From the NCBI RefSeq assembly GCF_017068455.1, contig NZ_CP070608.1, positions 668,501-732,500 on the forward strand: a stretch of 64,000 nt of DNA, in the 5' to 3' direction. The translations under genes and the position numbers were made by a program. Source of the stretch: Fulvivirga lutea (GTDB lineage: Bacteria; Bacteroidota; Bacteroidia; Cytophagales; Cyclobacteriaceae). Below, in pieces: positions 1 to 64,000 of the stretch. Below the pieces are notes generated by a model. It was not told the origin of the DNA and made no database searches. It was given only the letters and a program-made list of their open reading frames with translations. The first letter of the stretch is position 1. Every line of letters starts with the position of its first letter.

Positions 1-135
1 CATGTACATTTGTATGGAAAGAAACTTACTAAACCTTTCAGAAAAATGGGTCACGTTACTCTGAGAGGAAAAGATATTGCAGAGCTAAAGGAAACAGTAG
101 AGTTTGTTAAAAAAACATTAAAAGTAAAAGCATAA
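1..135 (+). CDS. purK: PurK C-terminus (N5-carboxyaminoimidazole ribonucleotide synthase), partial
   Basis: Only the last 44 codons are inside the window; the gene enters from the left edge in frame 1 and stops at TAA 133-135. The visible tail contains HLYGK followed by FRKMGHVT, the typical C-terminal end of the ATP-grasp enzyme PurK, which carboxylates AIR to N5-CAIR in purine synthesis. The very next gene, 4 nt downstream, is purE, which converts N5-CAIR to CAIR, so the pair forms the usual purK-purE operon. Identification rests on the short tail plus this context. Confidence 0.85.
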
Positions 136-139
136 CAAG

Positions 140-643
140 ATGGCAAAAGCATTAGTAGGTATTATAATGGGTAGTGATTCCGACCTGCCAATAATGAAAG
201 AAGCAGCAGAAGTTTTGGAAGAATTAGGCGTAGAATATGAACTGACTATTGTTTCAGCCCACCGCACCCCTCAAAGGATGTTCGAATATGCTAATTCTGC
301 CAAAGACAAAGGTTTAAAAGTGATTATTGCAGGAGCCGGAGGTGCAGCACACTTGCCTGGTATGGTTGCTTCAATTACTACTCTACCCGTAATAGGTGTT
401 CCGGTCAAATCCAGAAACTCTATTGATGGCTGGGACTCAGTACTATCAATCTTACAAATGCCGGGAGGCATACCAGTGGCTACTGTAGCACTGGATGGAG
501 CCAAAAATGCAGGAATTTTAGCTGCAGAAATTATCGGTGCTTTCGATGAAAAGATTTCTAAAAATCTGGCCAAATACAAAAAGGGCCTGGAAGATAAAGT
601 GCTGGAAAAAGTGAAAAAGATAGAGTCCAAAGGCTGGAAATAA
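140..643 (+). CDS. purE: PurE, N5-CAIR mutase
   Basis: A 167-residue class I PurE, the normal bacterial length. It interconverts N5-CAIR and CAIR in cytosolic de novo purine synthesis. The N-terminal substrate loop GSDSDLP lies at residues 11-17, SAHRTP with the catalytic histidine at 39-44, and the [10 protein letters not shown] stretch follows in the middle. The ATG is 4 nt after the purK stop, so the two genes are almost certainly co-transcribed. The C-terminus is a lysine-rich helix typical of Bacteroidota homologues. A short hairpin (658-675) follows but its T-tract is weak. Confidence 0.97.
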
Positions 644-655
644 GCCCATGAATTA

Positions 656-1663
656 TCAAGCCACAAATGTGGCTTTAAACTTCTCGATTGTCTCAGCCTT
701 GCCTAAAACAATTAAAACATCGTTATCCTGAACAAGCTTTTCTGAGTGTGGGTTGAAAACAAAACCGAGCTGATCATCTTTAAAAGCAATAATAGTAGCT
801 CCTGTTTTATTTCTAATGTCTAGCTCTCTGAGTGTCTTATTTTTATAATCTTCTTTCAAGCTTTCATGGTTCACTTCCTCTAATACAAGCTTACTATCGT
901 TTACGCCATTAATGAGCTCCAAAAACTCTATAACATAAGGCTTTGTAATTAAATTAGCCATGTGAATTCCTCCTAAACGGTCGGGCATAACCACATGAGA
1001 AGCACCTGCTCTATATAGTTTTTTCTCAGAACTTGGTTCAGTGGCTTTAGCAATAATCTTAACCAATGGGTTTAATTCTCTTGCTGTTAGTGTAATAAAT
1101 ACGTTATCTGAATCTTCTGGCAATGAGGTGATGACTGTAGATGCATTTTCTATTCCTGCCTCTAAAAGTACCTCATCAAGAGTTGCATTACCAATGACAA
1201 AATGATAGCGTTTATCTTCCGGTAAGGAGCGTATCACTTCTTCATTTGATTCAACAATCACAAACTCCTTATTGTCTTTTAACAACTCTTCACAAGCCTT
1301 GCTGCCGTTCTTACCATAACCACACACAATTACATGATCCGTTAGCTTACTCAAATCTCTGTTAGACTTTAAATTTTTAAATACTTTTCTTAATTCACCC
1401 TCAAATAAGAATGAAGAAAGAACAGAAACAGTATAAGCGAATATACCCATATTTACAATGATGAATACAATAGTAAAAACCTTTCCGGCTTCACTTAAAG
1501 TGTTTACTTCGTTGTAACCAACGGTGGCAAAAGTGATAACTGCCATGTAAACAGCATCGAGAGTTGTAAAATCTTCTAACACCACATAGCCCAATGCGCC
1601 AAGTGTCATGCTTATAAGAAAGAGTGAAGTAGCGTAAATTATACGTTTCAAAGCTCGCGGCAT
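656..1663 (-). CDS. Two-TM potassium channel with cytoplasmic RCK (TrkA-N/TrkA-C) domains
   Basis: 335 residues. Two hydrophobic segments (about residues 8-28 and 60-85) flank a pore loop with TFATVGYNEV at 44-53, the K+ selectivity filter TVGY. A Rossmann RCK domain follows, with the nucleotide-binding glycines GYGKNG at 115-120 and a DSDNVFITLTARELNP segment, then a TrkA-C-like regulatory end. This is the architecture of MthK/Kch-type channels that conduct K+ under ligand control. The residue after TVGY is asparagine rather than the usual glycine (see findings). The gene converges on purE with 12 nt between the stops and is divergent from the next gene. Confidence 0.88.
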   Translation of the reverse strand: MPRALKRIIYATSLFLISMTLGALGYVVLEDFTTLDAVYMAVITFATVGYNEVNTLSEAGKVFTIVFIIVNMGIFAYTVSVLSSFLFEGELRKVFKNLKSNRDLSKLTDHVIVCGYGKNGSKACEELLKDNKEFVIVESNEEVIRSLPEDKRYHFVIGNATLDEVLLEAGIENASTVITSLPEDSDNVFITLTARELNPLVKIIAKATEPSSEKKLYRAGASHVVMPDRLGGIHMANLITKPYVIEFLELINGVNDSKLVLEEVNHESLKEDYKNKTLRELDIRNKTGATIIAFKDDQLGFVFNPHSEKLVQDNDVLIVLGKAETIEKFKATFVA

Positions 1664-1717
1664 AGTTGAAGATATTGATATTGTAATTAGTCTGCAATTT
1701 TAATAGCTTAGGATTAG

Positions 1718-2434
1718 ATGAAAATTATCTCCCTATGGTCTGGGCCCAGAAATGTTTCCACTGCCCTGATGTATTCCTTTGCTCAACGCGATGACACCAC
1801 CGTTATTGACGAGCCTCTTTACGCTTATTATTTAAAAACAACTCAAGCCGATCATCCGGGTAAAGAATTGGTGTTAAAAAATATGGAAAATGATGGAGAT
1901 AAGGTTTTGGAATCGATTAGGCAACACGCCCAAAAAGTACCTGTCCTTTTCTTAAAAAATATGTGTCATCATTGGCTAGGGTTCGATAACAGTCAATTGG
2001 AACTGTTTGATAATATATTTCTCATTCGAGACCCTGAGCAAATGTTGCCTTCTTTAGTCAGGCAAATACCACAACCCATTTTACGAGATACCGGCTTACG
2101 CCAACAATCAGAAATGTTTGATTATTTATCAGGAAAAGGTAAAGCACCTATAGTTATTGATTCTAAGGAACTACTCCTGAATAATAAAGTAATTCTAAAT
2201 AAGTTATGTGAGGCTGTTGATATTGAGTTTACTGAAAAAATGTTAAGCTGGGAATCTGGCCCAAAACCTTATGATGGCGTTTGGGCTAAATTTTGGTATC
2301 AGAACGTTCATAAATCCATTGGATTTACCCCTTATAACGAGAAAAATGATCCTTTTCCAGAACAGTTAATTCCATTATTGGAAGAATGTAGACCCTATTA
2401 TGAACATTTGTCTAAACACAGTTTTAAAATTTGA
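1718..2434 (+). CDS. Sulfotransferase-like P-loop protein
   Basis: 238 residues. The N-terminus carries WSGPRNVSTALMYSF (about residues 7-21), the 5'-phosphosulfate-binding loop of the sulfotransferase superfamily, and a later IFLIRDPEQM stretch resembles the 3'-phosphate-binding RxP segment. The family moves sulfuryl groups from PAPS to acceptors, but the substrate here cannot be read. Its stop overlaps the most upstream possible start of the aminotransferase that follows, so the two are translationally coupled or co-transcribed. This suggests a shared small-molecule substrate, though such pairs are common in Bacteroidota without a proven pathway. Confidence 0.72.
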   Translation: MKIISLWSGPRNVSTALMYSFAQRDDTTVIDEPLYAYYLKTTQADHPGKELVLKNMENDGDKVLESIRQHAQKVPVLFLKNMCHHWLGFDNSQLELFDNIFLIRDPEQMLPSLVRQIPQPILRDTGLRQQSEMFDYLSGKGKAPIVIDSKELLLNNKVILNKLCEAVDIEFTEKMLSWESGPKPYDGVWAKFWYQNVHKSIGFTPYNEKNDPFPEQLIPLLEECRPYYEHLSKHSFKI

Positions 2435-2439
2435 AATCC

Positions 2440-3339
2440 ATGATAAAATTACCTGACAGTAGAAACGAAAACATTTTAATTAATATCAACGGAGAACTTT
2501 ATCCTAGAGATGAAGCCAAGGTATCTGTATTCGATAGTGTAGTTCAGGGTGGCGATGCCGTTTGGGAGGGTCTCAGAATCTATGATAAAAAGGTGTTTAT
2601 GCTTGAAGAACATCTCGATAGAATGCAGGCATCTGCAAAAGCCATGGCATTTGATACTATTCCTTCAAAGGAAGAGATCAAAGAAGAAATTTTTAAAACC
2701 TTAAAGGCAAACAACATGTATGACGAATGCCATATTCGTCTTACATTAACTCGAGGTAAAAAAGTTACTTCAGGCATGAGTCCACATTTCAATCAATATG
2801 GCCCAACCCTCATTGTACTGGCAGAATGGAAAAAACCAGTATACGACAATAATGGTATACGATTAATCACCTCCTCAATTCGTAGAAACCCTCCACAATG
2901 TGTTGACTCCAAAATTCATCATAACAACCTCATTAATAACATTTTAGCTAAGATTGAAGCTAATCTGGCCGGAGTTGAGGATGCCGTGATGTTAGATATA
3001 GAAGGGTTCGTCTCTGAAACCAACGCAACCAATATTTTTATTGTAAAAAAGGATGTAGTATATACTCCATTTGCCGATAGTTGCCTGCCTGGTATAACAC
3101 GAGGAAATATTTTGAGAATTGGTGAGGAAAATGGGCTTCAGGTTAAAGAAAAACGAATTTCTATTTCTGAAATGTATTCAGCTGATGAAGTTTTTGTAAC
3201 TGGAACCATGGGTGAGATAACTCCTGTTTTAGAAATTGATGGGCGAAAAATTAATAGTAAAAAAGGTGCTATGACCAGTAAAATTCAAGCTCTTTACAGT
3301 GAGCTTGTGAAGCGTGAAGCTGTAACAATACCGCAGTAA
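2440..3339 (+). CDS. Class IV (branched-chain/D-amino-acid type) PLP aminotransferase
   Basis: About 299 residues from the ATG at 2440; a TTG at 2431 that overlaps the preceding stop is possible but less likely. The fold-type IV signature is clear: SVFDSVVQGGDAVWEGLRIYD near the N-terminus, the PLP lysine in the SKIHHNNLINNIL region, and EGFVSETNATNIFIVKK followed by LPGITRGNILRI. These enzymes transfer amino groups between branched-chain or D-amino acids and 2-oxo acids (IlvE/Dat), or act as aminodeoxychorismate lyase. Coupling to the sulfotransferase-like gene rather than to an ilv operon makes a specialised role as likely as valine/isoleucine synthesis. Confidence 0.85.
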   Translation: MIKLPDSRNENILININGELYPRDEAKVSVFDSVVQGGDAVWEGLRIYDKKVFMLEEHLDRMQASAKAMAFDTIPSKEEIKEEIFKTLKANNMYDECHIRLTLTRGKKVTSGMSPHFNQYGPTLIVLAEWKKPVYDNNGIRLITSSIRRNPPQCVDSKIHHNNLINNILAKIEANLAGVEDAVMLDIEGFVSETNATNIFIVKKDVVYTPFADSCLPGITRGNILRIGEENGLQVKEKRISISEMYSADEVFVTGTMGEITPVLEIDGRKINSKKGAMTSKIQALYSELVKREAVTIPQ

Positions 3340-3378
3340 AGTATTCATATTGTTAACTATTTCTCGTAAATTTTCAAA

Positions 3379-4656
3379 ATGAATCCGTCTAAATCAGGTT
3401 GGTTAAGTCAGTTTATTGATTTCAAATTGGCAAATTTTTCTAAGTCTTCAGAGTACAAGAAGATGCATAAAGGGAAACATCCCGATCAATCTTTCTATGG
3501 ACTTATTCAGCCTACTGGTATTATGTATGGCTATCCTGTTGGCCTTTTTGGTATTGAAAATGAACCACATTGGACTGATTATGAAAAAACCAAAGTACTG
3601 CTTGCGGATAGTTTAATAAATGTTGCAGAACTGTATTCAAATAAGGCGGCAGAAACAGAGGAACAATTTCTTCAGTTAATTGAAAACACCTTAACTAGTA
3701 TTACGGAATTTTATAGGGGTGTTTACCCTGAAATTGCAGTAAGTAGTAAAACCTGGTTGGGTAAAAAGAAAACAGCGTATGAACTGGCAGAACAAGCCAT
3801 TGAAAAACGTGTATCATTAACCGGAACCAAGGCATCTAACTTTTGGTCATCATTTTTTAGCCGTAGTCAACTGTTTCTTGATGTTTATATTTTCGGGCAG
3901 TGGACGCATACTAACCCTGACAATATCTTACTAGAATTTTTTAAGGGTGAAAAAGAAGAACTAAGCTTTACATCCGTTAAGGTGATTGCTGCTGCTGCAC
4001 ATGCCAATGCTCAAATTGAAGATGAAGAACGAAGCCTATTCGAGCACTTTCTTACAACCACTAACCTACCTGCCGAAAAGCGTAGAGTAGCTCAGGAATA
4101 TTTTGAACATGGCATGGGCATACAGGAAATTCCTATTCAGGAATCTGATCCCTGGCTTATCCGTAAATTTTTCCTTGAACTTTCTGCTCTTACCATTTGG
4201 TCAGACAAGAAAGTGGAGGATGCCGAAAGGGAATTTTTAGAGTCGTTTAGTGAATCTTTAGGATTCAATTCCGATGAGTTTGAGGTGAGCTTAATTGCCG
4301 TTGAAGGATTTTTACTGCAAAATTGGGCTCAGCTAGATCAACTACAAGGTAAAATTAATTACAAGGCTGTTAGCGATGAGTATATTGATCTCTTAGTAAA
4401 AATGTCAACGGCCCATTTATCGAAAATTGAAAATATGGTAGCTGAAGATTACACACTACTTGCGGCCATTAAAAAAGGCAGTTCTAATGAACTTTCTGAA
4501 GAAGATAAAAAGCTAATTAAAAGCAAGTTTCTGAATATTCTACAGAGTATACCAAATTTCAGAGTTGTGATGTTGCCTGATGAATTTTTGAGTTATGATA
4601 ACCTGCTTAGAGTAATTCCTAAGGAAACAATTACGAGAGTTCTTTCTCAGGATTAA
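3379..4656 (+). CDS. TerB-like domain protein of unknown function
   Basis: 425 residues, soluble, no signal peptide or membrane segment. The central part reads VIAAAAHANAQIEDEE (about residues 200-215), followed by further acidic helical repeats around 270-300 (SDKKVEDAEREFLESF). That pattern of helix, D/E-rich loop and helix is characteristic of the TerB/tellurite-resistance-like domain, apparently present twice. The N-terminal 150 residues are unrecognised. Its 3' end overlaps, tail to tail, the terC-family gene by 26 nt. TerB-like and TerC proteins are known to occur together in metal-stress loci, so a functional link is plausible but inferred. Confidence 0.7.
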   Translation: MNPSKSGWLSQFIDFKLANFSKSSEYKKMHKGKHPDQSFYGLIQPTGIMYGYPVGLFGIENEPHWTDYEKTKVLLADSLINVAELYSNKAAETEEQFLQLIENTLTSITEFYRGVYPEIAVSSKTWLGKKKTAYELAEQAIEKRVSLTGTKASNFWSSFFSRSQLFLDVYIFGQWTHTNPDNILLEFFKGEKEELSFTSVKVIAAAAHANAQIEDEERSLFEHFLTTTNLPAEKRRVAQEYFEHGMGIQEIPIQESDPWLIRKFFLELSALTIWSDKKVEDAEREFLESFSESLGFNSDEFEVSLIAVEGFLLQNWAQLDQLQGKINYKAVSDEYIDLLVKMSTAHLSKIENMVAEDYTLLAAIKKGSSNELSEEDKKLIKSKFLNILQSIPNFRVVMLPDEFLSYDNLLRVIPKETITRVLSQD

Positions 4657-5653
4657 TAATATCCGATTCCAAATTTTCCGATGAATCTGAATCATCTTTA
4701 TCTTTACCTTTTTCAGGTATTATTAAAGACATAATAATTGAACCTGCCAGCACCACAATAATTACCAAAAAGCTTAGTGCTATTGGCACCTCAATATGTA
4801 CTATTTCTAACAGCATTTTGGCGCCAATAAATATCAAAACAAAAGAAAGGCCCTTTTGTAAAAGATAGAATTTATCAATGATACCAGCTAACAAAAAGAA
4901 CTTAGCTCGTAAACCCAGCACTGCGAATATATTAGAGGTATAAATCAAAAATTCGTTTTGCGTAATGGCAAAAGCTGCGGGAATTGAGTCAACTGCAAAA
5001 ATCAAATCCGTTGTTTCAATAAGTATGATTACAAGGAAGAGAGGCGTGAAAAGTAGCTTTTTATTTTCAACCACAACAAACCTTCCTCCATGGTCATCGT
5101 CAGTTACATTAAGGTACTTTTTTGCCAACTTTAAGATAGGGTTCTTACCAGGATCAATATCATCCTCTTCGTCTTCAAAAAATATTTTTATACCAGAATA
5201 AACTAAGAACACACCAAAAATGTAAAGGATCCAGTAAAACTGACTGATCAAATATGCCCCTAAAAAGATGAAAATGGCTCTGAATACTAGGGCCCCTAAT
5301 ATCCCCCAAAATAGAATGTTGTGATAGTAAATTTCTTTTACAGCGAAATACCTTAGAATAAGAAGGATTACGAAGATATTATCAACTGATAAGGCGTACT
5401 CTGTCAGATACGCAGTAAAAAATGTTAACGATGCATCAGCACCATCTCCATAAACATAAATAAGGTAGCCAAAGGAAACTGAAACCACCACCCAAAAAAT
5501 AGATTGATAAAGTGCAGATTTAGTTGAAATTTTGTGTGCACTTTTATTTAGAACTCCTAAATCGATTATCAGGAATACAACAATTATTATCCCAAATAAG
5601 GTAAAAAGGACTGTGTCGTGAGAGCCATTAAAAAGCGATATCAGTAGCATCAA
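4631..5653 (-). CDS. TerC/Alx family membrane transporter (likely Mn2+ exporter)
   Basis: 340 residues with about seven to nine transmembrane helices. The family motifs EYALSVDNIFVI and ETTDLIFAVDSIPAAFAIT carry the conserved intramembrane acidic residues thought to bind divalent metal. Family members (E. coli Alx, Bacillus MeeF/MeeY) export manganese; others belong to tellurite-resistance loci. An acidic cytoplasmic loop (FEDEEDDIDPG) and a charged tail (DKDDSDSSENLES) follow typical TerC layout. I see no yybP-ykoY-like riboswitch in the 170 nt upstream. The Fur-family gene transcribed in the same direction just upstream makes metal control plausible. Confidence 0.9.
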   Translation of the reverse strand: MMLLISLFNGSHDTVLFTLFGIIIVVFLIIDLGVLNKSAHKISTKSALYQSIFWVVVSVSFGYLIYVYGDGADASLTFFTAYLTEYALSVDNIFVILLILRYFAVKEIYYHNILFWGILGALVFRAIFIFLGAYLISQFYWILYIFGVFLVYSGIKIFFEDEEDDIDPGKNPILKLAKKYLNVTDDDHGGRFVVVENKKLLFTPLFLVIILIETTDLIFAVDSIPAAFAITQNEFLIYTSNIFAVLGLRAKFFLLAGIIDKFYLLQKGLSFVLIFIGAKMLLEIVHIEVPIALSFLVIIVVLAGSIIMSLIIPEKGKDKDDSDSSENLESDIINPEKELS

Positions 5654-5826
5654 AGGGAGTAACTATTCATTACAATTATTTTCAATTTATTTAATAAATT
5701 TTTGGTTGCAAGGTAAATTAGTTGGCAATCACCTTTGTTCAGCTCGTAAAAATAATAAATTAAATTTTAGCTGAAAGCTTACATGAGTGGTTTATTACTG
5801 GTTTAGATAAAAAAGTAACCCTTTTT

Positions 5827-6234
5827 TTAACTGCAATCTTTACAGGTTCCCTGAATCAACAGGTTTTTTTCACTGATATTATAGCCCTGTGGTAGTTCAA
5901 TAGCAGGGATTGCTATTTTATCCAAGCATAAGGTTTGCCCACAATTTTCACATTTAAAGTGCACATGTTCATGATTATGGTGGTCTTCTGCACATTCGTT
6001 ACAAAGTGCATATTTCGTGCCTCCCTCATCGTCAAGCACTTTATGAACCAGGCCTTTGTCTAAAAATGTTTTTAGCGTTCTATAAACAGTCACTCTATCA
6101 TGAGAGTGATCTACTTGTTTTTCTATTTCTGATTGCGCCAGCGCCTGAGAAGAGTTTAAAAGTAAATTCAACACCTCATTCCGACAAGTTGTCGACTTCA
6201 AATTATGACTTACTAATACTTCTCTCGCCTCCAT
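5827..6234 (-). CDS. Fur-family metal-responsive repressor
   Basis: 135 residues, standard Fur size. The N-terminal winged helix includes the recognition segment HDRVTVYRTLKTFLDKGLV. The C-terminal dimerisation domain has the metal-binding HHNHEHVHFKCENC stretch, and two CxxC pairs (CENC and CKDC at the extreme C-terminus) form the structural zinc site. The sequence alone does not separate Fur, Zur and PerR; the abundant histidines (DHHNHEHVHFKC) look Fur/Zur-like. It is 21 nt downstream of the ABC exporter and upstream of terC, all on the minus strand, with a 173-nt AT-rich gap before terC that may contain its own promoter. Confidence 0.9.
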   Translation of the reverse strand: MEAREVLVSHNLKSTTCRNEVLNLLLNSSQALAQSEIEKQVDHSHDRVTVYRTLKTFLDKGLVHKVLDDEGGTKYALCNECAEDHHNHEHVHFKCENCGQTLCLDKIAIPAIELPQGYNISEKNLLIQGTCKDCS

Positions 6235-6255
6235 GTTTTAAAAGTAAAGAATTTT

Positions 6256-8052
6256 CTAGTTCAACTGAAATTGCAACTTAGAAAGGTGCGTATAAACCCC
6301 GTCATTATTTGAATACAACTCCTCATGTGTGCCCCTTTCGACAATCTTACCATCCTGCAATACAAATATTGTATCAGCTTTCCTTACTGTTGCCAGTCGG
6401 TGAGCAATGATAATTGTTGTTCTACCAACCACTAACTCATCTAAGGCTTGCTGTACTAAATGTTCAGATTCCGCATCCAAGCTGCTTGTGGCTTCATCCA
6501 ATACCAAAATGGCTGGGTTTTTTAAAATTGCTCTTGCTATTGCAACGCGTTGTCTTTGACCACCGGAAAGTTTTACGCCTCGCTCGCCCACCAGCGTTTC
6601 CAGCCCATCAGGAAATCTTTGAATAAATTCCATGGCATTGGCCTTTTCAGCTGCTTCAATGATTTCCTGTTCTGTAGCTGATGGTCGGCCATAGGCTATA
6701 TTTTCTTTGATCGTTCCACCAAATAAAATTACTTCTTGCGGCACCATTCCTATATTGCTACGTAAATGGTCTAATGGATAATCATTGACACTCTGGCCAT
6801 CAACTAGAATGTTGCCTGACTGAACTTTATAATAGCCTGACAATAGCTGAATAATAGTTGATTTACCTGCACCACTCGGTCCTACTAAAGCCACTTTCTT
6901 ACCTTCTTCAATTTCGAAGCTAATATTATTTAGTACACTCAGTTCTTTTCTGGTAGGATAAGAAAATTGGACTTTATCAAACACTATTTCACCTTTTAAA
7001 CGGGCTGATTCGTTTGATGCGCTTTCCCACTCAGGCTCTTCATTTACTATTTCCAGTACCCTCTCAGATGCCCCAATGGCTCTTTGTATTTGACTATAAA
7101 TATCTCCTAAGCCAGCTATAGATCCACCAATAAAAGTGGTATACAAAACAAATGAAAGTAAATCTCCAACGCTCATACTTCCATTTTGAACGAGAGTGGC
7201 TCCAAACCACATCACCGCCACAATTCCTCCAAACAATGCAAAAATTACGAATGAAATAAACCCTCCTCTGTAAGTAGCTGTTTTTAAAGCAATAGCTACT
7301 GTTTCATTAAGGTTTTTAGCGTAGCGTTTCGTTTCAAAAAGCTCATTGGTAAATGCCTTCACCACGTGAATTGCTTGCAATGATTCCTCTACAATAGTAT
7401 TTGCTTCCGCCAGCTTATCCTGAGTTTGCTTAGAGAGTTTTCTAATTGACTTACCAAAGATTAGCGCACTTAATACTAAAACCGGAAAAGTGAGCAACAT
7501 AAAAAGTGTAAGTTTTGGAGCAATATAAAATATTACTCCTACTCCGATAATTAAAGTGGCCGTTTGGCGAAAAAGCTCTGCTAGTGTAGTGCTAAATGTA
7601 TCTTGTAACATTGACACATCGGAAGTAATGCGGCTAATCAGTTCGCCTACTCTTCGTTTATCAAAAAATGTGGTAGGAAGCATCACCATCTTGCTAAAAA
7701 CTGAAAGCCTAACATCGGCCATAGATCGCTCACTCACCTGTGCAAAAAGAAAAACTCTAAAAAACGAAAAGATGCTTTGAAATAGCAGAACCCCTACAAG
7801 AGCTATCGCAATGTGATTGACCGAATTTATGGCCCAGGGTTTTCCTGATGCAACATCCATTAGTTTACCAGCCAAAAAAGGAAAAACAAGAAGAGTGGTG
7901 CTGCTAAACAACAGACAAATCATGCCGAGAATGAATTTATTCTTATAAGGTTTGATATAAGAAAATATCCCGAAAAGCTTGTTGAAGTTTTGTTTGTTTA
8001 GAGCTCTTTTCTCCTCTTTTTCAAGTGGTTCACTCCTTCTATTTTTCGCCAT
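6256..8052 (-). CDS. ABC transporter, fused permease and ATPase (exporter type)
   Basis: 598 residues from the ATG at 8052; a start 24 nt further upstream is possible but adds an atypical octapeptide. The first half is a six-helix type I exporter membrane domain. The second half has Walker A GPSGAGKST, the Q-loop GMVPQEVILFGG, signature KLSGGQRQRVAIARA, Walker B ILVLDEATSSLDAES and the H-loop AHRLATVRKAD. It resembles MsbA/LmrA half-transporters that form homodimers and flip lipids or drugs. The substrate is not predictable. It lies directly upstream of the Fur-family gene. Confidence 0.93.
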   Translation of the reverse strand: MAKNRRSEPLEKEEKRALNKQNFNKLFGIFSYIKPYKNKFILGMICLLFSSTTLLVFPFLAGKLMDVASGKPWAINSVNHIAIALVGVLLFQSIFSFFRVFLFAQVSERSMADVRLSVFSKMVMLPTTFFDKRRVGELISRITSDVSMLQDTFSTTLAELFRQTATLIIGVGVIFYIAPKLTLFMLLTFPVLVLSALIFGKSIRKLSKQTQDKLAEANTIVEESLQAIHVVKAFTNELFETKRYAKNLNETVAIALKTATYRGGFISFVIFALFGGIVAVMWFGATLVQNGSMSVGDLLSFVLYTTFIGGSIAGLGDIYSQIQRAIGASERVLEIVNEEPEWESASNESARLKGEIVFDKVQFSYPTRKELSVLNNISFEIEEGKKVALVGPSGAGKSTIIQLLSGYYKVQSGNILVDGQSVNDYPLDHLRSNIGMVPQEVILFGGTIKENIAYGRPSATEQEIIEAAEKANAMEFIQRFPDGLETLVGERGVKLSGGQRQRVAIARAILKNPAILVLDEATSSLDAESEHLVQQALDELVVGRTTIIIAHRLATVRKADTIFVLQDGKIVERGTHEELYSNNDGVYTHLSKLQFQLN

Positions 8053-8189
8053 AGATGCTCTCAAATGAAAGAGCAAATTTATCTACAATGACCCTGAAAG
8101 ACTAATTATTATCAAAATTCTCAGAATTGCCTTTTAGACTTATCGTTTACTATATTTTCATTTATCTTTAAACAAATATTTAATATACT

Positions 8190-9104
8190 ATGCATCCTAT
8201 CAAAAGAGTACTTGTAGCATTAGATTTAACGGATATCGATCAATACGTAATTTCCTATACTTCATTGCTAACAGAGGTTTTAGGTATAGACAAAGTATAC
8301 TTCTTGCACGTTGCCGAAAATCTAGAGCTTCCGAAAGCTATTGTAGAAAAGTATCCTGGATTAATGGCTCCTGCCGATGAATCTTTAGAAGACATTATAA
8401 AAGACAAACTATCTCAATATTATAAAGGTGAAGCAGAAACATCTGTTGAAGTAATGGAGGGTAATGCAGAAGATAAAATTCTGAGATGGTCTAAGATTAA
8501 AGAAATTGACCTGATTGTTGTTGGTAAAAAGAGCTCACTCAAAGGAAGTGGCCTTTTGCCAAATAGACTTGCGAAAATTGGTCATTGTTCACTACTGGCC
8601 GTTACGGAAAAAATGCCACCAAAATCCCTCACAAAAATTCTTGTCCCAGTAGACTTTTCGTCATCTTCTAAGTTTGCTCTAAAGGAGGCTCTCGGGTTAG
8701 CTAAAAAATCGAAGGCAAAAATTATATTGCATAATACATACAAAGTGCCTTGGGGTTATCATTCTACTGGAAAAAGCTATGAGGAATTTGCTGATATTAT
8801 GAAGCAAAATTCTGAAAAAGATGCACGTAAGTTTATGAAAGAGTTAGGCGTTGAAAATGAGAGCTGTAGTATATCCCTCGTTTTAGATAATGACGATGAG
8901 CCGTCTGACAAGATTTATTCAGACGCCAACTCACATAATGCTGACATTATTGTTATGGGCTCAAAAGGTAGAACCGGGCTAGCCAATATACTTTTAGGAA
9001 GCATTGCTGATAAAGTGCTGATGCGCAAGGGAGATATTCCTGTGTTAGTTGTAAAAAATAAAAAACAAAACCTTGGAATATTAGAGGCTTTGATGAGAAT
9101 TTAA
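8190..9104 (+). CDS. Tandem universal stress protein (two UspA domains)
   Basis: 304 residues holding two UspA folds, roughly 1-145 and 148-290. The second domain keeps the ATP-binding pattern GSKGRTGLANILLGSIADKV, while the first has a weaker version (GKKSSLKGSGLLPNRLAKIG), suggesting only the C-terminal half binds nucleotide strongly. Such cytosolic proteins accumulate under starvation or oxidative stress. The start is the ATG in ATACTATGCATCC. Its stop codon is shared with the convergent lipoprotein gene through the palindrome TTAA at 9101-9104. Confidence 0.9.
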   Translation: MHPIKRVLVALDLTDIDQYVISYTSLLTEVLGIDKVYFLHVAENLELPKAIVEKYPGLMAPADESLEDIIKDKLSQYYKGEAETSVEVMEGNAEDKILRWSKIKEIDLIVVGKKSSLKGSGLLPNRLAKIGHCSLLAVTEKMPPKSLTKILVPVDFSSSSKFALKEALGLAKKSKAKIILHNTYKVPWGYHSTGKSYEEFADIMKQNSEKDARKFMKELGVENESCSISLVLDNDDEPSDKIYSDANSHNADIIVMGSKGRTGLANILLGSIADKVLMRKGDIPVLVVKNKKQNLGILEALMRI

Positions 9105-9670
9105 TGCATCAGTCTTGCGTCAACTTTAAAAACTATAGAGTCTTGCAATATCATTTTTTGGTAGCCCCTCAAAGAATATGAGGTAAGCACCGTTTGTCCA
9201 TCGAACTCATCAAACTCAAGCTTTATCTTCTTGGATGATTTAAAAATACTATTCGACTCTTTACTCATTGCGCTTATAATTCTAATATTCTCAGGTTTAT
9301 CTAAATAGTAAATTCTGAATTTTCTAATTCTTAGATTGTCTTCATTGGCAGAATAGTCTATCACTTTTAAATTACTGTTAATATCATCTACCACTTTTCT
9401 GTTATACCTACCTATTAATGCAGGTTTATTGATATCTAAATCGCGCATAAACTCAAACTCATTGGCCCACCCCAAACTGTCCAACTTAATTTCATTAGAG
9501 GCTGTATCATTACCTACAATTGCGCGTTTTCTTAACGTCACATCTTCATTTTGCAATAACTCTGATTGTTTATTCAGAAGGCTATCTAATGAAAAATAAG
9601 CCGAAGTCTCTCTGGGAGCAATCTCCTTACAGCCAACGATCAGTATAATTCCAAGGATTAGTTTTCTCAT
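9101..9670 (-). CDS. Small lipoprotein of unknown function
   Basis: 189 residues. The N-terminus MRKLILGIILIVGCKE is a lipoprotein signal with a LIVGC lipobox, so the mature protein is probably anchored in the outer or inner membrane. The rest is polar with beta-rich segments and no family I recognise. It starts on the ATGA overlap with the gpmI stop and is therefore the second gene of a gpmI operon. Such gliding-type Bacteroidota lipoproteins downstream of gpmI are frequent, but no job is known. Confidence 0.7.
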   Translation of the reverse strand: MRKLILGIILIVGCKEIAPRETSAYFSLDSLLNKQSELLQNEDVTLRKRAIVGNDTASNEIKLDSLGWANEFEFMRDLDINKPALIGRYNRKVVDDINSNLKVIDYSANEDNLRIRKFRIYYLDKPENIRIISAMSKESNSIFKSSKKIKLEFDEFDGQTVLTSYSLRGYQKMILQDSIVFKVDARLMH

Positions 9671-11190
9671 TTTACTAGAACGTCTCCTGTCATCTCATCT
9701 GGCTTTGCAACACCCATAAAGTGTAAAATAGTTGGGGCTAGGTCCCCAAGTTTGCCATCCTTAACTTCACCTTTAAAGTTTTTGTCTACAAAAATACATG
9801 GTACAAGATTAGTAGTGTGGGCGGTGTTAGGCGAACCATCTGGATTTATCATAACATCTGAATTTCCATGATCTGCAATAATGATGGTCATATAATCATG
9901 CTCAAGTGACTTTTTTACTACGGTTTCAGCACAACTATCTACTGTCTCGCATGCTTTTACCGCTGCTTCAAATACCCCCGTATGCCCAACCATATCTGGA
10001 TTGGCAAAGTTTAAACAGATAAAATCGGGCTGGTTAGCATCAATGTCTTCCACAATTTTATCCCTAATATCAAATGCGCTCATTTCTGGCTGTAAGTCAT
10101 AAGTAGCTACTTTTGGAGATGGACATAAAAGTCTTCTTTCACCATCAAATTCAACTTCTCTACCTCCTGAGAAGAAAAATGTTACATGAGGATATTTCTC
10201 TGTTTCAGCTATTCTAACCTGTGTCTTTTTATTATTTGCCAATACCTCACCTAATGTGTTTTCCAGGTTATCCTTTCCGAAAACAACATTTACGTTTTTA
10301 AAAGTATTGTCGTAGTTAGTCATGGTAACATAGTGCAGATCCATTTTATGCATACTATGCTCCGAAAAATCCTGTTGCGTTAGTGCCTGAGTAATTTGTC
10401 TTCCTCTATCAGTTCTAAAATTAAAACACATCACTACATCCCCTTCTTCAATTGTTGCCACCGGACTGTCAGTTCCATTTGTTACTACCAGGGGTTTTAT
10501 AAACTCATCGGTTTCGCCAGCCTGATAGGCCATCAAAAGTCCTTTAATAGCTGTATTCACTTTTTTCCCTTCACCTTTTACCATCAGGTCATAAGCAAGC
10601 TTAACCCGCTCCCAACGGTTATCTCTATCCATAGCATAATATCGACCTATGACTGAGGCAATTTTACCCGTAGTTCTTCCAAGGTGTGCTTCAAGATCAT
10701 TAATATAGCCTTCTCCTCCTTTCGGGTCGGTATCTCTTCCATCCATAAATGCATGAATGAAAACATCCTTGAGCCCTCTTTCTGCTGCTAATGTGCAAAG
10801 CCCTTTTAAATGATTAAGGTGGGAATGAACACCACCATCTGAGACTAAACCCATGAAGTGAATATTTTTACCTTTCGACTGAGCATATTCAAATGCCTCA
10901 TTGATTGCCTCATTATCATTTATGGTGCCTTCCTCAAAAGCAAGGTTTACCTTAACAAGGTCTTGGTAAACCACTCTCCCAGCACCAATATTCATGTGCC
11001 CCACTTCTGAATTACCCATCTGTCCTTCCGGTAAACCCACAGCCATGCCCGATGCCTGAAGTTTACAGTTAGAATATTTTGGATATAAAGAATCCATAAA
11101 TGGTGTTTTGGCTTTGGCAATTGCAGAAACTTCAGGGTTAGTACCTAAGCCCCAGCCATCCAATATCATTAAAAGTACTTTTTTACTCAT
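9667..11190 (-). CDS. gpmI: 2,3-bisphosphoglycerate-independent phosphoglycerate mutase
   Basis: 507 residues, full length. Cofactor-independent enzyme converting 3- to 2-phosphoglycerate in glycolysis and gluconeogenesis. The alkaline-phosphatase-superfamily motifs are present: LDGWGLG near the start, the catalytic serine in GQMGNSEVGH (Ser61), the metal ligands in NFANPDMVGHTG and the IIADHGNSD stretch. It requires Mn2+ in most species. It is divergent from radA, and its last codons overlap the start of the lipoprotein gene. Confidence 0.97.
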   Translation of the reverse strand: MSKKVLLMILDGWGLGTNPEVSAIAKAKTPFMDSLYPKYSNCKLQASGMAVGLPEGQMGNSEVGHMNIGAGRVVYQDLVKVNLAFEEGTINDNEAINEAFEYAQSKGKNIHFMGLVSDGGVHSHLNHLKGLCTLAAERGLKDVFIHAFMDGRDTDPKGGEGYINDLEAHLGRTTGKIASVIGRYYAMDRDNRWERVKLAYDLMVKGEGKKVNTAIKGLLMAYQAGETDEFIKPLVVTNGTDSPVATIEEGDVVMCFNFRTDRGRQITQALTQQDFSEHSMHKMDLHYVTMTNYDNTFKNVNVVFGKDNLENTLGEVLANNKKTQVRIAETEKYPHVTFFFSGGREVEFDGERRLLCPSPKVATYDLQPEMSAFDIRDKIVEDIDANQPDFICLNFANPDMVGHTGVFEAAVKACETVDSCAETVVKKSLEHDYMTIIIADHGNSDVMINPDGSPNTAHTTNLVPCIFVDKNFKGEVKDGKLGDLAPTILHFMGVAKPDEMTGDVLVK

Positions 11191-11258
11191 TGTAGGTCAT
11201 TTAAAGTGGCAAAAGACGTGAATTTTCATTTGGCTAACAACTAATACCCTGTTTTGAC

Positions 11259-11266
11259 TAATTTTG
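11259..11266 (+). promoter_or_regulatory. Candidate -7 promoter element for radA
   Basis: TAATTTTG matches the Bacteroidota primary sigma -7 consensus TAnnTTTG, 21 nt before the radA start chosen here. A TTTG at 11229-11232 lies about 26 nt upstream, rather far for the -33 box, so the match is partial. The element overlaps the alternative TTG start at 11264, which argues for the downstream start. Confidence 0.35.
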
Positions 11267-11287
11267 ATTTTCTTAAAAACTTTCAAA

Positions 11288-12652
11288 TTGGCTAAAACAA
11301 AAACTATATTTTTCTGTCAGAATTGTGGATATGAATCTGCGAAATGGTTGGGCAAATGCCCATCATGCAATGAGTGGAACACTTTTGTAGAAGAACTTCA
11401 GCAAAAAGCTACGAAAAATGACTGGAGCCCTTCTGAGAAGAAAAGCAGCCCTAAGCCAAAGGCGCTCAAAGAAATTACAGCAGAAAATAGTGCCCGAATT
11501 AACACTACGGACAGCGAGCTTAATCGCGTTTTAGGCGGTGGTGTGGTACCCGGATCAGTTATTCTTATTGCAGGGGAGCCTGGAATTGGAAAGTCTACTT
11601 TAATGCTTCAAATAGGTCTTTCGATAAACGCCAAAGTACTTTATGTATCGGGGGAAGAAAGTGAGCAGCAGATAAAAATGCGAGCTGACCGGATGACTGA
11701 AAAAATAAAAGTGAACTGCTTTATCCTGGCAGAAACCAGTACTCAAAATATTTTCAAACAAGCCGAAGAGTTCGCTCCCGAGTTGATGATCATCGACTCT
11801 ATTCAAACATTGCATTCCAATCAGGTAGAATCGGCAGCGGGTAGTGTATCGCAAGTGAGGCAAGCTACCGGAGAGTTAATTCGTTTTGCCAAAGAAACCG
11901 CCACACCGCTATTTCTGGTTGGCCATATTACTAAAGATGGAGCCATAGCAGGCCCAAAAGTACTAGAGCATATGGTTGACACCGTTTTACAATTTGAAGG
12001 CGATAGGCATCTTACTTATCGTATTTTAAGAACAACAAAGAATCGTTTTGGCTCAACTTCTGAGTTAGGCATTTATGAGATGATGGGTAATGGGCTTCGT
12101 GAAGTAAGCAATCCATCAGAAATTTTGATATCACAGAAAGAAGGTGATATTAGTGGCGTAACTATTGGTGCAACCATTGAAGGAAATAGGCCTTTAATGA
12201 TTGAAATACAATCTTTAGTAAGCACTGCGGCCTATGGCACTCCGCAAAGAAGTTCTACTGGCTTTGATGCGAAACGGTTAAATATGCTATTGGCAGTATT
12301 GGAAAAACGATGCGGTTTTAGGCTAGGCTTACAAGATGTGTTTCTTAACATGGCTGGTGGTATTAAAGTAGAAGATCCGGCTATCGATTTGGCGGTTTGT
12401 TGTTCTATTATTTCTTCATTGGAAGAAATCTCCATTTCAGATAAATCTTGCTTTGCTGCTGAAGTAGGATTAGGAGGCGAGCTTAGAGCGGTAAATCGAC
12501 TAGAAAATAGAATTGGAGAAGCAGAAAAGTTGGGGTTTGAAACTATCTATATTTCGAAATATGGATTAAAAGGAATTGATACAAAGAAGTTTAAAATTCG
12601 AATTGTATCTTGTTCTAAAATAAATGATGTGTTTAGCGAACTGTTTGGTTAA
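11288..12652 (+). CDS. radA: DNA repair protein RadA/Sms
   Basis: 454 residues when started at the TTG at 11288, giving MAKTKTIFFCQNCG, the standard RadA N-terminus. An upstream TTG (11264) would add eight atypical residues and would sit inside a promoter-like element. Domains in order: a C4 zinc finger (CQNCG...CPSC), a RecA-like ATPase with Walker A GEPGIGKST, the RadA-specific KNRFG motif, and a C-terminal Lon-like domain. The protein is a DnaB-like helicase driving branch migration in recombination repair. The next gene starts 5 nt after its stop. Confidence 0.96.
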   Translation: MAKTKTIFFCQNCGYESAKWLGKCPSCNEWNTFVEELQQKATKNDWSPSEKKSSPKPKALKEITAENSARINTTDSELNRVLGGGVVPGSVILIAGEPGIGKSTLMLQIGLSINAKVLYVSGEESEQQIKMRADRMTEKIKVNCFILAETSTQNIFKQAEEFAPELMIIDSIQTLHSNQVESAAGSVSQVRQATGELIRFAKETATPLFLVGHITKDGAIAGPKVLEHMVDTVLQFEGDRHLTYRILRTTKNRFGSTSELGIYEMMGNGLREVSNPSEILISQKEGDISGVTIGATIEGNRPLMIEIQSLVSTAAYGTPQRSSTGFDAKRLNMLLAVLEKRCGFRLGLQDVFLNMAGGIKVEDPAIDLAVCCSIISSLEEISISDKSCFAAEVGLGGELRAVNRLENRIGEAEKLGFETIYISKYGLKGIDTKKFKIRIVSCSKINDVFSELFG

Positions 12653-12657
12653 TAATT

Positions 12658-13263
12658 ATGGAATTATTTTTCGAGTCTCTTGGAATAGATAATGAAACAT
12701 TTGGGTTGATAGTTGTTCCCATTCTCATATTTCTAGCCAGAATTTTAGATGTATCTATCAACACCGTAAGAATCATTTTTGTAATGAGTGGTAAAAAATA
12801 TATCGCCACCGTTATGGGGTTTTTAGAATCATTGATATGGCTTTTGGCAATAGGGCAAATTTTTCAACATATGGATAATGTGTATTGCTATATAGCCTAC
12901 CCTGCAGGTTTCGCTGGTGGAATTTTAATTGGTATGTTGATTGAAGAAAAAATTGCCTTGGGTAAAGTAATTATAAGAATAATTACTGCTGAAGATTTAG
13001 AGTTAATTATCGCGTATTTGAATAAACATCAATTTCGATTTTCAATTGTATCAGCGGAAAGTAATGAAGGCAAAGAAAATCTGTTGTTTGCCGTTCTAAA
13101 AAGAGACCATGTTCCTTACATGCTTGACGAAATCAGCAAGCATTTGCCTAAAGCATTTTATACCATAGAATCTGTAAAAAGCGCAAGTGAGGCTGGTTTA
13201 ATGGTAGAAAAACCAAGTCGAAGAGGAATTGGCGCGTGGTTAACTTCTGTCAGAAGAAAGTAA
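12658..13263 (+). CDS. DUF5698/DUF2179 (UPF0316) membrane protein
   Basis: 201 residues. Three hydrophobic segments in the first 100 residues contain ARILDVSINTVRIIFVMSG, the signature of the UPF0316 family. A small DUF2179 alpha/beta domain follows (about residues 105-170, EDLELIIAYLNKHQFRFS). The family's function is unknown; related DUF2179 domains occur on YitT-type membrane proteins. It sits 5 nt behind radA, probably in one transcript, and its last 24 nt overlap the convergent ACC-deaminase-like gene. Confidence 0.85.
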   Translation: MELFFESLGIDNETFGLIVVPILIFLARILDVSINTVRIIFVMSGKKYIATVMGFLESLIWLLAIGQIFQHMDNVYCYIAYPAGFAGGILIGMLIEEKIALGKVIIRIITAEDLELIIAYLNKHQFRFSIVSAESNEGKENLLFAVLKRDHVPYMLDEISKHLPKAFYTIESVKSASEAGLMVEKPSRRGIGAWLTSVRRK

Positions 13264-14151
13264 AGCTGTTCTACCCTGAAGTCCTCCAGTATGAATAGCT
13301 AAAATTTTTGTTCCTGATTTGAAATAACCTGTTTGGATCAAATCATTTATTCCGTACATCATTTTACCGGTATACACCTGATCGAGTAGAATTGAGTAAT
13401 CTCTTTCAAATTGTTTGATAAACCTTATCAGCTCATCGTTAGTCTTTGCGTATCCACCAAAGTGGTAATTGGTATTAATTCCCCAGTTTTTCTTTTGCGT
13501 GCCTTTATAGTTGTAGACTAAGTCTTCAACATCTTTTGCCAAAAACTCCCCTTTTAAAGATGAAAACCCTAGAATCTTCTGGTGATCCTTGCTGCTAACA
13601 ATAAGTCCGCTTAATGTTCCTCCGGTGCCAGCAGAGGTACAGATATAATCAAACTCTTTTGTACTATTATCAAGAATTTCAGTACACCCTTTAATAGCTA
13701 AAGAATTTGTCCCTCCTTCTGGTATTAAATAAATGTCGCCAAGCTCATTGTTCAGTTTCTGTATAAATTCTGACCCTGATTTTTTACGGTATTCTTCTCT
13801 AGAGACAAACTTCAGCTGCATTCCGTTTTCAATAGCAAATTGCAGAGTCTTATTTAATGATTTATTGGCTAATTCTTCACCTCGTATAATGCCAATTGAA
13901 AGAAAATCGGCCTCTTTTGCGGCTGCAGCTGTTGCGTATATATGGTTAGAGTAAGCTCCGCCAAAAGTTGCTATAGTTTTTAAACCTTTAGCCCTGGCTT
14001 CCTCTAAATTATATTTAAGCTTGCGCCATTTGTTGCCTGAAACAAATGGATGAATCAAATCTTCTCTTTTTATGTAAAGTTCAACACCTTTTTGTTGAGC
14101 TACTTTAGATTTAATCCTTTGAATAATAGGTTCTTGGTGGATTTTAAGCAT
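13240..14151 (-). CDS. 1-aminocyclopropane-1-carboxylate deaminase / D-cysteine desulfhydrase family
   Basis: 303 residues, fold-type II PLP enzyme. The PLP lysine lies in HPFVSGNKWRKLKY, followed by TFGGAYSNH, the glycine-rich phosphate-binding loop TSAGTGGTLSGL, and a C-terminal AIHTGGLQG. Members cleave ACC or D-cysteine, releasing ammonia and 2-oxobutyrate or pyruvate with H2S. Substrate choice is not decidable by eye. It begins 1 nt after the stop of the M20 amidohydrolase, so they are one operon: the hydrolase could free D- or unusual amino acids which this enzyme then deaminates (inference). Confidence 0.85.
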   Translation of the reverse strand: MLKIHQEPIIQRIKSKVAQQKGVELYIKREDLIHPFVSGNKWRKLKYNLEEARAKGLKTIATFGGAYSNHIYATAAAAKEADFLSIGIIRGEELANKSLNKTLQFAIENGMQLKFVSREEYRKKSGSEFIQKLNNELGDIYLIPEGGTNSLAIKGCTEILDNSTKEFDYICTSAGTGGTLSGLIVSSKDHQKILGFSSLKGEFLAKDVEDLVYNYKGTQKKNWGINTNYHFGGYAKTNDELIRFIKQFERDYSILLDQVYTGKMMYGINDLIQTGYFKSGTKILAIHTGGLQGRTALLSSDRS

Positions 14152-14152
14152 T

Positions 14153-15445
14153 TTACTGCTCCATTTGCATATAATCCAAAGTTAGGTTGAGCATGGCTTT
14201 TAATCCGGTAAGCATAGCTGCTTCTTCCGGATTAAATTCTGGTGTGTGATGACCATCAATTAACCCTCCTGACGGATTATCACCTCCTGCACCTACAAAG
14301 AAATATAGGCCTGGGATTTCTTCCTGGAAGTATGAAAAGTCCTCGGCAGGTGTTATTGCCTTTGTATTATATAGCAACTCCGGTTTTGTAGATTTTGCTA
14401 AACTAGGGAGCATTTTAGCCATAAGCTCTGGATCGTTATAGGTTAATAATGCATTACTTTCAATCTGCACTTCTGCTGTAGCTCCTGCAATCTCAGCTAT
14501 ATTTTTTGCTGTGGATTCAATTTTCTCCCAAATCATTTTTTGAGTAGGCTTATCTAGTGTTCTTATCGTTCCAACAATTTTGGCTTCTTCTGGAATTATA
14601 TTAAATCGCACGCCTGCCTGAACTATCCCAACGGAAATAACTGCGGCCTCTTTCGTTAATTCCACATTTCTGGAAACAATATATTGCAGACTATTGATGA
14701 TTTGCGCAGCCACCGAAATAGGGTCTACAGACGACCACGGCTTAGAACCATGTGATTGTTTTCCCTTTATATTAATTTCAAAACGATCTGAAGCGGCCAT
14801 AATTCCTTCTGATTTATAGCTTATTTGCCCCGTATAAGAACCTGCGTCAATATGCAGTCCAAAAATAGCTTCTACATCCGGGTTTTTTAAAACGCCTTCT
14901 TTCACCATAAGTGATGCACCACCTTCCTCCCCTGGTGGCGGGCCTTCTTCAGCAGGTTGAAAAATAAACTTCACAGTTCCCGGCAAATCCTTTCTCATTT
15001 CAGATAGAATCTTTGCTGCGGCCAGCACAATGGTCATGTGCATATCATGTCCACAAGCATGCATAACCCCAGTATTGTTGCCATTAAACTCGGTGGTTAC
15101 TTCAGATGCAAAAGGTAATCCTGTTCTTTCGGTAATAGGCAACGCATCAATATCCGCACGAAGCGCTACAACAGGGCCTGGTTTACCGCCTTTTAATATG
15201 CCCACAACACCAGTTTTGGCTATTCCCGTTTGCACTTCAATTCCCATAGCTTTGAGCTCAGCTGCAATCTTTTTTGATGTATTCACCTCTCTATTCGATA
15301 ATTCAGGATTTTGATGAAAGTGTCTCCTCCACTCAACCATTTTAGGTTCAGCACTTTTTGCCATTTCTATTGCTTTCGAATTAAGGTCATTTTGTGCTGA
15401 TAAAGAAAATGGAATAAATAAGAGCAGGATAATTAGATATTTCAT
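14153..15445 (-). CDS. Secreted M20-family amidohydrolase (N-acyl amino acid / hippurate hydrolase type)
   Basis: 430 residues. A signal peptide (MKYLIILLLFIPFSLSAQ) directs it to the periplasm. Metal-binding and catalytic motifs of the M20D family are present: WRRHFHQNPELS, ADIDALPITE, HACGHDMHM, the AEEGPPPGEEGGA stretch with the catalytic glutamate, and DGHHTPEF. Such enzymes hydrolyse N-acyl amino acids or related amides. It is the first gene of a two-gene operon with the ACC-deaminase-like enzyme, and is divergent from the hydroxylase operon. Confidence 0.9.
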   Translation of the reverse strand: MKYLIILLLFIPFSLSAQNDLNSKAIEMAKSAEPKMVEWRRHFHQNPELSNREVNTSKKIAAELKAMGIEVQTGIAKTGVVGILKGGKPGPVVALRADIDALPITERTGLPFASEVTTEFNGNNTGVMHACGHDMHMTIVLAAAKILSEMRKDLPGTVKFIFQPAEEGPPPGEEGGASLMVKEGVLKNPDVEAIFGLHIDAGSYTGQISYKSEGIMAASDRFEINIKGKQSHGSKPWSSVDPISVAAQIINSLQYIVSRNVELTKEAAVISVGIVQAGVRFNIIPEEAKIVGTIRTLDKPTQKMIWEKIESTAKNIAEIAGATAEVQIESNALLTYNDPELMAKMLPSLAKSTKPELLYNTKAITPAEDFSYFQEEIPGLYFFVGAGGDNPSGGLIDGHHTPEFNPEEAAMLTGLKAMLNLTLDYMQMEQ

Positions 15446-15504
15446 GTTTCGTATTATTTTTAATTAGTTTGCTGAATGGGTAATTTCGAAGTTTAATTTA
15501 CGAC

Positions 15505-16392
15505 ATGCAGAAAGAAAAATTCACCTTAGAGCAGGTTTTAAATATGGACTTGCCAAACATCATTCTTTACGCAGCACCAGTAATGTTTATTTTGGTAGGG
15601 TTAGAATGGTATTTTAGTTACAAAAGGAAACAAAACTTTTATGATGCAAAAGATACGTTAGCAGCAACAACAATAGGTCTTGTTAATGTAGCAATTAGCG
15701 CAGCTATCAAAGTAGTTACATTTAGCATCATACTTTACTTTTATAATGTTGTGCCATGGTCTATTCCTGCAACCTGGTGGTCATTTATTTTGTGTTTAAT
15801 ATGGATAGATTTCTGGAGATATTGGGCGCACAGAATTGCACACGAAAATAGATTTTGGTGGGCAACACATGTTACACATCATAATTCAGAAAAATATAAT
15901 TGGTCCGTTTCTTTCCGCCTCGGTTGGACACAGCACATTAAAATAGTATTTTTTATTCCAGTAGTGCTAGTTGGTTTTCACCCTGTTGTGTTTTTCATCT
16001 GTCATCAAATAGAAGTACTCTACCAATTCTGGATTCATACGGAATACATCAGAAAGTTGCCCAGGCCAATAGAATATGTTTTTACAACGCCTTCACATCA
16101 TCGGGTACATCATGCTAGAAATGAAAAGTATCTGGATAAAAATTATGGCTCTACCTTTATTATCTGGGATCGCTTATTCGGTACTTTCCAACCGGAAGAG
16201 GAGCAAGCTGATTATGGCATTACCAAGCCCGTTAATTCTTACAACCCAATTACATTATGCTTTCATGAATGGGCCGATATTGTAAAAGACGTTAGAAACT
16301 CAAGATCACTTAAAGAGGCATACACGATGGTATTCGCCAGGCCAAGTAAGTTGGAGTTGAAAAAAAAGGAGTTCGAGAAAGTTAAATTATGA
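15505..16392 (+). CDS. Fatty acid hydroxylase / sterol desaturase family membrane di-iron enzyme
   Basis: 295 residues with about four hydrophobic helices and the diagnostic histidine boxes HRIAH, HVTHH and HHRVHH that hold a non-haem di-iron centre. The family inserts oxygen into or desaturates lipid acyl chains, carotenoids or sterols. Its stop overlaps the start of a Rieske ferredoxin gene by 4 nt, which suggests the ferredoxin delivers its electrons. A VOC-fold gene completes the operon. The lipid substrate is unknown. Confidence 0.88.
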   Translation: MQKEKFTLEQVLNMDLPNIILYAAPVMFILVGLEWYFSYKRKQNFYDAKDTLAATTIGLVNVAISAAIKVVTFSIILYFYNVVPWSIPATWWSFILCLIWIDFWRYWAHRIAHENRFWWATHVTHHNSEKYNWSVSFRLGWTQHIKIVFFIPVVLVGFHPVVFFICHQIEVLYQFWIHTEYIRKLPRPIEYVFTTPSHHRVHHARNEKYLDKNYGSTFIIWDRLFGTFQPEEEQADYGITKPVNSYNPITLCFHEWADIVKDVRNSRSLKEAYTMVFARPSKLELKKKEFEKVKL

Positions 16393-16709
16393 AATGGGTT
16401 AAAATTTTTAACTCGCTGAATGAGGCTAAAGAACGAATGGCTAACAAAACGCCAATTAAAATTACCGTAGGGAATAAAGTTTTATGTGGTGTAAGAATTA
16501 ATGACAACCTTCATGTTTCCACGAACAAGTGCCCGCATAGCGGTGCCGCTTTAAATGAAGGGAGGGTAAATCATCTTAATGAAATTATATGCCCTTTACA
16601 TAGCTATAGGTTTAATTTATTGGATGGTCGTGAGGCCAATAGTCAATGTGCTGACTTAGAGATTTTCCCAGTTAGAATAAAAGAAGATGGCGTATATTTA
16701 GCATTGTAA
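16389..16709 (+). CDS. Rieske [2Fe-2S] ferredoxin-like protein
   Basis: 106 residues, a stand-alone Rieske domain. The two cluster-binding motifs are CPHSGA and CPLHSYRF, spaced 17-19 residues apart as in bacterial Rieske ferredoxins and NirD-like proteins. It carries electrons to an oxygenase. The ATGA overlap with the upstream hydroxylase gene and the 1-nt gap to the following VOC gene indicate tight co-translation, so the likely electron acceptor is the di-iron hydroxylase (inference). Confidence 0.9.
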   Translation: MKWVKIFNSLNEAKERMANKTPIKITVGNKVLCGVRINDNLHVSTNKCPHSGAALNEGRVNHLNEIICPLHSYRFNLLDGREANSQCADLEIFPVRIKEDGVYLAL

Positions 16710-16710
16710 T

Positions 16711-17136
16711 ATGGATTCTCTAAACCCTTTTCATTTAGCTTTTCCCGTTAAGGATCTTTCCGAAACTTATAAATTTTATACGGATGTATTAGGTTGTGCT
16801 ACAGGTCGTAGGTCAGATCATTGGATAGATTTTGATTTTTTCGGTCATCAAGTGGTGGCGCATTTAAAACCGGAAGTGGTTTCTGAAAATAAAACGAATG
16901 CCGTAGATGGCGAAAATGTTCCTGTCAGACACTTTGGTGTTATTTTGGAATGGCAGGATTGGGAAAAGTTAAGTGAAAGACTGAAAAGCATTAATATAAC
17001 TTTTATAATCGAGCCTCAGATTCGATTTAAAGGTAAGCCAGGAGAACAGGCAACCATGTTTTTCTTAGACCCAAGCGGTAATGCGCTAGAATTCAAGGCT
17101 TTTAAAGATAAAAGTCAAATATTTGCTACTGAGTAG
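16711..17136 (+). CDS. VOC-superfamily (glyoxalase/bleomycin-resistance/dioxygenase) protein
   Basis: 141 residues. The two beta-alpha-beta-beta-beta modules start with FHLAFPVKDLSETYKFYTDVLG and end with FLDPSGNALEFKAF, giving candidate metal ligands His and Glu. Homologues include small dioxygenases, glyoxalase-like isomerases and resistance proteins. It is the third gene of the hydroxylase-Rieske operon, 1 nt after the Rieske stop, and may act on the hydroxylated product. Confidence 0.85.
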   Translation: MDSLNPFHLAFPVKDLSETYKFYTDVLGCATGRRSDHWIDFDFFGHQVVAHLKPEVVSENKTNAVDGENVPVRHFGVILEWQDWEKLSERLKSINITFIIEPQIRFKGKPGEQATMFFLDPSGNALEFKAFKDKSQIFATE

Positions 17137-17148
17137 CGTTGCATTAAA

Positions 17149-18168
17149 ATGATCAAAAAAGGTTTTTCAATACTATTATTAGTTATCTCCTTCATATCTG
17201 GAGGAATGTCTCAGGAAAGAGAGTTTTTCAAGAGATTGGAAAATTTAACTATAACTGAAGGCCTTCCCAAGGAGATATTATCGTCAAAAACTGTTGTTCT
17301 TGTTAAGGTGCCTTATAAATCTAAATCTCCGGAAATTCGCGGTGAGTGGAAATCCATAACAGAAGTTGCTCAGAAAGGCTTTAAAAAATCAGGCATTGAT
17401 GCCGTAGCATATTATTATATAGATGATATAATGAGTGGACCAGAAGCTTATCATGTTTTCTTAGATGCTTTTGACGATAGGAACCTTTCGCATGCTGCTA
17501 TCCTTGAATATGATGGAACAGAATATTTTTTAACACTCTTAAAACTTCAAGACAGGCAATATCTAATTAAAGAAAACCAGGAAGCCTGGCAAATGAAAGG
17601 TAAAGATTTAAAAAACATGATGGAAGACTTGTATAGACAGGCAGCAAATTCCAGTCTGGAAAAATCAAACCTATTAATTATAGAAACTCCTGAATACGGT
17701 CAGATTGTTGAAGTACTTGACGGTAGAAGATCAGATTTTTATGATCTTAACTTCTCATCAGACAAATTAGCCGTTCCCATGTTTGCCGATACTGCACAAA
17801 TAAGTCAAGTTATGAAAGAATACCCTTACGAATGGGGTTTTGTTGAAGAAAACATAGATGAAAAAGAATTAAGAAAGAACGGTTATCAATATATTTTGTA
17901 CTTTGTTCATTCTTCGGCTAAATCAGTGAAGGATATGCTGGAATATGAATACAATTCAAATGAAACCGCCTTTGTTAGCGAAACAATATCAGACGGAAAG
18001 TCCAACATAACGTCACAGAACATTAATGCTAGTGTTTATAAATTCTATATAAAGCATATCTACTCCAAAAAGAACTTCATTGGTAAGCGTTGGGATGCTG
18101 GTTATACCTGGCAAGAGGGCCTATCTAATTACATCATCAATTTGAGAAATGAGTTGATTAGAAATTGA
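17149..18168 (+). CDS. Secreted protein of unknown function
   Basis: 339 residues with a signal peptide (MIKKGFSILLLVISFISGGMSQE). No family recognised. The body is a mixed alpha/beta polar protein without extra membrane segments, lipobox or T9SS tail, so a periplasmic or outer-membrane-associated location is likely. It starts 12 nt after the VOC gene but may be a separate function; a promoter element for the following M2 peptidase sits just after its stop. Confidence 0.65.
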   Translation: MIKKGFSILLLVISFISGGMSQEREFFKRLENLTITEGLPKEILSSKTVVLVKVPYKSKSPEIRGEWKSITEVAQKGFKKSGIDAVAYYYIDDIMSGPEAYHVFLDAFDDRNLSHAAILEYDGTEYFLTLLKLQDRQYLIKENQEAWQMKGKDLKNMMEDLYRQAANSSLEKSNLLIIETPEYGQIVEVLDGRRSDFYDLNFSSDKLAVPMFADTAQISQVMKEYPYEWGFVEENIDEKELRKNGYQYILYFVHSSAKSVKDMLEYEYNSNETAFVSETISDGKSNITSQNINASVYKFYIKHIYSKKNFIGKRWDAGYTWQEGLSNYIINLRNELIRN

Positions 18169-18183
18169 TTGATTGAGAATACT

Positions 18184-18191
18184 TATATTTG
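18184..18191 (+). promoter_or_regulatory. Bacteroidota-type -7 element (TATATTTG) for the M2 peptidase gene
   Basis: TATATTTG is a perfect match to TAnnTTTG. Repeated ATTG/TTG motifs upstream (18165-18167 and 18154-18156) could serve as -33 boxes, though spacing is not ideal. It lies 36 nt before the ATG at 18228 and would overlap the alternative TTG start at 18189, so it supports the ATG. Confidence 0.5.
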
Positions 18192-18227
18192 AAGCAATTT
18201 CAAATACCAATCAAAACCAACTCAAAC

Positions 18228-20042
18228 ATGTTTAAGTACAGATTATTGACCTTCATCATGCTATGCTTTTTAATAAGCTGTAACCAGCAAGATGAAAAGC
18301 AATCAAACATCAAATCCGATGCTCAGGAGTTTATCGATAATTATACACAGGAATTTCTGAGGCTCTATTACAATTCTGCAAAGGCTGAATGGGAATCTAA
18401 CACTCATATTGTTGAAGGCGACACGCTCAATGCCTACTATACCCAAAAAGCGAACGAAGCGCTTGCCGATTTTACGGGTAGTGAATCAATCATTACTAGT
18501 ACCAGAGCATTTCTAGATAAAAGAGAGGAATTAGATGCTCTTCAGGTTAAGCAATTAGAAGCCATATTATATGCAGCTGCAAATAATCCTTCAACAGCTA
18601 AAGAAATTGTTAATAAGCGTATTAAAGCGGAAACTGTTCAAAACGAAAAGTTATTTGGTTTTGACTTTAAAATCGATGGTAAATCCGTTTCTCCTAATGA
18701 GATCGACAGAATCCTAGGTGAAGAAACTGACATCAAGAAGCGCCAGGCGGCTTGGGAAGCGAGTAAAGAAGTAGGTAAAACGCTAAAAGAAGGTCTGGCC
18801 GAATTAAAAGACTTAAGAAACCAAACTGTTCAGGCACTTGGTTATCAGGATTACTTCAATTATCAAGTATCTGATTATGGGATGACTACTGAAGAAATGG
18901 TTCAGTTAAATAAAAAACTCATTAGTGATGTGTGGCCATTATATAGAGAACTACATACATGGGCTAGATATGAACTAGCTGAAAAATATGGTCAGGAAGT
19001 TCCAGACATGCTTCCTGCACATTGGTTACCAAACAGATGGGGTCAGGATTGGTCTGGTCTAGTTAATGTTGAAGGTATTGATTTAGATTCAAAGCTTGAA
19101 GAAAAAGGAAGCGAATGGCTGGTTAAACAAGCTGAAAGATTTTATGTAAGTCTGGGTTTTGAAGAATTGCCACAAAGCTTTTACGATAGCTCAAGTATGT
19201 ACCCTGCACCTGAAGGAGCTGATTATAAAAAGAATAATCATGCATCAGCATGGCACATGGACCTACAAAAAGATATTCGTTGTTTAATGAGTGTTGTTCC
19301 TACGGCAGAGTGGTACGAGACTACGCACCACGAATTAGGTCATATCTACTATTACGTTTCTTACACTAATCCTGATGTTCCGCCATTGCTAAGAGGGGGC
19401 GCAAACAGAGGGTTTCATGAAGCTATTGGTAGTATGTTAGGGTTAGCAGCCATGCAGAAGCCTTTCTTAGAAAATCTTGAGTTGATTCCTTCAGGTGTAG
19501 AAACCGATGAAACACAAACTCTTTTAAAAGAAGCTCTAAACTATGTGGTCTTCATTCCTTTCTCAGCTGGCGTGATGACACATTTTGAGCAGGATTTATA
19601 TGTTAATAATCTCTCAAAAGATGAGTACAATAAAGCCTGGTGGCAAATGAAAAAAGACTTTCAGGGTATTGTGCCTCCAACTGAAAGGGGTGAAGAGTAT
19701 GCAGATGCAACATCCAAAACACACATTAATAATGATGCCGCACAGTATTATGACTATGCGTTGAGTTATGTGTTGCTATTCCAAGTGCATAATCATATTG
19801 CTAAAAACATATTAAAGCAAGACCCTAGAGCTACTAACTACTATGGCAATAAAGAAGTTGGAAAGTTTTTAAACGATATGCTTAAAGTAGGAGCAACCAA
19901 AGATTGGAGAGAATTATTAAAAGAAACCACAGGTGAAGAATTAAATGCAAAGGCAATGCTCGATTACTTTTCACCGCTTACTAAGTATTTAAAAGAAGAA
20001 AATAAAGGAAGAATTTATACTTTGCCTGAAAAAGCTTTTTAA
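18228..20042 (+). CDS. M2-family peptidyl-dipeptidase (ACE-like) lipoprotein
   Basis: 604 residues from the ATG at 18228, which yields a lipoprotein signal ending in CFLISC; the longer TTG start at 18189 would bury the signal. The zinc motif is HHELGHIYYY, with the downstream glutamate in GFHEAIGSML. M2 enzymes remove C-terminal dipeptides from short peptides. Length and the full set of M2 blocks suggest an intact enzyme, tethered to the membrane. The next gene starts 2 nt after its stop, so it shares a transcript with the T9SS haloperoxidase-like protein. Confidence 0.92.
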   Translation: MFKYRLLTFIMLCFLISCNQQDEKQSNIKSDAQEFIDNYTQEFLRLYYNSAKAEWESNTHIVEGDTLNAYYTQKANEALADFTGSESIITSTRAFLDKREELDALQVKQLEAILYAAANNPSTAKEIVNKRIKAETVQNEKLFGFDFKIDGKSVSPNEIDRILGEETDIKKRQAAWEASKEVGKTLKEGLAELKDLRNQTVQALGYQDYFNYQVSDYGMTTEEMVQLNKKLISDVWPLYRELHTWARYELAEKYGQEVPDMLPAHWLPNRWGQDWSGLVNVEGIDLDSKLEEKGSEWLVKQAERFYVSLGFEELPQSFYDSSSMYPAPEGADYKKNNHASAWHMDLQKDIRCLMSVVPTAEWYETTHHELGHIYYYVSYTNPDVPPLLRGGANRGFHEAIGSMLGLAAMQKPFLENLELIPSGVETDETQTLLKEALNYVVFIPFSAGVMTHFEQDLYVNNLSKDEYNKAWWQMKKDFQGIVPPTERGEEYADATSKTHINNDAAQYYDYALSYVLLFQVHNHIAKNILKQDPRATNYYGNKEVGKFLNDMLKVGATKDWRELLKETTGEELNAKAMLDYFSPLTKYLKEENKGRIYTLPEKAF

Positions 20043-20044
20043 TA

Positions 20045-22243
20045 ATGAGAAGATTATTTTTGACATTCATCTTTGCCCTTAATTTATCAATTGGACAAAG
20101 TCAACATTCAATAGCAAGAATATGGAATGATGCCGTACTAGAGGGAATTAGAAACGACTTTGCCAGACCGACTGTTCATGCAAGAAACCTTTTTCATACA
20201 TCAGTGGCTATGTATGATGCTTGGAATGCATTTGAGGGTACTGGCGAATTTTATCTATTAGGTAAAAGTTTAAATGGATATAAATGCCAATATAATGGTA
20301 TTGTTATTCCTACTGAACCTACTGCTAAAAAGGCTGCGCAGGAAGAAGCTATAAGTTTTGCTGTATATCGTATAATGCAACACAGATTTGCCAATTCACC
20401 CGGTAGCGAAGAAGTAATGTCATTAATTGACGATTTAATGGATAATCTTGGTTATGACAGGGCTTTTACTTCTACTAATCTTGAGTTTAACGAGCCTGCA
20501 GCACTTGGAAACTATATTGCACAGTGCATTATAGAATACGGACTTATGGATGGATCGAATGAAGCAAATGGTTATGAAAACTTATTTTATGAACCTGTTA
20601 ATGACCCATTAGCCCCGGCTGAACCAGGAAACTCTACTATGAGTGACCCAAATAGATGGCAGCCTCTCACTTTAGAAGTATTTATTGATCAAGGAGGTAA
20701 TGTAATCCCAGGAGCAACTCCAGCTTTTTTAAGTCCTGAATGGGGACAGGTTTTTCCTTTTTCACTTACAGAAGAAGATTTGACCATATATGAAAGAGAT
20801 GGCGGAGAGTATTGGGTTTACCATGATCCATCTGACCCACCATACCTTGAAAGTGATGGAGGCGGGTTATCTGATGAGTATAAATGGACGTTTTCTCTGG
20901 TCTCTATCTGGTCAAGTCATTTAGACCCATCTGATGGAGTGATGTGGGATATTTCTCCAGGTGCAAGTGGCAATGTAGATATGTCTACATTCCCAATCCA
21001 GCTTGAAGATTATCGTGATTTTTATGACACATTCGGTGGTGGTGATCCCGGAACCGGAAGATCAATTAACCCAAAAACAGGTCAGCCTTATCCTGAGAAT
21101 ATTGTGCCTCGTGGCGATTATGGGCGCGTTTTGGCTGAGTTTTGGGCCGATGGACCTGATTCAGAAACTCCTCCAGGACATTGGTTCACAATTTTAAATG
21201 AAGCTGTACATGATCACCCTGATTTTAAAAGGTTGTATAAAGGTGAAGGTACTGAACTTCCTGACCTAGAATGGGACGTGAAAGCCTATTTTATGTTAGG
21301 TGGAGCTATGCATGATTGCGCTATTAGCGCGTGGGGTATAAAAGGCTGGTATGATTATACTCGTCCAATTTCCGCAATTCGTTATATGGCAGAAAAAGGA
21401 CAAAGTTCTGATGAAAATTTACCAAGTTATCATCCAGAGGGAATACCATTAGAACCTGGGTATATAGAATTAGTAGAAGCTGGGGACCCATTAGCGGGTG
21501 CAAGTAATGAGAATGTGGGTAAAATTAAACTTTATGCATGGAAAGGTCCAGATTTTATAGCAGACCCAGATGTAGATATTGCTGGTGTTGATTGGATTCT
21601 TGCCGATAACTGGTGGCCGTATCAGAGACCATCATTTATAACTCCGCCTTTTGCAGGTTATGTTTCTGGGCATAGCACATACTCCAGAGCTGCAGCAGAG
21701 GTATTAACTTTATTAACTGGTGATGAATATTTTCCAGGTGGTGTGGGTGAGTTTGAGGCACCAATGAATGAATTTTTGGTATTTGAAGACGGGCCAAGTG
21801 TTGATGTCACACTTCAATGGGCAACTTATAGAGATGCTTCAGATCAAACTAGTTTATCAAGAATATGGGGTGGAATACATCCTCCGGCTGATGATATTAG
21901 AGGTAGAATAATAGGATATGAAATTGCCCAAGAAGCATTTACACTTGCTGATAATTACTTTAATAAAGTTGTGACTTCTACAGAACCTCAAATTGCACAA
22001 GAGTCAATAAATGTATTTCCTAATCCTACCAATGAGGTTATTAAAATTTCAGGTGATTTTGATTCTCAGAATAATTTAAGTGTTAGTATCATCGATTTGA
22101 AGGGTGCAGAAATACTTAATAAAGAAATATATACGCAGGGATCACAACTTGAAATTAATGTTCAGGATATAAAACCAGGTACATATATTTTACAGGTTAC
22201 TTCAACAAAACGTACGTACAAACAAAAACTCATTATACAATAG
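20045..22243 (+). CDS. Vanadium haloperoxidase / PAP2-superfamily protein with T9SS sorting domain
   Basis: 732 residues with a signal peptide (MRRLFLTFIFALNLSIGQSQ). All three vanadate/phosphate-site motifs are present: KGWYDYTRP (Lys433, Arg440), VSGHS (Ser541, Gly542, His543) and SRIWGGIH (Arg606, His612), in the spacing of vanadium-dependent haloperoxidases and PAP2 phosphatases. The last roughly 75 residues (INVFPNPTNE...GTYILQV...KQKLIIQ) are a type A T9SS C-terminal domain, so the enzyme is exported across the outer membrane. Halogenation or phosphatase activity cannot be decided from sequence. It is co-transcribed with the M2 peptidase and ends at a strong terminator. Confidence 0.88.
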   Translation: MRRLFLTFIFALNLSIGQSQHSIARIWNDAVLEGIRNDFARPTVHARNLFHTSVAMYDAWNAFEGTGEFYLLGKSLNGYKCQYNGIVIPTEPTAKKAAQEEAISFAVYRIMQHRFANSPGSEEVMSLIDDLMDNLGYDRAFTSTNLEFNEPAALGNYIAQCIIEYGLMDGSNEANGYENLFYEPVNDPLAPAEPGNSTMSDPNRWQPLTLEVFIDQGGNVIPGATPAFLSPEWGQVFPFSLTEEDLTIYERDGGEYWVYHDPSDPPYLESDGGGLSDEYKWTFSLVSIWSSHLDPSDGVMWDISPGASGNVDMSTFPIQLEDYRDFYDTFGGGDPGTGRSINPKTGQPYPENIVPRGDYGRVLAEFWADGPDSETPPGHWFTILNEAVHDHPDFKRLYKGEGTELPDLEWDVKAYFMLGGAMHDCAISAWGIKGWYDYTRPISAIRYMAEKGQSSDENLPSYHPEGIPLEPGYIELVEAGDPLAGASNENVGKIKLYAWKGPDFIADPDVDIAGVDWILADNWWPYQRPSFITPPFAGYVSGHSTYSRAAAEVLTLLTGDEYFPGGVGEFEAPMNEFLVFEDGPSVDVTLQWATYRDASDQTSLSRIWGGIHPPADDIRGRIIGYEIAQEAFTLADNYFNKVVTSTEPQIAQESINVFPNPTNEVIKISGDFDSQNNLSVSIIDLKGAEILNKEIYTQGSQLEINVQDIKPGTYILQVTSTKRTYKQKLIIQ

Positions 22244-22251
22244 AAATTTAT

Positions 22252-22271
22252 AAGCCTCTAATTAGAGGCTT
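22252..22271 (+). terminator. Rho-independent terminator after the haloperoxidase gene
   Basis: A perfect 20-nt palindrome, AAGCCTCTAATTAGAGGCTT, followed by a run of T. It starts 9 nt after the stop at 22243 and extends into the last codons of the convergent gene, so it may terminate both directions. Confidence 0.85.
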
Positions 22272-22929
22272 TTTTTATCTCTAACCACACCATAAAAGGT
22301 ACAGGTATAATGAGAGAATCACTATAACTAAGCTTTAATAGCTCCTCTTTCGGAACACGTCCGTGTTTTTCGGTGGAGATAGAATTAATCATGTAGCCAT
22401 GTGCCGTTAACATGTTTGCAAAAGGCTGGTAAACATTAGCTTCATGCATTAGTCGTCTTAGTCGATCATAATCTTGATCTTCATGAGAGCCGTCAGATTT
22501 AACAGCATCAATATGTTTGACCAGAACATCCTTGTATTCTAACGGATACCCAACCATTGCTCCTTTAAGGTCGATTTTAATACTATCGGCTGCCTTTTCC
22601 CATAAATAGTCAATAAAGGTAACTTCATTTTGAAGTGTCGCATTATCAATACCTGAAAATTGATAGTTCATAAATTGAAATGATAAAGAATCTGCATGCT
22701 TGCGAAATGCAAGTACTCTATAAATAGAATCGTTTTGAAGTAGCAATGTATAGTCGTTGGCTGTCTTTTGAACAGATAAAAATTCGATTAGAGTGTCGGC
22801 AGGCATAATTGACTCCTTCTCCATTTTTGTTTCCTTCTTTGACTCACATGACAAAAATAATAGCCCTATTATTAATGCTGTAACTACCTGATTACCTGTA
22901 TATAACATATTTTCTAAGGGTTTTGGCAT
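22258..22929 (-). CDS. Lipoprotein of unknown function
   Basis: 223 residues from ATG 22929 (an internal ATG at 22908 is also possible). A hydrophobic stretch ends in LLFLSC, a lipobox at about residue 28, so it is probably a lipoprotein. The body is polar and helical (HEDQDYDRLRRLMHEAN, KHGRVPKEELLKL). I recognise no family. It is convergent with the haloperoxidase gene and divergent from a tiny gene at 22979. Its 3' end lies inside the shared terminator palindrome. Confidence 0.6.
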   Translation of the reverse strand: MPKPLENMLYTGNQVVTALIIGLLFLSCESKKETKMEKESIMPADTLIEFLSVQKTANDYTLLLQNDSIYRVLAFRKHADSLSFQFMNYQFSGIDNATLQNEVTFIDYLWEKAADSIKIDLKGAMVGYPLEYKDVLVKHIDAVKSDGSHEDQDYDRLRRLMHEANVYQPFANMLTAHGYMINSISTEKHGRVPKEELLKLSYSDSLIIPVPFMVWLEIKKASN

Positions 22930-22978
22930 GGCTGTTGTTTAAATCTATTATAGATGTTCTACGTTTAAAGTACATGTT

Positions 22979-23161
22979 ATGAAAACTATAGGAATCATAC
23001 TAGTCATTTTTTCGTCAATTTTACTCTATAGAAATGACGCTAGCATAGAAGCAAGGCACTCCGGTATTTCAACACTGGAAGACTCAACCTATAAATTGTT
23101 AATTAAAATAGAGCGCCTTCGTAGACCAGAAAGATTTTACAATAAACAATTTATTGCATAA
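22979..23161 (+). CDS. Small secreted or membrane-anchored protein (60 aa), hypothetical
   Basis: An ATG-started 60-residue frame with a hydrophobic N-terminus (KTIGIILVIFSSILLY) and a basic C-terminal half (IKIERLRRPERFYNKQFIA). It fills the gap between a divergent gene and a terminator on the other strand. No family is recognised; codon use looks like its neighbours. It could be a genuine small protein or a chance frame. Confidence 0.4.
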   Translation: MKTIGIILVIFSSILLYRNDASIEARHSGISTLEDSTYKLLIKIERLRRPERFYNKQFIA

Positions 23162-23163
23162 AA

Positions 23164-23183
23164 AAGGAGGCCTAAGCCTCCTT
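23164..23183 (-). terminator. Rho-independent terminator of the DUF885 gene
   Basis: Stem AAGGAGGC/GCCTCCTT with a 4-nt loop. Read on the minus strand it is followed by a run of T (23163 down to 23159). It starts 5 nt beyond the DUF885 stop codon. Confidence 0.85.
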
Positions 23184-23187
23184 CAAA

Positions 23188-24966
23188 TTAATTGTTGATA
23201 TAAGCTTCAACTTTCTCCTCAAGCAGTTTTAACGGAATACATCCTGTTTCTAATACTATATTATGGAATTGCTTTATATCAAATTTTTCTCCCATTGCTT
23301 CTTGCGCCTTTTTCCGTAACTCAATTATTTTTAGTTGGCCTACTTTATAAGATAAGGCCTGGCCAGGATTAGCCATATAGCGCTCAATTTCTCTTTCAAT
23401 TGACTCTTCACTTTCTGCTTCATTCTCTAATGAATATTGTATCGCTTGTTCTCTGGTCCAGCCTTGTGAATGCATTCCTGCATCAACAACCAGACGTATT
23501 GCTCTATGCATTTCAGCTCCTAACATTCCAAAATACTGGTAAGGGTCAGTATATAAGCCTAACTCCTTGCCTAAAGATTCACTATACAATGCCCAACCTT
23601 CACCATAAGCACTATACCACAATGTTCTTCTAAATTCTGGTAGATTTTCATTTTCCTGCTGCAATGAAATTTGGTAGTGATGCCCTGGAATGGCTTCATG
23701 CAAAAACAGTGACTCATCAGAATACATATTATAGGCCTCCACATCTGGAATTGGAACATAGAAAGTGCCTGGCCTCGATCCATCTTTAGAGCCTTGATTA
23801 TACTCGGCACTGGCAGAGGCTTCTCTAAAAGCTTCCGTTCTTTTGACTTGAAATGGTGTTTTAGGTGTTTTATCAAATAATTGCGAAAGTTGAGGCTTCA
23901 TTTTTTCATGAATTGCGTTGAAATTAGCAATTACCTCCTCTGGCTCTGTAAAGGGCATTAATTCTGGCTTAGTTCTTACATGATTAAAGAAAGATTTTAG
24001 ATCGCCCTTAAAACCCACTTGTTCTTTCACTTTTTCCATCTCTTTTGAGATTCTTGCAACTTCATCTTTGCCCAATTGAAATACTTCATCAGCAGTCATG
24101 TCTGTTGTAGTATATTTTTTTATTTGATGCTGATAGTATTCCTTACCAAAAGGGAGAGCATCAATTCCTGTCGTTTCTCTTCCTGCTTCAAGATATTGAT
24201 TATTAAAAAATTCAGCCATTCTTGAGTAAAGTGGAATAATTTGACCTTCAACCATATTTTTATAGCTCTCACTCAGTGCGGTTTTTTGATCTTCAGAAAA
24301 TTCAGAAGGAAAGTTTTTCGCTGGAGAATAGAACAAATGCTCATTATAGGGTCCTTTAGCCAATGATTCTATTTGAGGAATTACCTTTTTTATTAATGGT
24401 TTAGGTAGAACCACATTTTGTTCAATACCTTTTTTCATATTCGCTATAGCGCTGTCACCCCAGGCTATGTACTGATCTACTCGTTTAAGCCAATTTTCAT
24501 AATCCTCAAAAGTATTAAATGGTTGAGCAGATGAGCCGCTGGCTAATTGTCCAAACATTAAATTCATTGACCACATTTGATCAATAGGCATTAAATCCAT
24601 CGGAAAGTTTAAGTCTTTCAGATTCATTTCACACTCCCACTTTAGAACTTCATAGCTCATTCGTTGATCCTCCGATAAACTACTTTTCTCATACGATTCT
24701 AACGCCTCCAAATAAGTAGTATAGAAGTCTGTAAGTTTTAGCTTAAACCTCTCGGTTAAATTATTTGGAAGGATATGATTGTATCTAGTATCTCCTGCAA
24801 ATGTGGCATCTAATGGAAAGAGTTGTAACCGTTCTTCATGGTAGTTCTCAAGCATTTTGTCAAATGCTAATTCAGGTTCAACTGTGTCAACTTGGTTTTC
24901 ACTTGAATTCTGACAGCTAAATGTAATAACTGCGATGGCAATAATTTTATATATGCTATTTTTCAT
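23188..24966 (-). CDS. DUF885 family lipoprotein (putative zinc carboxypeptidase-like)
   Basis: 592 residues, a full-length DUF885 protein. The N-terminus is a lipoprotein signal (IAVITFSCQNSS). The family signature HEAIPGHHYQ, a metal-site-like HExxxGHH, is followed by EGWALYSESLGKELG and by DAGMHSQGWTREQAI. DUF885 members are thought to be metallopeptidases of the M32/M3-like superfamily, but biochemical proof is scarce. It stands alone on the minus strand with its own terminator. Confidence 0.85.
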   Translation of the reverse strand: MKNSIYKIIAIAVITFSCQNSSENQVDTVEPELAFDKMLENYHEERLQLFPLDATFAGDTRYNHILPNNLTERFKLKLTDFYTTYLEALESYEKSSLSEDQRMSYEVLKWECEMNLKDLNFPMDLMPIDQMWSMNLMFGQLASGSSAQPFNTFEDYENWLKRVDQYIAWGDSAIANMKKGIEQNVVLPKPLIKKVIPQIESLAKGPYNEHLFYSPAKNFPSEFSEDQKTALSESYKNMVEGQIIPLYSRMAEFFNNQYLEAGRETTGIDALPFGKEYYQHQIKKYTTTDMTADEVFQLGKDEVARISKEMEKVKEQVGFKGDLKSFFNHVRTKPELMPFTEPEEVIANFNAIHEKMKPQLSQLFDKTPKTPFQVKRTEAFREASASAEYNQGSKDGSRPGTFYVPIPDVEAYNMYSDESLFLHEAIPGHHYQISLQQENENLPEFRRTLWYSAYGEGWALYSESLGKELGLYTDPYQYFGMLGAEMHRAIRLVVDAGMHSQGWTREQAIQYSLENEAESEESIEREIERYMANPGQALSYKVGQLKIIELRKKAQEAMGEKFDIKQFHNIVLETGCIPLKLLEEKVEAYINN

Positions 24967-25026
24967 TTGAGTTAATTTATAAACTCTTTAAAGTTAATAA
25001 TTCCTCATAACTGATAGCACAAAAAA

Positions 25027-25050
25027 AGCCCTGATGGTAACACCAGGACT
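25027..25050 (-). terminator. Rho-independent terminator of the fad operon
   Basis: On the minus strand AGTCCTG pairs with CAGGGCT (one G-U pair) and is followed by seven T (25026 down to 25020). It is 24 nt beyond the acyl-CoA dehydrogenase stop and ends the marR-fadN-fadA-fadE transcript. Confidence 0.8.
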
Positions 25051-25073
25051 TCTAAACTTAAAACTAGTAATTA

Positions 25074-26876
25074 TTAAAAAGGATATTCATTTTTAGCTAT
25101 CACGTAGTCTGCAATTCTTCTTCGGGCATCTTTTAAGTTCATTGGTTCAACTTTTGTAAACCTTTTCAAGCCCATCAGCATCATTCTTTGCTCATCTCCA
25201 GTCGCAAAAGAGTTAATTGCTTCTCTACCTGCAGAAGCTGCCTTTTCTATCGCTTCATGCAAGTAAACTCGCATCATATCAATCTGTGGAGCCATTGCTT
25301 CTTCACCTTTTTGACCAACAAGTTTCTCAACTCTTAAAAGACAAGACTCTGCAACGTATCCTTCGATTAACATGTCAGCCATATTCATTAGCACCTCTTG
25401 TTCTTCACCCAATTTCTGCATGAATTTTTGAACAGCAGCTCCGGCTACCATCAAACCTGCTTTTTTCAGGTTAACTAAGGCTTTCTTTTCTTTGGCAAAT
25501 AATGCATCATCATCTGAAGCTCCAAAATCAGGAATAGACATTAGTTCCTTTTGAACAGCCATAGCTGGTGACATAAGGTCTAAAGTCCCTTTCATAGCAC
25601 GTTTCATCAGCATGTCTATGCAAAGCATTCTATTTATTTCATTTGTGCCTTCAAATATTCTGTTGATACGTGCATCTCTATATGATCTATCCATCGGACC
25701 TTCGGCTGAGAATCCCATACCACCGTAAATCTGAACGCCTTCGTCAGCACAGTAATCCAATACTTCAGAACCATGTACTTTTAAAATGGCACACTCAATT
25801 GCAAATTCTTCTACTGATTTCAATTTGGCTTCTGCCTCAGCCATTCCGCCAGCAATTAATGAATCATACGCATCATCAATATTTTGACCGGCTCTGTAAT
25901 GTGCAGACTCAGACGCATAAACCATAGTAGCCATTCTTGCTATCTTATGTTTTATCGCTCCGAAATTTGATATTGAAGTACCAAACTGCTTTCTTTCGTT
26001 AGAGTAATTTACTGCTGCACTGATAATTGCCTTACTTCCTCCAACGGCAGCAACTCCTAGCTTAATTCTTCCGATGTTAAGTATATTAACAGCTATTTTA
26101 AAACCATTTTCTCTTTCAGAAAGAAGGTTTTCTGCAGGTACTTTGCAGTCGTTAAAGAATATCTGACGAGTAGAAGAACCTTTGATTCCCATTTTCTTCT
26201 CCTCTTCATTCATGGTGATTCCACCAAACTCTTTCTCTACTATAAATGCAGATAAGTTCTTGTCGTCATCAATTTTGGCAAATACAATATAAACATCAGC
26301 AAACCCACCGTTTGTGATCCACATTTTCTGTCCGTTGATCACATAATGCTTACCGTCATCAGTAAGAACGGCTTTTGTTTTACCAGAATTGGCATCAGAC
26401 CCTGAATCTGGCTCTGTTAAACAGTAGGCAGCTTTCCACTCCCCTGTAGCCAGCTTTGGCAAATATTTTTTCTTTTGTTCTTCGTTACCATAGTAAAGGA
26501 TAGGAAGCGTTCCAATTCCAGTGTGAGCGGAAATAGCAACTGCAAATGAGTGGGCAGCTCCAAATACTTCTGCCACAAGCATAGATGTATTGAAATTCAT
26601 TCCAAACCCATCATAAGCTTCAGGTACACTTGTTCCTAAAAGACCAAGTTCTCCTGCTTTATCTAATAGAGATGGCATTAACTCTGGGTTTTTCATTGAG
26701 TCAATCTCGTCCAATCTTGGATGAATTTCTTGTTCAATAAAATCCTTACAAGTTTGAGCAATCATCTTTTGCTCTTCACTCCACTCTTCAGGAATGAATA
26801 CATCATTAGCATCAGTTTCTCTGATCAGAAACTCTCCTCCTTTAATGCTAGTTTTTGTTTCAGTTGTAGTTGACAT
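25074..26876 (-). CDS. fadE: Acyl-CoA dehydrogenase (FadE-type, long C-terminal extension)
   Basis: 600 residues. The acyl-CoA dehydrogenase core (about residues 30-420) contains CLTEPDSGSDA, the FAD-binding MWITNGGFADVYIVFAKID and YGGMGFSAEGPMDRSYRD, and the catalytic glutamate in RIFEGTNEINR. A roughly 170-residue C-terminal helical extension resembles VLCAD/ACAD9-like and Bacillus FadE enzymes. It oxidises acyl-CoA to trans-2-enoyl-CoA, passing electrons to ETF, which is not encoded here. It is the last gene of the fad operon, 33 nt after the thiolase gene. Confidence 0.94.
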   Translation of the reverse strand: MSTTTETKTSIKGGEFLIRETDANDVFIPEEWSEEQKMIAQTCKDFIEQEIHPRLDEIDSMKNPELMPSLLDKAGELGLLGTSVPEAYDGFGMNFNTSMLVAEVFGAAHSFAVAISAHTGIGTLPILYYGNEEQKKKYLPKLATGEWKAAYCLTEPDSGSDANSGKTKAVLTDDGKHYVINGQKMWITNGGFADVYIVFAKIDDDKNLSAFIVEKEFGGITMNEEEKKMGIKGSSTRQIFFNDCKVPAENLLSERENGFKIAVNILNIGRIKLGVAAVGGSKAIISAAVNYSNERKQFGTSISNFGAIKHKIARMATMVYASESAHYRAGQNIDDAYDSLIAGGMAEAEAKLKSVEEFAIECAILKVHGSEVLDYCADEGVQIYGGMGFSAEGPMDRSYRDARINRIFEGTNEINRMLCIDMLMKRAMKGTLDLMSPAMAVQKELMSIPDFGASDDDALFAKEKKALVNLKKAGLMVAGAAVQKFMQKLGEEQEVLMNMADMLIEGYVAESCLLRVEKLVGQKGEEAMAPQIDMMRVYLHEAIEKAASAGREAINSFATGDEQRMMLMGLKRFTKVEPMNLKDARRRIADYVIAKNEYPF

Positions 26877-26909
26877 ATTTATAATTTTTTAATCAGTAGT
26901 TAGTTTCGT

Positions 26910-28085
26910 TTAGTTAAGGAGCTCATAAATTCCAGCTACTCCTTGTCCTCCTCCTACACACGCAGTTACCATTCCGTATTTCTGCTTTCTTCTTCTCATT
27001 TCATCAAATAATTGGATTGACAATTTTGCTCCTGAGCAACCTAGTGGGTGTCCTAATGCAATGGCTCCTCCGTTAGGATTTAGTTTGTTCTGATCAATAC
27101 CTAACTCTCGAATTACGGCAAGTGATTGCGCAGCAAATGCCTCGTTCAATTCTATTTGGTCGATATCATCTAATTTTAACCCAGCTATTTTTAATGCTTT
27201 TGGAATAGCTGCTACTGGTCCGATGCCCATAATTCTTGGCTCAACACCAGCAGCAGTATAGCTAACTAGTCTCGCGATCGGCTCAAGGTTATGTTCTTTA
27301 ACCATTTTTTCAGACATCACCATCACGAAAGCAGCACCATCAGAAGTCTGACTTGAGTTACCGGCTGTCACAGATCCACCCGCTGCAAAAACTGGTCTTA
27401 ATTTACTGAGCGCTTCTACCGTTGTATCTGGTCTAACGCCTTCATCAGTATCTACCACATATTCTCTGGTTTTCTTTTTAAGGTTGGCATCTAGATATGT
27501 TTCTTTTACATTGATAGGAACAATCTGATCTTTGAACTTACCCTCCTGAATTGCCTTAGCTGCTTTTACATGAGAGTTATAAGCAAACTCATCCTGATCT
27601 TCACGAGACACCTTATACTCCTTTGCAACTTGCTCTGCAGTTAAACCCATGCTTGTATAATACTCAGGGTTTTTTGTTGTGATTTCGTAGTTAAGAGCTG
27701 TCTTATGACCCATTACTGGAACTAACGACATTGACTCTGTTCCACCAGCAATAATACAGTCTGCCTGACCTGCGTGTATTCTGGCAGCTGCAATATTTAT
27801 TGCTTCAAGTCCTGAACCACAGTATCTGTTAATCACCATACCAGGTACTTCAATTGGTAAAGAAAGAAGTGCAATGATTCTACCCATCTGCATTCCTTGC
27901 TCAGCCTCTGGTACGGCATTCCCTACAATAAGGTCATCTACTCTCTTGGCATCGAATCCATCAATTGATCCTACCAAGTGCTTAATTACATCTGCAGCTA
28001 GGTTGTCTGGTCTAGTAAATCTAAATCCACCTCTTCCTGCTTTTCCTACTGCTGTTCTATATCCTTTTACTATATATGCGTCCAT
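26910..28085 (-). CDS. fadA: Acetyl-CoA C-acyltransferase (thiolase)
   Basis: 391 residues, standard thiolase length. The acylation cysteine lies in [12 protein letters not shown], the [15 protein letters not shown] histidine motif is intact, and the second cysteine is in [10 protein letters not shown]. It cleaves 3-ketoacyl-CoA with CoA at the end of each beta-oxidation turn. It sits between the FadN-type and acyl-CoA dehydrogenase genes, 29 nt after the former. Confidence 0.95.
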
Positions 28086-28114
28086 AGTTTTTTAATTTAT
28101 AGTAATAACAACTT

Positions 28115-30517
28115 TTAGTTCCTTAATGGTTTACCTGTTGTTAAAATGCTTTGAATTCTTTCTAATGTTTTCTTTTCTCCTGTTAGAGATAAGAATGCTT
28201 CTCTTTCAAGATCCAATAAATATTGTTCAGTAACTTCTTGTGGATAAGATAAATCTCCCCCACACATTACGTAAGCAATTTTATTCGCGATTTTCAGGTC
28301 ATGGTCAGAGATATAATTACCCATTCTCATTCCGTTAACACCTGCCATAAATAAAGCCATACCTGTTTTACCTTGAACTTTAATATTGCTTGCCTGGACT
28401 GGCATCGTGTAACCAGCATCTGCTAATTCAATTACCGTAGCTTTTGCATCAGCTAGCTGTCTATCAATATTCATTGAAATTCTATCCTGAGGTCTCAAGA
28501 TGTGCATGCCTCGTGCTTCTTCAGCAGAAGTGGCAACTTTAGCAGTAGCTATGTTCATGAATGCATTTTGTAAATCATTCAGAACAACATCGCCTGTTTG
28601 TATTCCATCAGAAACTCTTTTCGTTAATTCCTTGGTTCCGCCACCACCTGGGATAAGGCCGACACCAACTTCTACTAAACCTATATAAGTTTCAGCAGCA
28701 GCTTGTACAACGTCAGCATGCATGGTCATTTCGCAGCCACCACCCAATGAGAGCCCATGAGGTGCTACCACAACAGGTACTGATGAATAACGAACTCGCA
28801 TCATTGTATTTTGGAAGTGACGAATCATAAAATCTACTTCGTCAAACTCTTGTTCGATGGCATACATAAATACCATACCCAAGTTTGCTCCCGCAGAAAA
28901 TTGTGCTCCTTGGTTTCCTATTACTAAACCTCGGTAGTCTTTTTCTGCCATATCAATGGCCTTATTAATTCCCTCAACCACTTCACCTCCGAGGGTATTC
29001 ATTTTGGTATGGAATTCAATTCCAATTACATCATCACCCAGATCAAAAATTGTAGAGCCTGAATTGCTCCAAAGAACTTTGCTTTCTCTAATGTTATCCA
29101 GTATGATGTATTCGTCTGCGCCAGGAACTGGTTTATAAGATTTAGAATCAATGTCATAGTAATGTCTTACGCCATCTTTCGCTGTGTAAAATGTTTTAAT
29201 ACCAGCATCTAACATGTCATAAACCCATTTATTAGGCTTATAACCCATTTCTTCCATTTGCTGGATCGATTTCTCTATGCCGATAGAGTCCCAAGTTTCG
29301 AAAGGACCTACTTCCCAGCCAAAGCCTGCACAAACTGCATCATCAATTTTATATAACTCATCGGCAATCTCAGGAATGCGGTTTGTTACATACTTGAAAA
29401 GCGCGAAGAATGAGTCTCTGTAAAATTCACCTGCTTTATCTTTTCCAGCCAACAATGGCTTAAATCTTTCTTTAAGATTTTCAATTGGCTTAGTAGCTTC
29501 AAGCGTTCCAAAAGAGGCTTTCTTTTTAGGCTCGTATTCTAACGTTTCTAGATTTAAGGTAAGTATCTCTGTTTTGCCCTTATCATCTTTTGTTTTCTTA
29601 TAGAAACCTTGGCCTGTTTTGTCTCCAAGCCATTTATTCTCCATCAACTTGCCGACTACGTCAGGTAATTTAAAAGTATCTCTACCTTCATCGTTAGGTA
29701 AACCTTCATATAAATTTGTTGCAACCTTAACAAGTGTATCTAAGCCAACAACATCAGAGGTTCTGAAGGTAGCCGATTTGGGCCTGCCAATTACCGGCCC
29801 TGTGAGTTTATCTACTTCGTCCACGTTAAGGCCAAGCTTTTGCATGGATTCGATGACTTTCAAAATGGCATAAATTCCAACTCTGTTGGCGATAAAGGCT
29901 GGTGTATCTTTCGCTAATACCGTTGTCTTACCTAAGAACAGATCACCATAGTGCATTAAGAAATCTGTGATTTCAGGGTCTGTTTTTGGGGTAGGAATGA
30001 TTTCAAGTAATCGAAGGTATCTAGGTGGATTGAAGAAGTGCGTTCCGCAGAAATGCTTTTGAAAATCTTCACTTCTACCGTCAAGCATCAGGTGAATAGG
30101 AATACCTGATGTATTAGAAGTAATAAGCGTTCCCGGAGTTCTGTGCTTTTCAACCTGCTCAAATACTTTTTTCTTGATATCCAGATTTTCAACTACTACT
30201 TCAATTGTCCAATCATAATCCTTGATTTTAGAAATGTCATCGTCAAAATTTCCTAGTGTTATTCTACTAGCAAAGTCTTTGTCATAAAGTGATGCAGGCT
30301 TTGACTTTAAGGTTGATTCAAAGGCATCATTCACAATTCTGTTTCTGACAACCTTATCTTCTAGTGTTAAACCTTTCTTTTTTTCCTGATCATTAAGCTC
30401 ACGAGGAACAATGTCTAACAAAAGAACATCTACACCAATGTTAGCAAAGTGACATGCAATTCGCGATCCCATGATACCGGATCCTAATACAGCAACTTTT
30501 CTTATTCGTCTAGTCAT
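28115..30517 (-). CDS. fadN: FadN-type 3-hydroxyacyl-CoA dehydrogenase / enoyl-CoA hydratase
   Basis: 800 residues. The domain order is dehydrogenase first, with an N-terminal Rossmann fold (VLGSGIMGSRIA) and the HFFNPPRYLRLLEIIPT substrate segment, then an enoyl-CoA hydratase/isomerase domain (about residues 480-720). The latter has GAQFSAGANLG and both catalytic glutamates, in GGGCEMTMHAD and GLVEVGVGLIPGGGG. This is the order of Bacillus FadN, opposite to E. coli FadB. It performs the two middle steps of beta-oxidation and heads the enzyme genes of the operon, 8 nt after marR. Confidence 0.93.
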   Translation of the reverse strand: MTRRIRKVAVLGSGIMGSRIACHFANIGVDVLLLDIVPRELNDQEKKKGLTLEDKVVRNRIVNDAFESTLKSKPASLYDKDFASRITLGNFDDDISKIKDYDWTIEVVVENLDIKKKVFEQVEKHRTPGTLITSNTSGIPIHLMLDGRSEDFQKHFCGTHFFNPPRYLRLLEIIPTPKTDPEITDFLMHYGDLFLGKTTVLAKDTPAFIANRVGIYAILKVIESMQKLGLNVDEVDKLTGPVIGRPKSATFRTSDVVGLDTLVKVATNLYEGLPNDEGRDTFKLPDVVGKLMENKWLGDKTGQGFYKKTKDDKGKTEILTLNLETLEYEPKKKASFGTLEATKPIENLKERFKPLLAGKDKAGEFYRDSFFALFKYVTNRIPEIADELYKIDDAVCAGFGWEVGPFETWDSIGIEKSIQQMEEMGYKPNKWVYDMLDAGIKTFYTAKDGVRHYYDIDSKSYKPVPGADEYIILDNIRESKVLWSNSGSTIFDLGDDVIGIEFHTKMNTLGGEVVEGINKAIDMAEKDYRGLVIGNQGAQFSAGANLGMVFMYAIEQEFDEVDFMIRHFQNTMMRVRYSSVPVVVAPHGLSLGGGCEMTMHADVVQAAAETYIGLVEVGVGLIPGGGGTKELTKRVSDGIQTGDVVLNDLQNAFMNIATAKVATSAEEARGMHILRPQDRISMNIDRQLADAKATVIELADAGYTMPVQASNIKVQGKTGMALFMAGVNGMRMGNYISDHDLKIANKIAYVMCGGDLSYPQEVTEQYLLDLEREAFLSLTGEKKTLERIQSILTTGKPLRN

Positions 30518-30525
30518 TAGTTAGT

Positions 30526-30978
30526 TTATTTATTATTTGCGTTATCGTATACTTTATTCTTATCTATAATTTCGTTGATGTTATTAATCACATCAAAGAA
30601 TACATTTAATTTCGATTCTGGGATTTTCTCACGCACCTGATTATTAAAAGATAACACCGTATTTCGTGAAACTTCTTTCTTCCGTTTGCCTTCTTCTGTT
30701 AGGTATATTCTAACTGATCGGCCATCATTCTCGTCTGGCTTACGATAGATCAGCCCTTTTTCTTCCATGTTTTTTAAGACACGCGTTAGGCTCCTTGACT
30801 CCAAGCCCATTAGAGGAGCAATCTTGGTAGCCTGAGTACCTTCTTTAGAACTAATGTTCAATAGAACAAAACCGATAGAAGTTGTGATGTCCTGTTTGAC
30901 CGCCTGCTGGTTATACATTCGAGAGATGGCATGCCATGCAGACTTAATATTATGATCGATTGTTTCCTCTCTTTTCAT
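30526..30978 (-). CDS. MarR-family regulator of the fad operon
   Basis: 150 residues from the ATG at 30978. A start 15 nt upstream (30993) would run into a strong dyad, so the shorter form is preferred. The winged helix carries KIAPLMGLESRSLTRVLKNMEEKGLI followed by the wing DENDGRSVRIYLTEEG. As first gene of the beta-oxidation operon it most likely represses the operon and releases it upon binding acyl-CoA or fatty acid, by analogy with other MarR/FadR-type switches (inference). Its own upstream DNA holds three inverted repeats. Confidence 0.9.
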   Translation of the reverse strand: MKREETIDHNIKSAWHAISRMYNQQAVKQDITTSIGFVLLNISSKEGTQATKIAPLMGLESRSLTRVLKNMEEKGLIYRKPDENDGRSVRIYLTEEGKRKKEVSRNTVLSFNNQVREKIPESKLNVFFDVINNINEIIDKNKVYDNANNK

Positions 30979-30986
30979 ATTCACAC

Positions 30987-31015
30987 CCTTCAATTCAAAC
31001 GTTTGTTTTTGAAGG
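30987..31015 (-). promoter_or_regulatory. Operator-like dyad before the marR-fadNAE operon
   Basis: An imperfect 29-nt inverted repeat: outer arms CCTTCAA and TTGAAGG around a perfect CAAACGTTTG core (30996-31005). It lies 9 nt upstream of the marR start and just downstream of a TATATTTG -7 element, where a repressor would block transcription. It is the likely binding site of the MarR protein (inference). Confidence 0.55.
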
Positions 31016-31016
31016 A

Positions 31017-31050
31017 TAACAAATATAAAAAAATTTGTTATGCATGCATA
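31017..31050 (-). promoter_or_regulatory. Promoter and second/third dyads of the fad operon
   Basis: TAACAAAT (31017-31024) and ATTTGTTA (31033-31040) form a perfect 8-bp inverted repeat with an 8-nt spacer. Inside it, on the minus strand, is TATATTTG (31027 down to 31020), a perfect Bacteroidota -7 element. The adjacent TATGCATGCATA (31039-31050) is a perfect 12-nt palindrome. The promoter assignment is good; the function of the dyads is inferred. Confidence 0.55.
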
Positions 31051-31154
31051 CTATATTGGATTAAATTTTACTCACAATATAATCAATTTTAATGTGTTTG
31101 TAACCTTCACGAATTACAATCGTATTACCTAAGACTCCAATGTATTGAACTATT

Positions 31155-31490
31155 ATGCATAGTCCGGAACTATTAAAAGGCACTTTACAAACTATCATTT
31201 TGAAGCTACTGGCTGATAATGGTAAAATGTATGGGTATGAAATAACCCAAAAAGTAAAAGCCCTTTCCAATGGAAAATTGGTTTTAACTGAAGGTTCATT
31301 GTACCCAACTCTTCATAAGCTTGAAGCCGAGGGGCTTCTTTCAACTGAAAAGGTAAGCATGGGTAAGCGCGTTAGAAAATATTATTTACTCACACCGGTT
31401 GGTAACAGCACGGTTTCTCAAAAAATTGAGGCTTTTGAGGCCTTTATCAGCACCATGTTTAATGTGCTCCAGATTAAACCTGCTTATTAA
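31155..31490 (+). CDS. PadR-family transcriptional regulator
   Basis: 111 residues, the size of a minimal PadR (PF03551). The winged helix shows LLKGTLQTIILKLLADNGKMYGYEI and the PadR hallmark LTEGSLYPTLHKLEAEGLL. PadR proteins repress neighbouring transport or stress genes and respond to small ligands. Its TAA stop shares one base with the ATG of the permease, a tight coupling usual in Cytophagales for these pairs, so it likely controls the permease. Confidence 0.93.
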   Translation: MHSPELLKGTLQTIILKLLADNGKMYGYEITQKVKALSNGKLVLTEGSLYPTLHKLEAEGLLSTEKVSMGKRVRKYYLLTPVGNSTVSQKIEAFEAFISTMFNVLQIKPAY

Positions 31491-34186
31491 TGCAATTAAC
31501 CAACGAGCATATTAACTATATCTCGAAGGACATTCAATATCGAGGAATCGTTGACGACAATCTGGGTGAAGAACTGCTCGATCATATATGTTCATTGGTG
31601 GAAGATAAGATGCAATCAGGAATGCGTTTTATTGAAGCCTATGATGAGGTAATTAAAGACTTTGGAAACGAGGAAAAGCTCGTTTCACTACAATCCCAAA
31701 CTATCCAATACTCCAATAACAACACTAAGATCATGATTCGTAATTATTTTAAAATTGCCATTCGAAACCTCGTGAAGCACAAGTTTTATTCTGCTATAAA
31801 TATTATTGGCCTAGCTGTTGGCGTTGCCTGTAGCCTCTTAATTTACCTGTTTGTTCAAAATGAGCTCAATTATGATGATTTTCATGTAAATGGAAACAAC
31901 ATCTATCGGATAGAGAGATATGGTAAAATCAATGGAAATGAATTTAAGTACCCTACGGGACCTGCCCCTTTCGGGTTCACTGCAGTTGAAGAAATGCCTG
32001 AGGTTGAACAAGCAGTAAGGTTCCGAAACAGAGGTACTTACTTGGTAAAGACACCAGAATCGAATGAAAGTATAAAAGAAGATCGATTGACCTTCACCGA
32101 TTCTACACTGTTTGATCTGTTTACTTTTAAGGTAATTGAAGGAGACAAAAGAACAGCGCTGATAAGGCCTTATACAGTGGCCATAAACAAATCAACGGCC
32201 GATAAGTATTATCCTGGAGAAAGTGCTTTGAATAAGACTCTGATTATGGATGGCAATGAGTCGTTTGAAATAACGGCTGTTTTTGAAGATATCCCAAGCA
32301 ACTCCCACATACAGTTCGACTTTTTTATGTCGATGTCAACTATTCAAAAGGAAGCCAATAACAACATGTGGTTGAGCAATAATTTCTACACCTACATAAG
32401 GGCCGCTGATGGTGTTGAAAAAGAAGACCTTGCCTTAAAGCTTTCCGATTTCTATGGTAGAAAAGTAGAGCCTCAACTCAAAGAGTTTTTAGGTGTTGGC
32501 CTTGAGGAATTTGCTGCATCAGGTAATGAAGTGGTTTTGGAATTGAAACAATTGGAAGATATTTATCTAAAGTCTGACTTCATTTTTGACATCGGTAAAA
32601 CAGGCAATCAACAAAGTGTATACCTTTTTATTGCCATTGCCATCTTTATCCTGGCATTAGCGTGCATAAACTTTATGAACCTATCAACTGCAAGGTCTGC
32701 TAACCGGGCAAAAGAAGTTGGCGTTCGAAAGGCATTGGGGTCATACAAATCTCACTTAGTAAGACAATTTCTTACTGAATCTATTATTATGAGTTTAATG
32801 TCTTTAATTGTAGGTTTCATACTGGTAATAACTCTTTTACCATTCTTTAATCTCATTGCTGAAAGAAGCCTAACCATTCCTTTTGGTGACCCCCTTTTCA
32901 TTTTGTCTGTTTTAAGTGGTGCTATTGTTATAGGAGTTATTGCCGGAATATATCCAGCCTTCTTCCTTAGCTCTTTCAAACCTATAAATACCTTGAAGGG
33001 AAAATTGGCTCAGGGTGCCGGAAGTTCAATACTGCGTAGCTCACTTGTTGTGTTCCAATTCTTTATCAGTATTCTTTTGATTATAGGCACTATCGCTATA
33101 CAGAAACAATTAAATTTTATTCAAAACAAAAAAATTGGTTTCAATAAAGAGCAGGTGATTTTGGTAAATGACACCTATATGTTGGGTGACTCCAGAGAAA
33201 CTTTTAAAAATGAGGTTACCCAGTTAGGCAATGTAGTTTCTGCCTCATATAGCGGTTTTATTCCGATCAACGGCTATAACAGAAATGATAATGTTTATTG
33301 GAAGAAGGGACTCTCGCCAGATGAATCGAATACGATTAGCACCCAAATGTGGAATGTAGATAGTGACTATATACCAACGATGGGTATGGAATTAATTGAA
33401 GGACGAAATTTTGACAAAAACATAGCGTCCGATTCAAACGCGGTAATTTTAAATGAACAGGCGTTAAGAGTTTATGGGTTTAACCCAGGTGACGAAAGAG
33501 CAATCGTAACATATAGCTACAATAATAATACTGGTGCTGTGTTATCTGATGAGTTTGAAGTTTATCATGTTATTGGTGTGGTTAAAGATTTTCATTTTGA
33601 ATCCCTCAAAGAAAATATTGGTCCTCTGGCGCTTAGATTAGGTAACAGCACTGGCGTTATGTCTGTTCGGTTATCAACAAACGATTTTTCAAATTCAGTG
33701 AAACAAATTGAAGATACATGGAAAAAGGTAGGGGCTGGATTGCCATTTAACTATCATTTTCTTGATGACAAGTTTGCAAAAATGTATGCTGAAGAATCAA
33801 GGTTGGGCGTGGTTTTTGGTATTTTTTCTGCACTGGCAATATTCATCGGATGTTTAGGACTGTTTGCATTAGCTACTTTTATGGCTGAACAAAGGGTTAA
33901 AGAAATAGGGATAAGAAAAGTGTTAGGAGCAAGTGTAAACTCAATTGCTCTGATGCTTTCAAAGCAATTTACACTTTTAGTTCTTGTTGCGTACTTTATA
34001 GCCATCCCGGTTGCATGGTATGGCATAGACCTGTGGTTGAACAGTTATAACTACAAAATTTCAGTTGGTGCTGAACTTTTTATAATAGCCGGTGCCCTTG
34101 CCTTTTTAATTGCATTAATAACAGTAAGTTATCAGGCAATAAAAGCCGCCATGAGCAACCCTGTAGATTCTTTGAAAAGCGAGTAA
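31490..34186 (+). CDS. FtsX/MacB-like ABC transporter permease with N-terminal prefix domain
   Basis: 898 residues. An N-terminal soluble segment of about 80 residues (DNLGEELLDHICSLVEDKM) is the permease prefix domain found with PadR partners. Then come a first TM helix (about 95-115), a large MacB-type periplasmic domain, three TM helices with the FtsX signature (ANRAKEVGVRKALGSYKSHLVRQFL), a second periplasmic domain and a second FtsX set (EQRVKEIGIRKVLGASVNSIALML). No ATPase is encoded next to it. Such duplicated permeases act in peptide or lipoprotein-linked export or sensing; substrate unknown. Confidence 0.9.
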   Translation: MQLTNEHINYISKDIQYRGIVDDNLGEELLDHICSLVEDKMQSGMRFIEAYDEVIKDFGNEEKLVSLQSQTIQYSNNNTKIMIRNYFKIAIRNLVKHKFYSAINIIGLAVGVACSLLIYLFVQNELNYDDFHVNGNNIYRIERYGKINGNEFKYPTGPAPFGFTAVEEMPEVEQAVRFRNRGTYLVKTPESNESIKEDRLTFTDSTLFDLFTFKVIEGDKRTALIRPYTVAINKSTADKYYPGESALNKTLIMDGNESFEITAVFEDIPSNSHIQFDFFMSMSTIQKEANNNMWLSNNFYTYIRAADGVEKEDLALKLSDFYGRKVEPQLKEFLGVGLEEFAASGNEVVLELKQLEDIYLKSDFIFDIGKTGNQQSVYLFIAIAIFILALACINFMNLSTARSANRAKEVGVRKALGSYKSHLVRQFLTESIIMSLMSLIVGFILVITLLPFFNLIAERSLTIPFGDPLFILSVLSGAIVIGVIAGIYPAFFLSSFKPINTLKGKLAQGAGSSILRSSLVVFQFFISILLIIGTIAIQKQLNFIQNKKIGFNKEQVILVNDTYMLGDSRETFKNEVTQLGNVVSASYSGFIPINGYNRNDNVYWKKGLSPDESNTISTQMWNVDSDYIPTMGMELIEGRNFDKNIASDSNAVILNEQALRVYGFNPGDERAIVTYSYNNNTGAVLSDEFEVYHVIGVVKDFHFESLKENIGPLALRLGNSTGVMSVRLSTNDFSNSVKQIEDTWKKVGAGLPFNYHFLDDKFAKMYAEESRLGVVFGIFSALAIFIGCLGLFALATFMAEQRVKEIGIRKVLGASVNSIALMLSKQFTLLVLVAYFIAIPVAWYGIDLWLNSYNYKISVGAELFIIAGALAFLIALITVSYQAIKAAMSNPVDSLKSE

Positions 34187-34963
34187 TTAAAGCAGGCCGT
34201 CTCTAATACATTTGGCTACCAGCTCCGTAATATTCTGGCAATCAGTTTTTGCCAGAATGTTTTTTCTGTGGGTATGAACAGTGTGTTCACTGATAAACAA
34301 CTTTTTAGCTATCTCAGATGTAGAATGACCTAGCGACAGTAATCTTAATATATCTCTTTCTCGGTGGCTGTATTTATTTTCGAGTAAGTGTTGAGAGTAG
34401 TTTTTATAATAAATAGTTTCATATTCATCATTCGCATTTAAAATTAATGCCGTTGATTTCATTGGAATACGATCTCCAGAACCCGTAACTGAATAGTGAG
34501 CCAAACCTATTACAGGTTTTCCTTCATCATCAAAATACATGGGTGTTGTATGTTGAGTGACATTCAGGTATTCATCTTTGGAGTTTTTAATGCTGTAATT
34601 CCAGATATAACTTACGCGCTTTCTATCTTCCTGTGGAATTTCAGCTAGTGTGAATTCCATAAGCTCTGACAACACTTTCAACCAAATACTTGCCTCATCT
34701 GGGTGATACCTACTCCACCAATAGGTCATGCCTTCATCCTCCATTTTCTTTCGGTCGAGACCAGTAGCATAGGAGAAATTCTTACTTACAAACTCAAAAG
34801 ATCTTTTAGTAGTGTTAGTAATGCAAAAGAACATAGCACTGGGCGGAATTAGCTTATCTAGTTCTTTTAATCTTTTAATGTGGGTTTCGATTACATCGCC
34901 TTTGAGCTCCTTTATAGTCTCAAAGACTTCATCGTAAATATTTACAAATTCGTGGTTATGCAT
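34187..34963 (-). CDS. LuxR-family transcriptional regulator with PAS-like N-terminal domain
   Basis: 258 residues. The C-terminal helix-turn-helix reads YSHRERDILRLLSLG, then TSEIAKKLFISEHTVHTHRKNIL, a clear GerE/LuxR domain. The N-terminal roughly 170 residues resemble a PAS fold (FVSKNFSYATGLDRKKMEDEG, YWWSRYHPDE). It would sense a small ligand or redox cue and bind DNA. Its stop abuts the permease stop without any gap. It is the last gene of a three-gene minus-strand operon with a coiled-coil protein and a lipoprotein. Confidence 0.87.
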   Translation of the reverse strand: MHNHEFVNIYDEVFETIKELKGDVIETHIKRLKELDKLIPPSAMFFCITNTTKRSFEFVSKNFSYATGLDRKKMEDEGMTYWWSRYHPDEASIWLKVLSELMEFTLAEIPQEDRKRVSYIWNYSIKNSKDEYLNVTQHTTPMYFDDEGKPVIGLAHYSVTGSGDRIPMKSTALILNANDEYETIYYKNYSQHLLENKYSHRERDILRLLSLGHSTSEIAKKLFISEHTVHTHRKNILAKTDCQNITELVAKCIRDGLL

Positions 34964-34990
34964 TTTGTTTAACTAAACAGCAGACAATGT

Positions 34991-35623
34991 TTAATGTTTA
35001 AACTCCGTTCCTAATTTTTCAAGTGCAGCTTTGGCTCTTTCCAATTTTTCTTTTTCCAATCTTATTTTTTCTTCTAAATCTCGTGCTACCTTTTCAGCCT
35101 GAGCTATTTTCTCCTCTTTTACTTTAATTGCCTCATCAACAACATCGCCTGCTTGTTTCTGCTCCTCAACTTTTTGCTTGGCCACTTCTATTTTTGTTTG
35201 AGTTTCTTGTAAAGTTTGCTCCGCTAAAGCCACTTTCTCTTCGGATTCTTTCACTTCTGCCTCGGCTTTAGCACGAGCCTCTGCCGCCCTGGCTTGGCCA
35301 AATTCTTTACCGCTTAGTTCACCTTTATTTTTTCCGTAGGCATTCCCATCATTTTCCTCCCCTTCTTCACTTTCCTCCTTATCTTCTTTTGGGTCTTTGT
35401 CTTTCACCTTCTCCTCCTTCATTTTCTTTCCCTTCTCTTCTGAATCCAGACTGTCAGACTCATTACTGTTTTTATCTTTCTCCTTTCCTTTCCCTTTGTT
35501 TTCTTTATTCTTTTGAGCTTGCTCTTTTTTCTCTTTCGCTTTATCAGAATTTCCTTGAGCCGAGGACTCTAAAATTGTTACGCAAAGAACAAGAGTTAAT
35601 AGTATGTAGGTTAACTTTTTCAT
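34991..35623 (-). CDS. Secreted, highly charged coiled-coil protein
   Basis: 210 residues. A signal peptide (MKKLTYILLTLVLCVTILESSAQ) is followed by a long low-complexity lysine/glutamate region and a C-terminal coiled coil (about residues 115-205) rich in Glu, Lys, Ala and Gln. A central GKNKGELSGKEFGQARA block is less repetitive and may be a family core. No catalytic domain is visible. It lies between a small lipoprotein and a LuxR regulator with short gaps (18 and 27 nt), suggesting an envelope-associated function under that regulator. Confidence 0.65.
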   Translation of the reverse strand: MKKLTYILLTLVLCVTILESSAQGNSDKAKEKKEQAQKNKENKGKGKEKDKNSNESDSLDSEEKGKKMKEEKVKDKDPKEDKEESEEGEENDGNAYGKNKGELSGKEFGQARAAEARAKAEAEVKESEEKVALAEQTLQETQTKIEVAKQKVEEQKQAGDVVDEAIKVKEEKIAQAEKVARDLEEKIRLEKEKLERAKAALEKLGTEFKH

Positions 35624-35641
35624 GATTACCAGAGGTTGGGT

Positions 35642-35845
35642 TTAAATATCCTTTAAAAGGCTGTCTACTTCCTGAGTGGTTTTCTCCATTTGTTTCTCAA
35701 GGTCATCAGTAGTTTGATCTAATTCTTCTGTTGCGGCCTCTACACTTTCTGTATTGGACTTTAGCTCTTCACTAACCTCTTCTTTAGGGGCAGAGCTACA
35801 TGCTGACAGGATACCAACTGAGACAATAAAAAGTAAGTACTTCAT
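35642..35845 (-). CDS. Small lipoprotein with heptad-repeat coiled coil (67 aa)
   Basis: 67 residues: signal and lipobox MKYLLFIVSVGILSACSS, then a Glu/Thr/Ser-rich helix with heptad spacing of hydrophobic residues (ATEELDQTTDDLEKQMEKTT). Size and layout are like Lpp-type or small stress lipoproteins, though homology to Lpp is not evident. It is the first gene of the operon with the coiled-coil secreted protein and the LuxR regulator. Confidence 0.6.
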   Translation of the reverse strand: MKYLLFIVSVGILSACSSAPKEEVSEELKSNTESVEAATEELDQTTDDLEKQMEKTTQEVDSLLKDI

Positions 35846-35924
35846 AGGAGTGTAAGTTTGAATTAACTTACAAGCTAAAAAGATTTGTCAAAAAATGAAA
35901 TGGTTTTGAAGGAAGATCAATAAT

Positions 35925-37841
35925 TTATTCAAACAGGTGTTCCTTCTCTTTTTGAGTTAGCCTATTTCTTAGATCTGAAATTTGTATTTCCGATTTGCCC
36001 AACTCATTTTCCAATCGCTCTACCTCTTTCAAAAGTTCCGTTCGCTGTCGCTCCATTTCCTCTTGCGTGGCCTGAAGCTCTTCTGAGTTTTGTCGCAATT
36101 CTTCATCCTGTGCACTAAGTGCCACTGCCTTCTCCTGAGCCTCGTCCAGTAATTTTAATGTCCTTTCAGCTATTTTTTTGCTAGATAAAATATTGGCTAT
36201 GCTTTCAGATACTCTGTTAATAAATTTAATTTCCAACTCTGAAAAGAGCTGAAAAGAAGCTAACTCAATAACGCCCATCGCCTCATCGTTGATCATAAGC
36301 GGAACGATAATTACATTTCTTGCCGTTGCCTCACCCAGGCCTGATGTGATTTTGATATAATCTTCTGGAACTTCTTTTAGTAGAATATAAGATTTTTCCA
36401 GTACAGACTGACCTACCAGACCCTGACCAATTTGTATCTTTTTATGTTCATATTTCTTTTTATTGTAAGCGTAAGTAGCCACCGATTCAAGGCAATTTTC
36501 ATCTTCATTGATAACATATATCGCCCCTTGATTAACGCCAAGATAATTTACAAGCTGAGAAATAATCTCATCACCTAACTCTGAAATATTATTGGTGTTG
36601 TTTTTTAAAATTTCAGAGAACTTGGCCATTCCTTCATTTAACCAGTTAATACTTCTTTGTTGTTTATCCGCCTCAACCAACTGACTTTTCATTTTTATTA
36701 TGGCTGTAGCCAAAACGTCTTCTTTAAACTCGTCTTTGTATTCGATATTCAAATTACCCTTTCCAAGATCCTGAGCAAACTGAACGGCAGCTTTAATTCT
36801 TTCAACCAGGTTATTAAGCGCGTGTTTTGCATAAGCGATTTCATCTTTTGTGCGAACAACCATATTTTCTGGAAAAGACCCTTTGGAAAGACTTACTAAG
36901 GCAGATTTTATTTCATTAATTGCCTTAGTAAGAAGATTTGCATAAAAAATAACCAATATTAACCCTACAATAATCTGAAGTGTAAGCAGTGCAAATAGGG
37001 TAATCAATGAGTGTTGCACCATTTCTTGATTTTTCGATTTTACTGATTGTGTTAAGTTTGATAGCACATTTTCAAACGATTCAAAATTGCTATTAATCGC
37101 TCCCAATAATCCACTCTCAGAATCCAGACCTATTTTGGACTCCAGTTCGATTATATAGTTGAACTGTGATTGGTACTTTTTGATACTATTTTTAATCTCA
37201 CTTTTCCCTTCTTCCAGATTCATGGAGTCAACCTGTATTGTAAGTTTTTCTATTTGATCGTTAAATCGGTTTTTATATTTTAAATCCTTCCTTAAGAAAA
37301 AATCTTTTTCGTGTCTGCGAAGCATCAGCATGCTTGCTTTGTCGTAGGGGTAGTTAGAGTCTTCAACATCATGAATGGCTTTTCTTAGTTTTCCCTCAAC
37401 ACCATAATCCTGAAACCCTCGTTCAGAGAAAGTAAGAATTAGACTTTTGACATTTTTATCATAGGCGACCAGCTTACTGGAAATTGAATCTAATTGCCTT
37501 TTATTTATTTGGCGAGTAAAGTAATCGTGACTGTCAATGTCCTCAAGTTCACTTTGAATAAATGCATATTCCTTATTGTAGGAGTTTAGCCATTCACTTT
37601 CATTCGTTTTTAAAAATTCTACGTTTTTAAAGCCTCGATCAGAAAACTCCTGGATATCACGCGACATTTTGAGTGCTGCTACGTTCAGCCCATTTATTCT
37701 TTCAGATAATTCATTGTATGAAATTATATTCTGGATACTGGAAATGCCTACAGAGATAATCCAGACTGACATTAGAAGTATAGAGCCAAAAGCAAAGAGT
37801 AGTTTAAATCTTATTGGCAGTTTTTGAATCCAGGTTTTCAT
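35925..37841 (-). CDS. Membrane sensor with HAMP and GAF domains, no kinase domain
   Basis: 638 residues. TM1 at about 13-35, a helical periplasmic sensor region up to about 270, TM2 at about 275-300, a HAMP-like linker, a GAF domain at roughly 405-545 (LGVNQGAIYVINEDENCLES, NVIIVPLMINDEAMGVIELA) and a long coiled coil at 555-638. There is no histidine kinase, GGDEF or methyl-accepting domain behind it. This is a receptor part that presumably signals through a partner, or a truncated kinase. The stop is clean, so a frameshift is not obvious. It stands alone between the lipoprotein operon and dcp. Confidence 0.8.
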   Translation of the reverse strand: MKTWIQKLPIRFKLLFAFGSILLMSVWIISVGISSIQNIISYNELSERINGLNVAALKMSRDIQEFSDRGFKNVEFLKTNESEWLNSYNKEYAFIQSELEDIDSHDYFTRQINKRQLDSISSKLVAYDKNVKSLILTFSERGFQDYGVEGKLRKAIHDVEDSNYPYDKASMLMLRRHEKDFFLRKDLKYKNRFNDQIEKLTIQVDSMNLEEGKSEIKNSIKKYQSQFNYIIELESKIGLDSESGLLGAINSNFESFENVLSNLTQSVKSKNQEMVQHSLITLFALLTLQIIVGLILVIFYANLLTKAINEIKSALVSLSKGSFPENMVVRTKDEIAYAKHALNNLVERIKAAVQFAQDLGKGNLNIEYKDEFKEDVLATAIIKMKSQLVEADKQQRSINWLNEGMAKFSEILKNNTNNISELGDEIISQLVNYLGVNQGAIYVINEDENCLESVATYAYNKKKYEHKKIQIGQGLVGQSVLEKSYILLKEVPEDYIKITSGLGEATARNVIIVPLMINDEAMGVIELASFQLFSELEIKFINRVSESIANILSSKKIAERTLKLLDEAQEKAVALSAQDEELRQNSEELQATQEEMERQRTELLKEVERLENELGKSEIQISDLRNRLTQKEKEHLFE

Positions 37842-37967
37842 ATTTGTATTCGTTAGGATTCAAAATAACAGGTAAAATGCCCTCTAAGATTTCTGCATTT
37901 GATTAAGTAATAATTAAGTTATTATTATGTGAATTACACAGCGCTCTCTATCAACTAGTTATAAAAA

Positions 37968-37992
37968 AACCCTAACGGTGCTCGTCAGGGTT
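37968..37992 (-). terminator. Rho-independent terminator of the M3 peptidase gene
   Basis: A 10-bp stem, AACCCTGACG/CGTTAGGGTT on the minus strand (one G-U pair), with a 5-nt loop and a following run of T. It lies about 20 nt beyond the stop of the dcp-like gene. Confidence 0.85.
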
Positions 37993-38011
37993 TTACTTAA
38001 AATTAAATTAA

Positions 38012-40156
38012 TTACTTCACTGGAAAACCTCTATCACGCATTAATGCTTCAATTTTAGCATCGCGACCTCTGAACTTTCTATACGCTTCAGCAGGATCCA
38101 TTGAGTTTCTTGGAGCAAATAAATATTTTACCAATTTCTCTGCAACTTCTTTGTCATAGAATCCACCCGGAGCTTCTTTAAATGCTTCGGCTGCATCTGA
38201 CGTTAATACATCTGCCCACATATAACCATAATAAGCGGCAGCGTATCCTTCACCAGAAAACACGTGCCCAAAATGTGGTGACCTGTGACGCATTACTAGT
38301 TCATCTGGCATATTTAATTTAGCCAATGTTTCTTTTTCAAATGCATCAGGATCAATGCCTTCCGGATCAGTAGTATGATAATACATATCCATGAGTGCAG
38401 AAGCTAAATATTCTGTAGTTGCAAAGCCCTGATTGAAGGTAGAGGCCTTATTAATTTTTGCAATTAATTCCTGAGGCATAGCCTCGCCAGTTTTATGGTG
38501 TACCAAATAATTGTTAGTTACTTCATCAGTCGACAACCATCTTTCTAAAAGTTGAGATTGAAACTCCGTATAATCTCTCACTCCTCCATTTAATGTTGGG
38601 TACTCTACATTAGAAGACAATGCATGAAGTGCATGACCAAATTCATGGAAGAAAGTATTGGCATCATCCCACGAAACAAGTACTGCATCGCCAGGTGCCG
38701 GTTTTACGAAATTTGAATTATTTGAAACGAGTACAGTTTCTTTCCCTTCAAATGTAGTGTGGCTTCTGTAAGAGTTTGCCCAGGCACCTGATCTTTTTCC
38801 TTGTCTGGCAAATGGATCTAAATACCACAGGCCGATATGTTCACCAGAAGTTTTGTCCGTAACTTCCCAAACCTTTACATCTTCCTGATAAACAGGAACT
38901 GTACCTTCCGGTACGGGAGTGAATTTGAAATTGAACAATTCGCCCGCTACAAAGAACATCGCTTCTCTCAACTTATCAAGTTGCAGGTATTGTTTTACTT
39001 CATCAGAATCTAAATCATATTTATCCTGTCTCACTTTCTCGGCATAATATCTATAGTCCCAAGGTTCGATGGTAATGTTATCACCATTTTTATCAGCAAT
39101 GGCTTGCATGTCAGCAACCTCTTCATCTACTCTTGCTATAGCTGCCGGCCAAACAGACTCCATCATTTGCATCGCATTTTCCGGTTTTTTAGCCATTCTG
39201 TTTTGAAGTCTCCATTCTGCATAATTATCATGTCCTAACAATGCAACGCGCTCATCTCTCAATTTCAAAATGTCGGCAATAATCTGATTGTTGTCGTGTT
39301 CACCACCATTATCACCACGAGAATAGTAGTTACGCCACACTTTTTCTCTCAGATCTCTTTCTGTAGAATAAGTTAAGAAAGGGTCCATCGATGAACGTGT
39401 ATTAATTACAGCATACATTCCTTCTTTTCCTCTATCAGCAGCAGCTTTTGCAGCTGAATTTATATAAGACTCTGAAAGACCACCAAGCTGATCTTTTGTT
39501 AAAAATGTTTCGTACGATTCTTCATCTGCCAAGACATTACTTGCAAATTTTGTATACAGCGAAGAGAGCTCTTTATTAATTTCTGCATAACGCTTCTTAG
39601 ACTCTTCGTCTAAGTCAGCTCCGTTCATCGCATACCCTTCATAAGTCAGCTGAACAAGTCTTTGTTCTTCGGGAGACCTAGGCTCTTTTTGAGTTTGTTC
39701 ATAAACTGCTTTTACTCTCTGAAACAGTTTTTCGTTTTGTGTAATTTTTGAACTGAATTCAGAAATAACTGGAGCCATTTCTGCTTGAATTTCACGGAAC
39801 TCAGGACTTGACATATTGCTACTCCAAATGCCATAATAAACAAACACTCTATTGAGTGCGTCTCCAGTACTTTCTAACGCTACAATTGTGTTTTCAAAAG
39901 TTGGAGGCTCTGGGTTATTGGCAATTTTATCAATCTCTTGCAGGTTTAGTCTCATACCCTCTGTTAAAGCGGGCTTTAAACTATCCAAATTCATTTGATC
40001 AAAGGCCGGCAATCCACCGTAAGGGCCCGACCACTCTTTTAACAGCACATTGTCTGTCGTAAATTCTTCTTCCTCAGGTTGAGAACTTTGAGAACACGCT
40101 GTCCAGGCAACAGCGCTCACAATAGTTAGGTAAGTTGTAAGCTTTTTAAAATTCAT
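38012..40156 (-). CDS. dcp: M3-family peptidyl-dipeptidase (Dcp-like) lipoprotein
   Basis: 714 residues. N-terminal lipoprotein signal (VSAVAWTACSQSSQ). The zinc motif is in FFHEFGHALHALSS and the GYAAAYYGYMWADVL stretch near the end is typical of the Dcp/oligopeptidase A group. It removes C-terminal dipeptides from oligopeptides. The E. coli Dcp is not lipidated, so the membrane anchor here indicates periplasmic peptide recycling (inference). It has its own terminator. Confidence 0.93.
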   Translation of the reverse strand: MNFKKLTTYLTIVSAVAWTACSQSSQPEEEEFTTDNVLLKEWSGPYGGLPAFDQMNLDSLKPALTEGMRLNLQEIDKIANNPEPPTFENTIVALESTGDALNRVFVYYGIWSSNMSSPEFREIQAEMAPVISEFSSKITQNEKLFQRVKAVYEQTQKEPRSPEEQRLVQLTYEGYAMNGADLDEESKKRYAEINKELSSLYTKFASNVLADEESYETFLTKDQLGGLSESYINSAAKAAADRGKEGMYAVINTRSSMDPFLTYSTERDLREKVWRNYYSRGDNGGEHDNNQIIADILKLRDERVALLGHDNYAEWRLQNRMAKKPENAMQMMESVWPAAIARVDEEVADMQAIADKNGDNITIEPWDYRYYAEKVRQDKYDLDSDEVKQYLQLDKLREAMFFVAGELFNFKFTPVPEGTVPVYQEDVKVWEVTDKTSGEHIGLWYLDPFARQGKRSGAWANSYRSHTTFEGKETVLVSNNSNFVKPAPGDAVLVSWDDANTFFHEFGHALHALSSNVEYPTLNGGVRDYTEFQSQLLERWLSTDEVTNNYLVHHKTGEAMPQELIAKINKASTFNQGFATTEYLASALMDMYYHTTDPEGIDPDAFEKETLAKLNMPDELVMRHRSPHFGHVFSGEGYAAAYYGYMWADVLTSDAAEAFKEAPGGFYDKEVAEKLVKYLFAPRNSMDPAEAYRKFRGRDAKIEALMRDRGFPVK

Positions 40157-40231
40157 TTTAAGAATATTTGGTTTTTGGAAAGTTAAAAATAAGCCTGCGA
40201 TATAAACAGGATATTTTTATGAATGGTAGGA

Positions 40232-40735
40232 TTACTCTGATTTTATTATTTCGGAAATAATAATTGTACCATCAAAAGGTTTTGTTCCATCTAGCTTGAG
40301 GTCAATCCCTTGATCACTTATTTTTCCGTATTTCAGATAGCTATCCCATATGTGCGACACATAAATGATGGGTGTTTTTCCCCATCGGTCGTCTTTCATC
40401 TTGCGATTCAGAAAAGTAGCTTCATTAATATCAATAAAGATTTTGAAGTCAATTAATGATCTCAATTCATCATCGTGATAAATTAAAAAGCCTTCAGTAA
40501 TTAGGTAGGGATATTTTTTAGATTCTTGTAAAACGGTTTTCCTTAGACTGTCGAAGTTTATACCGTTAGGATGCTCCCAATCGGTCATGCCATGAAAGGT
40601 GGGTAACTCTGCTTTATCCAATGCAAAATCATCCTGCGAAATAATCTTAACATTTTTTTCCCCGAGTTGGTCTTGTAATAACTTGGCCAATGTTGTTTTA
40701 CCTGACCTGCTTACGCCACCAATTCCAATAATCAT
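40232..40735 (-). CDS. Nucleoside kinase, nicotinamide riboside kinase/uridine kinase-like
   Basis: 167 residues. The Walker A loop is GIGGVSRSGKTT at the N-terminus, followed by KIISQDDFAL and DWEHPNGINFDSL, a layout close to nicotinamide riboside kinases and small uridine kinases. A LID-like RKMKDDRWG segment follows. The substrate is thus a ribonucleoside, possibly NR, but uridine cannot be excluded. It starts 3 nt after the acyl-CoA synthetase stop, so both are co-transcribed. Confidence 0.75.
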   Translation of the reverse strand: MIIGIGGVSRSGKTTLAKLLQDQLGEKNVKIISQDDFALDKAELPTFHGMTDWEHPNGINFDSLRKTVLQESKKYPYLITEGFLIYHDDELRSLIDFKIFIDINEATFLNRKMKDDRWGKTPIIYVSHIWDSYLKYGKISDQGIDLKLDGTKPFDGTIIISEIIKSE

Positions 40736-40738
40736 TAC

Positions 40739-42502
40739 TTAAGCGTATAGTGAATCTATATCAGCCTGATATTTTGAAAGAATTACTTTTCTTTTCAATT
40801 TAAGCGTAGGCGTAAGCTCGCCCGATTCAATAGTCCATGAAGTAGGTAATAATTTAATTTTTTTGATTTTCTCATATTGAGCAAATGATTTATTCAACCT
40901 ATCTACCTCTTTTTGAAATTTCTTCAAAACACGCTCATGTGCAATCATTTCTATATCGGTAGTATAATTGATTTTTTTAATCTCGCACCAATCGCGAAGT
41001 ACTTCAAAAGCAGGTACGACTAAGGCAGATGGAAATTTCTCCCCTTCACCTATTACCATCACCTGTTCAATGAGTGTAGATTCTTTAAACTTATTTTCAA
41101 TTAACTGAGGCGCGATGTATTTTCCTCCAGAAGTTTTAAAAATTTCTTTTTTACGATCGGTGATTTTCAAATATCTACCTTCCACCATTTCACCAATGTC
41201 ACCCGTATGAAACCAGCCATCACTATCTAACACTTCGGCTGTGGCATCTGGTCGATTGAAATAGCCCATCATTACGCTTGGTCCTTTGGCCAATATTTCG
41301 CCATCTTCCCCAAACTTCACTTCAACTCTCGGTAGCAGTGGACCTACACAACCTATCCTAACATCTTTAGGGTCGTCTCGTGTAAAGCTAATTCCGGGGG
41401 ACGTTTCTGTGAGGCCGTAGGCCTCCAAAATTTTTATTTGTGCCGACCAAAAAACTCGAGCCAATCTGGGTTGAAGTGCTGCCGCTCCAGAAACTATAAA
41501 CTGAACATTGCCACCGAGAGCTTCACGCCACTTACTAAATATTAGTTTGTTGGCTATTGCCAGTTTTAATTTATATATAAAACTATGTGATTTATTGGGC
41601 TCATACTTATCACCCAATTGAAGTGCCCAAAAGAAGAGCTGTTTTTTTATACCTGTGAGTGAATAGCCTTTGGCAACAATTTTATCATATACTTTTTCAA
41701 GTAATCGTGGCACCGTGGCGAAAAACTGGGGCTTTACTTCTTTTAAGTTTTCACCAATGGTATCCATACTCTCGGCATAATAAATACTTACGCCCAAACG
41801 CATATAGGTATATAATCCTGTTCGCTCAAATATGTGGCACAGTGGCAGGAAACTTAACGTACGATATCCTTTCTCCACGTTTGGAAAAATTTCTTCTACA
41901 GATGCAGAATTAGAGAGTATGTTTTTATGGCTTAACATTACTCCTTTAGGATTACCTGTGGTTCCGGAGGTATAAATTATTGTGGCCAGATCTTCTGTTT
42001 TAATTGAATCCCTTCTGGCATTGATCTCGTCTATATCGGATTGGCCGGGCTGTTTGAATAAGTTCTTCCAGAATTCGAATTTTTGATTTTCATCGAAGCA
42101 GTAAAGTTCAACCGGTTGATTTAGTTTGTCTTTTACACTTTCAATTTTCTCGCAGATTTCAACGTCACCACAAAAGACTCTCTTAATGGAAGCATCATTA
42201 ATTATAAATGCATAATCACCTGGTGTTGAGTTAGGATACATGGGTACACCAATTGCTCCTATTTGCGTAACAGCAAAATCTGTAATTACCCATTCTGGCC
42301 TGTTGAAGGATACTATTCCGACTTTATCGTCTTTTTGTACTTCTTTATTGATAAGCCCAGCACTGAGTTGGTTCACTAATTCTTTAAACTCTTGGGTTGA
42401 TATTGTTTGCCACTTTCCATCAACCTTATTGGCTAATGAATCATCAAGCGGGCATTCTTCGAGTTGATAGTCGAGTGTATCGAACAGACGGTTTATCTCC
42501 AT
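40739..42502 (-). CDS. Long-chain acyl-CoA synthetase (AMP-binding, FadD-like)
   Basis: 587 residues. The adenylation motifs are TIIYTSGTTGNPKGVMLSH (A3), the ILEAYGLTETSP stretch (A5), WFHTGDIGEMVEGRYLKITDRKKEI (A7-A8) and the C-terminal lysine region. It activates fatty acids to acyl-CoA for beta-oxidation or lipid synthesis, complementing the fadNAE operon 10 kb to the left. It belongs to the FAA1/ACSBG-type bacterial group. It is the first gene of a two-gene unit with the nucleoside kinase. Confidence 0.93.
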   Translation of the reverse strand: MEINRLFDTLDYQLEECPLDDSLANKVDGKWQTISTQEFKELVNQLSAGLINKEVQKDDKVGIVSFNRPEWVITDFAVTQIGAIGVPMYPNSTPGDYAFIINDASIKRVFCGDVEICEKIESVKDKLNQPVELYCFDENQKFEFWKNLFKQPGQSDIDEINARRDSIKTEDLATIIYTSGTTGNPKGVMLSHKNILSNSASVEEIFPNVEKGYRTLSFLPLCHIFERTGLYTYMRLGVSIYYAESMDTIGENLKEVKPQFFATVPRLLEKVYDKIVAKGYSLTGIKKQLFFWALQLGDKYEPNKSHSFIYKLKLAIANKLIFSKWREALGGNVQFIVSGAAALQPRLARVFWSAQIKILEAYGLTETSPGISFTRDDPKDVRIGCVGPLLPRVEVKFGEDGEILAKGPSVMMGYFNRPDATAEVLDSDGWFHTGDIGEMVEGRYLKITDRKKEIFKTSGGKYIAPQLIENKFKESTLIEQVMVIGEGEKFPSALVVPAFEVLRDWCEIKKINYTTDIEMIAHERVLKKFQKEVDRLNKSFAQYEKIKKIKLLPTSWTIESGELTPTLKLKRKVILSKYQADIDSLYA

Positions 42503-42535
42503 GATAAATTATTTTGGAGATTAAATTAACAAAAA

Positions 42536-42561
42536 AACTAGAGATCGTATTACATCTAGTT
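42536..42561 (-). terminator. Probable terminator of the TPR gene
   Basis: On the minus strand AACTAGA pairs with TCTAGTT, followed by TTTTT. It overlaps the stop codon of the TPR gene and is AT-rich, so somewhat weaker than the others. Confidence 0.55.
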
Positions 42562-44397
42562 AACAAGCTGCTCGCGGGCATCGAAATCGCCACGAAGTTC
42601 TCTGAATCTTTTGCGAGCTTCAGCAATAAAAACACTGCCCGGATACTTCGTTAAAAAATTTCTGTAGTATTCCATAGCCCGTTCCTTTTCGTTAAGCTGT
42701 CGGTCATAAATATCAGCAATTGAAAAATAAGCATCGTCACTTAGTATATCAGATCCATACTGCTCCACTATTCTGTCGAGCAAAGAAATTGATTCAGTAA
42801 ATTTTCCTTCTTTTTTTAGCAAATCAGCTTTTAGCCAGAGGAGTTCATCTGTAAGTGAATGGTTTGGAAAATTAGTGAGCATGGAATCGATCTTAAGTTT
42901 TGCTTGTTCCGTTTTATGCTGAAAAAGTAGCAATTCTATGTTGGCATACTCTTGTAGTGCTACATCTGAAGTATCTAATACTGTATTATCTTTAATAAGA
43001 AGACTTAATGCCATGGCATCATTCGCAATTTCCCGGGTGGTTGCTTCTTTTAAAATATCCAGATGTTCTTCAGCCAATTTAAAATTTCCTTTATAGTATG
43101 ATAATTTGGCATTTTTTAATTTTGCTATATAGCCAAGATCATCTTCTTTATTCGATTTTTCCACCTGAGAATACAAGAGAGAAGACTCCCACGATTCTCC
43201 TTTGAGTAAATAAATATCACCTAAATCTAATTTTGATTTCGACTTAATTTCGGGGTTAGCGCGTGGTGTTTCAACAATTTTTTCAAGTATAGCTATAGCT
43301 GAATCCTTTTCATCTAAATAAAATGCATGTAGCAGTGCCTTGTTCCTTAGTGCTTCTAACGTGTTTCTACTAACTCCTAACTCCTTGATAAATTCATTAT
43401 AATCATTCACCAGATTTCTTATTTCTCTTTCATCAATGGGGTAAGTATTCCTTACACGTTGCTCATAAGATCGGATCAAATACATTTTAGCCAGAAGATA
43501 ATTATTCGAGCCAGGGTAGTTTTGAATCAAATAGCTGAAAATTTTTATCGCATTGTTATAATCATTGTTATTCAAGGCAATCATACCAATGTTCAATGTG
43601 CGGCTTCCTTCTGATCTTAATCTTTTATCAATTGCTCTTGCTTGCAGAAATGCCCCATAGAAATTTTTCTGCTGGAGATTTACCCATATAAGAAGCTCCG
43701 AATAAACTTCACTTTGTGGGTTTTGCTGGATTTTATCATATAAAAGTCGTTCTAAACTTTGCAACTCATCCGGTTTGTTCAACAAAGTTTGGAGCGTGTT
43801 TTTTACTGAACTGAGATTAGCCGGATTTTGAATAACATAGTTTAGATATTCTTCAACCATTTTATCCTTCTCGTTCATGATACGATAAATATTCGCAAGC
43901 TCCAGTGAGAACAAGTAAGGATTATTCAAAGCGGTTCGTCCTTCCGTAAATGTTAAAACAGCATATTGTGTCAATTTTTTGTTTACAAAATAATCGGCTG
44001 TGATGCTGACGAGATAATTATCGTATTTAATATCATCAATGACATTTTTAAAATAAATGTCAGATTGATTTTCACCTTCTTCCGTAAAAATTAATAAACC
44101 TAGATCTAATTTATAATAGAGATTTTCGGGAAATCGTTTTATTAACTTCTTGATATACTTTTCTGCATCATTATAATTGGCCGTTTCCAGTAACAAGAAA
44201 TAGTAGTTGTTATGAATGAGTGTGATATTATTAAAGTCTTTGGCGAGATCCTCGTATAGTGTGCGTGCCTTTTCATATTCACCCTGTCCATAATACTCGT
44301 TGGCCAATTGAATTTCGGTGGTTTGCTGCGCAAGAATATTAGTCGCTACAAACAGTAATAATAAAATCGTTTTTGAAGTTTTATTCACAATACCCAC
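42556..44397 (-). CDS. Secreted TPR-repeat protein
   Basis: 613 residues from a GTG at 44397 (a second GTG at 44388 is equally possible). A signal peptide (TSKTILLLLFVATNILAQ) is followed by many tetratricopeptide repeats, e.g. LANEYYGQGEYEKARTLYED and a C-terminal block YFSIADIYDRQLNEKERAMEYY, in the style of YbgF/BamD-like scaffolds. It lies on one side of the candidate oriC. The DnaA-box TTATTCACA (44381-44389) overlaps its first codons. Role unknown; TPR proteins at this position are common in Bacteroidota. Confidence 0.82.
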   Translation of the reverse strand: MGIVNKTSKTILLLLFVATNILAQQTTEIQLANEYYGQGEYEKARTLYEDLAKDFNNITLIHNNYYFLLLETANYNDAEKYIKKLIKRFPENLYYKLDLGLLIFTEEGENQSDIYFKNVIDDIKYDNYLVSITADYFVNKKLTQYAVLTFTEGRTALNNPYLFSLELANIYRIMNEKDKMVEEYLNYVIQNPANLSSVKNTLQTLLNKPDELQSLERLLYDKIQQNPQSEVYSELLIWVNLQQKNFYGAFLQARAIDKRLRSEGSRTLNIGMIALNNNDYNNAIKIFSYLIQNYPGSNNYLLAKMYLIRSYEQRVRNTYPIDEREIRNLVNDYNEFIKELGVSRNTLEALRNKALLHAFYLDEKDSAIAILEKIVETPRANPEIKSKSKLDLGDIYLLKGESWESSLLYSQVEKSNKEDDLGYIAKLKNAKLSYYKGNFKLAEEHLDILKEATTREIANDAMALSLLIKDNTVLDTSDVALQEYANIELLLFQHKTEQAKLKIDSMLTNFPNHSLTDELLWLKADLLKKEGKFTESISLLDRIVEQYGSDILSDDAYFSIADIYDRQLNEKERAMEYYRNFLTKYPGSVFIAEARKRFRELRGDFDAREQLVN

Positions 44398-44761
44398 AGA
44401 GCAATATTATATATATATTATAAATTAAAAACTATTATTAATTATTACTATGTGGATACGTGGATAATTAATCAAGAGTTTATTTGGTTATGTAGATTGT
44501 TGGTAAGAAGTTGAAGACTATATTAATTATTAACATAAAATTATTTTGTAAGTTATTGATTATAAATGGCTTAAGTACCATTAGTGGATAACATGGTGTT
44601 TTTGTTGATAAAATATTTATGGGTTTACGTTGTTAAGAAAGTGTGGGTATTTGATCAAAATTTGTTTACAGAATACAGCTAGTTGTTTGTTGAATATTGA
44701 TCTGATGTAAAGTATGTATATAGGTCATACCTGTAAACAGGTTATCCCGTATTTATCCACA
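44381..44761. other. Candidate chromosomal replication origin (oriC) with DnaA-box cluster
   Basis: The gene-free stretch 44398-44761 plus the edge of the TPR gene. DnaA-box-like 9-mers (consensus TTATNCACA): perfect TTATTCACA 44381-44389 (+) and TTATCCACA 44753-44761 (+); one-mismatch sites on the minus strand at 44451-44459, 44459-44467, 44583-44591 and 44603-44611. The first two minus sites form a tandem GTGGATAcGTGGATA. Between 44403 and 44450 there are only two C/G in 48 nt, a DUE-like segment. mnmG and two parS palindromes lie within 5 kb. No open frame is visible in the stretch. The oriC assignment is an inference from these signals. Confidence 0.65.
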
Positions 44762-46441
44762 CTAAAAAGTGATGATATTTGGACCTAATTCCCAGTTAGC
44801 TCTTATAGTAAGTTGCTTATTGTCTTCATCGTTAGTGTAGAATACAACTGGTTCTGGTAGAATGTTGAGATTTATATTACCTGGATCCCATCTGCCATTT
44901 TTGTTCTTGTCAACTAGGACTCTTACTAGATAATCGCCAGGGTTAACCTTATCAAATGAAAATATATGAACGTTCTGTTTTTCCTGGACAATTTTAAATT
45001 GAGGCGTAAGTAGTTGCACAATGAAATCCGTCTCTTCAGTATTAATTTCAACTAGTAGTGTTCCTGTATTGGATAGTTGTGCAAAGGCTAAATTACTTTG
45101 TTGTTGATTTGTTGAATCTGAATCTACCGAAACAAAGGCGCCATGACCTACATATAAGTGGGGTTTAGGTGGTGGGGTTCTTTTAACAGAATCTGAACGG
45201 TTGGTTGAAACTTGTTCTTGTTCTGTTTCTTTTGACTCAAAGAGACTTTTATTGATGGTATATTCAAGATCAAATCGGTCTAGGTACTTATTCGCTTTCA
45301 AATAATTAGAAGTATCTAGTTTGATGAGATTTAGTGAGTCTAGAAAAAGATAAATGCTATCGAAGTTATAGCTGATAATGGGTTTGTTAAATGATATAGA
45401 TCCTTTCAATAATCCATCTGATTGGTATACTTTTTCTAAGTTGATTTTTGAATTGAATTCTTTGGGTTGTCTTACGGTTTCTTCAAACTTTACCATGATT
45501 GTGTCTAAGGACTGGGTGCCTAGACTATCGGTGGCAATGACATATGTTTCTGTGCTGTCCAGAGTAATGTTATTATTAAATATCTGGATGTTGGTTTGAT
45601 TTTCATCAGTGAAGTTTGAATATAATTCTATGGTATCCGTGTTGATGAGTGAATAATCAATAATGTTTTTATTGTACTTGATTTCGAATATAGTACCGTT
45701 TTGTCTTGCACTAATCAATGCCAGAGGTTTGGCATTTGTTGAAGTGGTAATTATGTCAATTTTAGAAATAGAACTATCGAGTTTAATGGTACTCTCTATA
45801 AATCCATGCGATTCTTCATCCAATTCTAATTTCAGGTTTTTGTTTTTATCAGATACGGCATAAATATTATAGTTACCGTTTTTTATATTTTCAAATTTGT
45901 AGATTCCTTTGTCGCTTGCTTTGGTAAAGTATAGGGGTTTGTCTTCAAAGATGTTTAGAGTGTCTTGAGCGTTGTAGAGAAATAGAGAATAATTACTACC
46001 GGGTTTATCCGTAAGAATATCCTTAACCGATCCTTTAATAAATAGTGAGTCAAGATAACTACCAGTACTAAATGCCAGCTTTAAATCTTCAGGACTATTT
46101 CCTTCAGTAAGATCTTGAATGCCCTCTCTAAAGTTGATAGTGTAGGTTGTACTGTCGGGTAGGTATTCATCAAATTCGATATAGACCTTATCTTTTCTAA
46201 TCTTATATTTTTTTTCTATTTCCGTCTGCGGTGATATAATAATCTGATCATCAGCTTTGTTGAGTTTAACATACTCATCAAATACTAATTCAATTTCTTT
46301 GGTTTTAACATTGATGCTTTTATTCTTCGGGTTCGAGCTAACAAGGTTTGGTGGATCCTGATCTTTTGGGCCTCCTGTTGGGGCGGTTTGATTTGCACAG
46401 CTGGCAAGAAATAATATTACTAACGGCAGGTACCTCCTCAT
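44762..46441 (-). CDS. Ig-like (SbsA/Big_5 type) domain lipoprotein
   Basis: 559 residues. A lipoprotein signal (LVILFLASCANQ) is followed by TAPTGGPKDQDPPNL and an Ig-like beta-sandwich (NVKTKEIELVFDEYVKLN) typical of a family widespread in Bacteroidota. Further beta-rich regions and a C-terminal domain (GDYLVRVLVDKNKNGRWDPGN) that looks like a carboxypeptidase-regulatory fold follow. Function unknown; surface-exposed lipoprotein likely. It overlaps the methyltransferase stop by 4 nt, and its stop abuts the perfect DnaA box. Confidence 0.78.
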   Translation of the reverse strand: MRRYLPLVILFLASCANQTAPTGGPKDQDPPNLVSSNPKNKSINVKTKEIELVFDEYVKLNKADDQIIISPQTEIEKKYKIRKDKVYIEFDEYLPDSTTYTINFREGIQDLTEGNSPEDLKLAFSTGSYLDSLFIKGSVKDILTDKPGSNYSLFLYNAQDTLNIFEDKPLYFTKASDKGIYKFENIKNGNYNIYAVSDKNKNLKLELDEESHGFIESTIKLDSSISKIDIITTSTNAKPLALISARQNGTIFEIKYNKNIIDYSLINTDTIELYSNFTDENQTNIQIFNNNITLDSTETYVIATDSLGTQSLDTIMVKFEETVRQPKEFNSKINLEKVYQSDGLLKGSISFNKPIISYNFDSIYLFLDSLNLIKLDTSNYLKANKYLDRFDLEYTINKSLFESKETEQEQVSTNRSDSVKRTPPPKPHLYVGHGAFVSVDSDSTNQQQSNLAFAQLSNTGTLLVEINTEETDFIVQLLTPQFKIVQEKQNVHIFSFDKVNPGDYLVRVLVDKNKNGRWDPGNINLNILPEPVVFYTNDEDNKQLTIRANWELGPNIITF

Positions 46442-47313
46442 TTTTTGGATACTATATAAATATGACTGGAATATTCGTTTGTTATTTTTCCATAACGGTT
46501 TGATTTATAGCCTGTTATGAAAGAATTAATGAATTTTTTTGAGTTGTATTTGTAGCTATTGCTGAGCAAAGAAACATAAAACGAGTCGAAGAGCATAGGT
46601 TTTGTTTCTTCAAGTTTTAGTTGGTGTTTTTTGAGCAGTGTTCGGAAAGTATCTTTTGTAAAATGATAGAGATGCCTCGGAACATCGTATGCAGCCCAAT
46701 ATTCTTTGAAGTATTGGGCATCATAGCTCTCAGGATTAGGTACGGCTATAATTAGTTTTCCCCTATCTGTTAGATGATGTTTTAGTTTATCGATTATACT
46801 ATTGAGATCATGTACATGTTCTAGCACATGCCATAAAGTAATAATATTAAATTTTTGATTCTCATCAACTTGATCAATTGATGAGTGAATATTCGATTTA
46901 ACAGATTCTATTGTTTGTGCAGAGGCACTAGGCTCAACACCGGTTACGTTCCATCCTTTGGTTAGCGCAGCCTCTAAAAAATGACCCGTACCACAACCAT
47001 AATCCAATAGTGTTTTCTCAGTTGAATAGTTTTCAATGAGTTGAACCTTTTTCTTTAATGAGAATTTGCGAATGATTTTATAGAGGAAATCAATAATACT
47101 TTTACTTCTATTAGAATGAGAAATATATTCTTCGCTTTCATAATAAGTAGATATACTTTCTACTGTAGGTCTGGGATTGGTAAAAAGAAATGAGCAGGCA
47201 TCGCATTGAACTATCACGAACGACTCATCACTAACAGTGTAGTCTTTACATATGATGTGGTTAGTAAACTTGGCTGACTGACAAACGGGACAGCACTCTA
47301 ATTTCTCAAACAT
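46438..47313 (-). CDS. Class I SAM-dependent methyltransferase with N-terminal zinc ribbon
   Basis: 291 residues. An N-terminal treble-clef/zinc-ribbon with CCPVC and CDACSFLFTNPRP is joined to a Rossmann methyltransferase (LLDYGCGTGHFLEAA as SAM loop, then IITLWHVLEHVHDL). The substrate is not known; related proteins methylate sugars or small molecules. It follows mnmG after 1 nt on the minus strand and overlaps the Ig-domain lipoprotein, so it belongs to the same polycistron. Confidence 0.88.
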   Translation of the reverse strand: MFEKLECCPVCQSAKFTNHIICKDYTVSDESFVIVQCDACSFLFTNPRPTVESISTYYESEEYISHSNRSKSIIDFLYKIIRKFSLKKKVQLIENYSTEKTLLDYGCGTGHFLEAALTKGWNVTGVEPSASAQTIESVKSNIHSSIDQVDENQKFNIITLWHVLEHVHDLNSIIDKLKHHLTDRGKLIIAVPNPESYDAQYFKEYWAAYDVPRHLYHFTKDTFRTLLKKHQLKLEETKPMLFDSFYVSLLSNSYKYNSKKFINSFITGYKSNRYGKITNEYSSHIYIVSKK

Positions 47314-47314
47314 A

Positions 47315-49177
47315 CTATCTTGAAAGATATACCATTAATATAGAAATGTCTGATGGAGAAACACCGCTTATTCTACTGGCCTGGCCAATTGTTTTGGGCT
47401 TTATTTTAATAAGCTTTTGCATAGCTTCTGCGGATAGAGCTTTAATTTCTGTGTAGTCAAAGTTGTCGCGTATCTTTTTATTTTCTAAAGATTCCATTTT
47501 TTCCGCAAGTTGCCTTTCTTTTTCGATGTAGGTCTCATACTTAACAGAAACTTCTGCTTGAAAAAGTGTATCTTCTTGATATTCAGAGATATAAGCATTC
47601 AATTCTTGATTTAATTTGGCTAAATCATTGATGCCTACTTCTGGTCGTCTTAATAGGTTTATTACCGGAACCCTCTGTTTGAGTGTAGCAGTATTTAATT
47701 CGGAAAGAGCTCCATTTGATTCATCGGGTTCGATTCGTTTTTGGTTAAGGTCATTGATTAGCCTGTTCAAATCATTTTTCTTGTCAAATAGTTTTTCCAG
47801 TCGATCATCAGATGCCAATCCGATACTATGCCCTTTTTCAGTTAAGCGAATGTCAGCATTGTCTTGTCTTAATAAAATTCTGAATTCTGCACGAGATGTA
47901 AACATTCGGTAAGGCTCTTCAGTACCTTTATTAATTAGATCATCTATCAATACACCGATATAAGCTTCTGATCTTTTTAAGACAAACTCATCTTTATCAT
48001 TAATTTTATTGTGTGCGTTAATACCGGCTACCAGTCCCTGGCATGCTGCCTCTTCATATCCAGTAGTTCCATTTATCTGTCCAGCAAAATAAAGGTTTTG
48101 CACCAGCTTGGTTTCTAGTGTAAGGCTTAGTTGTGTAGGTGGAAAATAATCATACTCTATAGCGTAACCGGGCCTAAACATTTTGGCTTTCTCAAACCCA
48201 GGTATTTGAATGAGTGCTTTATGTTGGACATCTTCAGGTAGAGAAGTTGAAAATCCATTCACATATATTTCAACGGTGTTCCAACCTTCTGGCTCAACGA
48301 AAATTTGATGTCTATCGCGTTCAGCGAATCTGTTTATCTTATCTTCTATAGAAGGGCAATATCTAGGGCCAACACCCTGGATTCTACCATTGAACATAGG
48401 AGACTTGTCAAAGCCTGTTTGTAGAATCTCGTGAACAGTATTGTTCGTATACGTGATGTGACAACTTCTTTGTTCGGATAAAGGTTTGGTATCTGAATAT
48501 GAAAACTTACCTGGCACTTCGTCACCTTTCTGTTCTTCCATTTTGGAGAAGTCTAAGCTACGTGCATCTACTCGAGGTGGCGTACCTGTTTTCATTCTTC
48601 CTGACTCAAAACCTAATTGAACTAGCTGTTCGGTTATTCCAGTAGCTGCTCTCTCGCCAGTTCTGCCACCGCCAAACTGTTTTTCACCAATATGAATGAG
48701 ACCATTCAGGAATGTTCCATTAGTTAGTACAACAGCTTTTGCCTTTATTTCTAGACCTAAAGAAGTGGTGACTCCTGTTACTTTTCCGTTTTCTACGATG
48801 ATACCTGTGGCCATTTCCTGCCAGAAGTCTACGTTGGGATTGTGTTCCAAAGCTAATCTCCATTCTTCAGCAAAACGCATTCTATCATTTTGTGTACGTG
48901 GACTCCACATGGCAGGACCTTTTGATTTGTTGAGCATGCGAAATTGAATCATAGATTTGTCAGAAATAATTCCTGACATTCCGCCTAGTGCATCTATTTC
49001 TCTAACTATTTGTCCTTTAGCTATTCCACCCATTGCAGGATTACAAGACATTTGCGCAATGGTGTTCATGTTCATAGTTACTACCAAAACTTTAGAACCC
49101 ATGGTTGCTGCCGCATGTGCAGCTTCGCAACCGGCATGTCCTGCCCCTACTACTATAACATCGTATTTATCAAACAT
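47315..49177 (-). CDS. mnmG: tRNA uridine-5-carboxymethylaminomethyl(34) synthase subunit MnmG
   Basis: 620 residues, normal length. The FAD-binding N-terminus is [14 protein letters not shown]; the GidA signatures [22 protein letters not shown] and the [20 protein letters not shown] stretch are intact. With MnmE it forms cmnm5U34 at the tRNA wobble position. The gene (gidA) is a classical neighbour of bacterial replication origins. Two parS-type palindromes lie directly upstream, between it and ybeY. Confidence 0.97.
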
Positions 49178-49188
49178 ATTATTATAAG

Positions 49189-49204
49189 TGTTCCACGTGG
49201 AACA
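49189..49204. other. parS-type centromere site 1
   Basis: TGTTCCACGTGGAACA, a perfect 16-nt palindrome close to the conserved chromosomal parS consensus TGTTTCACGTGAAACA bound by ParB (Spo0J). It is 11 nt upstream of the mnmG start. Confidence 0.8.
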
Positions 49205-49224
49205 TTAACATTTTGTATTCACTA

Positions 49225-49244
49225 GATGTTCCACGTGGAACATC
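49225..49244. other. parS-type centromere site 2
   Basis: GATGTTCCACGTGGAACATC, a perfect 20-nt palindrome containing the same 16-mer as site 1. Its centre is 38 bp from that of site 1, and it touches the stop codon of ybeY. Confidence 0.8.
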
Positions 49245-49672
49245 TATTTTATTTCGGAGAACAAAGATAGGCAAGCATCTTCTTTTTTTCGCATCTCGGT
49301 CTTTTGAGATTCTGTTTTATCTGCATAGCCTAAAAGGTGCAGCAGGCCATGAGCCATTACGCGATGAAGTTCTTCCTGAAAGGAGACTTTAAATGAATTG
49401 GCATTTTCAGTTACTCTTTCTGTACTGATAAAAATGTCGCCTTCAATGGTATTTTTAATCTCCGAATTATCGAACGTAATGATATCGGTGTAATCATCAT
49501 GTTCTAAATAGGAAACATTTATGGAGTGCAAGTACTCGTCTGAACAAAAGATGTAGTTCAATTCTTCGAGTTCAAATTCATTTTCACTTATGATTTTTTT
49601 AAGCCAGGAAGTAACGATTTTTGAATTCTCAATGGGTTGAGGAACATCTTCATTAAAAAAGTGAATGGCCAT
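49244..49672 (-). CDS. ybeY: Endoribonuclease YbeY, rRNA maturation factor
   Basis: 142 residues, typical. The motif HGLLHLLGYADKTE at about residues 110-123 is the UPF0054 zinc site; the usual third histidine (GYDH) is replaced here (GYAD). Preceding blocks, DIITFDNSEIKNTIEGDIFIS, match the family. YbeY takes part in 16S rRNA 3'-end processing and ribosome quality control. It follows the anti-sigma-like ATPase gene without gap (stop/start directly adjacent) on the minus strand. Confidence 0.9.
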   Translation of the reverse strand: MAIHFFNEDVPQPIENSKIVTSWLKKIISENEFELEELNYIFCSDEYLHSINVSYLEHDDYTDIITFDNSEIKNTIEGDIFISTERVTENANSFKVSFQEELHRVMAHGLLHLLGYADKTESQKTEMRKKEDACLSLFSEIK

Positions 49673-50074
49673 TTAGCTGATGTAAAAACCCAACCTTACT
49701 ACTTTTCCTTCTTCTTCGAAGGTTACTTCATCTGCCAGATGCTTCATAAGAAAGATGCCACGCCCACCAGGCTTTTCGAGATTTTCAGGAGCGGTAGGGT
49801 CTGGAAGGTTTTGAAAGTCAAATCCACTACCCTCATCCTCAACATTGAAATTGATTCTACCGTCCTCAAGAAGTAATGTGAGCGTCACATTCTTTTGTTT
49901 GTCGTTTTTGTTACCGTGTTTGATGGCATTATTTACGGCTTCTGTAACGGCAATCATAATGTTACCATAAATGTCATCGTTTAATTGAAACTTATCTTTT
50001 GCATTATCGATAAAGCTTTCAATCATTCTGATGTTCTCAGTGAGTGATGGTACCTGTATTTTAATTGAGTTCAT
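49673..50074 (-). CDS. RsbW/SpoIIAB-like HATPase (anti-sigma factor or regulatory kinase)
   Basis: 133 residues. A single GHKL ATPase fold: N-box AVTEAVNNAIKHGNK, G1 box VEDEGSGFDFQ, and GGRGIFLMKHLADEV. This matches serine kinases that act as anti-sigma factors, although no sigma/anti-sigma partner lies here. It overlaps the DUF4175 gene by 4 nt and abuts ybeY, hence one operon. In Bacteroidota this gene is commonly present beside ybeY; its target is unknown. Confidence 0.88.
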   Translation of the reverse strand: MNSIKIQVPSLTENIRMIESFIDNAKDKFQLNDDIYGNIMIAVTEAVNNAIKHGNKNDKQKNVTLTLLLEDGRINFNVEDEGSGFDFQNLPDPTAPENLEKPGGRGIFLMKHLADEVTFEEEGKVVRLGFYIS

Positions 50075-53000
50075 TCTGATTTGATGTTATCTGTAGTGTT
50101 TCCAATTCGTTTGAAATACTCATTTACCTCATCCTTATAATAGGGGTATAATTTAGGAGGAATTGTTTTTAAAAGCTCAATTTCTTGCTCTTTTAATTTG
50201 AAATAATTTTCAAAGGCATCTGGGATGACCTTTTCATAATCATTAGCTGTTTCTCCCTTACGCTTTTGATCGAGCTCTTGCTCTCTTAGTGCTTCTTCAG
50301 ATTCGAGGAGTCTTGTAAGTATTTCTTTCTGTCTGCGTATGGTTTCTTCTGTTAATTGCTTGTTTACCAAATCTTTTTCAGTTTCTTCCATTTTTTCAGC
50401 AATTCCGTCACCGGGCTTATTGACTCCTTCCATTTGCCCAGCTTTTTGCTGTGCTTCTTCTAATGCTTTTCGTATTCTTTCTTGCTGCGCGGCCATTTCT
50501 GCCAGTTCTTCGGAAAGCTGACGTCCTTTTTTGCCACTCCCTTTAAGTTCTTCAATCTTGTTATTCAGCTGTTGTTGTAATTCACTTAAAGAAGGAGTCT
50601 TGGGCTGACCAGGTTTTTTCTGAGGTTTACCCATGGCATCAGCCATAGCGTTTTGCATTTGTTGAAGCACATCATCAAGTAACAATGCCAGATTGTTCAT
50701 GGAAGTCATGGCAAATTGCTGTTCAGCCACCGCTTGTGGTTTCTTTCTCTCTCTTATATATTCTACCGACTTATCCATACGCTCATTCATTTCTGTAACT
50801 TCTCTGGTAACAAATGAGGCAATTTGAAATACACGATTTGCTAAAGCCAATAAACTATCTTGTACAATTTGAGAATCGTCTTTCAACTTTAACTGTTTTT
50901 GAGATAGCTCAACAAACTTTGGATCACTTTGTCGTACTTCCTGAAATTCTGCCATCAATTCTTCCTGATCGAAAGAAAGTTTAATAAGATTATGAACAAT
51001 GGCTCTTAGGTCTTCAAGGTTTTCCTGCATGGCCTGCATCTCCATACTTGCTTGCATTTGTTCCAGCTTTGCTGCCATTTCCTCCATCGCTTCTTTTGCT
51101 TTTTGTTGTTTTTGCCTTGACTGATCTTGCTGATTGTTCTCTAGAAACTCCTTGCTTTTTTGTTGGTTTTCCTTAATCAAATTTTGTTCATCACCTGTTT
51201 CAGGTAAAGATTCCGGATTTTTTAGCGATTGATTCTGCTTTTTTATATCTTCTAATTTCTCCTCTAATTGTGAAAACTCTTCTTGTAATTGCTCTTGTTT
51301 TTCTTTTAATTCCTGAGATGAATTATTTTCTAACTTATTATTATCATATTGATTTTTTTCTTCCAAACGCTGCTGCTTGCCGGATTTTTTCTCTTCCTGA
51401 TCTTCCGGCCGCTGTGTTTCACGTATAAGGCTTTCCTGATCGTCAATTTGTTCCTTCAATTCATTGATGGTCTCGTTTAGGTCGTGCTCTAATTTCATCT
51501 TCTTGAAAAGTTCCAAAGTACGTTCGAGCTCTTGTTCAAGGTTTGTTTCCTTGTTATTAATCTTTTCGATCATCTCCTGAATACCTTCGAGATCTTCTTG
51601 CTCTTCCAAAAGTCTCTTTAACTCATCATATAATTTTTTGGTTTCTTCATCGAGAAGATCATCCATTAAGTTTTGAAGTTGCTCTACTTTTTCTTGAACC
51701 CGTTTGTCTTGCGGTGTAAAGCGCTCACGTTTTAACTCATTATTTCTATTTTGTTCTTTTAATTCATTAATAGCTTTATCAAGCTGTTCCCTTTTTTCAA
51801 TCAAATCTTTAATTAATTTATTGTCTTGCCAGTTAAGCTCCTTTTTTCCTTTTACTCTTCTTTCGGCTTCATCTAATTGCTCTTTTAATTCTTTCGCATC
51901 CTTTAAGGTCTTATCGATATCACTTTTTGTTTGTTCGGCCACCTTATCTACTTCACTTTTTATTTCAGACTTCGATGGAACATTAAACTTGAATACACCT
52001 GTTTTGGTGGACTTGCTTCCATTGAAGCCATCATTATCCCACACTTGTAAATAGTAGCTAACCTCCTGGCCCTCAGAAAGTAGAGAGTCTACATTCCAGG
52101 TATAGTAAAAGCGTTGACTATTTTGTTTGATGTCAATTGGAATGGGTACAGCCATGAAATTAGATTCATCAATTGAGTAGTAAAGATTGAGTCTCCTTAG
52201 GCCATAGTCGTCAGAAATATTACCACCTAGACCTATTACTGAAAATAAGAGAGTATCCTGATAAATATTGGTTTCTATTTTCGGATATTGATCCTTAATA
52301 ACATCGATTCTATAGTTAATAACATCTCTGTTATTGCTATTCGCATTTTTTAAGCTAATGGTATATTCTTCCGACTCTTTAGCTGTTTTAGCAGCCTCAA
52401 ATATCTGATCATCAACCTGTTGTAATGCAAGTGACTTATCACTGCTGTTAAAATTAATGGTAACGGAATCTGCAGATGAAGTACTTAATTGCCATTTCAG
52501 GTTAGTACCTTCAGGCACCTGAACACTTCCTACATTTGATAAAAGTTCGGACTTCTTACTTAAATATTTGGGGTAGTTTAAATATATATTGAATGCTTTT
52601 AAGTCAGGCCTGCTTAAAACGTTGAGCTCGTACGTTTTTGAGTAGTAGCCGGCCGCTTCAAACTGTATAGACTTGGAATGTTGTATTTTATTGAAGGTGT
52701 ATTGAAACAAGCCGTTTCCTACGGAAGCCATTTTCAATTTTCTTTCTCCATCATTTACATACACAGATGTAGGAATACTACTCCCTTCTAACTTCACTGA
52801 TAATAGATAATCATCATTTTTAAAGGCTTGTAGGTTGCTACCGTCTAAAACAAAGTTGAAAGGAGCTTGGGGTATAAATTCAGTATTGAATTGACTGATA
52901 CGCTTTGAGCTTTGTGTAATAATTTCAGGTTTAGATAAAATGATCAGAAGTAGAATACCCAAAGGAAAAAGGAGCCAAGGAAGGGATTTGACGTTTTCTG

Positions 53001-53439
53001 TATTGGAGACTGCTTCTGAGAACCTGACATCAGGAAGTTGATTTATTTTTTGATTGACACCTGCTACAGCAAGAGAGTTACTCGAATTAGATTGTAACTG
53101 TATGATATTCAATAACTTATCTCTTATTTCGGGAAAAGTGTTTCCTATTGATTTAGCTGCATCATCGTCTTTAATAGCCTTATTTAAATTGAATAGCTTG
53201 ATAGCAGGCTTAACAATGTAAACAAACACCAATAAAACACATGACAGTATAAATGTGAAAAAGAGAAGGCTTCTTACACTTACTCCAAATTGAAAAGAGA
53301 ATTCAAGGGTATTAAAAAGAATAAAAAGTGAAATCAAAATAGAAAAAGAAATTATAGTACCCTTAAAGACCAGGCTGATGATCTTTTTTCTTTTGAAGGA
53401 TTCTATCTCCGACCGTATTATTTTCTCTTTCTCACTCAA
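50071..53439 (-). CDS. DUF4175 family membrane protein with long coiled coil
   Basis: 1122 residues, started at a TTG. Two N-terminal TM helices (about 20-45 and 50-75) and a third near 155-170 precede a beta-rich extracytoplasmic part (about 170-490). A very long Gln/Glu/Lys coiled-coil region follows (about 490-1000). This is the Bacteroidota DUF4175 architecture; function unknown. It is the first gene of a minus-strand run through the RsbW-like gene, ybeY, mnmG, the methyltransferase and the Ig lipoprotein, ending at the candidate oriC. Confidence 0.85.
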   Translation of the reverse strand: MSEKEKIIRSEIESFKRKKIISLVFKGTIISFSILISLFILFNTLEFSFQFGVSVRSLLFFTFILSCVLLVFVYIVKPAIKLFNLNKAIKDDDAAKSIGNTFPEIRDKLLNIIQLQSNSSNSLAVAGVNQKINQLPDVRFSEAVSNTENVKSLPWLLFPLGILLLIILSKPEIITQSSKRISQFNTEFIPQAPFNFVLDGSNLQAFKNDDYLLSVKLEGSSIPTSVYVNDGERKLKMASVGNGLFQYTFNKIQHSKSIQFEAAGYYSKTYELNVLSRPDLKAFNIYLNYPKYLSKKSELLSNVGSVQVPEGTNLKWQLSTSSADSVTINFNSSDKSLALQQVDDQIFEAAKTAKESEEYTISLKNANSNNRDVINYRIDVIKDQYPKIETNIYQDTLLFSVIGLGGNISDDYGLRRLNLYYSIDESNFMAVPIPIDIKQNSQRFYYTWNVDSLLSEGQEVSYYLQVWDNDGFNGSKSTKTGVFKFNVPSKSEIKSEVDKVAEQTKSDIDKTLKDAKELKEQLDEAERRVKGKKELNWQDNKLIKDLIEKREQLDKAINELKEQNRNNELKRERFTPQDKRVQEKVEQLQNLMDDLLDEETKKLYDELKRLLEEQEDLEGIQEMIEKINNKETNLEQELERTLELFKKMKLEHDLNETINELKEQIDDQESLIRETQRPEDQEEKKSGKQQRLEEKNQYDNNKLENNSSQELKEKQEQLQEEFSQLEEKLEDIKKQNQSLKNPESLPETGDEQNLIKENQQKSKEFLENNQQDQSRQKQQKAKEAMEEMAAKLEQMQASMEMQAMQENLEDLRAIVHNLIKLSFDQEELMAEFQEVRQSDPKFVELSQKQLKLKDDSQIVQDSLLALANRVFQIASFVTREVTEMNERMDKSVEYIRERKKPQAVAEQQFAMTSMNNLALLLDDVLQQMQNAMADAMGKPQKKPGQPKTPSLSELQQQLNNKIEELKGSGKKGRQLSEELAEMAAQQERIRKALEEAQQKAGQMEGVNKPGDGIAEKMEETEKDLVNKQLTEETIRRQKEILTRLLESEEALREQELDQKRKGETANDYEKVIPDAFENYFKLKEQEIELLKTIPPKLYPYYKDEVNEYFKRIGNTTDNIKSE

Positions 53440-53503
53440 TAGTATAATTTCTTTACTGATTAGTTGATACGAATTAGGTATCCGTCAAGTTCAGGTTTAA
53501 CAT

Positions 53504-53860
53504 TTAAAATAACTGAACTTCACTTTCAAAATACTCGATTACATGCATTTTGAGTAATTTTTCCTGTTCCAATAAATCAAAGTGGGGAAGCTTTTTAGTT
53601 GGCCGCCAATGTGGCCAACCATCTTCATCTAACCCCTCTAGTTCATAAAACCCTGATAAGCTTAACACTTTGCAAATGGCAATGTGCATTAAATCCTGTT
53701 TTTCTTCCTTGTTAAAATTCTTTACTCCTTTCCCCAGTTCCTGAACACCAATTACAAAAAGTATGGCATTCAAATCTTTCGGTCGTTTACCGAGTACTTT
53801 TTGAAGGTTTAACCTTAGCTCATGCCATTTTCTTTCAAGCTCGAGATCTTTTTTAATCAT
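53504..53860 (-). CDS. Conserved hypothetical protein (118 aa)
   Basis: 118 residues, soluble, no signal. Recognisable features are an early DLELERKWHELRLNLQKVLGK helix and a WPHWRPTKKLPHFD segment. Homologous small proteins occur widely in Bacteroidota, but no function is known to me. It overlaps the AhpD-like gene by 4 nt, so they are translated as a pair; a role in redox or protein turnover linked to the AhpD-like partner is only a guess. Confidence 0.7.
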   Translation of the reverse strand: MIKKDLELERKWHELRLNLQKVLGKRPKDLNAILFVIGVQELGKGVKNFNKEEKQDLMHIAICKVLSLSGFYELEGLDEDGWPHWRPTKKLPHFDLLEQEKLLKMHVIEYFESEVQLF

Positions 53861-54198
53861 GATAACTTTAGACTATCCCAATATTCTGTTGCTCTTCTTA
53901 GGTGGGGAATAACAATTGTTCCACCAATAAGGTTTGCAATGGCAAACGCTTCAAAAATTTGCTCGTCTGTGAACTTCATTTCATAACATTTACCCAGATG
54001 ATATTTTACGCAATCGTCACACCGTAATACCATTGAACAAGTTAAACCCAAAAGTTCTTTTGTTTTACTGTCTAACGCTCCATCTGCAAAAGCATTGGTA
54101 TCTAAATTAAATATTCGTTTGATTACTTTATTGTCAGCACCTAAAATGCGCTCATTCATTTTAGCCCTGTATTCATTAAAATCATTTACTAGTTCCAT
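53857..54198 (-). CDS. Carboxymuconolactone decarboxylase / AhpD-like protein
   Basis: 113 residues. The motif CDDCVKYHLGKCYE carries a CxxC plus histidine, the active-site pattern of AhpD-type disulfide reductases in the CMD family, with LGLTCSMVLR in front and IGGTIVIPHLRRA behind. These proteins supply reducing equivalents to peroxiredoxins or act as small peroxidases. It pairs with the 118-residue protein. Confidence 0.85.
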   Translation of the reverse strand: MELVNDFNEYRAKMNERILGADNKVIKRIFNLDTNAFADGALDSKTKELLGLTCSMVLRCDDCVKYHLGKCYEMKFTDEQIFEAFAIANLIGGTIVIPHLRRATEYWDSLKLS

Positions 54199-54239
54199 AT
54201 TTTAGCGATTATATAAGCAAACAAAGATATTCCAAAGCA

Positions 54240-54917
54240 TTGAGAATACTGGAAGATTTTATTTCGTTGTTTTTCCCCAACTTTTGCCTTGGCTGTAATC
54301 GTTCATTATATAAACAAGAGCGACTCGTTTGTGCTCATTGTATTTCAGAGGCAGCAAAAACCAATACACATTTAGAACATGATAATTTTATTAAAAGAAA
54401 GTTCGATGGTAAAATTCAGGTTGAGAATGCCTGGTCTTACTTTTATTTTCAAAAAGATGGTATTGCCCAAAACCTTATTCACCACTTAAAATATGAAAAC
54501 AGGCCAGAATTGGGTGTTGAATTAGGCAAGCGATATGCCTCGGTATTAAAGGAGGTGATTAACCTTAATAAACCAGACTATATCGTACCTGTTCCGTTGC
54601 ACTTTAAGAAATTGAAAAAAAGAGGCTACAATCAAAGTGCTGAATTCGCAAAAGGGCTAAGCCAAGTATTAGAAATTCCGTACTTAAATGGTTTGGAAAG
54701 AAAAATTGCAACCGAAACTCAGACAGCAAAATCAAGAATGCAACGTTGGGAGAATGTAAATACCATTTTTGGTGTCATTGATGATTCGGTAGTTAAGAAG
54801 CATATTTTGTTAGTAGATGATGTGATTACCACTGGCGCAACCATTGAAGCGTGTGCTCAAATTTTAATTGATGCTGGCTGCAAGGTTACAATTGCTACTT
54901 TAGCCAGTGTTAGGTGA
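54240..54917 (+). CDS. comF: ComF-family phosphoribosyltransferase-like protein
   Basis: 225 residues, TTG start. A zinc-ribbon-like N-terminus (CLGCNRSLY...VCAHC) is followed by a PRTase fold with HLKYENRPELG and the PRPP-binding VDDVITTGATIE. ComF family members take part in DNA uptake or transformation and are near-universal. It is divergent from the AhpD gene and converges on the MORN-repeat gene with 4 nt between stops. Confidence 0.9.
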   Translation: MRILEDFISLFFPNFCLGCNRSLYKQERLVCAHCISEAAKTNTHLEHDNFIKRKFDGKIQVENAWSYFYFQKDGIAQNLIHHLKYENRPELGVELGKRYASVLKEVINLNKPDYIVPVPLHFKKLKKRGYNQSAEFAKGLSQVLEIPYLNGLERKIATETQTAKSRMQRWENVNTIFGVIDDSVVKKHILLVDDVITTGATIEACAQILIDAGCKVTIATLASVR

Positions 54918-54921
54918 CGTG

Positions 54922-56199
54922 CTAATGCTTGATTTGTTCTTTTAGTTTACCACCACGGTAATAGTATTTCCATAACCCCGACTTTTCACCATCCTTAAAC
55001 TCCCCTTCAGACTCAATATTTCCATTGCTATGAAAAAACTGCCATTTGCCTGTTTTTACACCATTATTAAATTGACCTAACTCTGCAAGAGTACCGTCAC
55101 TTAAATAGTATTTCCATTCACCATGCGGAATGCCGTCTTTAAATGAGCAACTAATCTCTATTTTATTATTCGGATAATAATCAATTTTTATTCCGTTACC
55201 ATCTTTTAAGGTGCCAGAAGTGAGGGTATCTCCAGATTCTGTTATGTAAGGACTAATGTTCCATATGGCTCCTAAGCGCCATGTTTCTTCTACTTTTAAT
55301 GATCCATTTTCATGAAAAATGCCCCAAAGTCCATCTTCCAAACCATTTACAAAAGTTCCGATTGATTCTACTTTTCCATTCGGGTGATAGCTAAACCATT
55401 GGCCGTGTTGATCACCCAATTTGTAGCTACCTTCCTCCATTAATTGACCATTTTCATAAAAAAAGCGCCAGTTTCCGGTTCTAAGGTCATTTTCATAAAA
55501 ACCGGTGATTCGAACTTTACCGTTAATGAAATAACTGCGATAGCTGTTTTCTTTTAAACCATTGTTGTACACTAACTGCTCTTCCAGGTTACCATTATCA
55601 TAATAAAACCGCCAGACTTTATCTTTCAGGCCATTGGAATAATAACCTTCAACAATTAATTCCCTGAACAAATTATATTCTTTCCAAACGCCATGGGTGG
55701 TGTCATCTTTATATTCCGCCTCTATTATCAGCTCCCGATTTGGTGTGTATACCTGAACTATACCTTGTTTGGCACCATTCACATATTGCTCAACACGCTC
55801 TCTAATACCATTTTCATAATAGGTTGTCCAAACACCGTTTTTTCTTCCATTTTCGAACGAACCCTTCTTTTTATGGTAGCCATTTTTGTAGTATTCCAGA
55901 TAATCTAATGGGGTTCCTGAGCGGTATTCAACTTTGGCCTTTAGGTTACCATCATCATAATAAAACCTCCATTTTCCATCTTTTTTATTCGCCACGTATT
56001 CACCTTCTTCAATGACAATTCCCTTTTCATTATAATATCTCCATAGGCCCTCTTTGCTTCCATTAACCAATTTACCTTGGCCCACAATGGTACTATCAGA
56101 ATTATAAACTTTTACACTTTGATCTTGACTAATGCCGCTGTGCGACAACATTAGGCAGCCGAGAATTAAAACAGAAATGGTGATTTTATAATGAATCAT
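54922..56199 (-). CDS. MORN-repeat (MORN_2) secreted protein, about 15 repeats
   Basis: 425 residues. A signal peptide (ILGCLMLSHSGISQ) is followed by about fifteen 22-24-residue units of the pattern G-x-W-x-x-Y/F-x-x-N/D-G-x-x-x-x-E, e.g. KDGKWRFYYDDGNLKAKVEY and HGEWKYYLSDGTLAELGQF. These MORN_2 (YwqK-type) units form a beta-hairpin strip; they occur on toxin-antitoxin-like and surface proteins. No attached enzyme domain is seen. The role is unknown. Confidence 0.85.
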   Translation of the reverse strand: MIHYKITISVLILGCLMLSHSGISQDQSVKVYNSDSTIVGQGKLVNGSKEGLWRYYNEKGIVIEEGEYVANKKDGKWRFYYDDGNLKAKVEYRSGTPLDYLEYYKNGYHKKKGSFENGRKNGVWTTYYENGIRERVEQYVNGAKQGIVQVYTPNRELIIEAEYKDDTTHGVWKEYNLFRELIVEGYYSNGLKDKVWRFYYDNGNLEEQLVYNNGLKENSYRSYFINGKVRITGFYENDLRTGNWRFFYENGQLMEEGSYKLGDQHGQWFSYHPNGKVESIGTFVNGLEDGLWGIFHENGSLKVEETWRLGAIWNISPYITESGDTLTSGTLKDGNGIKIDYYPNNKIEISCSFKDGIPHGEWKYYLSDGTLAELGQFNNGVKTGKWQFFHSNGNIESEGEFKDGEKSGLWKYYYRGGKLKEQIKH

Positions 56200-56221
56200 T
56201 TTATAATGATGAACTTGCGTA

Positions 56222-56229
56222 TATATTTG
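56222..56229 (+). promoter_or_regulatory. -7 element (TATATTTG) for the small membrane protein
   Basis: Perfect TAnnTTTG 23 nt before the ATG at 56253. No clear TTTG -33 box about 20 nt upstream, so this is moderate evidence. Confidence 0.45.
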
Positions 56230-56252
56230 TATTCCAATTAAACTTTAAACAG

Positions 56253-56372
56253 ATGTCAGCATTATTAGTTGTATTAGTTTTATTCGTGTTAGCAATATTA
56301 TCGCCAAAGATTTTTCCTAACAAAATGTTTAGCAATAATAAGCACGATGTAAATAACTCTACTGAACAATAG
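56253..56372 (+). CDS. Tiny single-pass membrane protein (39 aa)
   Basis: A 39-residue frame starting at ATG with one hydrophobic helix (SALLVVLVLFVLAILS) and a polar tail (NNKHDVNNSTEQ). It is preceded by a perfect TATATTTG promoter element and overlaps the 3' end of the Rid gene by 14 nt. Short hydrophobic proteins of this kind are often overlooked; its role is unknown and it is unproven as a gene. Confidence 0.45.
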   Translation: MSALLVVLVLFVLAILSPKIFPNKMFSNNKHDVNNSTEQ

Positions 56373-56745
56373 CACTAGCTTCAATTTCAACCAGATAATC
56401 TGGGTCAATTAGTTTACTAACTTCTACCATAGAAGTAACGGGCTTAATTGATTTAAAGTATTCTCCATGTGCTTTGCCTATTTCGCTCCATAGGCTAATA
56501 TCAGTAACATAAATTCTGGTTCGAATTATATCTTCCAATCGCCCTCCGGCTTTAAGAATATATTCTTCAATTATTTCCAGACATCTCTTCGTTTGTAAAT
56601 AAGGGTCTCCTTTGCCATATAGTTCCCCATTTACGATGGACACCGTACCGGATGTCTCAATAACATTGCCAACTCTCACAGCACGTGAATAACCAACAAT
56701 ATCTTCCCATTTGGCTCCAGAGGAAAAGTTTTGTCTTGATTTCAT
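56359..56745 (-). CDS. RidA-superfamily protein without the canonical arginine
   Basis: 128 residues, the normal Rid (YjgF) length and trimeric fold: RAVRVGNVIETSGT, the TRIYVTDISLW block and C-terminal VEIEASAI. Canonical RidA enamine/imine deaminases have an arginine in the P-x-R-x-x-V-E-V segment; here it reads KPVTSMVEVSKL, so that residue is lacking. This points to one of the Rid subgroups with other chemistry or ligand binding. It is divergent from the LOG gene, with 41 nt between starts. Confidence 0.88.
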   Translation of the reverse strand: MKSRQNFSSGAKWEDIVGYSRAVRVGNVIETSGTVSIVNGELYGKGDPYLQTKRCLEIIEEYILKAGGRLEDIIRTRIYVTDISLWSEIGKAHGEYFKSIKPVTSMVEVSKLIDPDYLVEIEASAIVQ

Positions 56746-56786
56746 TGGATTTATATTAAATTACGAACCATAACTTAGTTAAACTT

Positions 56787-57362
56787 ATGAAGAATATCTG
56801 TGTTTTTTGCGGTTCGAGTTTTGGCAATTCGCCAGCCTATAAAAATTCAGCCATTGAATTAGGAGAATTATTAGCACAGAAAAAATATCGACTTGTATAT
56901 GGAGGCGGAAATGTTGGATTAATGGGGGTAATTGCTGATACGGTTATTAAGTGCGGAGGAGAAGTAATAGGAGTAATTCCGGAATTCTTGCAGCAAAGGG
57001 AAGTGGGCCATACTGGGTTGACAGAACTAATAGTAGTGGATTCAATGCATCAAAGAAAGATGAAAATGGCAGAACTGGCGGATGCATTCATTGCAATGCC
57101 CGGAGGTTTTGGAACACTCGAAGAATTGGCAGAGATTACAACTTGGGTACAGCTTAATTTAATGAACAAGCCCATTGGTGTATTAAACGTGAATGGCTAT
57201 TATAATCATTTACAGGAATTTATAGGAAAAATGAATAAGGAGAAATTTATTTCTGTTGAGAACAGTAATTTGATACAATTCGATAATCAACCAAAAGAGC
57301 TGCTGGCGCAATTAGAAAGTTCTAACGGTCAGAATAACAGCCTGTTAAGAAGTAAAATATAA
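56787..57362 (+). CDS. LOG-family protein (TIGR00730, cytokinin riboside 5'-monophosphate phosphoribohydrolase-like)
   Basis: 191 residues. N-terminal VFCGSSFGNSPAY, then GGGNVGLMGVIAD and the LOG signature MPGGFGTLEELAEITTW with the catalytic glutamate. LOG enzymes hydrolyse nucleotide N-glycosidic bonds, e.g. AMP to adenine and ribose 5-phosphate. The plain, single-domain version here is the common bacterial form. It stands divergently from the Rid gene. Confidence 0.92.
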   Translation: MKNICVFCGSSFGNSPAYKNSAIELGELLAQKKYRLVYGGGNVGLMGVIADTVIKCGGEVIGVIPEFLQQREVGHTGLTELIVVDSMHQRKMKMAELADAFIAMPGGFGTLEELAEITTWVQLNLMNKPIGVLNVNGYYNHLQEFIGKMNKEKFISVENSNLIQFDNQPKELLAQLESSNGQNNSLLRSKI

Positions 57363-57425
57363 CATCAATCACATATCACCCAGAATGGGTTATTGTTATC
57401 ATCATTAAAAGAAATAATGTTGTAG

Positions 57426-58703
57426 GTGTTTAAAAAGGAAAAACTTACGTATACTTCTTTTGTGGATAGAAAGGCTTTTTTATTACTTATAACTCTGTTT
57501 ATTGGATTCGTTCAATTAAACGCACAAACTCTTGGGTTTAGGTTTATCAATGACCAGAAGCGTGTACGTATACCTTTTGAACTTTACAATAACCTAATCG
57601 TAGTACCGGTTATCCTGAACAATCAACTTCCTTTAAAATTTATTCTGGATACAGGGGTTCGTACTACCATTCTAACCGAAAAAGCCTATACCGATATACT
57701 TAATTTATCTTATTCCAAAAAATATACCATTGCAGGAATTGGAGATGATGTCGATGAAGGAATAGAGGCATACATTACGAATGGCGTTTCATTGACTTTA
57801 CCGGGTGTGAAGGGAACAGGCCACGCCATGCTTGTGTTGGAAGAAGATTATCTGGAATTACGTAACTACCTCGGCACAGATGTACATGGTGTTTTAGGTT
57901 ATGAGATATTTAGCCGATTTGTTGTAAAGGTAGATTACGACAACAAAATGTTGATGTTAACTACTCCGGAGTATTTTCATCCGAGTAGAAAATATGATGA
58001 ATTGGACCTTTCAGTGGAAGATACCAAACCATACTTAACCGGAACGATCCAGTACGAAAATCAGGAGCCTATAAATTTGAAATTAATGGTTGATTCTGGA
58101 GCCAGCCATGGTTTATTGTTAGATACAGACTCTGATGAAAAATTATTCGTCCCGGAGAAAAACCTTAGAACCAATTTAGGAAGAGGGTTAGCAGGTGACA
58201 TGTATGGTAAAATAGCAAGAATTGAAAAGTTAGAAATTGGGAATAGGTCCTGGAAGAACCCTCTTGCCACTTTTCCTGATGGCAATGATTTGCTCGATAG
58301 TTTAAAAGGATCAAATGTTTTTAGACATGGATCTATCGGTGGAGGCATTCTTACGCGCTTTAAAGTAATTTTCGATTTTCCTGAAGAGAAGATTTATTTA
58401 AAAAAAGGGAGAAAGTTTAAGTCGGACTTCACTTATAATTTGAGTGGCATTATTGTAAAAGCAAAAGGCAGCCGATTAAATACATTTGAAATAGTTGAAA
58501 TTAGACCGGGCTCTGCTGGGGAAAAAGCGGGCTTTCAAGTCGGGGATCAAATCATTTCTGTAGATAATATTGATAAGTCAAGATTGAATCTGGAGCTGAT
58601 CAATGGAATGTTGAACTCTCGCGAAAACAAGAAAGTGAGAATAGAAGTAGCAAGAGGCCAGGTTCACTACTCTGCCAGGTTCCGGTTGAAAAGTCAGATT
58701 TAA
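57426..58703 (+). CDS. Secreted retropepsin-like aspartyl protease with C-terminal PDZ domain
   Basis: 425 residues, GTG start. A signal-anchor (AFLLLITLFIGFVQLNAQ) leads to two pepsin-like halves: the first active-site motif FILDTGVRTTIL, the second LMVDSGASHGLL, each with the D-T/S-G triad. A PDZ domain follows (about 340-420, EIRPGSAGEKAGFQVGDQII). Such proteins are periplasmic in Bacteroidota and are presumed to process envelope proteins. The stop shares TTAA with the next gene. Confidence 0.9.
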   Translation: MFKKEKLTYTSFVDRKAFLLLITLFIGFVQLNAQTLGFRFINDQKRVRIPFELYNNLIVVPVILNNQLPLKFILDTGVRTTILTEKAYTDILNLSYSKKYTIAGIGDDVDEGIEAYITNGVSLTLPGVKGTGHAMLVLEEDYLELRNYLGTDVHGVLGYEIFSRFVVKVDYDNKMLMLTTPEYFHPSRKYDELDLSVEDTKPYLTGTIQYENQEPINLKLMVDSGASHGLLLDTDSDEKLFVPEKNLRTNLGRGLAGDMYGKIARIEKLEIGNRSWKNPLATFPDGNDLLDSLKGSNVFRHGSIGGGILTRFKVIFDFPEEKIYLKKGRKFKSDFTYNLSGIIVKAKGSRLNTFEIVEIRPGSAGEKAGFQVGDQIISVDNIDKSRLNLELINGMLNSRENKKVRIEVARGQVHYSARFRLKSQI

Positions 58704-59167
58704 AATTTAACCAAATCAAGTAACCTCGATTTATTCTTTCTATACTTCTTAATCATGTATAGGTGCATCTTTTTAAACCGAATGGAGTTTAAAATGGATC
58801 GAGACAGTTTTTCCGAAGTAAGGTTTTCTTTAAGCAAGTAATCTTGGGCCTCACTATAACCCTCACTATAGTTTGAGTTTTTTAATACAGTAATCGGAAT
58901 ATCACGCGTATCGCTATTTTGAGTAAGCTTTTTTAGAATTTTTTTAATCTTAATTTTTTCTACATTATCATCAATTAAGATACAAGAAGGCTTGAACTTT
59001 CGAATTTTCCTAAATAAACCACTTAACTCAAAACCTATTTCCGCGTTAACTACGCTCGATTTTATTTGTTTAAGTTGTGTATAAACAGAACTTAACTCTA
59101 TTGGGTTGTTACCTATTAAAAATACATTAATTGGTGACGAAGGTTGATTTTGACTAAGCGCTTCCAT
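58700..59167 (-). CDS. Receiver-like (degenerate response regulator) protein
   Basis: 155 residues from ATG 59167 (a TTG 6 nt upstream is possible). The receiver beta3 aspartate is present in CILIDDNV and a late lysine in DYLLKENL, but the usual acidic pair near the N-terminus (DD/ED) is replaced by GNN in VFLIGNNPIE. It is therefore a pseudo-receiver or atypical phosphoacceptor. A basic C-terminal tail follows without an output domain. It faces the PDZ protease gene tail to tail. Confidence 0.75.
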   Translation of the reverse strand: MEALSQNQPSSPINVFLIGNNPIELSSVYTQLKQIKSSVVNAEIGFELSGLFRKIRKFKPSCILIDDNVEKIKIKKILKKLTQNSDTRDIPITVLKNSNYSEGYSEAQDYLLKENLTSEKLSRSILNSIRFKKMHLYMIKKYRKNKSRLLDLVKF

Positions 59168-59243
59168 GGACAATTTATTTCTATGTAATTTAACTACTAT
59201 TGAGGACTACTATTGTATTAAACGTGTAATTTTTATGTAAGTT

Positions 59244-60365
59244 TTGACTAGAGATTCAACAAAAAATCAAATTGTAATCATTGGTGCCGGTTTAGCCGGT
59301 TTGGTAACCGCCATCATGCTAAAAAAATCTGGGTTAGATGTTATACTAATCGAAAAGAAGCAATTTCCTTTTCACAGGGTATGTGGCGAATACATCTCGA
59401 ATGAGGTTAAGCCTTTTCTTTTGAGTTTAGGAATTATGCCGGAAGAGCTTAACCCAAGTAGCATATCAGAATTTGAATTAACATCAATTGCTGGTAAGTC
59501 TAAAACCATTCAACTCGATCTGGGGGGTTTTGGTATTAGCAGATATGCCTTTGACCAATACCTTTATCAAATAGCCTTGGATAAAGGAGTGAATGTCATT
59601 CACGACCAGGTAGAAGATATCTTCTTTTCCGGAAAGGAATTTTGTGTAAAAACAAAAGAAATGAGTATCAGGTCGGAGTTGGTAATAGGTGCTTTTGGTA
59701 AGCGTTCAGTGTTAGATAAAAAACTAACTCGGTCATTTATGCTCCGCCCTTCCCCTTATGTTGGAGTTAAATATCATATCAAGTATGATTACCCAACAAA
59801 CAAAGTTTCACTGCACAATTTTGCTGGCGGATATTGTGGATTAAGTGCAATAGAAGGAGGAAAGTATAATTTATGTTATCTGTCTCATCGATCAAACCTT
59901 AAAGAGTATCGAAATATTGAGAAAATGGAGCAGGATATTCTGTGCCAAAATCCAAAGCTTAAAGATGTATTTGACAATGCGGATTTTTTATTTGATGCTC
60001 CTCAGGTAATCAATGAAATATCATTTGAAACAAAACAGCCCGTTGAAAACCATATTTTAATGTGTGGAGATGCTGCGGGAATGATTACACCACTGTGTGG
60101 CAATGGAATGGCAATGGCCATTCATTCTGCAAAAATTGTATCTGAGGAGGTAATTAATTATTTCACAAACCATAAGGATAGAGGTACATTAGAAATGAAC
60201 TATTCCAAACGTTGGAACCACCACTTTAGAACCAGGTTGGCTGTTGGCAGAACCATTCAAAAGTTGTTCGGAGCTACGTTTCAATCAAACTTTGCTTTGA
60301 GCTTATTAAACTTTAAGCCATTGGCCAATTTTATAGTGAAAAACACTCATGGCCAGCCGTTTTAG
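59244..60365 (+). CDS. FAD-dependent oxidoreductase (geranylgeranyl-reductase/hydroxylase-like)
   Basis: 373 residues, TTG start. N-terminal FAD loop VIIGAGLAGLVTAIML, the PFHRVCGEYISNE substrate-loop seen in geranylgeranyl reductases and flavin hydroxylases, and the second FAD motif MCGDAAGMITPLCGNGMAM. It could hydroxylate or reduce a polyketide/isoprenoid intermediate. It opens the type III PKS locus, converging on the UbiA gene with a 4-nt overlap. In Streptomyces the srs cluster also couples a type III PKS, methylase and flavoprotein (family knowledge). Confidence 0.87.
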   Translation: MTRDSTKNQIVIIGAGLAGLVTAIMLKKSGLDVILIEKKQFPFHRVCGEYISNEVKPFLLSLGIMPEELNPSSISEFELTSIAGKSKTIQLDLGGFGISRYAFDQYLYQIALDKGVNVIHDQVEDIFFSGKEFCVKTKEMSIRSELVIGAFGKRSVLDKKLTRSFMLRPSPYVGVKYHIKYDYPTNKVSLHNFAGGYCGLSAIEGGKYNLCYLSHRSNLKEYRNIEKMEQDILCQNPKLKDVFDNADFLFDAPQVINEISFETKQPVENHILMCGDAAGMITPLCGNGMAMAIHSAKIVSEEVINYFTNHKDRGTLEMNYSKRWNHHFRTRLAVGRTIQKLFGATFQSNFALSLLNFKPLANFIVKNTHGQPF

Positions 60366-61231
60366 CAGAGGAAAAGGTATATAAAAAATATATTTAGGCA
60401 AGAGGCGGAAATAAAATTGAGTTTCATGGTATGATCGAAATCGGCAGCTTGTTTATCCTTTCTTACTTTAAAATACCAGTAAGAAAAATAGCCAATGACC
60501 GGAGCCATCATTATCAGATAAATAGAAACTACAGTCAAGTTAAAATAGCTATTGAAGTACCAAACGAACCCTAATGACGACAAGCTGAAAACCAACCCAA
60601 CAAAATGAAAGGTTCCAAGTATTCCTAATTTATAGCTAAGAGTTATGTCTCCTCGTTCATAATCCTCTTCGTGCTGATAAATTTGAGTCATTGGGTAAGA
60701 ACCCCAAAGCATAACAGAGGTGAGTATTGCTGCCAGTAATAATTCTTTATCTAATGCTGCAAAAAAGTGAATATCGTTTATACCGATGTACGACATCATA
60801 AAAGTAAAAGCTCCCTGAAAAAATCCTGCTATTAACCAGCTTCCAAATGGGTATTTCTTTAGTCGAATAAGAGGATGGCTATATGCTTTTGAAACAAGTC
60901 CATAAACTAAAATCATTAAAAGAAAGGCGATATTGTATGCAGCTAAGAGCAAAGCAATGAAGTCAAAAATTAGAGACAAATAATACAAGCCTTTATTAAC
61001 TTTTGGAGGGTTTTTAAGACTTCCAATGCTCCCTTCATCTTTATCAAAATAGCTATTATAGCCATTGCTGGCAGGATATAGAAAAATATGTAAGCAGATA
61101 AAAACAATTAGTGCATTTTGAATGCTTACATTAGAAGAAACAGCAAGTGCAAATAAAAATACTGGCATCAGGAAAAATGAAAAAGGGATTCTTAAGTGTA
61201 GCCAGGCAGATTTATTAAATATGGAAGTCAT
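60362..61231 (-). CDS. UbiA-family prenyltransferase
   Basis: 289 residues from ATG 61231 (a TTG 9 nt upstream is less likely). Seven to nine TM helices and the two aspartate-rich sites: NGYNSYFDKDEGS and YQHEEDYERGD, which bind the Mg-diphosphate of the prenyl donor. UbiA enzymes prenylate aromatic rings in quinone and lipid synthesis. Being on the opposite strand to the PKS, FAD and methyltransferase genes but enclosed by them, it is most likely part of the same pathway. Confidence 0.88.
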   Translation of the reverse strand: MTSIFNKSAWLHLRIPFSFFLMPVFLFALAVSSNVSIQNALIVFICLHIFLYPASNGYNSYFDKDEGSIGSLKNPPKVNKGLYYLSLIFDFIALLLAAYNIAFLLMILVYGLVSKAYSHPLIRLKKYPFGSWLIAGFFQGAFTFMMSYIGINDIHFFAALDKELLLAAILTSVMLWGSYPMTQIYQHEEDYERGDITLSYKLGILGTFHFVGLVFSLSSLGFVWYFNSYFNLTVVSIYLIMMAPVIGYFSYWYFKVRKDKQAADFDHTMKLNFISASCLNIFFIYLFLC

Positions 61232-61267
61232 GACGACCAAGATATTAATTTTTAGGTATTATTGAGT

Positions 61268-62347
61268 ATGGGCGTAAGCTATATAACAGCAATAGAAACG
61301 AATGTTCCGAAAAACAAAGTGTCTCAAAAGCAGGCGTTGCAGTTTATGGTTTCCATGAACGACTTAAATGCAGAAGAATCACATAGGCTTAAGGCGCTTT
61401 ACCGTGCTAGCGGAATTGCAAATAGATACTCTGTTCTTTCTGATTATAACAAAACAACGGAATTTACTTTTTACCCAAATAATAAAAGTACCAGCCTGCC
61501 TGATACTAAAAACAGGATGGCAATTTATGCAGAAGAAGCGGTTGAGCTTGGTGCAGCAGCAGCCAAAAAATGTTTTCAATCGGCCAACGTAAAACCAGAA
61601 TCAATTACCCATTTAATAACCGTAAGCTGTACTGGGCTTCACGCTCCTGGCCAGGATATTGAATTAATCAATCGCTTGGGTTTGAAAGGGAATGTTGAAA
61701 GAACAGCCATTAATTTCATGGGTTGTTATGCAGCCTTTAATGCTTTAAAACTAGCTGACTCTATTAGTCAGGCAGCAGACTCAAAAGTTCTTGTTGTATG
61801 TACAGAGTTATGCAGTATCCATTTTCAAAAAGGAAAAGATGAAGATAACCTTTTAGCCAATGCCCTTTTTGGTGATGGTTCAGCAGCTGTAATTGTAGAG
61901 TCAAATCTTTCAAAAAAGTCACTTGAGATAAAAGGAAAAAATTGTGATTTATTACCGGATGGTAAAGACGAAATGGCGTGGGGTATTGGGCCATTTGGTT
62001 TCGAAATGAAGCTTTCAAGCTACGTACCTGACATTATTAACGGAGGCATTTCTAGACTGTTAGAAAATTATAATTCCAAGTTCGAATTTTATGCCATTCA
62101 CCCAGGAGGAAAAAAAATATTAAAGGTAGTTGAACAGGCTTTAGGTATTAATAAAGACAAGAATGCACAAGCGCATCATGTTCTAAAAAATTATGGAAAT
62201 ATGTCTTCACCTACCGTTCTGTTTGTACTCAAGGAAATTTGGGATGGACTAACTCGCTCAGATAATGAAAAAGAAATTTTATCAATGGCTTTTGGTCCAG
62301 GGCTTACTCTGGAGAGCATGACATTTAAAATCAACCACAATGCCTGA
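61268..62347 (+). CDS. Type III polyketide synthase (chalcone/stilbene synthase-like)
   Basis: 359 residues from ATG 61268 (a TTG at 61262 exists). The catalytic triad is Cys153 (NFMGCYAAF), His278 (YAIHPGGKK) and Asn311 (NYGNMSSPT), as in all type III PKSs. The family condenses acyl-CoA starters with malonyl-CoA into alkylresorcinols, alkylpyrones or phloroglucinols. The adjacent methyltransferase overlaps by 8 nt. Nearby fatty-acid genes suggest a long-chain acyl-CoA starter, but this is inference. Confidence 0.93.
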   Translation: MGVSYITAIETNVPKNKVSQKQALQFMVSMNDLNAEESHRLKALYRASGIANRYSVLSDYNKTTEFTFYPNNKSTSLPDTKNRMAIYAEEAVELGAAAAKKCFQSANVKPESITHLITVSCTGLHAPGQDIELINRLGLKGNVERTAINFMGCYAAFNALKLADSISQAADSKVLVVCTELCSIHFQKGKDEDNLLANALFGDGSAAVIVESNLSKKSLEIKGKNCDLLPDGKDEMAWGIGPFGFEMKLSSYVPDIINGGISRLLENYNSKFEFYAIHPGGKKILKVVEQALGINKDKNAQAHHVLKNYGNMSSPTVLFVLKEIWDGLTRSDNEKEILSMAFGPGLTLESMTFKINHNA

Positions 62348-63041
62348 TTTCAGCTTCCGATCAGATGAGCAGGAAATAATGGACGACTTAAATTGTTCAG
62401 GAGAAGTTGTTGCTCAAACCCTAAAAGAGTTGGAAACCATAAATAAATGGCTGGGTGGTAATTATGTAACCATTGATGGATTAAGGCAGCTTATTGGAAA
62501 AAGGAAAGAGGAAATTACCATAGCAGATCTCGGTTGTGGTGGCGGGGATATGCTAAAACTAATCGCCAAATGGGCGAGGCGAATGAATATTAAACTGAAG
62601 CTTTTTGGTGTAGATGCCAATCCCAATATCATTGAATTTGCTCAAAATAATTGTTCATCCTATCCGGAAATAGAATTTCTGTGCCTTGATATTTTCTCAG
62701 AAGAATTTCAATCAACACAATTCGATATCATTACTTCTACACTGTTTACTCATCATTTTGATGATGCAAAACTGAAATTGATGTATAGCGGATGGCTTAA
62801 ACAAGCTCGTTTAGGTGTTGTCATCAATGATCTACACAGGCACTGGTTGGCCTATTATTCAATTAAATTGCTCACGCAACTATTCTCTAAATCAGAGATG
62901 GTAAAAAATGATGGCCCGGTTTCCGTATTAAGATCATTTAAAAGAAAAGAGTTAAAGGCGCTATTTCACGCGGCAGAAGTTAATACCTATTCATTAAAAT
63001 GGATGTGGGCTTTTCGGTGGCAAATTGTCATTTCTAACTGA
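62340..63041 (+). CDS. SAM-dependent methyltransferase of the type III PKS locus
   Basis: 233 residues. SAM-binding IADLGCGGGDMLKLIAKWA, then LFGVDANPNIIEFA, and the acidic FDIITSTLFTHHF region of class I methyltransferases. It overlaps the PKS gene by 8 nt, so it is translated with it and probably methylates the polyketide ring or a hydroxyl group. Homologous methyltransferases accompany bacterial phenolic-lipid and quinone pathways. Confidence 0.88.
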   Translation: MPDFSFRSDEQEIMDDLNCSGEVVAQTLKELETINKWLGGNYVTIDGLRQLIGKRKEEITIADLGCGGGDMLKLIAKWARRMNIKLKLFGVDANPNIIEFAQNNCSSYPEIEFLCLDIFSEEFQSTQFDIITSTLFTHHFDDAKLKLMYSGWLKQARLGVVINDLHRHWLAYYSIKLLTQLFSKSEMVKNDGPVSVLRSFKRKELKALFHAAEVNTYSLKWMWAFRWQIVISN

Positions 63042-63104
63042 TAATAACCGATTATGTAATAGCTCTTTTCAAATGGTATAGAAATTTCTTACTTTCCATT
63101 TCTT

Positions 63105-63281
63105 ATGAATTCTAACAAGCAGGCAAAGGAGTTAAACAGATCAGCAAAAGTTGCTGTCTTTCTTATGCTTCAAACAGTAATATCATTAGCGGTCTTATTC
63201 TTTGCTTTTAAACAACAGCAAAAAGCAGATGCAGTCAGCTTTCAATTAAAACAGTGTCATAATCAGAATAGTAAGAATTGA
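63105..63281 (+). CDS. Small single-pass membrane protein, copy 1 (58 aa)
   Basis: ATG 63105 to TGA 63281. One TM helix (AVFLMLQTVISLAVLFFAF) is followed by a short tail ending QLKQCHNQN. It shares its stop base with the next tiny gene, and the two have the same layout (basic N-terminus, TM, charged spacer, QLxQC). A conserved cysteine at the end suggests a disulfide or metal site (inference). Small enough to have been missed by automatic calling. Confidence 0.55.
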   Translation: MNSNKQAKELNRSAKVAVFLMLQTVISLAVLFFAFKQQQKADAVSFQLKQCHNQNSKN

Positions 63282-63439
63282 TGATTAAGCCGACTCATAG
63301 AAATAAGACAAAAATCATTAAACTAATTACAGTTTTGAATTCAATGGTAGTGATTGGATTTTTGATTTTTGGTATCTATCAACATCATAAAACAAAAGAG
63401 TACACTCAGCAACTAGAACAATGTCTCAAGAACAAATGA
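63281..63439 (+). CDS. Small single-pass membrane protein, copy 2 (52 aa)
   Basis: ATG 63281 (1-nt overlap with copy 1) to TGA 63439. Basic N-terminus, one TM helix (ITVLNSMVVIGFLIFGIY), then YTQQLEQCLKNK. Similar to copy 1 in length and in the terminal QLxQC, so they look like a diverged tandem duplication. Located immediately before the BNR-repeat gene; function unknown. Confidence 0.5.
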   Translation: MIKPTHRNKTKIIKLITVLNSMVVIGFLIFGIYQHHKTKEYTQQLEQCLKNK

Positions 63440-63453
63440 TTAAACCTAATAAT

Positions 63454-64000
63454 ATGAAAAAACTACTTATAGCATCATTAGCAATTTTGATGTGTTTTTC
63501 GATTCAAGCACAACGCAAGAAATCATCTGCCCCGGAAAAAAAGAATGACATCAGCCTTTCAGGCCTTAAATTCAGGTCTATCGGACCGGCATTAACCTCC
63601 GGACGTATCTCGGATTTTGCGGTAAATCCCGATAACCCAAAAGAATATTATGTGGCTACTTCAGCTGGTGGAGTATGGAAAACTACTAATGCAGGAACTA
63701 CCTATACACCTCTTTTTGATTCTCAGGGAAGCTATTCAATTGGCTGTGTTACCATGGATCCGAATAACTCAGCAGTTATCTGGGTGGGTACCGGTGAGAA
63801 TAACAACCAACGAAGCGTATCTTATGGCGATGGCGTTTATAAATCAATTGATGGCGGTGCATCATGGGAGAATGTGGGTCTCAAAAACAGTGAGCACATT
63901 GGCAATATTGTTGTTCACCCAGATAATTCCGATGTAGTTTATGTTTCAGCTATCGGACCTGTTTGGAGCAGTGGAGGTGATAGAGGATTGTACAAAACTA
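63454..64000 (+). CDS. BNR/VPS10-like (sortilin-type) beta-propeller protein, N-terminal part
   Basis: Starts at ATG 63454 (an in-frame ATG at 63436 is possible) and runs off the window after about 182 codons. A signal peptide (KKLLIASLAILMCFSIQAQ) leads to IGPALTSGRISDFAVNP and repeats of the glycosyl-hydrolase-like WD40/BNR type (GGVWKTTNAGTTY, VWVGTGENNN, VYKSIDGGASWENVG). These large secreted beta-propellers bind or degrade polysaccharide or protein. Truncated here only by the window edge. Confidence 0.88.
   Translation, partial: MKKLLIASLAILMCFSIQAQRKKSSAPEKKNDISLSGLKFRSIGPALTSGRISDFAVNPDNPKEYYVATSAGGVWKTTNAGTTYTPLFDSQGSYSIGCVTMDPNNSAVIWVGTGENNNQRSVSYGDGVYKSIDGGASWENVGLKNSEHIGNIVVHPDNSDVVYVSAIGPVWSSGGDRGLYKT

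Follow-up and report, generated by a model that had tools for sequence, protein, structure and literature searches.

The oriC of Cytophaga hutchinsonii was reportedly mapped in an original paper, and a DoriC or Ori-Finder prediction may exist for the genome of Fulvivirga lutea studied here. Plasmids carrying the C. hutchinsonii oriC are in use (PMC5288383). Among the titles listed by full-text literature searches, none was on a Fulvivirga or Cytophagales origin, the search by the name Fulvivirga being little informative.

In E. coli, the short motifs TTGT and TTATT bind the DnaA complex, as described in PMC10316083. The candidate origin presented here is similar to E. coli oriC in having mnmG nearby, in carrying DnaA boxes flanked on one side by an AT-rich element and, by comparison with the E. 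coli sequence, in placing TTATT 5' of TGTGGATAA on the same strand and with the same polarity. It differs in that mnmG is separated from the origin by two genes, the far flank is occupied by a TPR gene instead of mioC, and the boxes next to the AT tract are arranged as an 8-bp tandem.

In the basal unwinding system (BUS) of B. subtilis, two co-oriented boxes are located directly beside an AT element with a 3-nt period, according to PMC8287927 and PMC10721633, and the same arrangement is found in this locus. In B. subtilis DnaA, N187 contacts the adenine of the DnaA-trio, whereas R202 and E228 contact its guanine (PMC10721633). Unlike that system, the canonical trios are at chance level here, R202 and E228 are absent from DnaA, and dnaA is unlinked. 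In the oriC of Thermotoga maritima, too, the unwinding element has a TTATT of the E. coli type close to the boxes, but it needs three TAG repeats, which sets it apart from this locus (both points from PMC10316083).

DnaA boxes and AT-rich tract upstream of the TPR gene

The genome is a single contig of 4,137,993 bp, and the window, i.e. the whole stretch of 64,000 nucleotides analysed, corresponds to its bases 668,501-732,500. The proposed oriC core is located at 44381-44761 (genome 712,881-713,261), without an assigned strand, and contains seven DnaA-box-like sites and a putative AT-rich unwinding region. One flank is a gene encoding a TPR-repeat protein (42556-44397, minus strand), whose nearest named homologue belongs to an uncultured Fulvivirga (76% protein identity). 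The gene on the other flank (44762-46441, minus strand) encodes a Big_5 Ig-like domain together with DUF2141.

Two perfect boxes delimit the core on the plus strand, TTATTCACA at 44381-44389, on the TPR side of the AT tract, and TTATCCACA at 44753-44761, adjoining the stop codon of the Ig-domain gene. Between them, the minus strand carries the tandem TTATCCACGTATCCACA, with two boxes 8 bp apart (44451-44467), and the one-mismatch sites TTATCCACT (44583-44591) and TTATCAACA (44603-44611). All the 9-mers named in the original prediction (perfect at 44381 and 44753, one mismatch at 44451, 44459, 44583 and 44603) were found in place. Its six boxes were therefore right, but the count was too low, since a seventh, weak site (TTATTAACA, plus strand) that was absent from its list is present at 44527-44535.

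The region had also been described as a gene-free stretch of 360 bp. This is correct for most of it but not at 44381, where the box and the TPR start region overlap, and the gene-free part is reduced to about 44389-44761. The TPR start in the ORF list is the GTG at 44397, and a second in-frame GTG (VNKTSKTILLLLFV...) is equally likely. As the box at 44381 lies within this start region (44381-44397), DnaA might also influence the transcription of the TPR gene.

Regarding the statistics of the cluster, seven DnaA-box-like 9-mers in 381 bp compare with a mean of 1.30 in dinucleotide shuffles of the stretch (n = 3000), where seven were reached once and two perfect boxes eight times. Single boxes are not enriched either in the window (77 at no more than one mismatch vs 86.8 expected) or, as exact TTATNCACA, genome-wide (188 vs 192 for the reversed control). 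Since they occur at the expected frequency, only the clustering is informative, and single boxes were dropped as evidence of an origin. The search for a denser cluster elsewhere covered 824 kb, about 20% of the genome, made up of the window and 38 stretches of 20 kb after two overlapping ones had been dropped. The candidate was the densest 381-bp cluster of this sample, with seven boxes, and the runner-up windows had five. Moreover, the TTATCCACGTATCCACA tandem is single in the genome at no more than one mismatch.

The proposed DNA-unwinding element covers 44403-44450 (no strand), 48 nt with only two G/C letters, just as had been predicted, and it is the sole such tract in the window (a start at 44404 designates the same tract); the complete 381-bp stretch is 74% AT. 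Two TTATT motifs are placed beside the tandem on the plus strand at 44435-44446 (44435-44439 and 44442-44446), with the same polarity as in E. coli. The co-oriented boxes of TTATCCACGTATCCACA are directly beside the AT tract, which is the tandem arrangement of a BUS. The AT tract beside the tandem is a putative melting site.

Position in the chromosome

Cumulative GC skew, calculated from 20 evenly spaced 20-kb stretches, had its minimum between 638 and 824 kb. Uncorrected fourfold-site skew was discarded because it is confounded by gene strand, and a regression was used instead, in which both gene strand and replication side enter as terms to explain the fourfold-site skew of 641 ORFs located in 824 kb. 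The best breakpoint was 708,735 (708.7 kb), with the terminus near 3.0 Mb. In scaled-RSS units, the candidate (712.9-713.3 kb) was 4.7 worse than this best fit, compared with 4.3 for 700 kb, 22.3 for 650 kb and 35.8 for 750 kb. Positions no more than 6 units worse range from about 680 to 713 kb; the candidate is at the edge of this range, and the best fit is 4-5 kb to the left of the candidate. The switch that had been proposed as a check therefore falls in the candidate's neighbourhood: with about 20% of the genome sampled, the skew points to it to within some tens of kb, with a slight preference for a position 4-5 kb to the left.

The same analysis was applied to six relatives with single-contig genomes (10 stretches of 20 kb each), comparing ten rotations of the axis. 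With strand correction, the axis through the homologous locus ranked first among the ten rotations in five of the six, clearly in G004, G006 and G026 and by tiny margins in G039 and G044, and it was a close second in G014. With plain base skew, the axis through the locus was also the best in five out of six, the failure being G044. The skew is weak in G039 and G044.

Two perfect parS sites (TGTTCCACGTGGAACA) are located between mnmG and ybeY at 49189-49242 (49189-49204 and 49227-49242, no strand), 4.4-4.9 kb from the candidate origin. In the genome, they correspond to 717,689 and 717,727, and no other place was found at up to two mismatches. The reversed control of TGTTCCACGTGGAACA gave three matches per strand at this threshold, hence only perfect parS matches count. 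The mnmG (gidA) gene is on the minus strand at 47315-49177 and was identified by TIGR00136 (847.6 bits vs a cut-off of 524.85). The original prediction, which had placed mnmG and two parS sites within 5 kb of the candidate, was consequently correct on both, the two 16-mers being perfect.

A parS at no more than one mismatch was present in 47 of the 58 genomes. The spacing between parS and the TPR gene was obtained for 39 of the 47, among the matches listed: parS was on the contig of the TPR gene in 29, on another contig in 6, and 4 had no TPR place. In 28 of these 29 listed genomes, the one studied here included, the nearest parS was found upstream of the TPR gene at a distance of 3.9-5.1 kb, and in G047 at 13 kb.

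Linkage to dnaA is common for oriC but does not define it. The search that had been suggested for dnaA and parAB did find dnaA and parB, but neither of them near the candidate. The genome has a single dnaA, whose product matches solved DnaA structures over the full length and which is 967 kb from the candidate; the only match to parB is at 2,416,215. In six other single-contig genomes, dnaA is at least 763 kb from the locus. The distance of both genes does not argue against an origin.

Conservation in relatives and alternative explanations

The TPR protein was found in 51 of the 58 genomes searched, including the one studied here. The comparison of the intergenic region in related Bacteroidota, another of the checks proposed, was based on 52 loci: 30 with the own locus included, 2 from the search with the single TPR protein and a further 20, leaving out G048 (genus, order and phylum are database labels). 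At least five boxes within 450 bp upstream of the TPR homologue were present in 42 of the 52 loci vs 2 of 1045 control windows from the own genome. The ten loci below this number were L016, at a contig end, and L031, G036, G046, G047, G053, G054, G055, G038 and G057, with 0-4 boxes. In the loci with few boxes, other than L016, the TPR gene may have left the origin. Genomes of the order with 0-4 boxes upstream of the TPR gene were those of L031, L077, L078, L082, L086, L088, L091, L092 and L094.

The tandem was defined as two boxes 8 or 9 bp apart with a score of at least 15/18, the next 45 nt being at least 75% AT. This combination appeared in 34 of the 52 loci, the tandem being below threshold in the other 18, vs none of 1097 control windows of the own genome (37 as AT-rich as 68%). 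Those 1097 windows include two overlapping stretches; after their removal, none of 1045 controls passed in either orientation. A tandem in reverse orientation also passes in 9 of the 52 loci. When the 15 genus-level loci were aligned, no 17-column stretch of the gap was better conserved than the tandem (mean 0.96); the outer box ranked next (0.89), and after it the beginning of the AT tract (0.88). The AT-rich tract is at the same position in the 14 other loci of this alignment, and the box at the position of 44753 is conserved within one mismatch in all 15.

The pattern TTWTCCACGTATCCACA was also tried as a stand-alone origin finder. At no more than one mismatch it gave 27 matches in 24 of the 58 genomes, with 5 for the reversed control, and it was rejected for this use as 18 of the 27 matches were at the TPR gap and 9 elsewhere. 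A plasmid-borne match was looked for in a plasmid collection, where none appeared. In G037, a one-mismatch tandem match is at C23:38325, while the TPR gene is on C35 (L031) with an upstream gap without boxes. The origin and the TPR gene may have separated in this genome, which is a weak suggestion given that 9 of the 27 matches lie off the TPR gap.

Considering the box cluster, the AT tract, the skew switch nearby, the unique perfect parS pair and the arrangement conserved in relatives, all of them features read from the sequence, 44381-44761 is very probably the chromosomal replication origin oriC, which supports the original prediction. The skew fit and the TPR start region are what could speak for another function: the breakpoint fits best at 708.7 kb instead of 713 kb, and one box overlaps the start of the TPR gene. 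The cluster would then serve DnaA titration or regulation, like datA or DARS, or would be an autoregulated TPR promoter, and the true origin would be elsewhere in 680-713 kb. This is quite improbable, however, when the AT tract accompanies a conserved tandem in many genera, the parS spacing is near-constant, and no other cluster of more than five boxes exists in the 824 kb that include the whole window. In addition, datA and DARS sites are not known to have an unwinding element, which also counts against titration.

An explanation by composition, in which boxes and AT tract would have arisen by chance in an AT-rich intergenic region, can appeal to the 74% AT of the region and to the lack of enrichment of single boxes in the window or genome. 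It is hardly credible, since only 1 of 3000 composition-preserving shuffles reached seven sites, and the recurrence of cluster and tandem at the same place across genera contradicts it. Furthermore, skew and parS coincide with the locus independently.

If 44381-44761 is the origin, DnaA, produced from a gene 967 kb away, would load on the box cluster, and two DnaA molecules on the tandem (44451-44467) would guide an oligomer of DnaA-ATP to one of the two strands of the AT tract. The tract (44403-44450) would then open for helicase loading, and initiation would be bidirectional. The opened strand would probably be read through repeats of the TTATT/TTGT type and not through Bacillus-type DnaA-trios. 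ParB, encoded elsewhere, would bind the two parS sites 4.4-4.9 kb off, and the parS-bound ParB could gather and segregate the new origins. These results offer a concrete candidate origin for an order of Bacteroidota where dnaA is no guide, as well as a possible rule to find others: the gap upstream of the TPR gene, near mnmG and about 5 kb from parS.

Opening site and DnaA residues

The motif tests were run on 20 loci, those above the threshold among the 38 left once the 14 other genus-level loci had been removed; they represent one locus per genus as far as labelled, L073 being without genus label and L084 and a few others doubtful. In the 30 nt beside the tandem, TTATT/TTGT occurred 49 times in the 20 loci on the TGTGGATA strand and 3 times on the other strand. 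The mean of 1000 shuffles was 17.3 and the maximum 29, with the limitation that the 52 loci are related and shuffle statistics treat them as more independent than they are. E. coli-type ssDUE motifs, TTATT/TTGT on the TGTGGATA strand beside a box, are therefore found in the sequence.

Runs of canonical DnaA-trios (5'-TAG/TAA/AAG-3', on the strand opposite to the TTATCCACA strand) were at chance in the 20 loci (1.10 vs 1.14), and the Bacillus-type trio reading was dropped for this reason. A looser trio rule of at least three NAN, taken from PMC8287927, was weakly exceeded (3.45 vs 2.9). Period-3 runs of T[A/G]T on the strand that bears TTATT/TTGT reached 2.55 vs 1.41. These repeats are TA[A/G] or [T/C]AA on the other strand, with similar scores, so the sequence alone cannot tell which strand is read.

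Regarding the initiator, the dnaA search in 58 genomes gave no match in G017 and G052, and G056 was without the segment. The residue count, which leaves out G003, G022, G036, G038, G040 and G048, included 50 DnaA proteins: the own one, 48 from relatives and that of G058, a genome of no assigned kinship with a contig titled Cyclobacteriaceae. The structures compared included 8btg, which we take to be B. subtilis DnaA, 2z4r, presumably T. maritima DnaA, and 1l8q. The first assignment is consistent with the residues named in PMC10721633. The position of R202 is never R or K and that of E228 is never E in the 50 proteins, whereas the position of N187 is N in 41 of them. At these guanine-pocket positions, T. 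maritima DnaA (2z4r) differs in having R and E, and E. coli DnaA has K and E at the R202 and E228 positions. The position of B. subtilis Q224, an arginine in E. coli, is R or K in 49 of the 50. That E. coli arginine (R245) binds single-stranded DNA. Among other genomes of the phylum (24 of 30 sampled), none has R or K at the R202 position, and 12 of 24 have E at the E228 position. This residue pattern fits a single-strand code without guanine, as a correlation among related sequences in which the loss is partly phylum-wide.

A tentative reading, for which we would claim somewhat less than an even chance, is that the order has a third recognition code for origin opening, in which the guanine-contact residues and the origin guanine have been lost and the origin repeats are joined to a BUS-type tandem. 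Concerning DnaA, the adenine-contact Asn (N187) would have been kept, as seen in 41 of 50 proteins, and the two guanine-reading residues lost. Concerning the origin, the code would consist of period-3 repeats poor in G, which are T[A/G]T when the T-rich strand is read; seen on the other strand, TAA/CAA would be equal to trios moved to the opposite strand. If this were true, initiator and origin would have co-evolved a single-strand code that joins the E. coli and Bacillus models.

The oriC itself would be an ordinary, expected kind of element, but its opening site looks unlike the textbook Bacillus type. The order-wide anatomy of the origin and the paired absence of the trio guanine and the guanine pocket may be new. 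The fact that pocket and motif guanine are apparently missing together bears on how general the B. subtilis BUS code is, and the locus could serve as a natural test case for the recognition of single-stranded DNA by DnaA.

Among the 20 loci, only L073, from a Cyclobacteriaceae MAG, has three canonical trios in a row (TAGTAATAG). The DnaA of this genome lacks R202 and E228 despite the three trios, which counts against a strict co-variation. Phylum-wide (DnaA loci L157-L236), R202 is missing in 74 of 74 DnaA proteins and E228 in 62 of 74.
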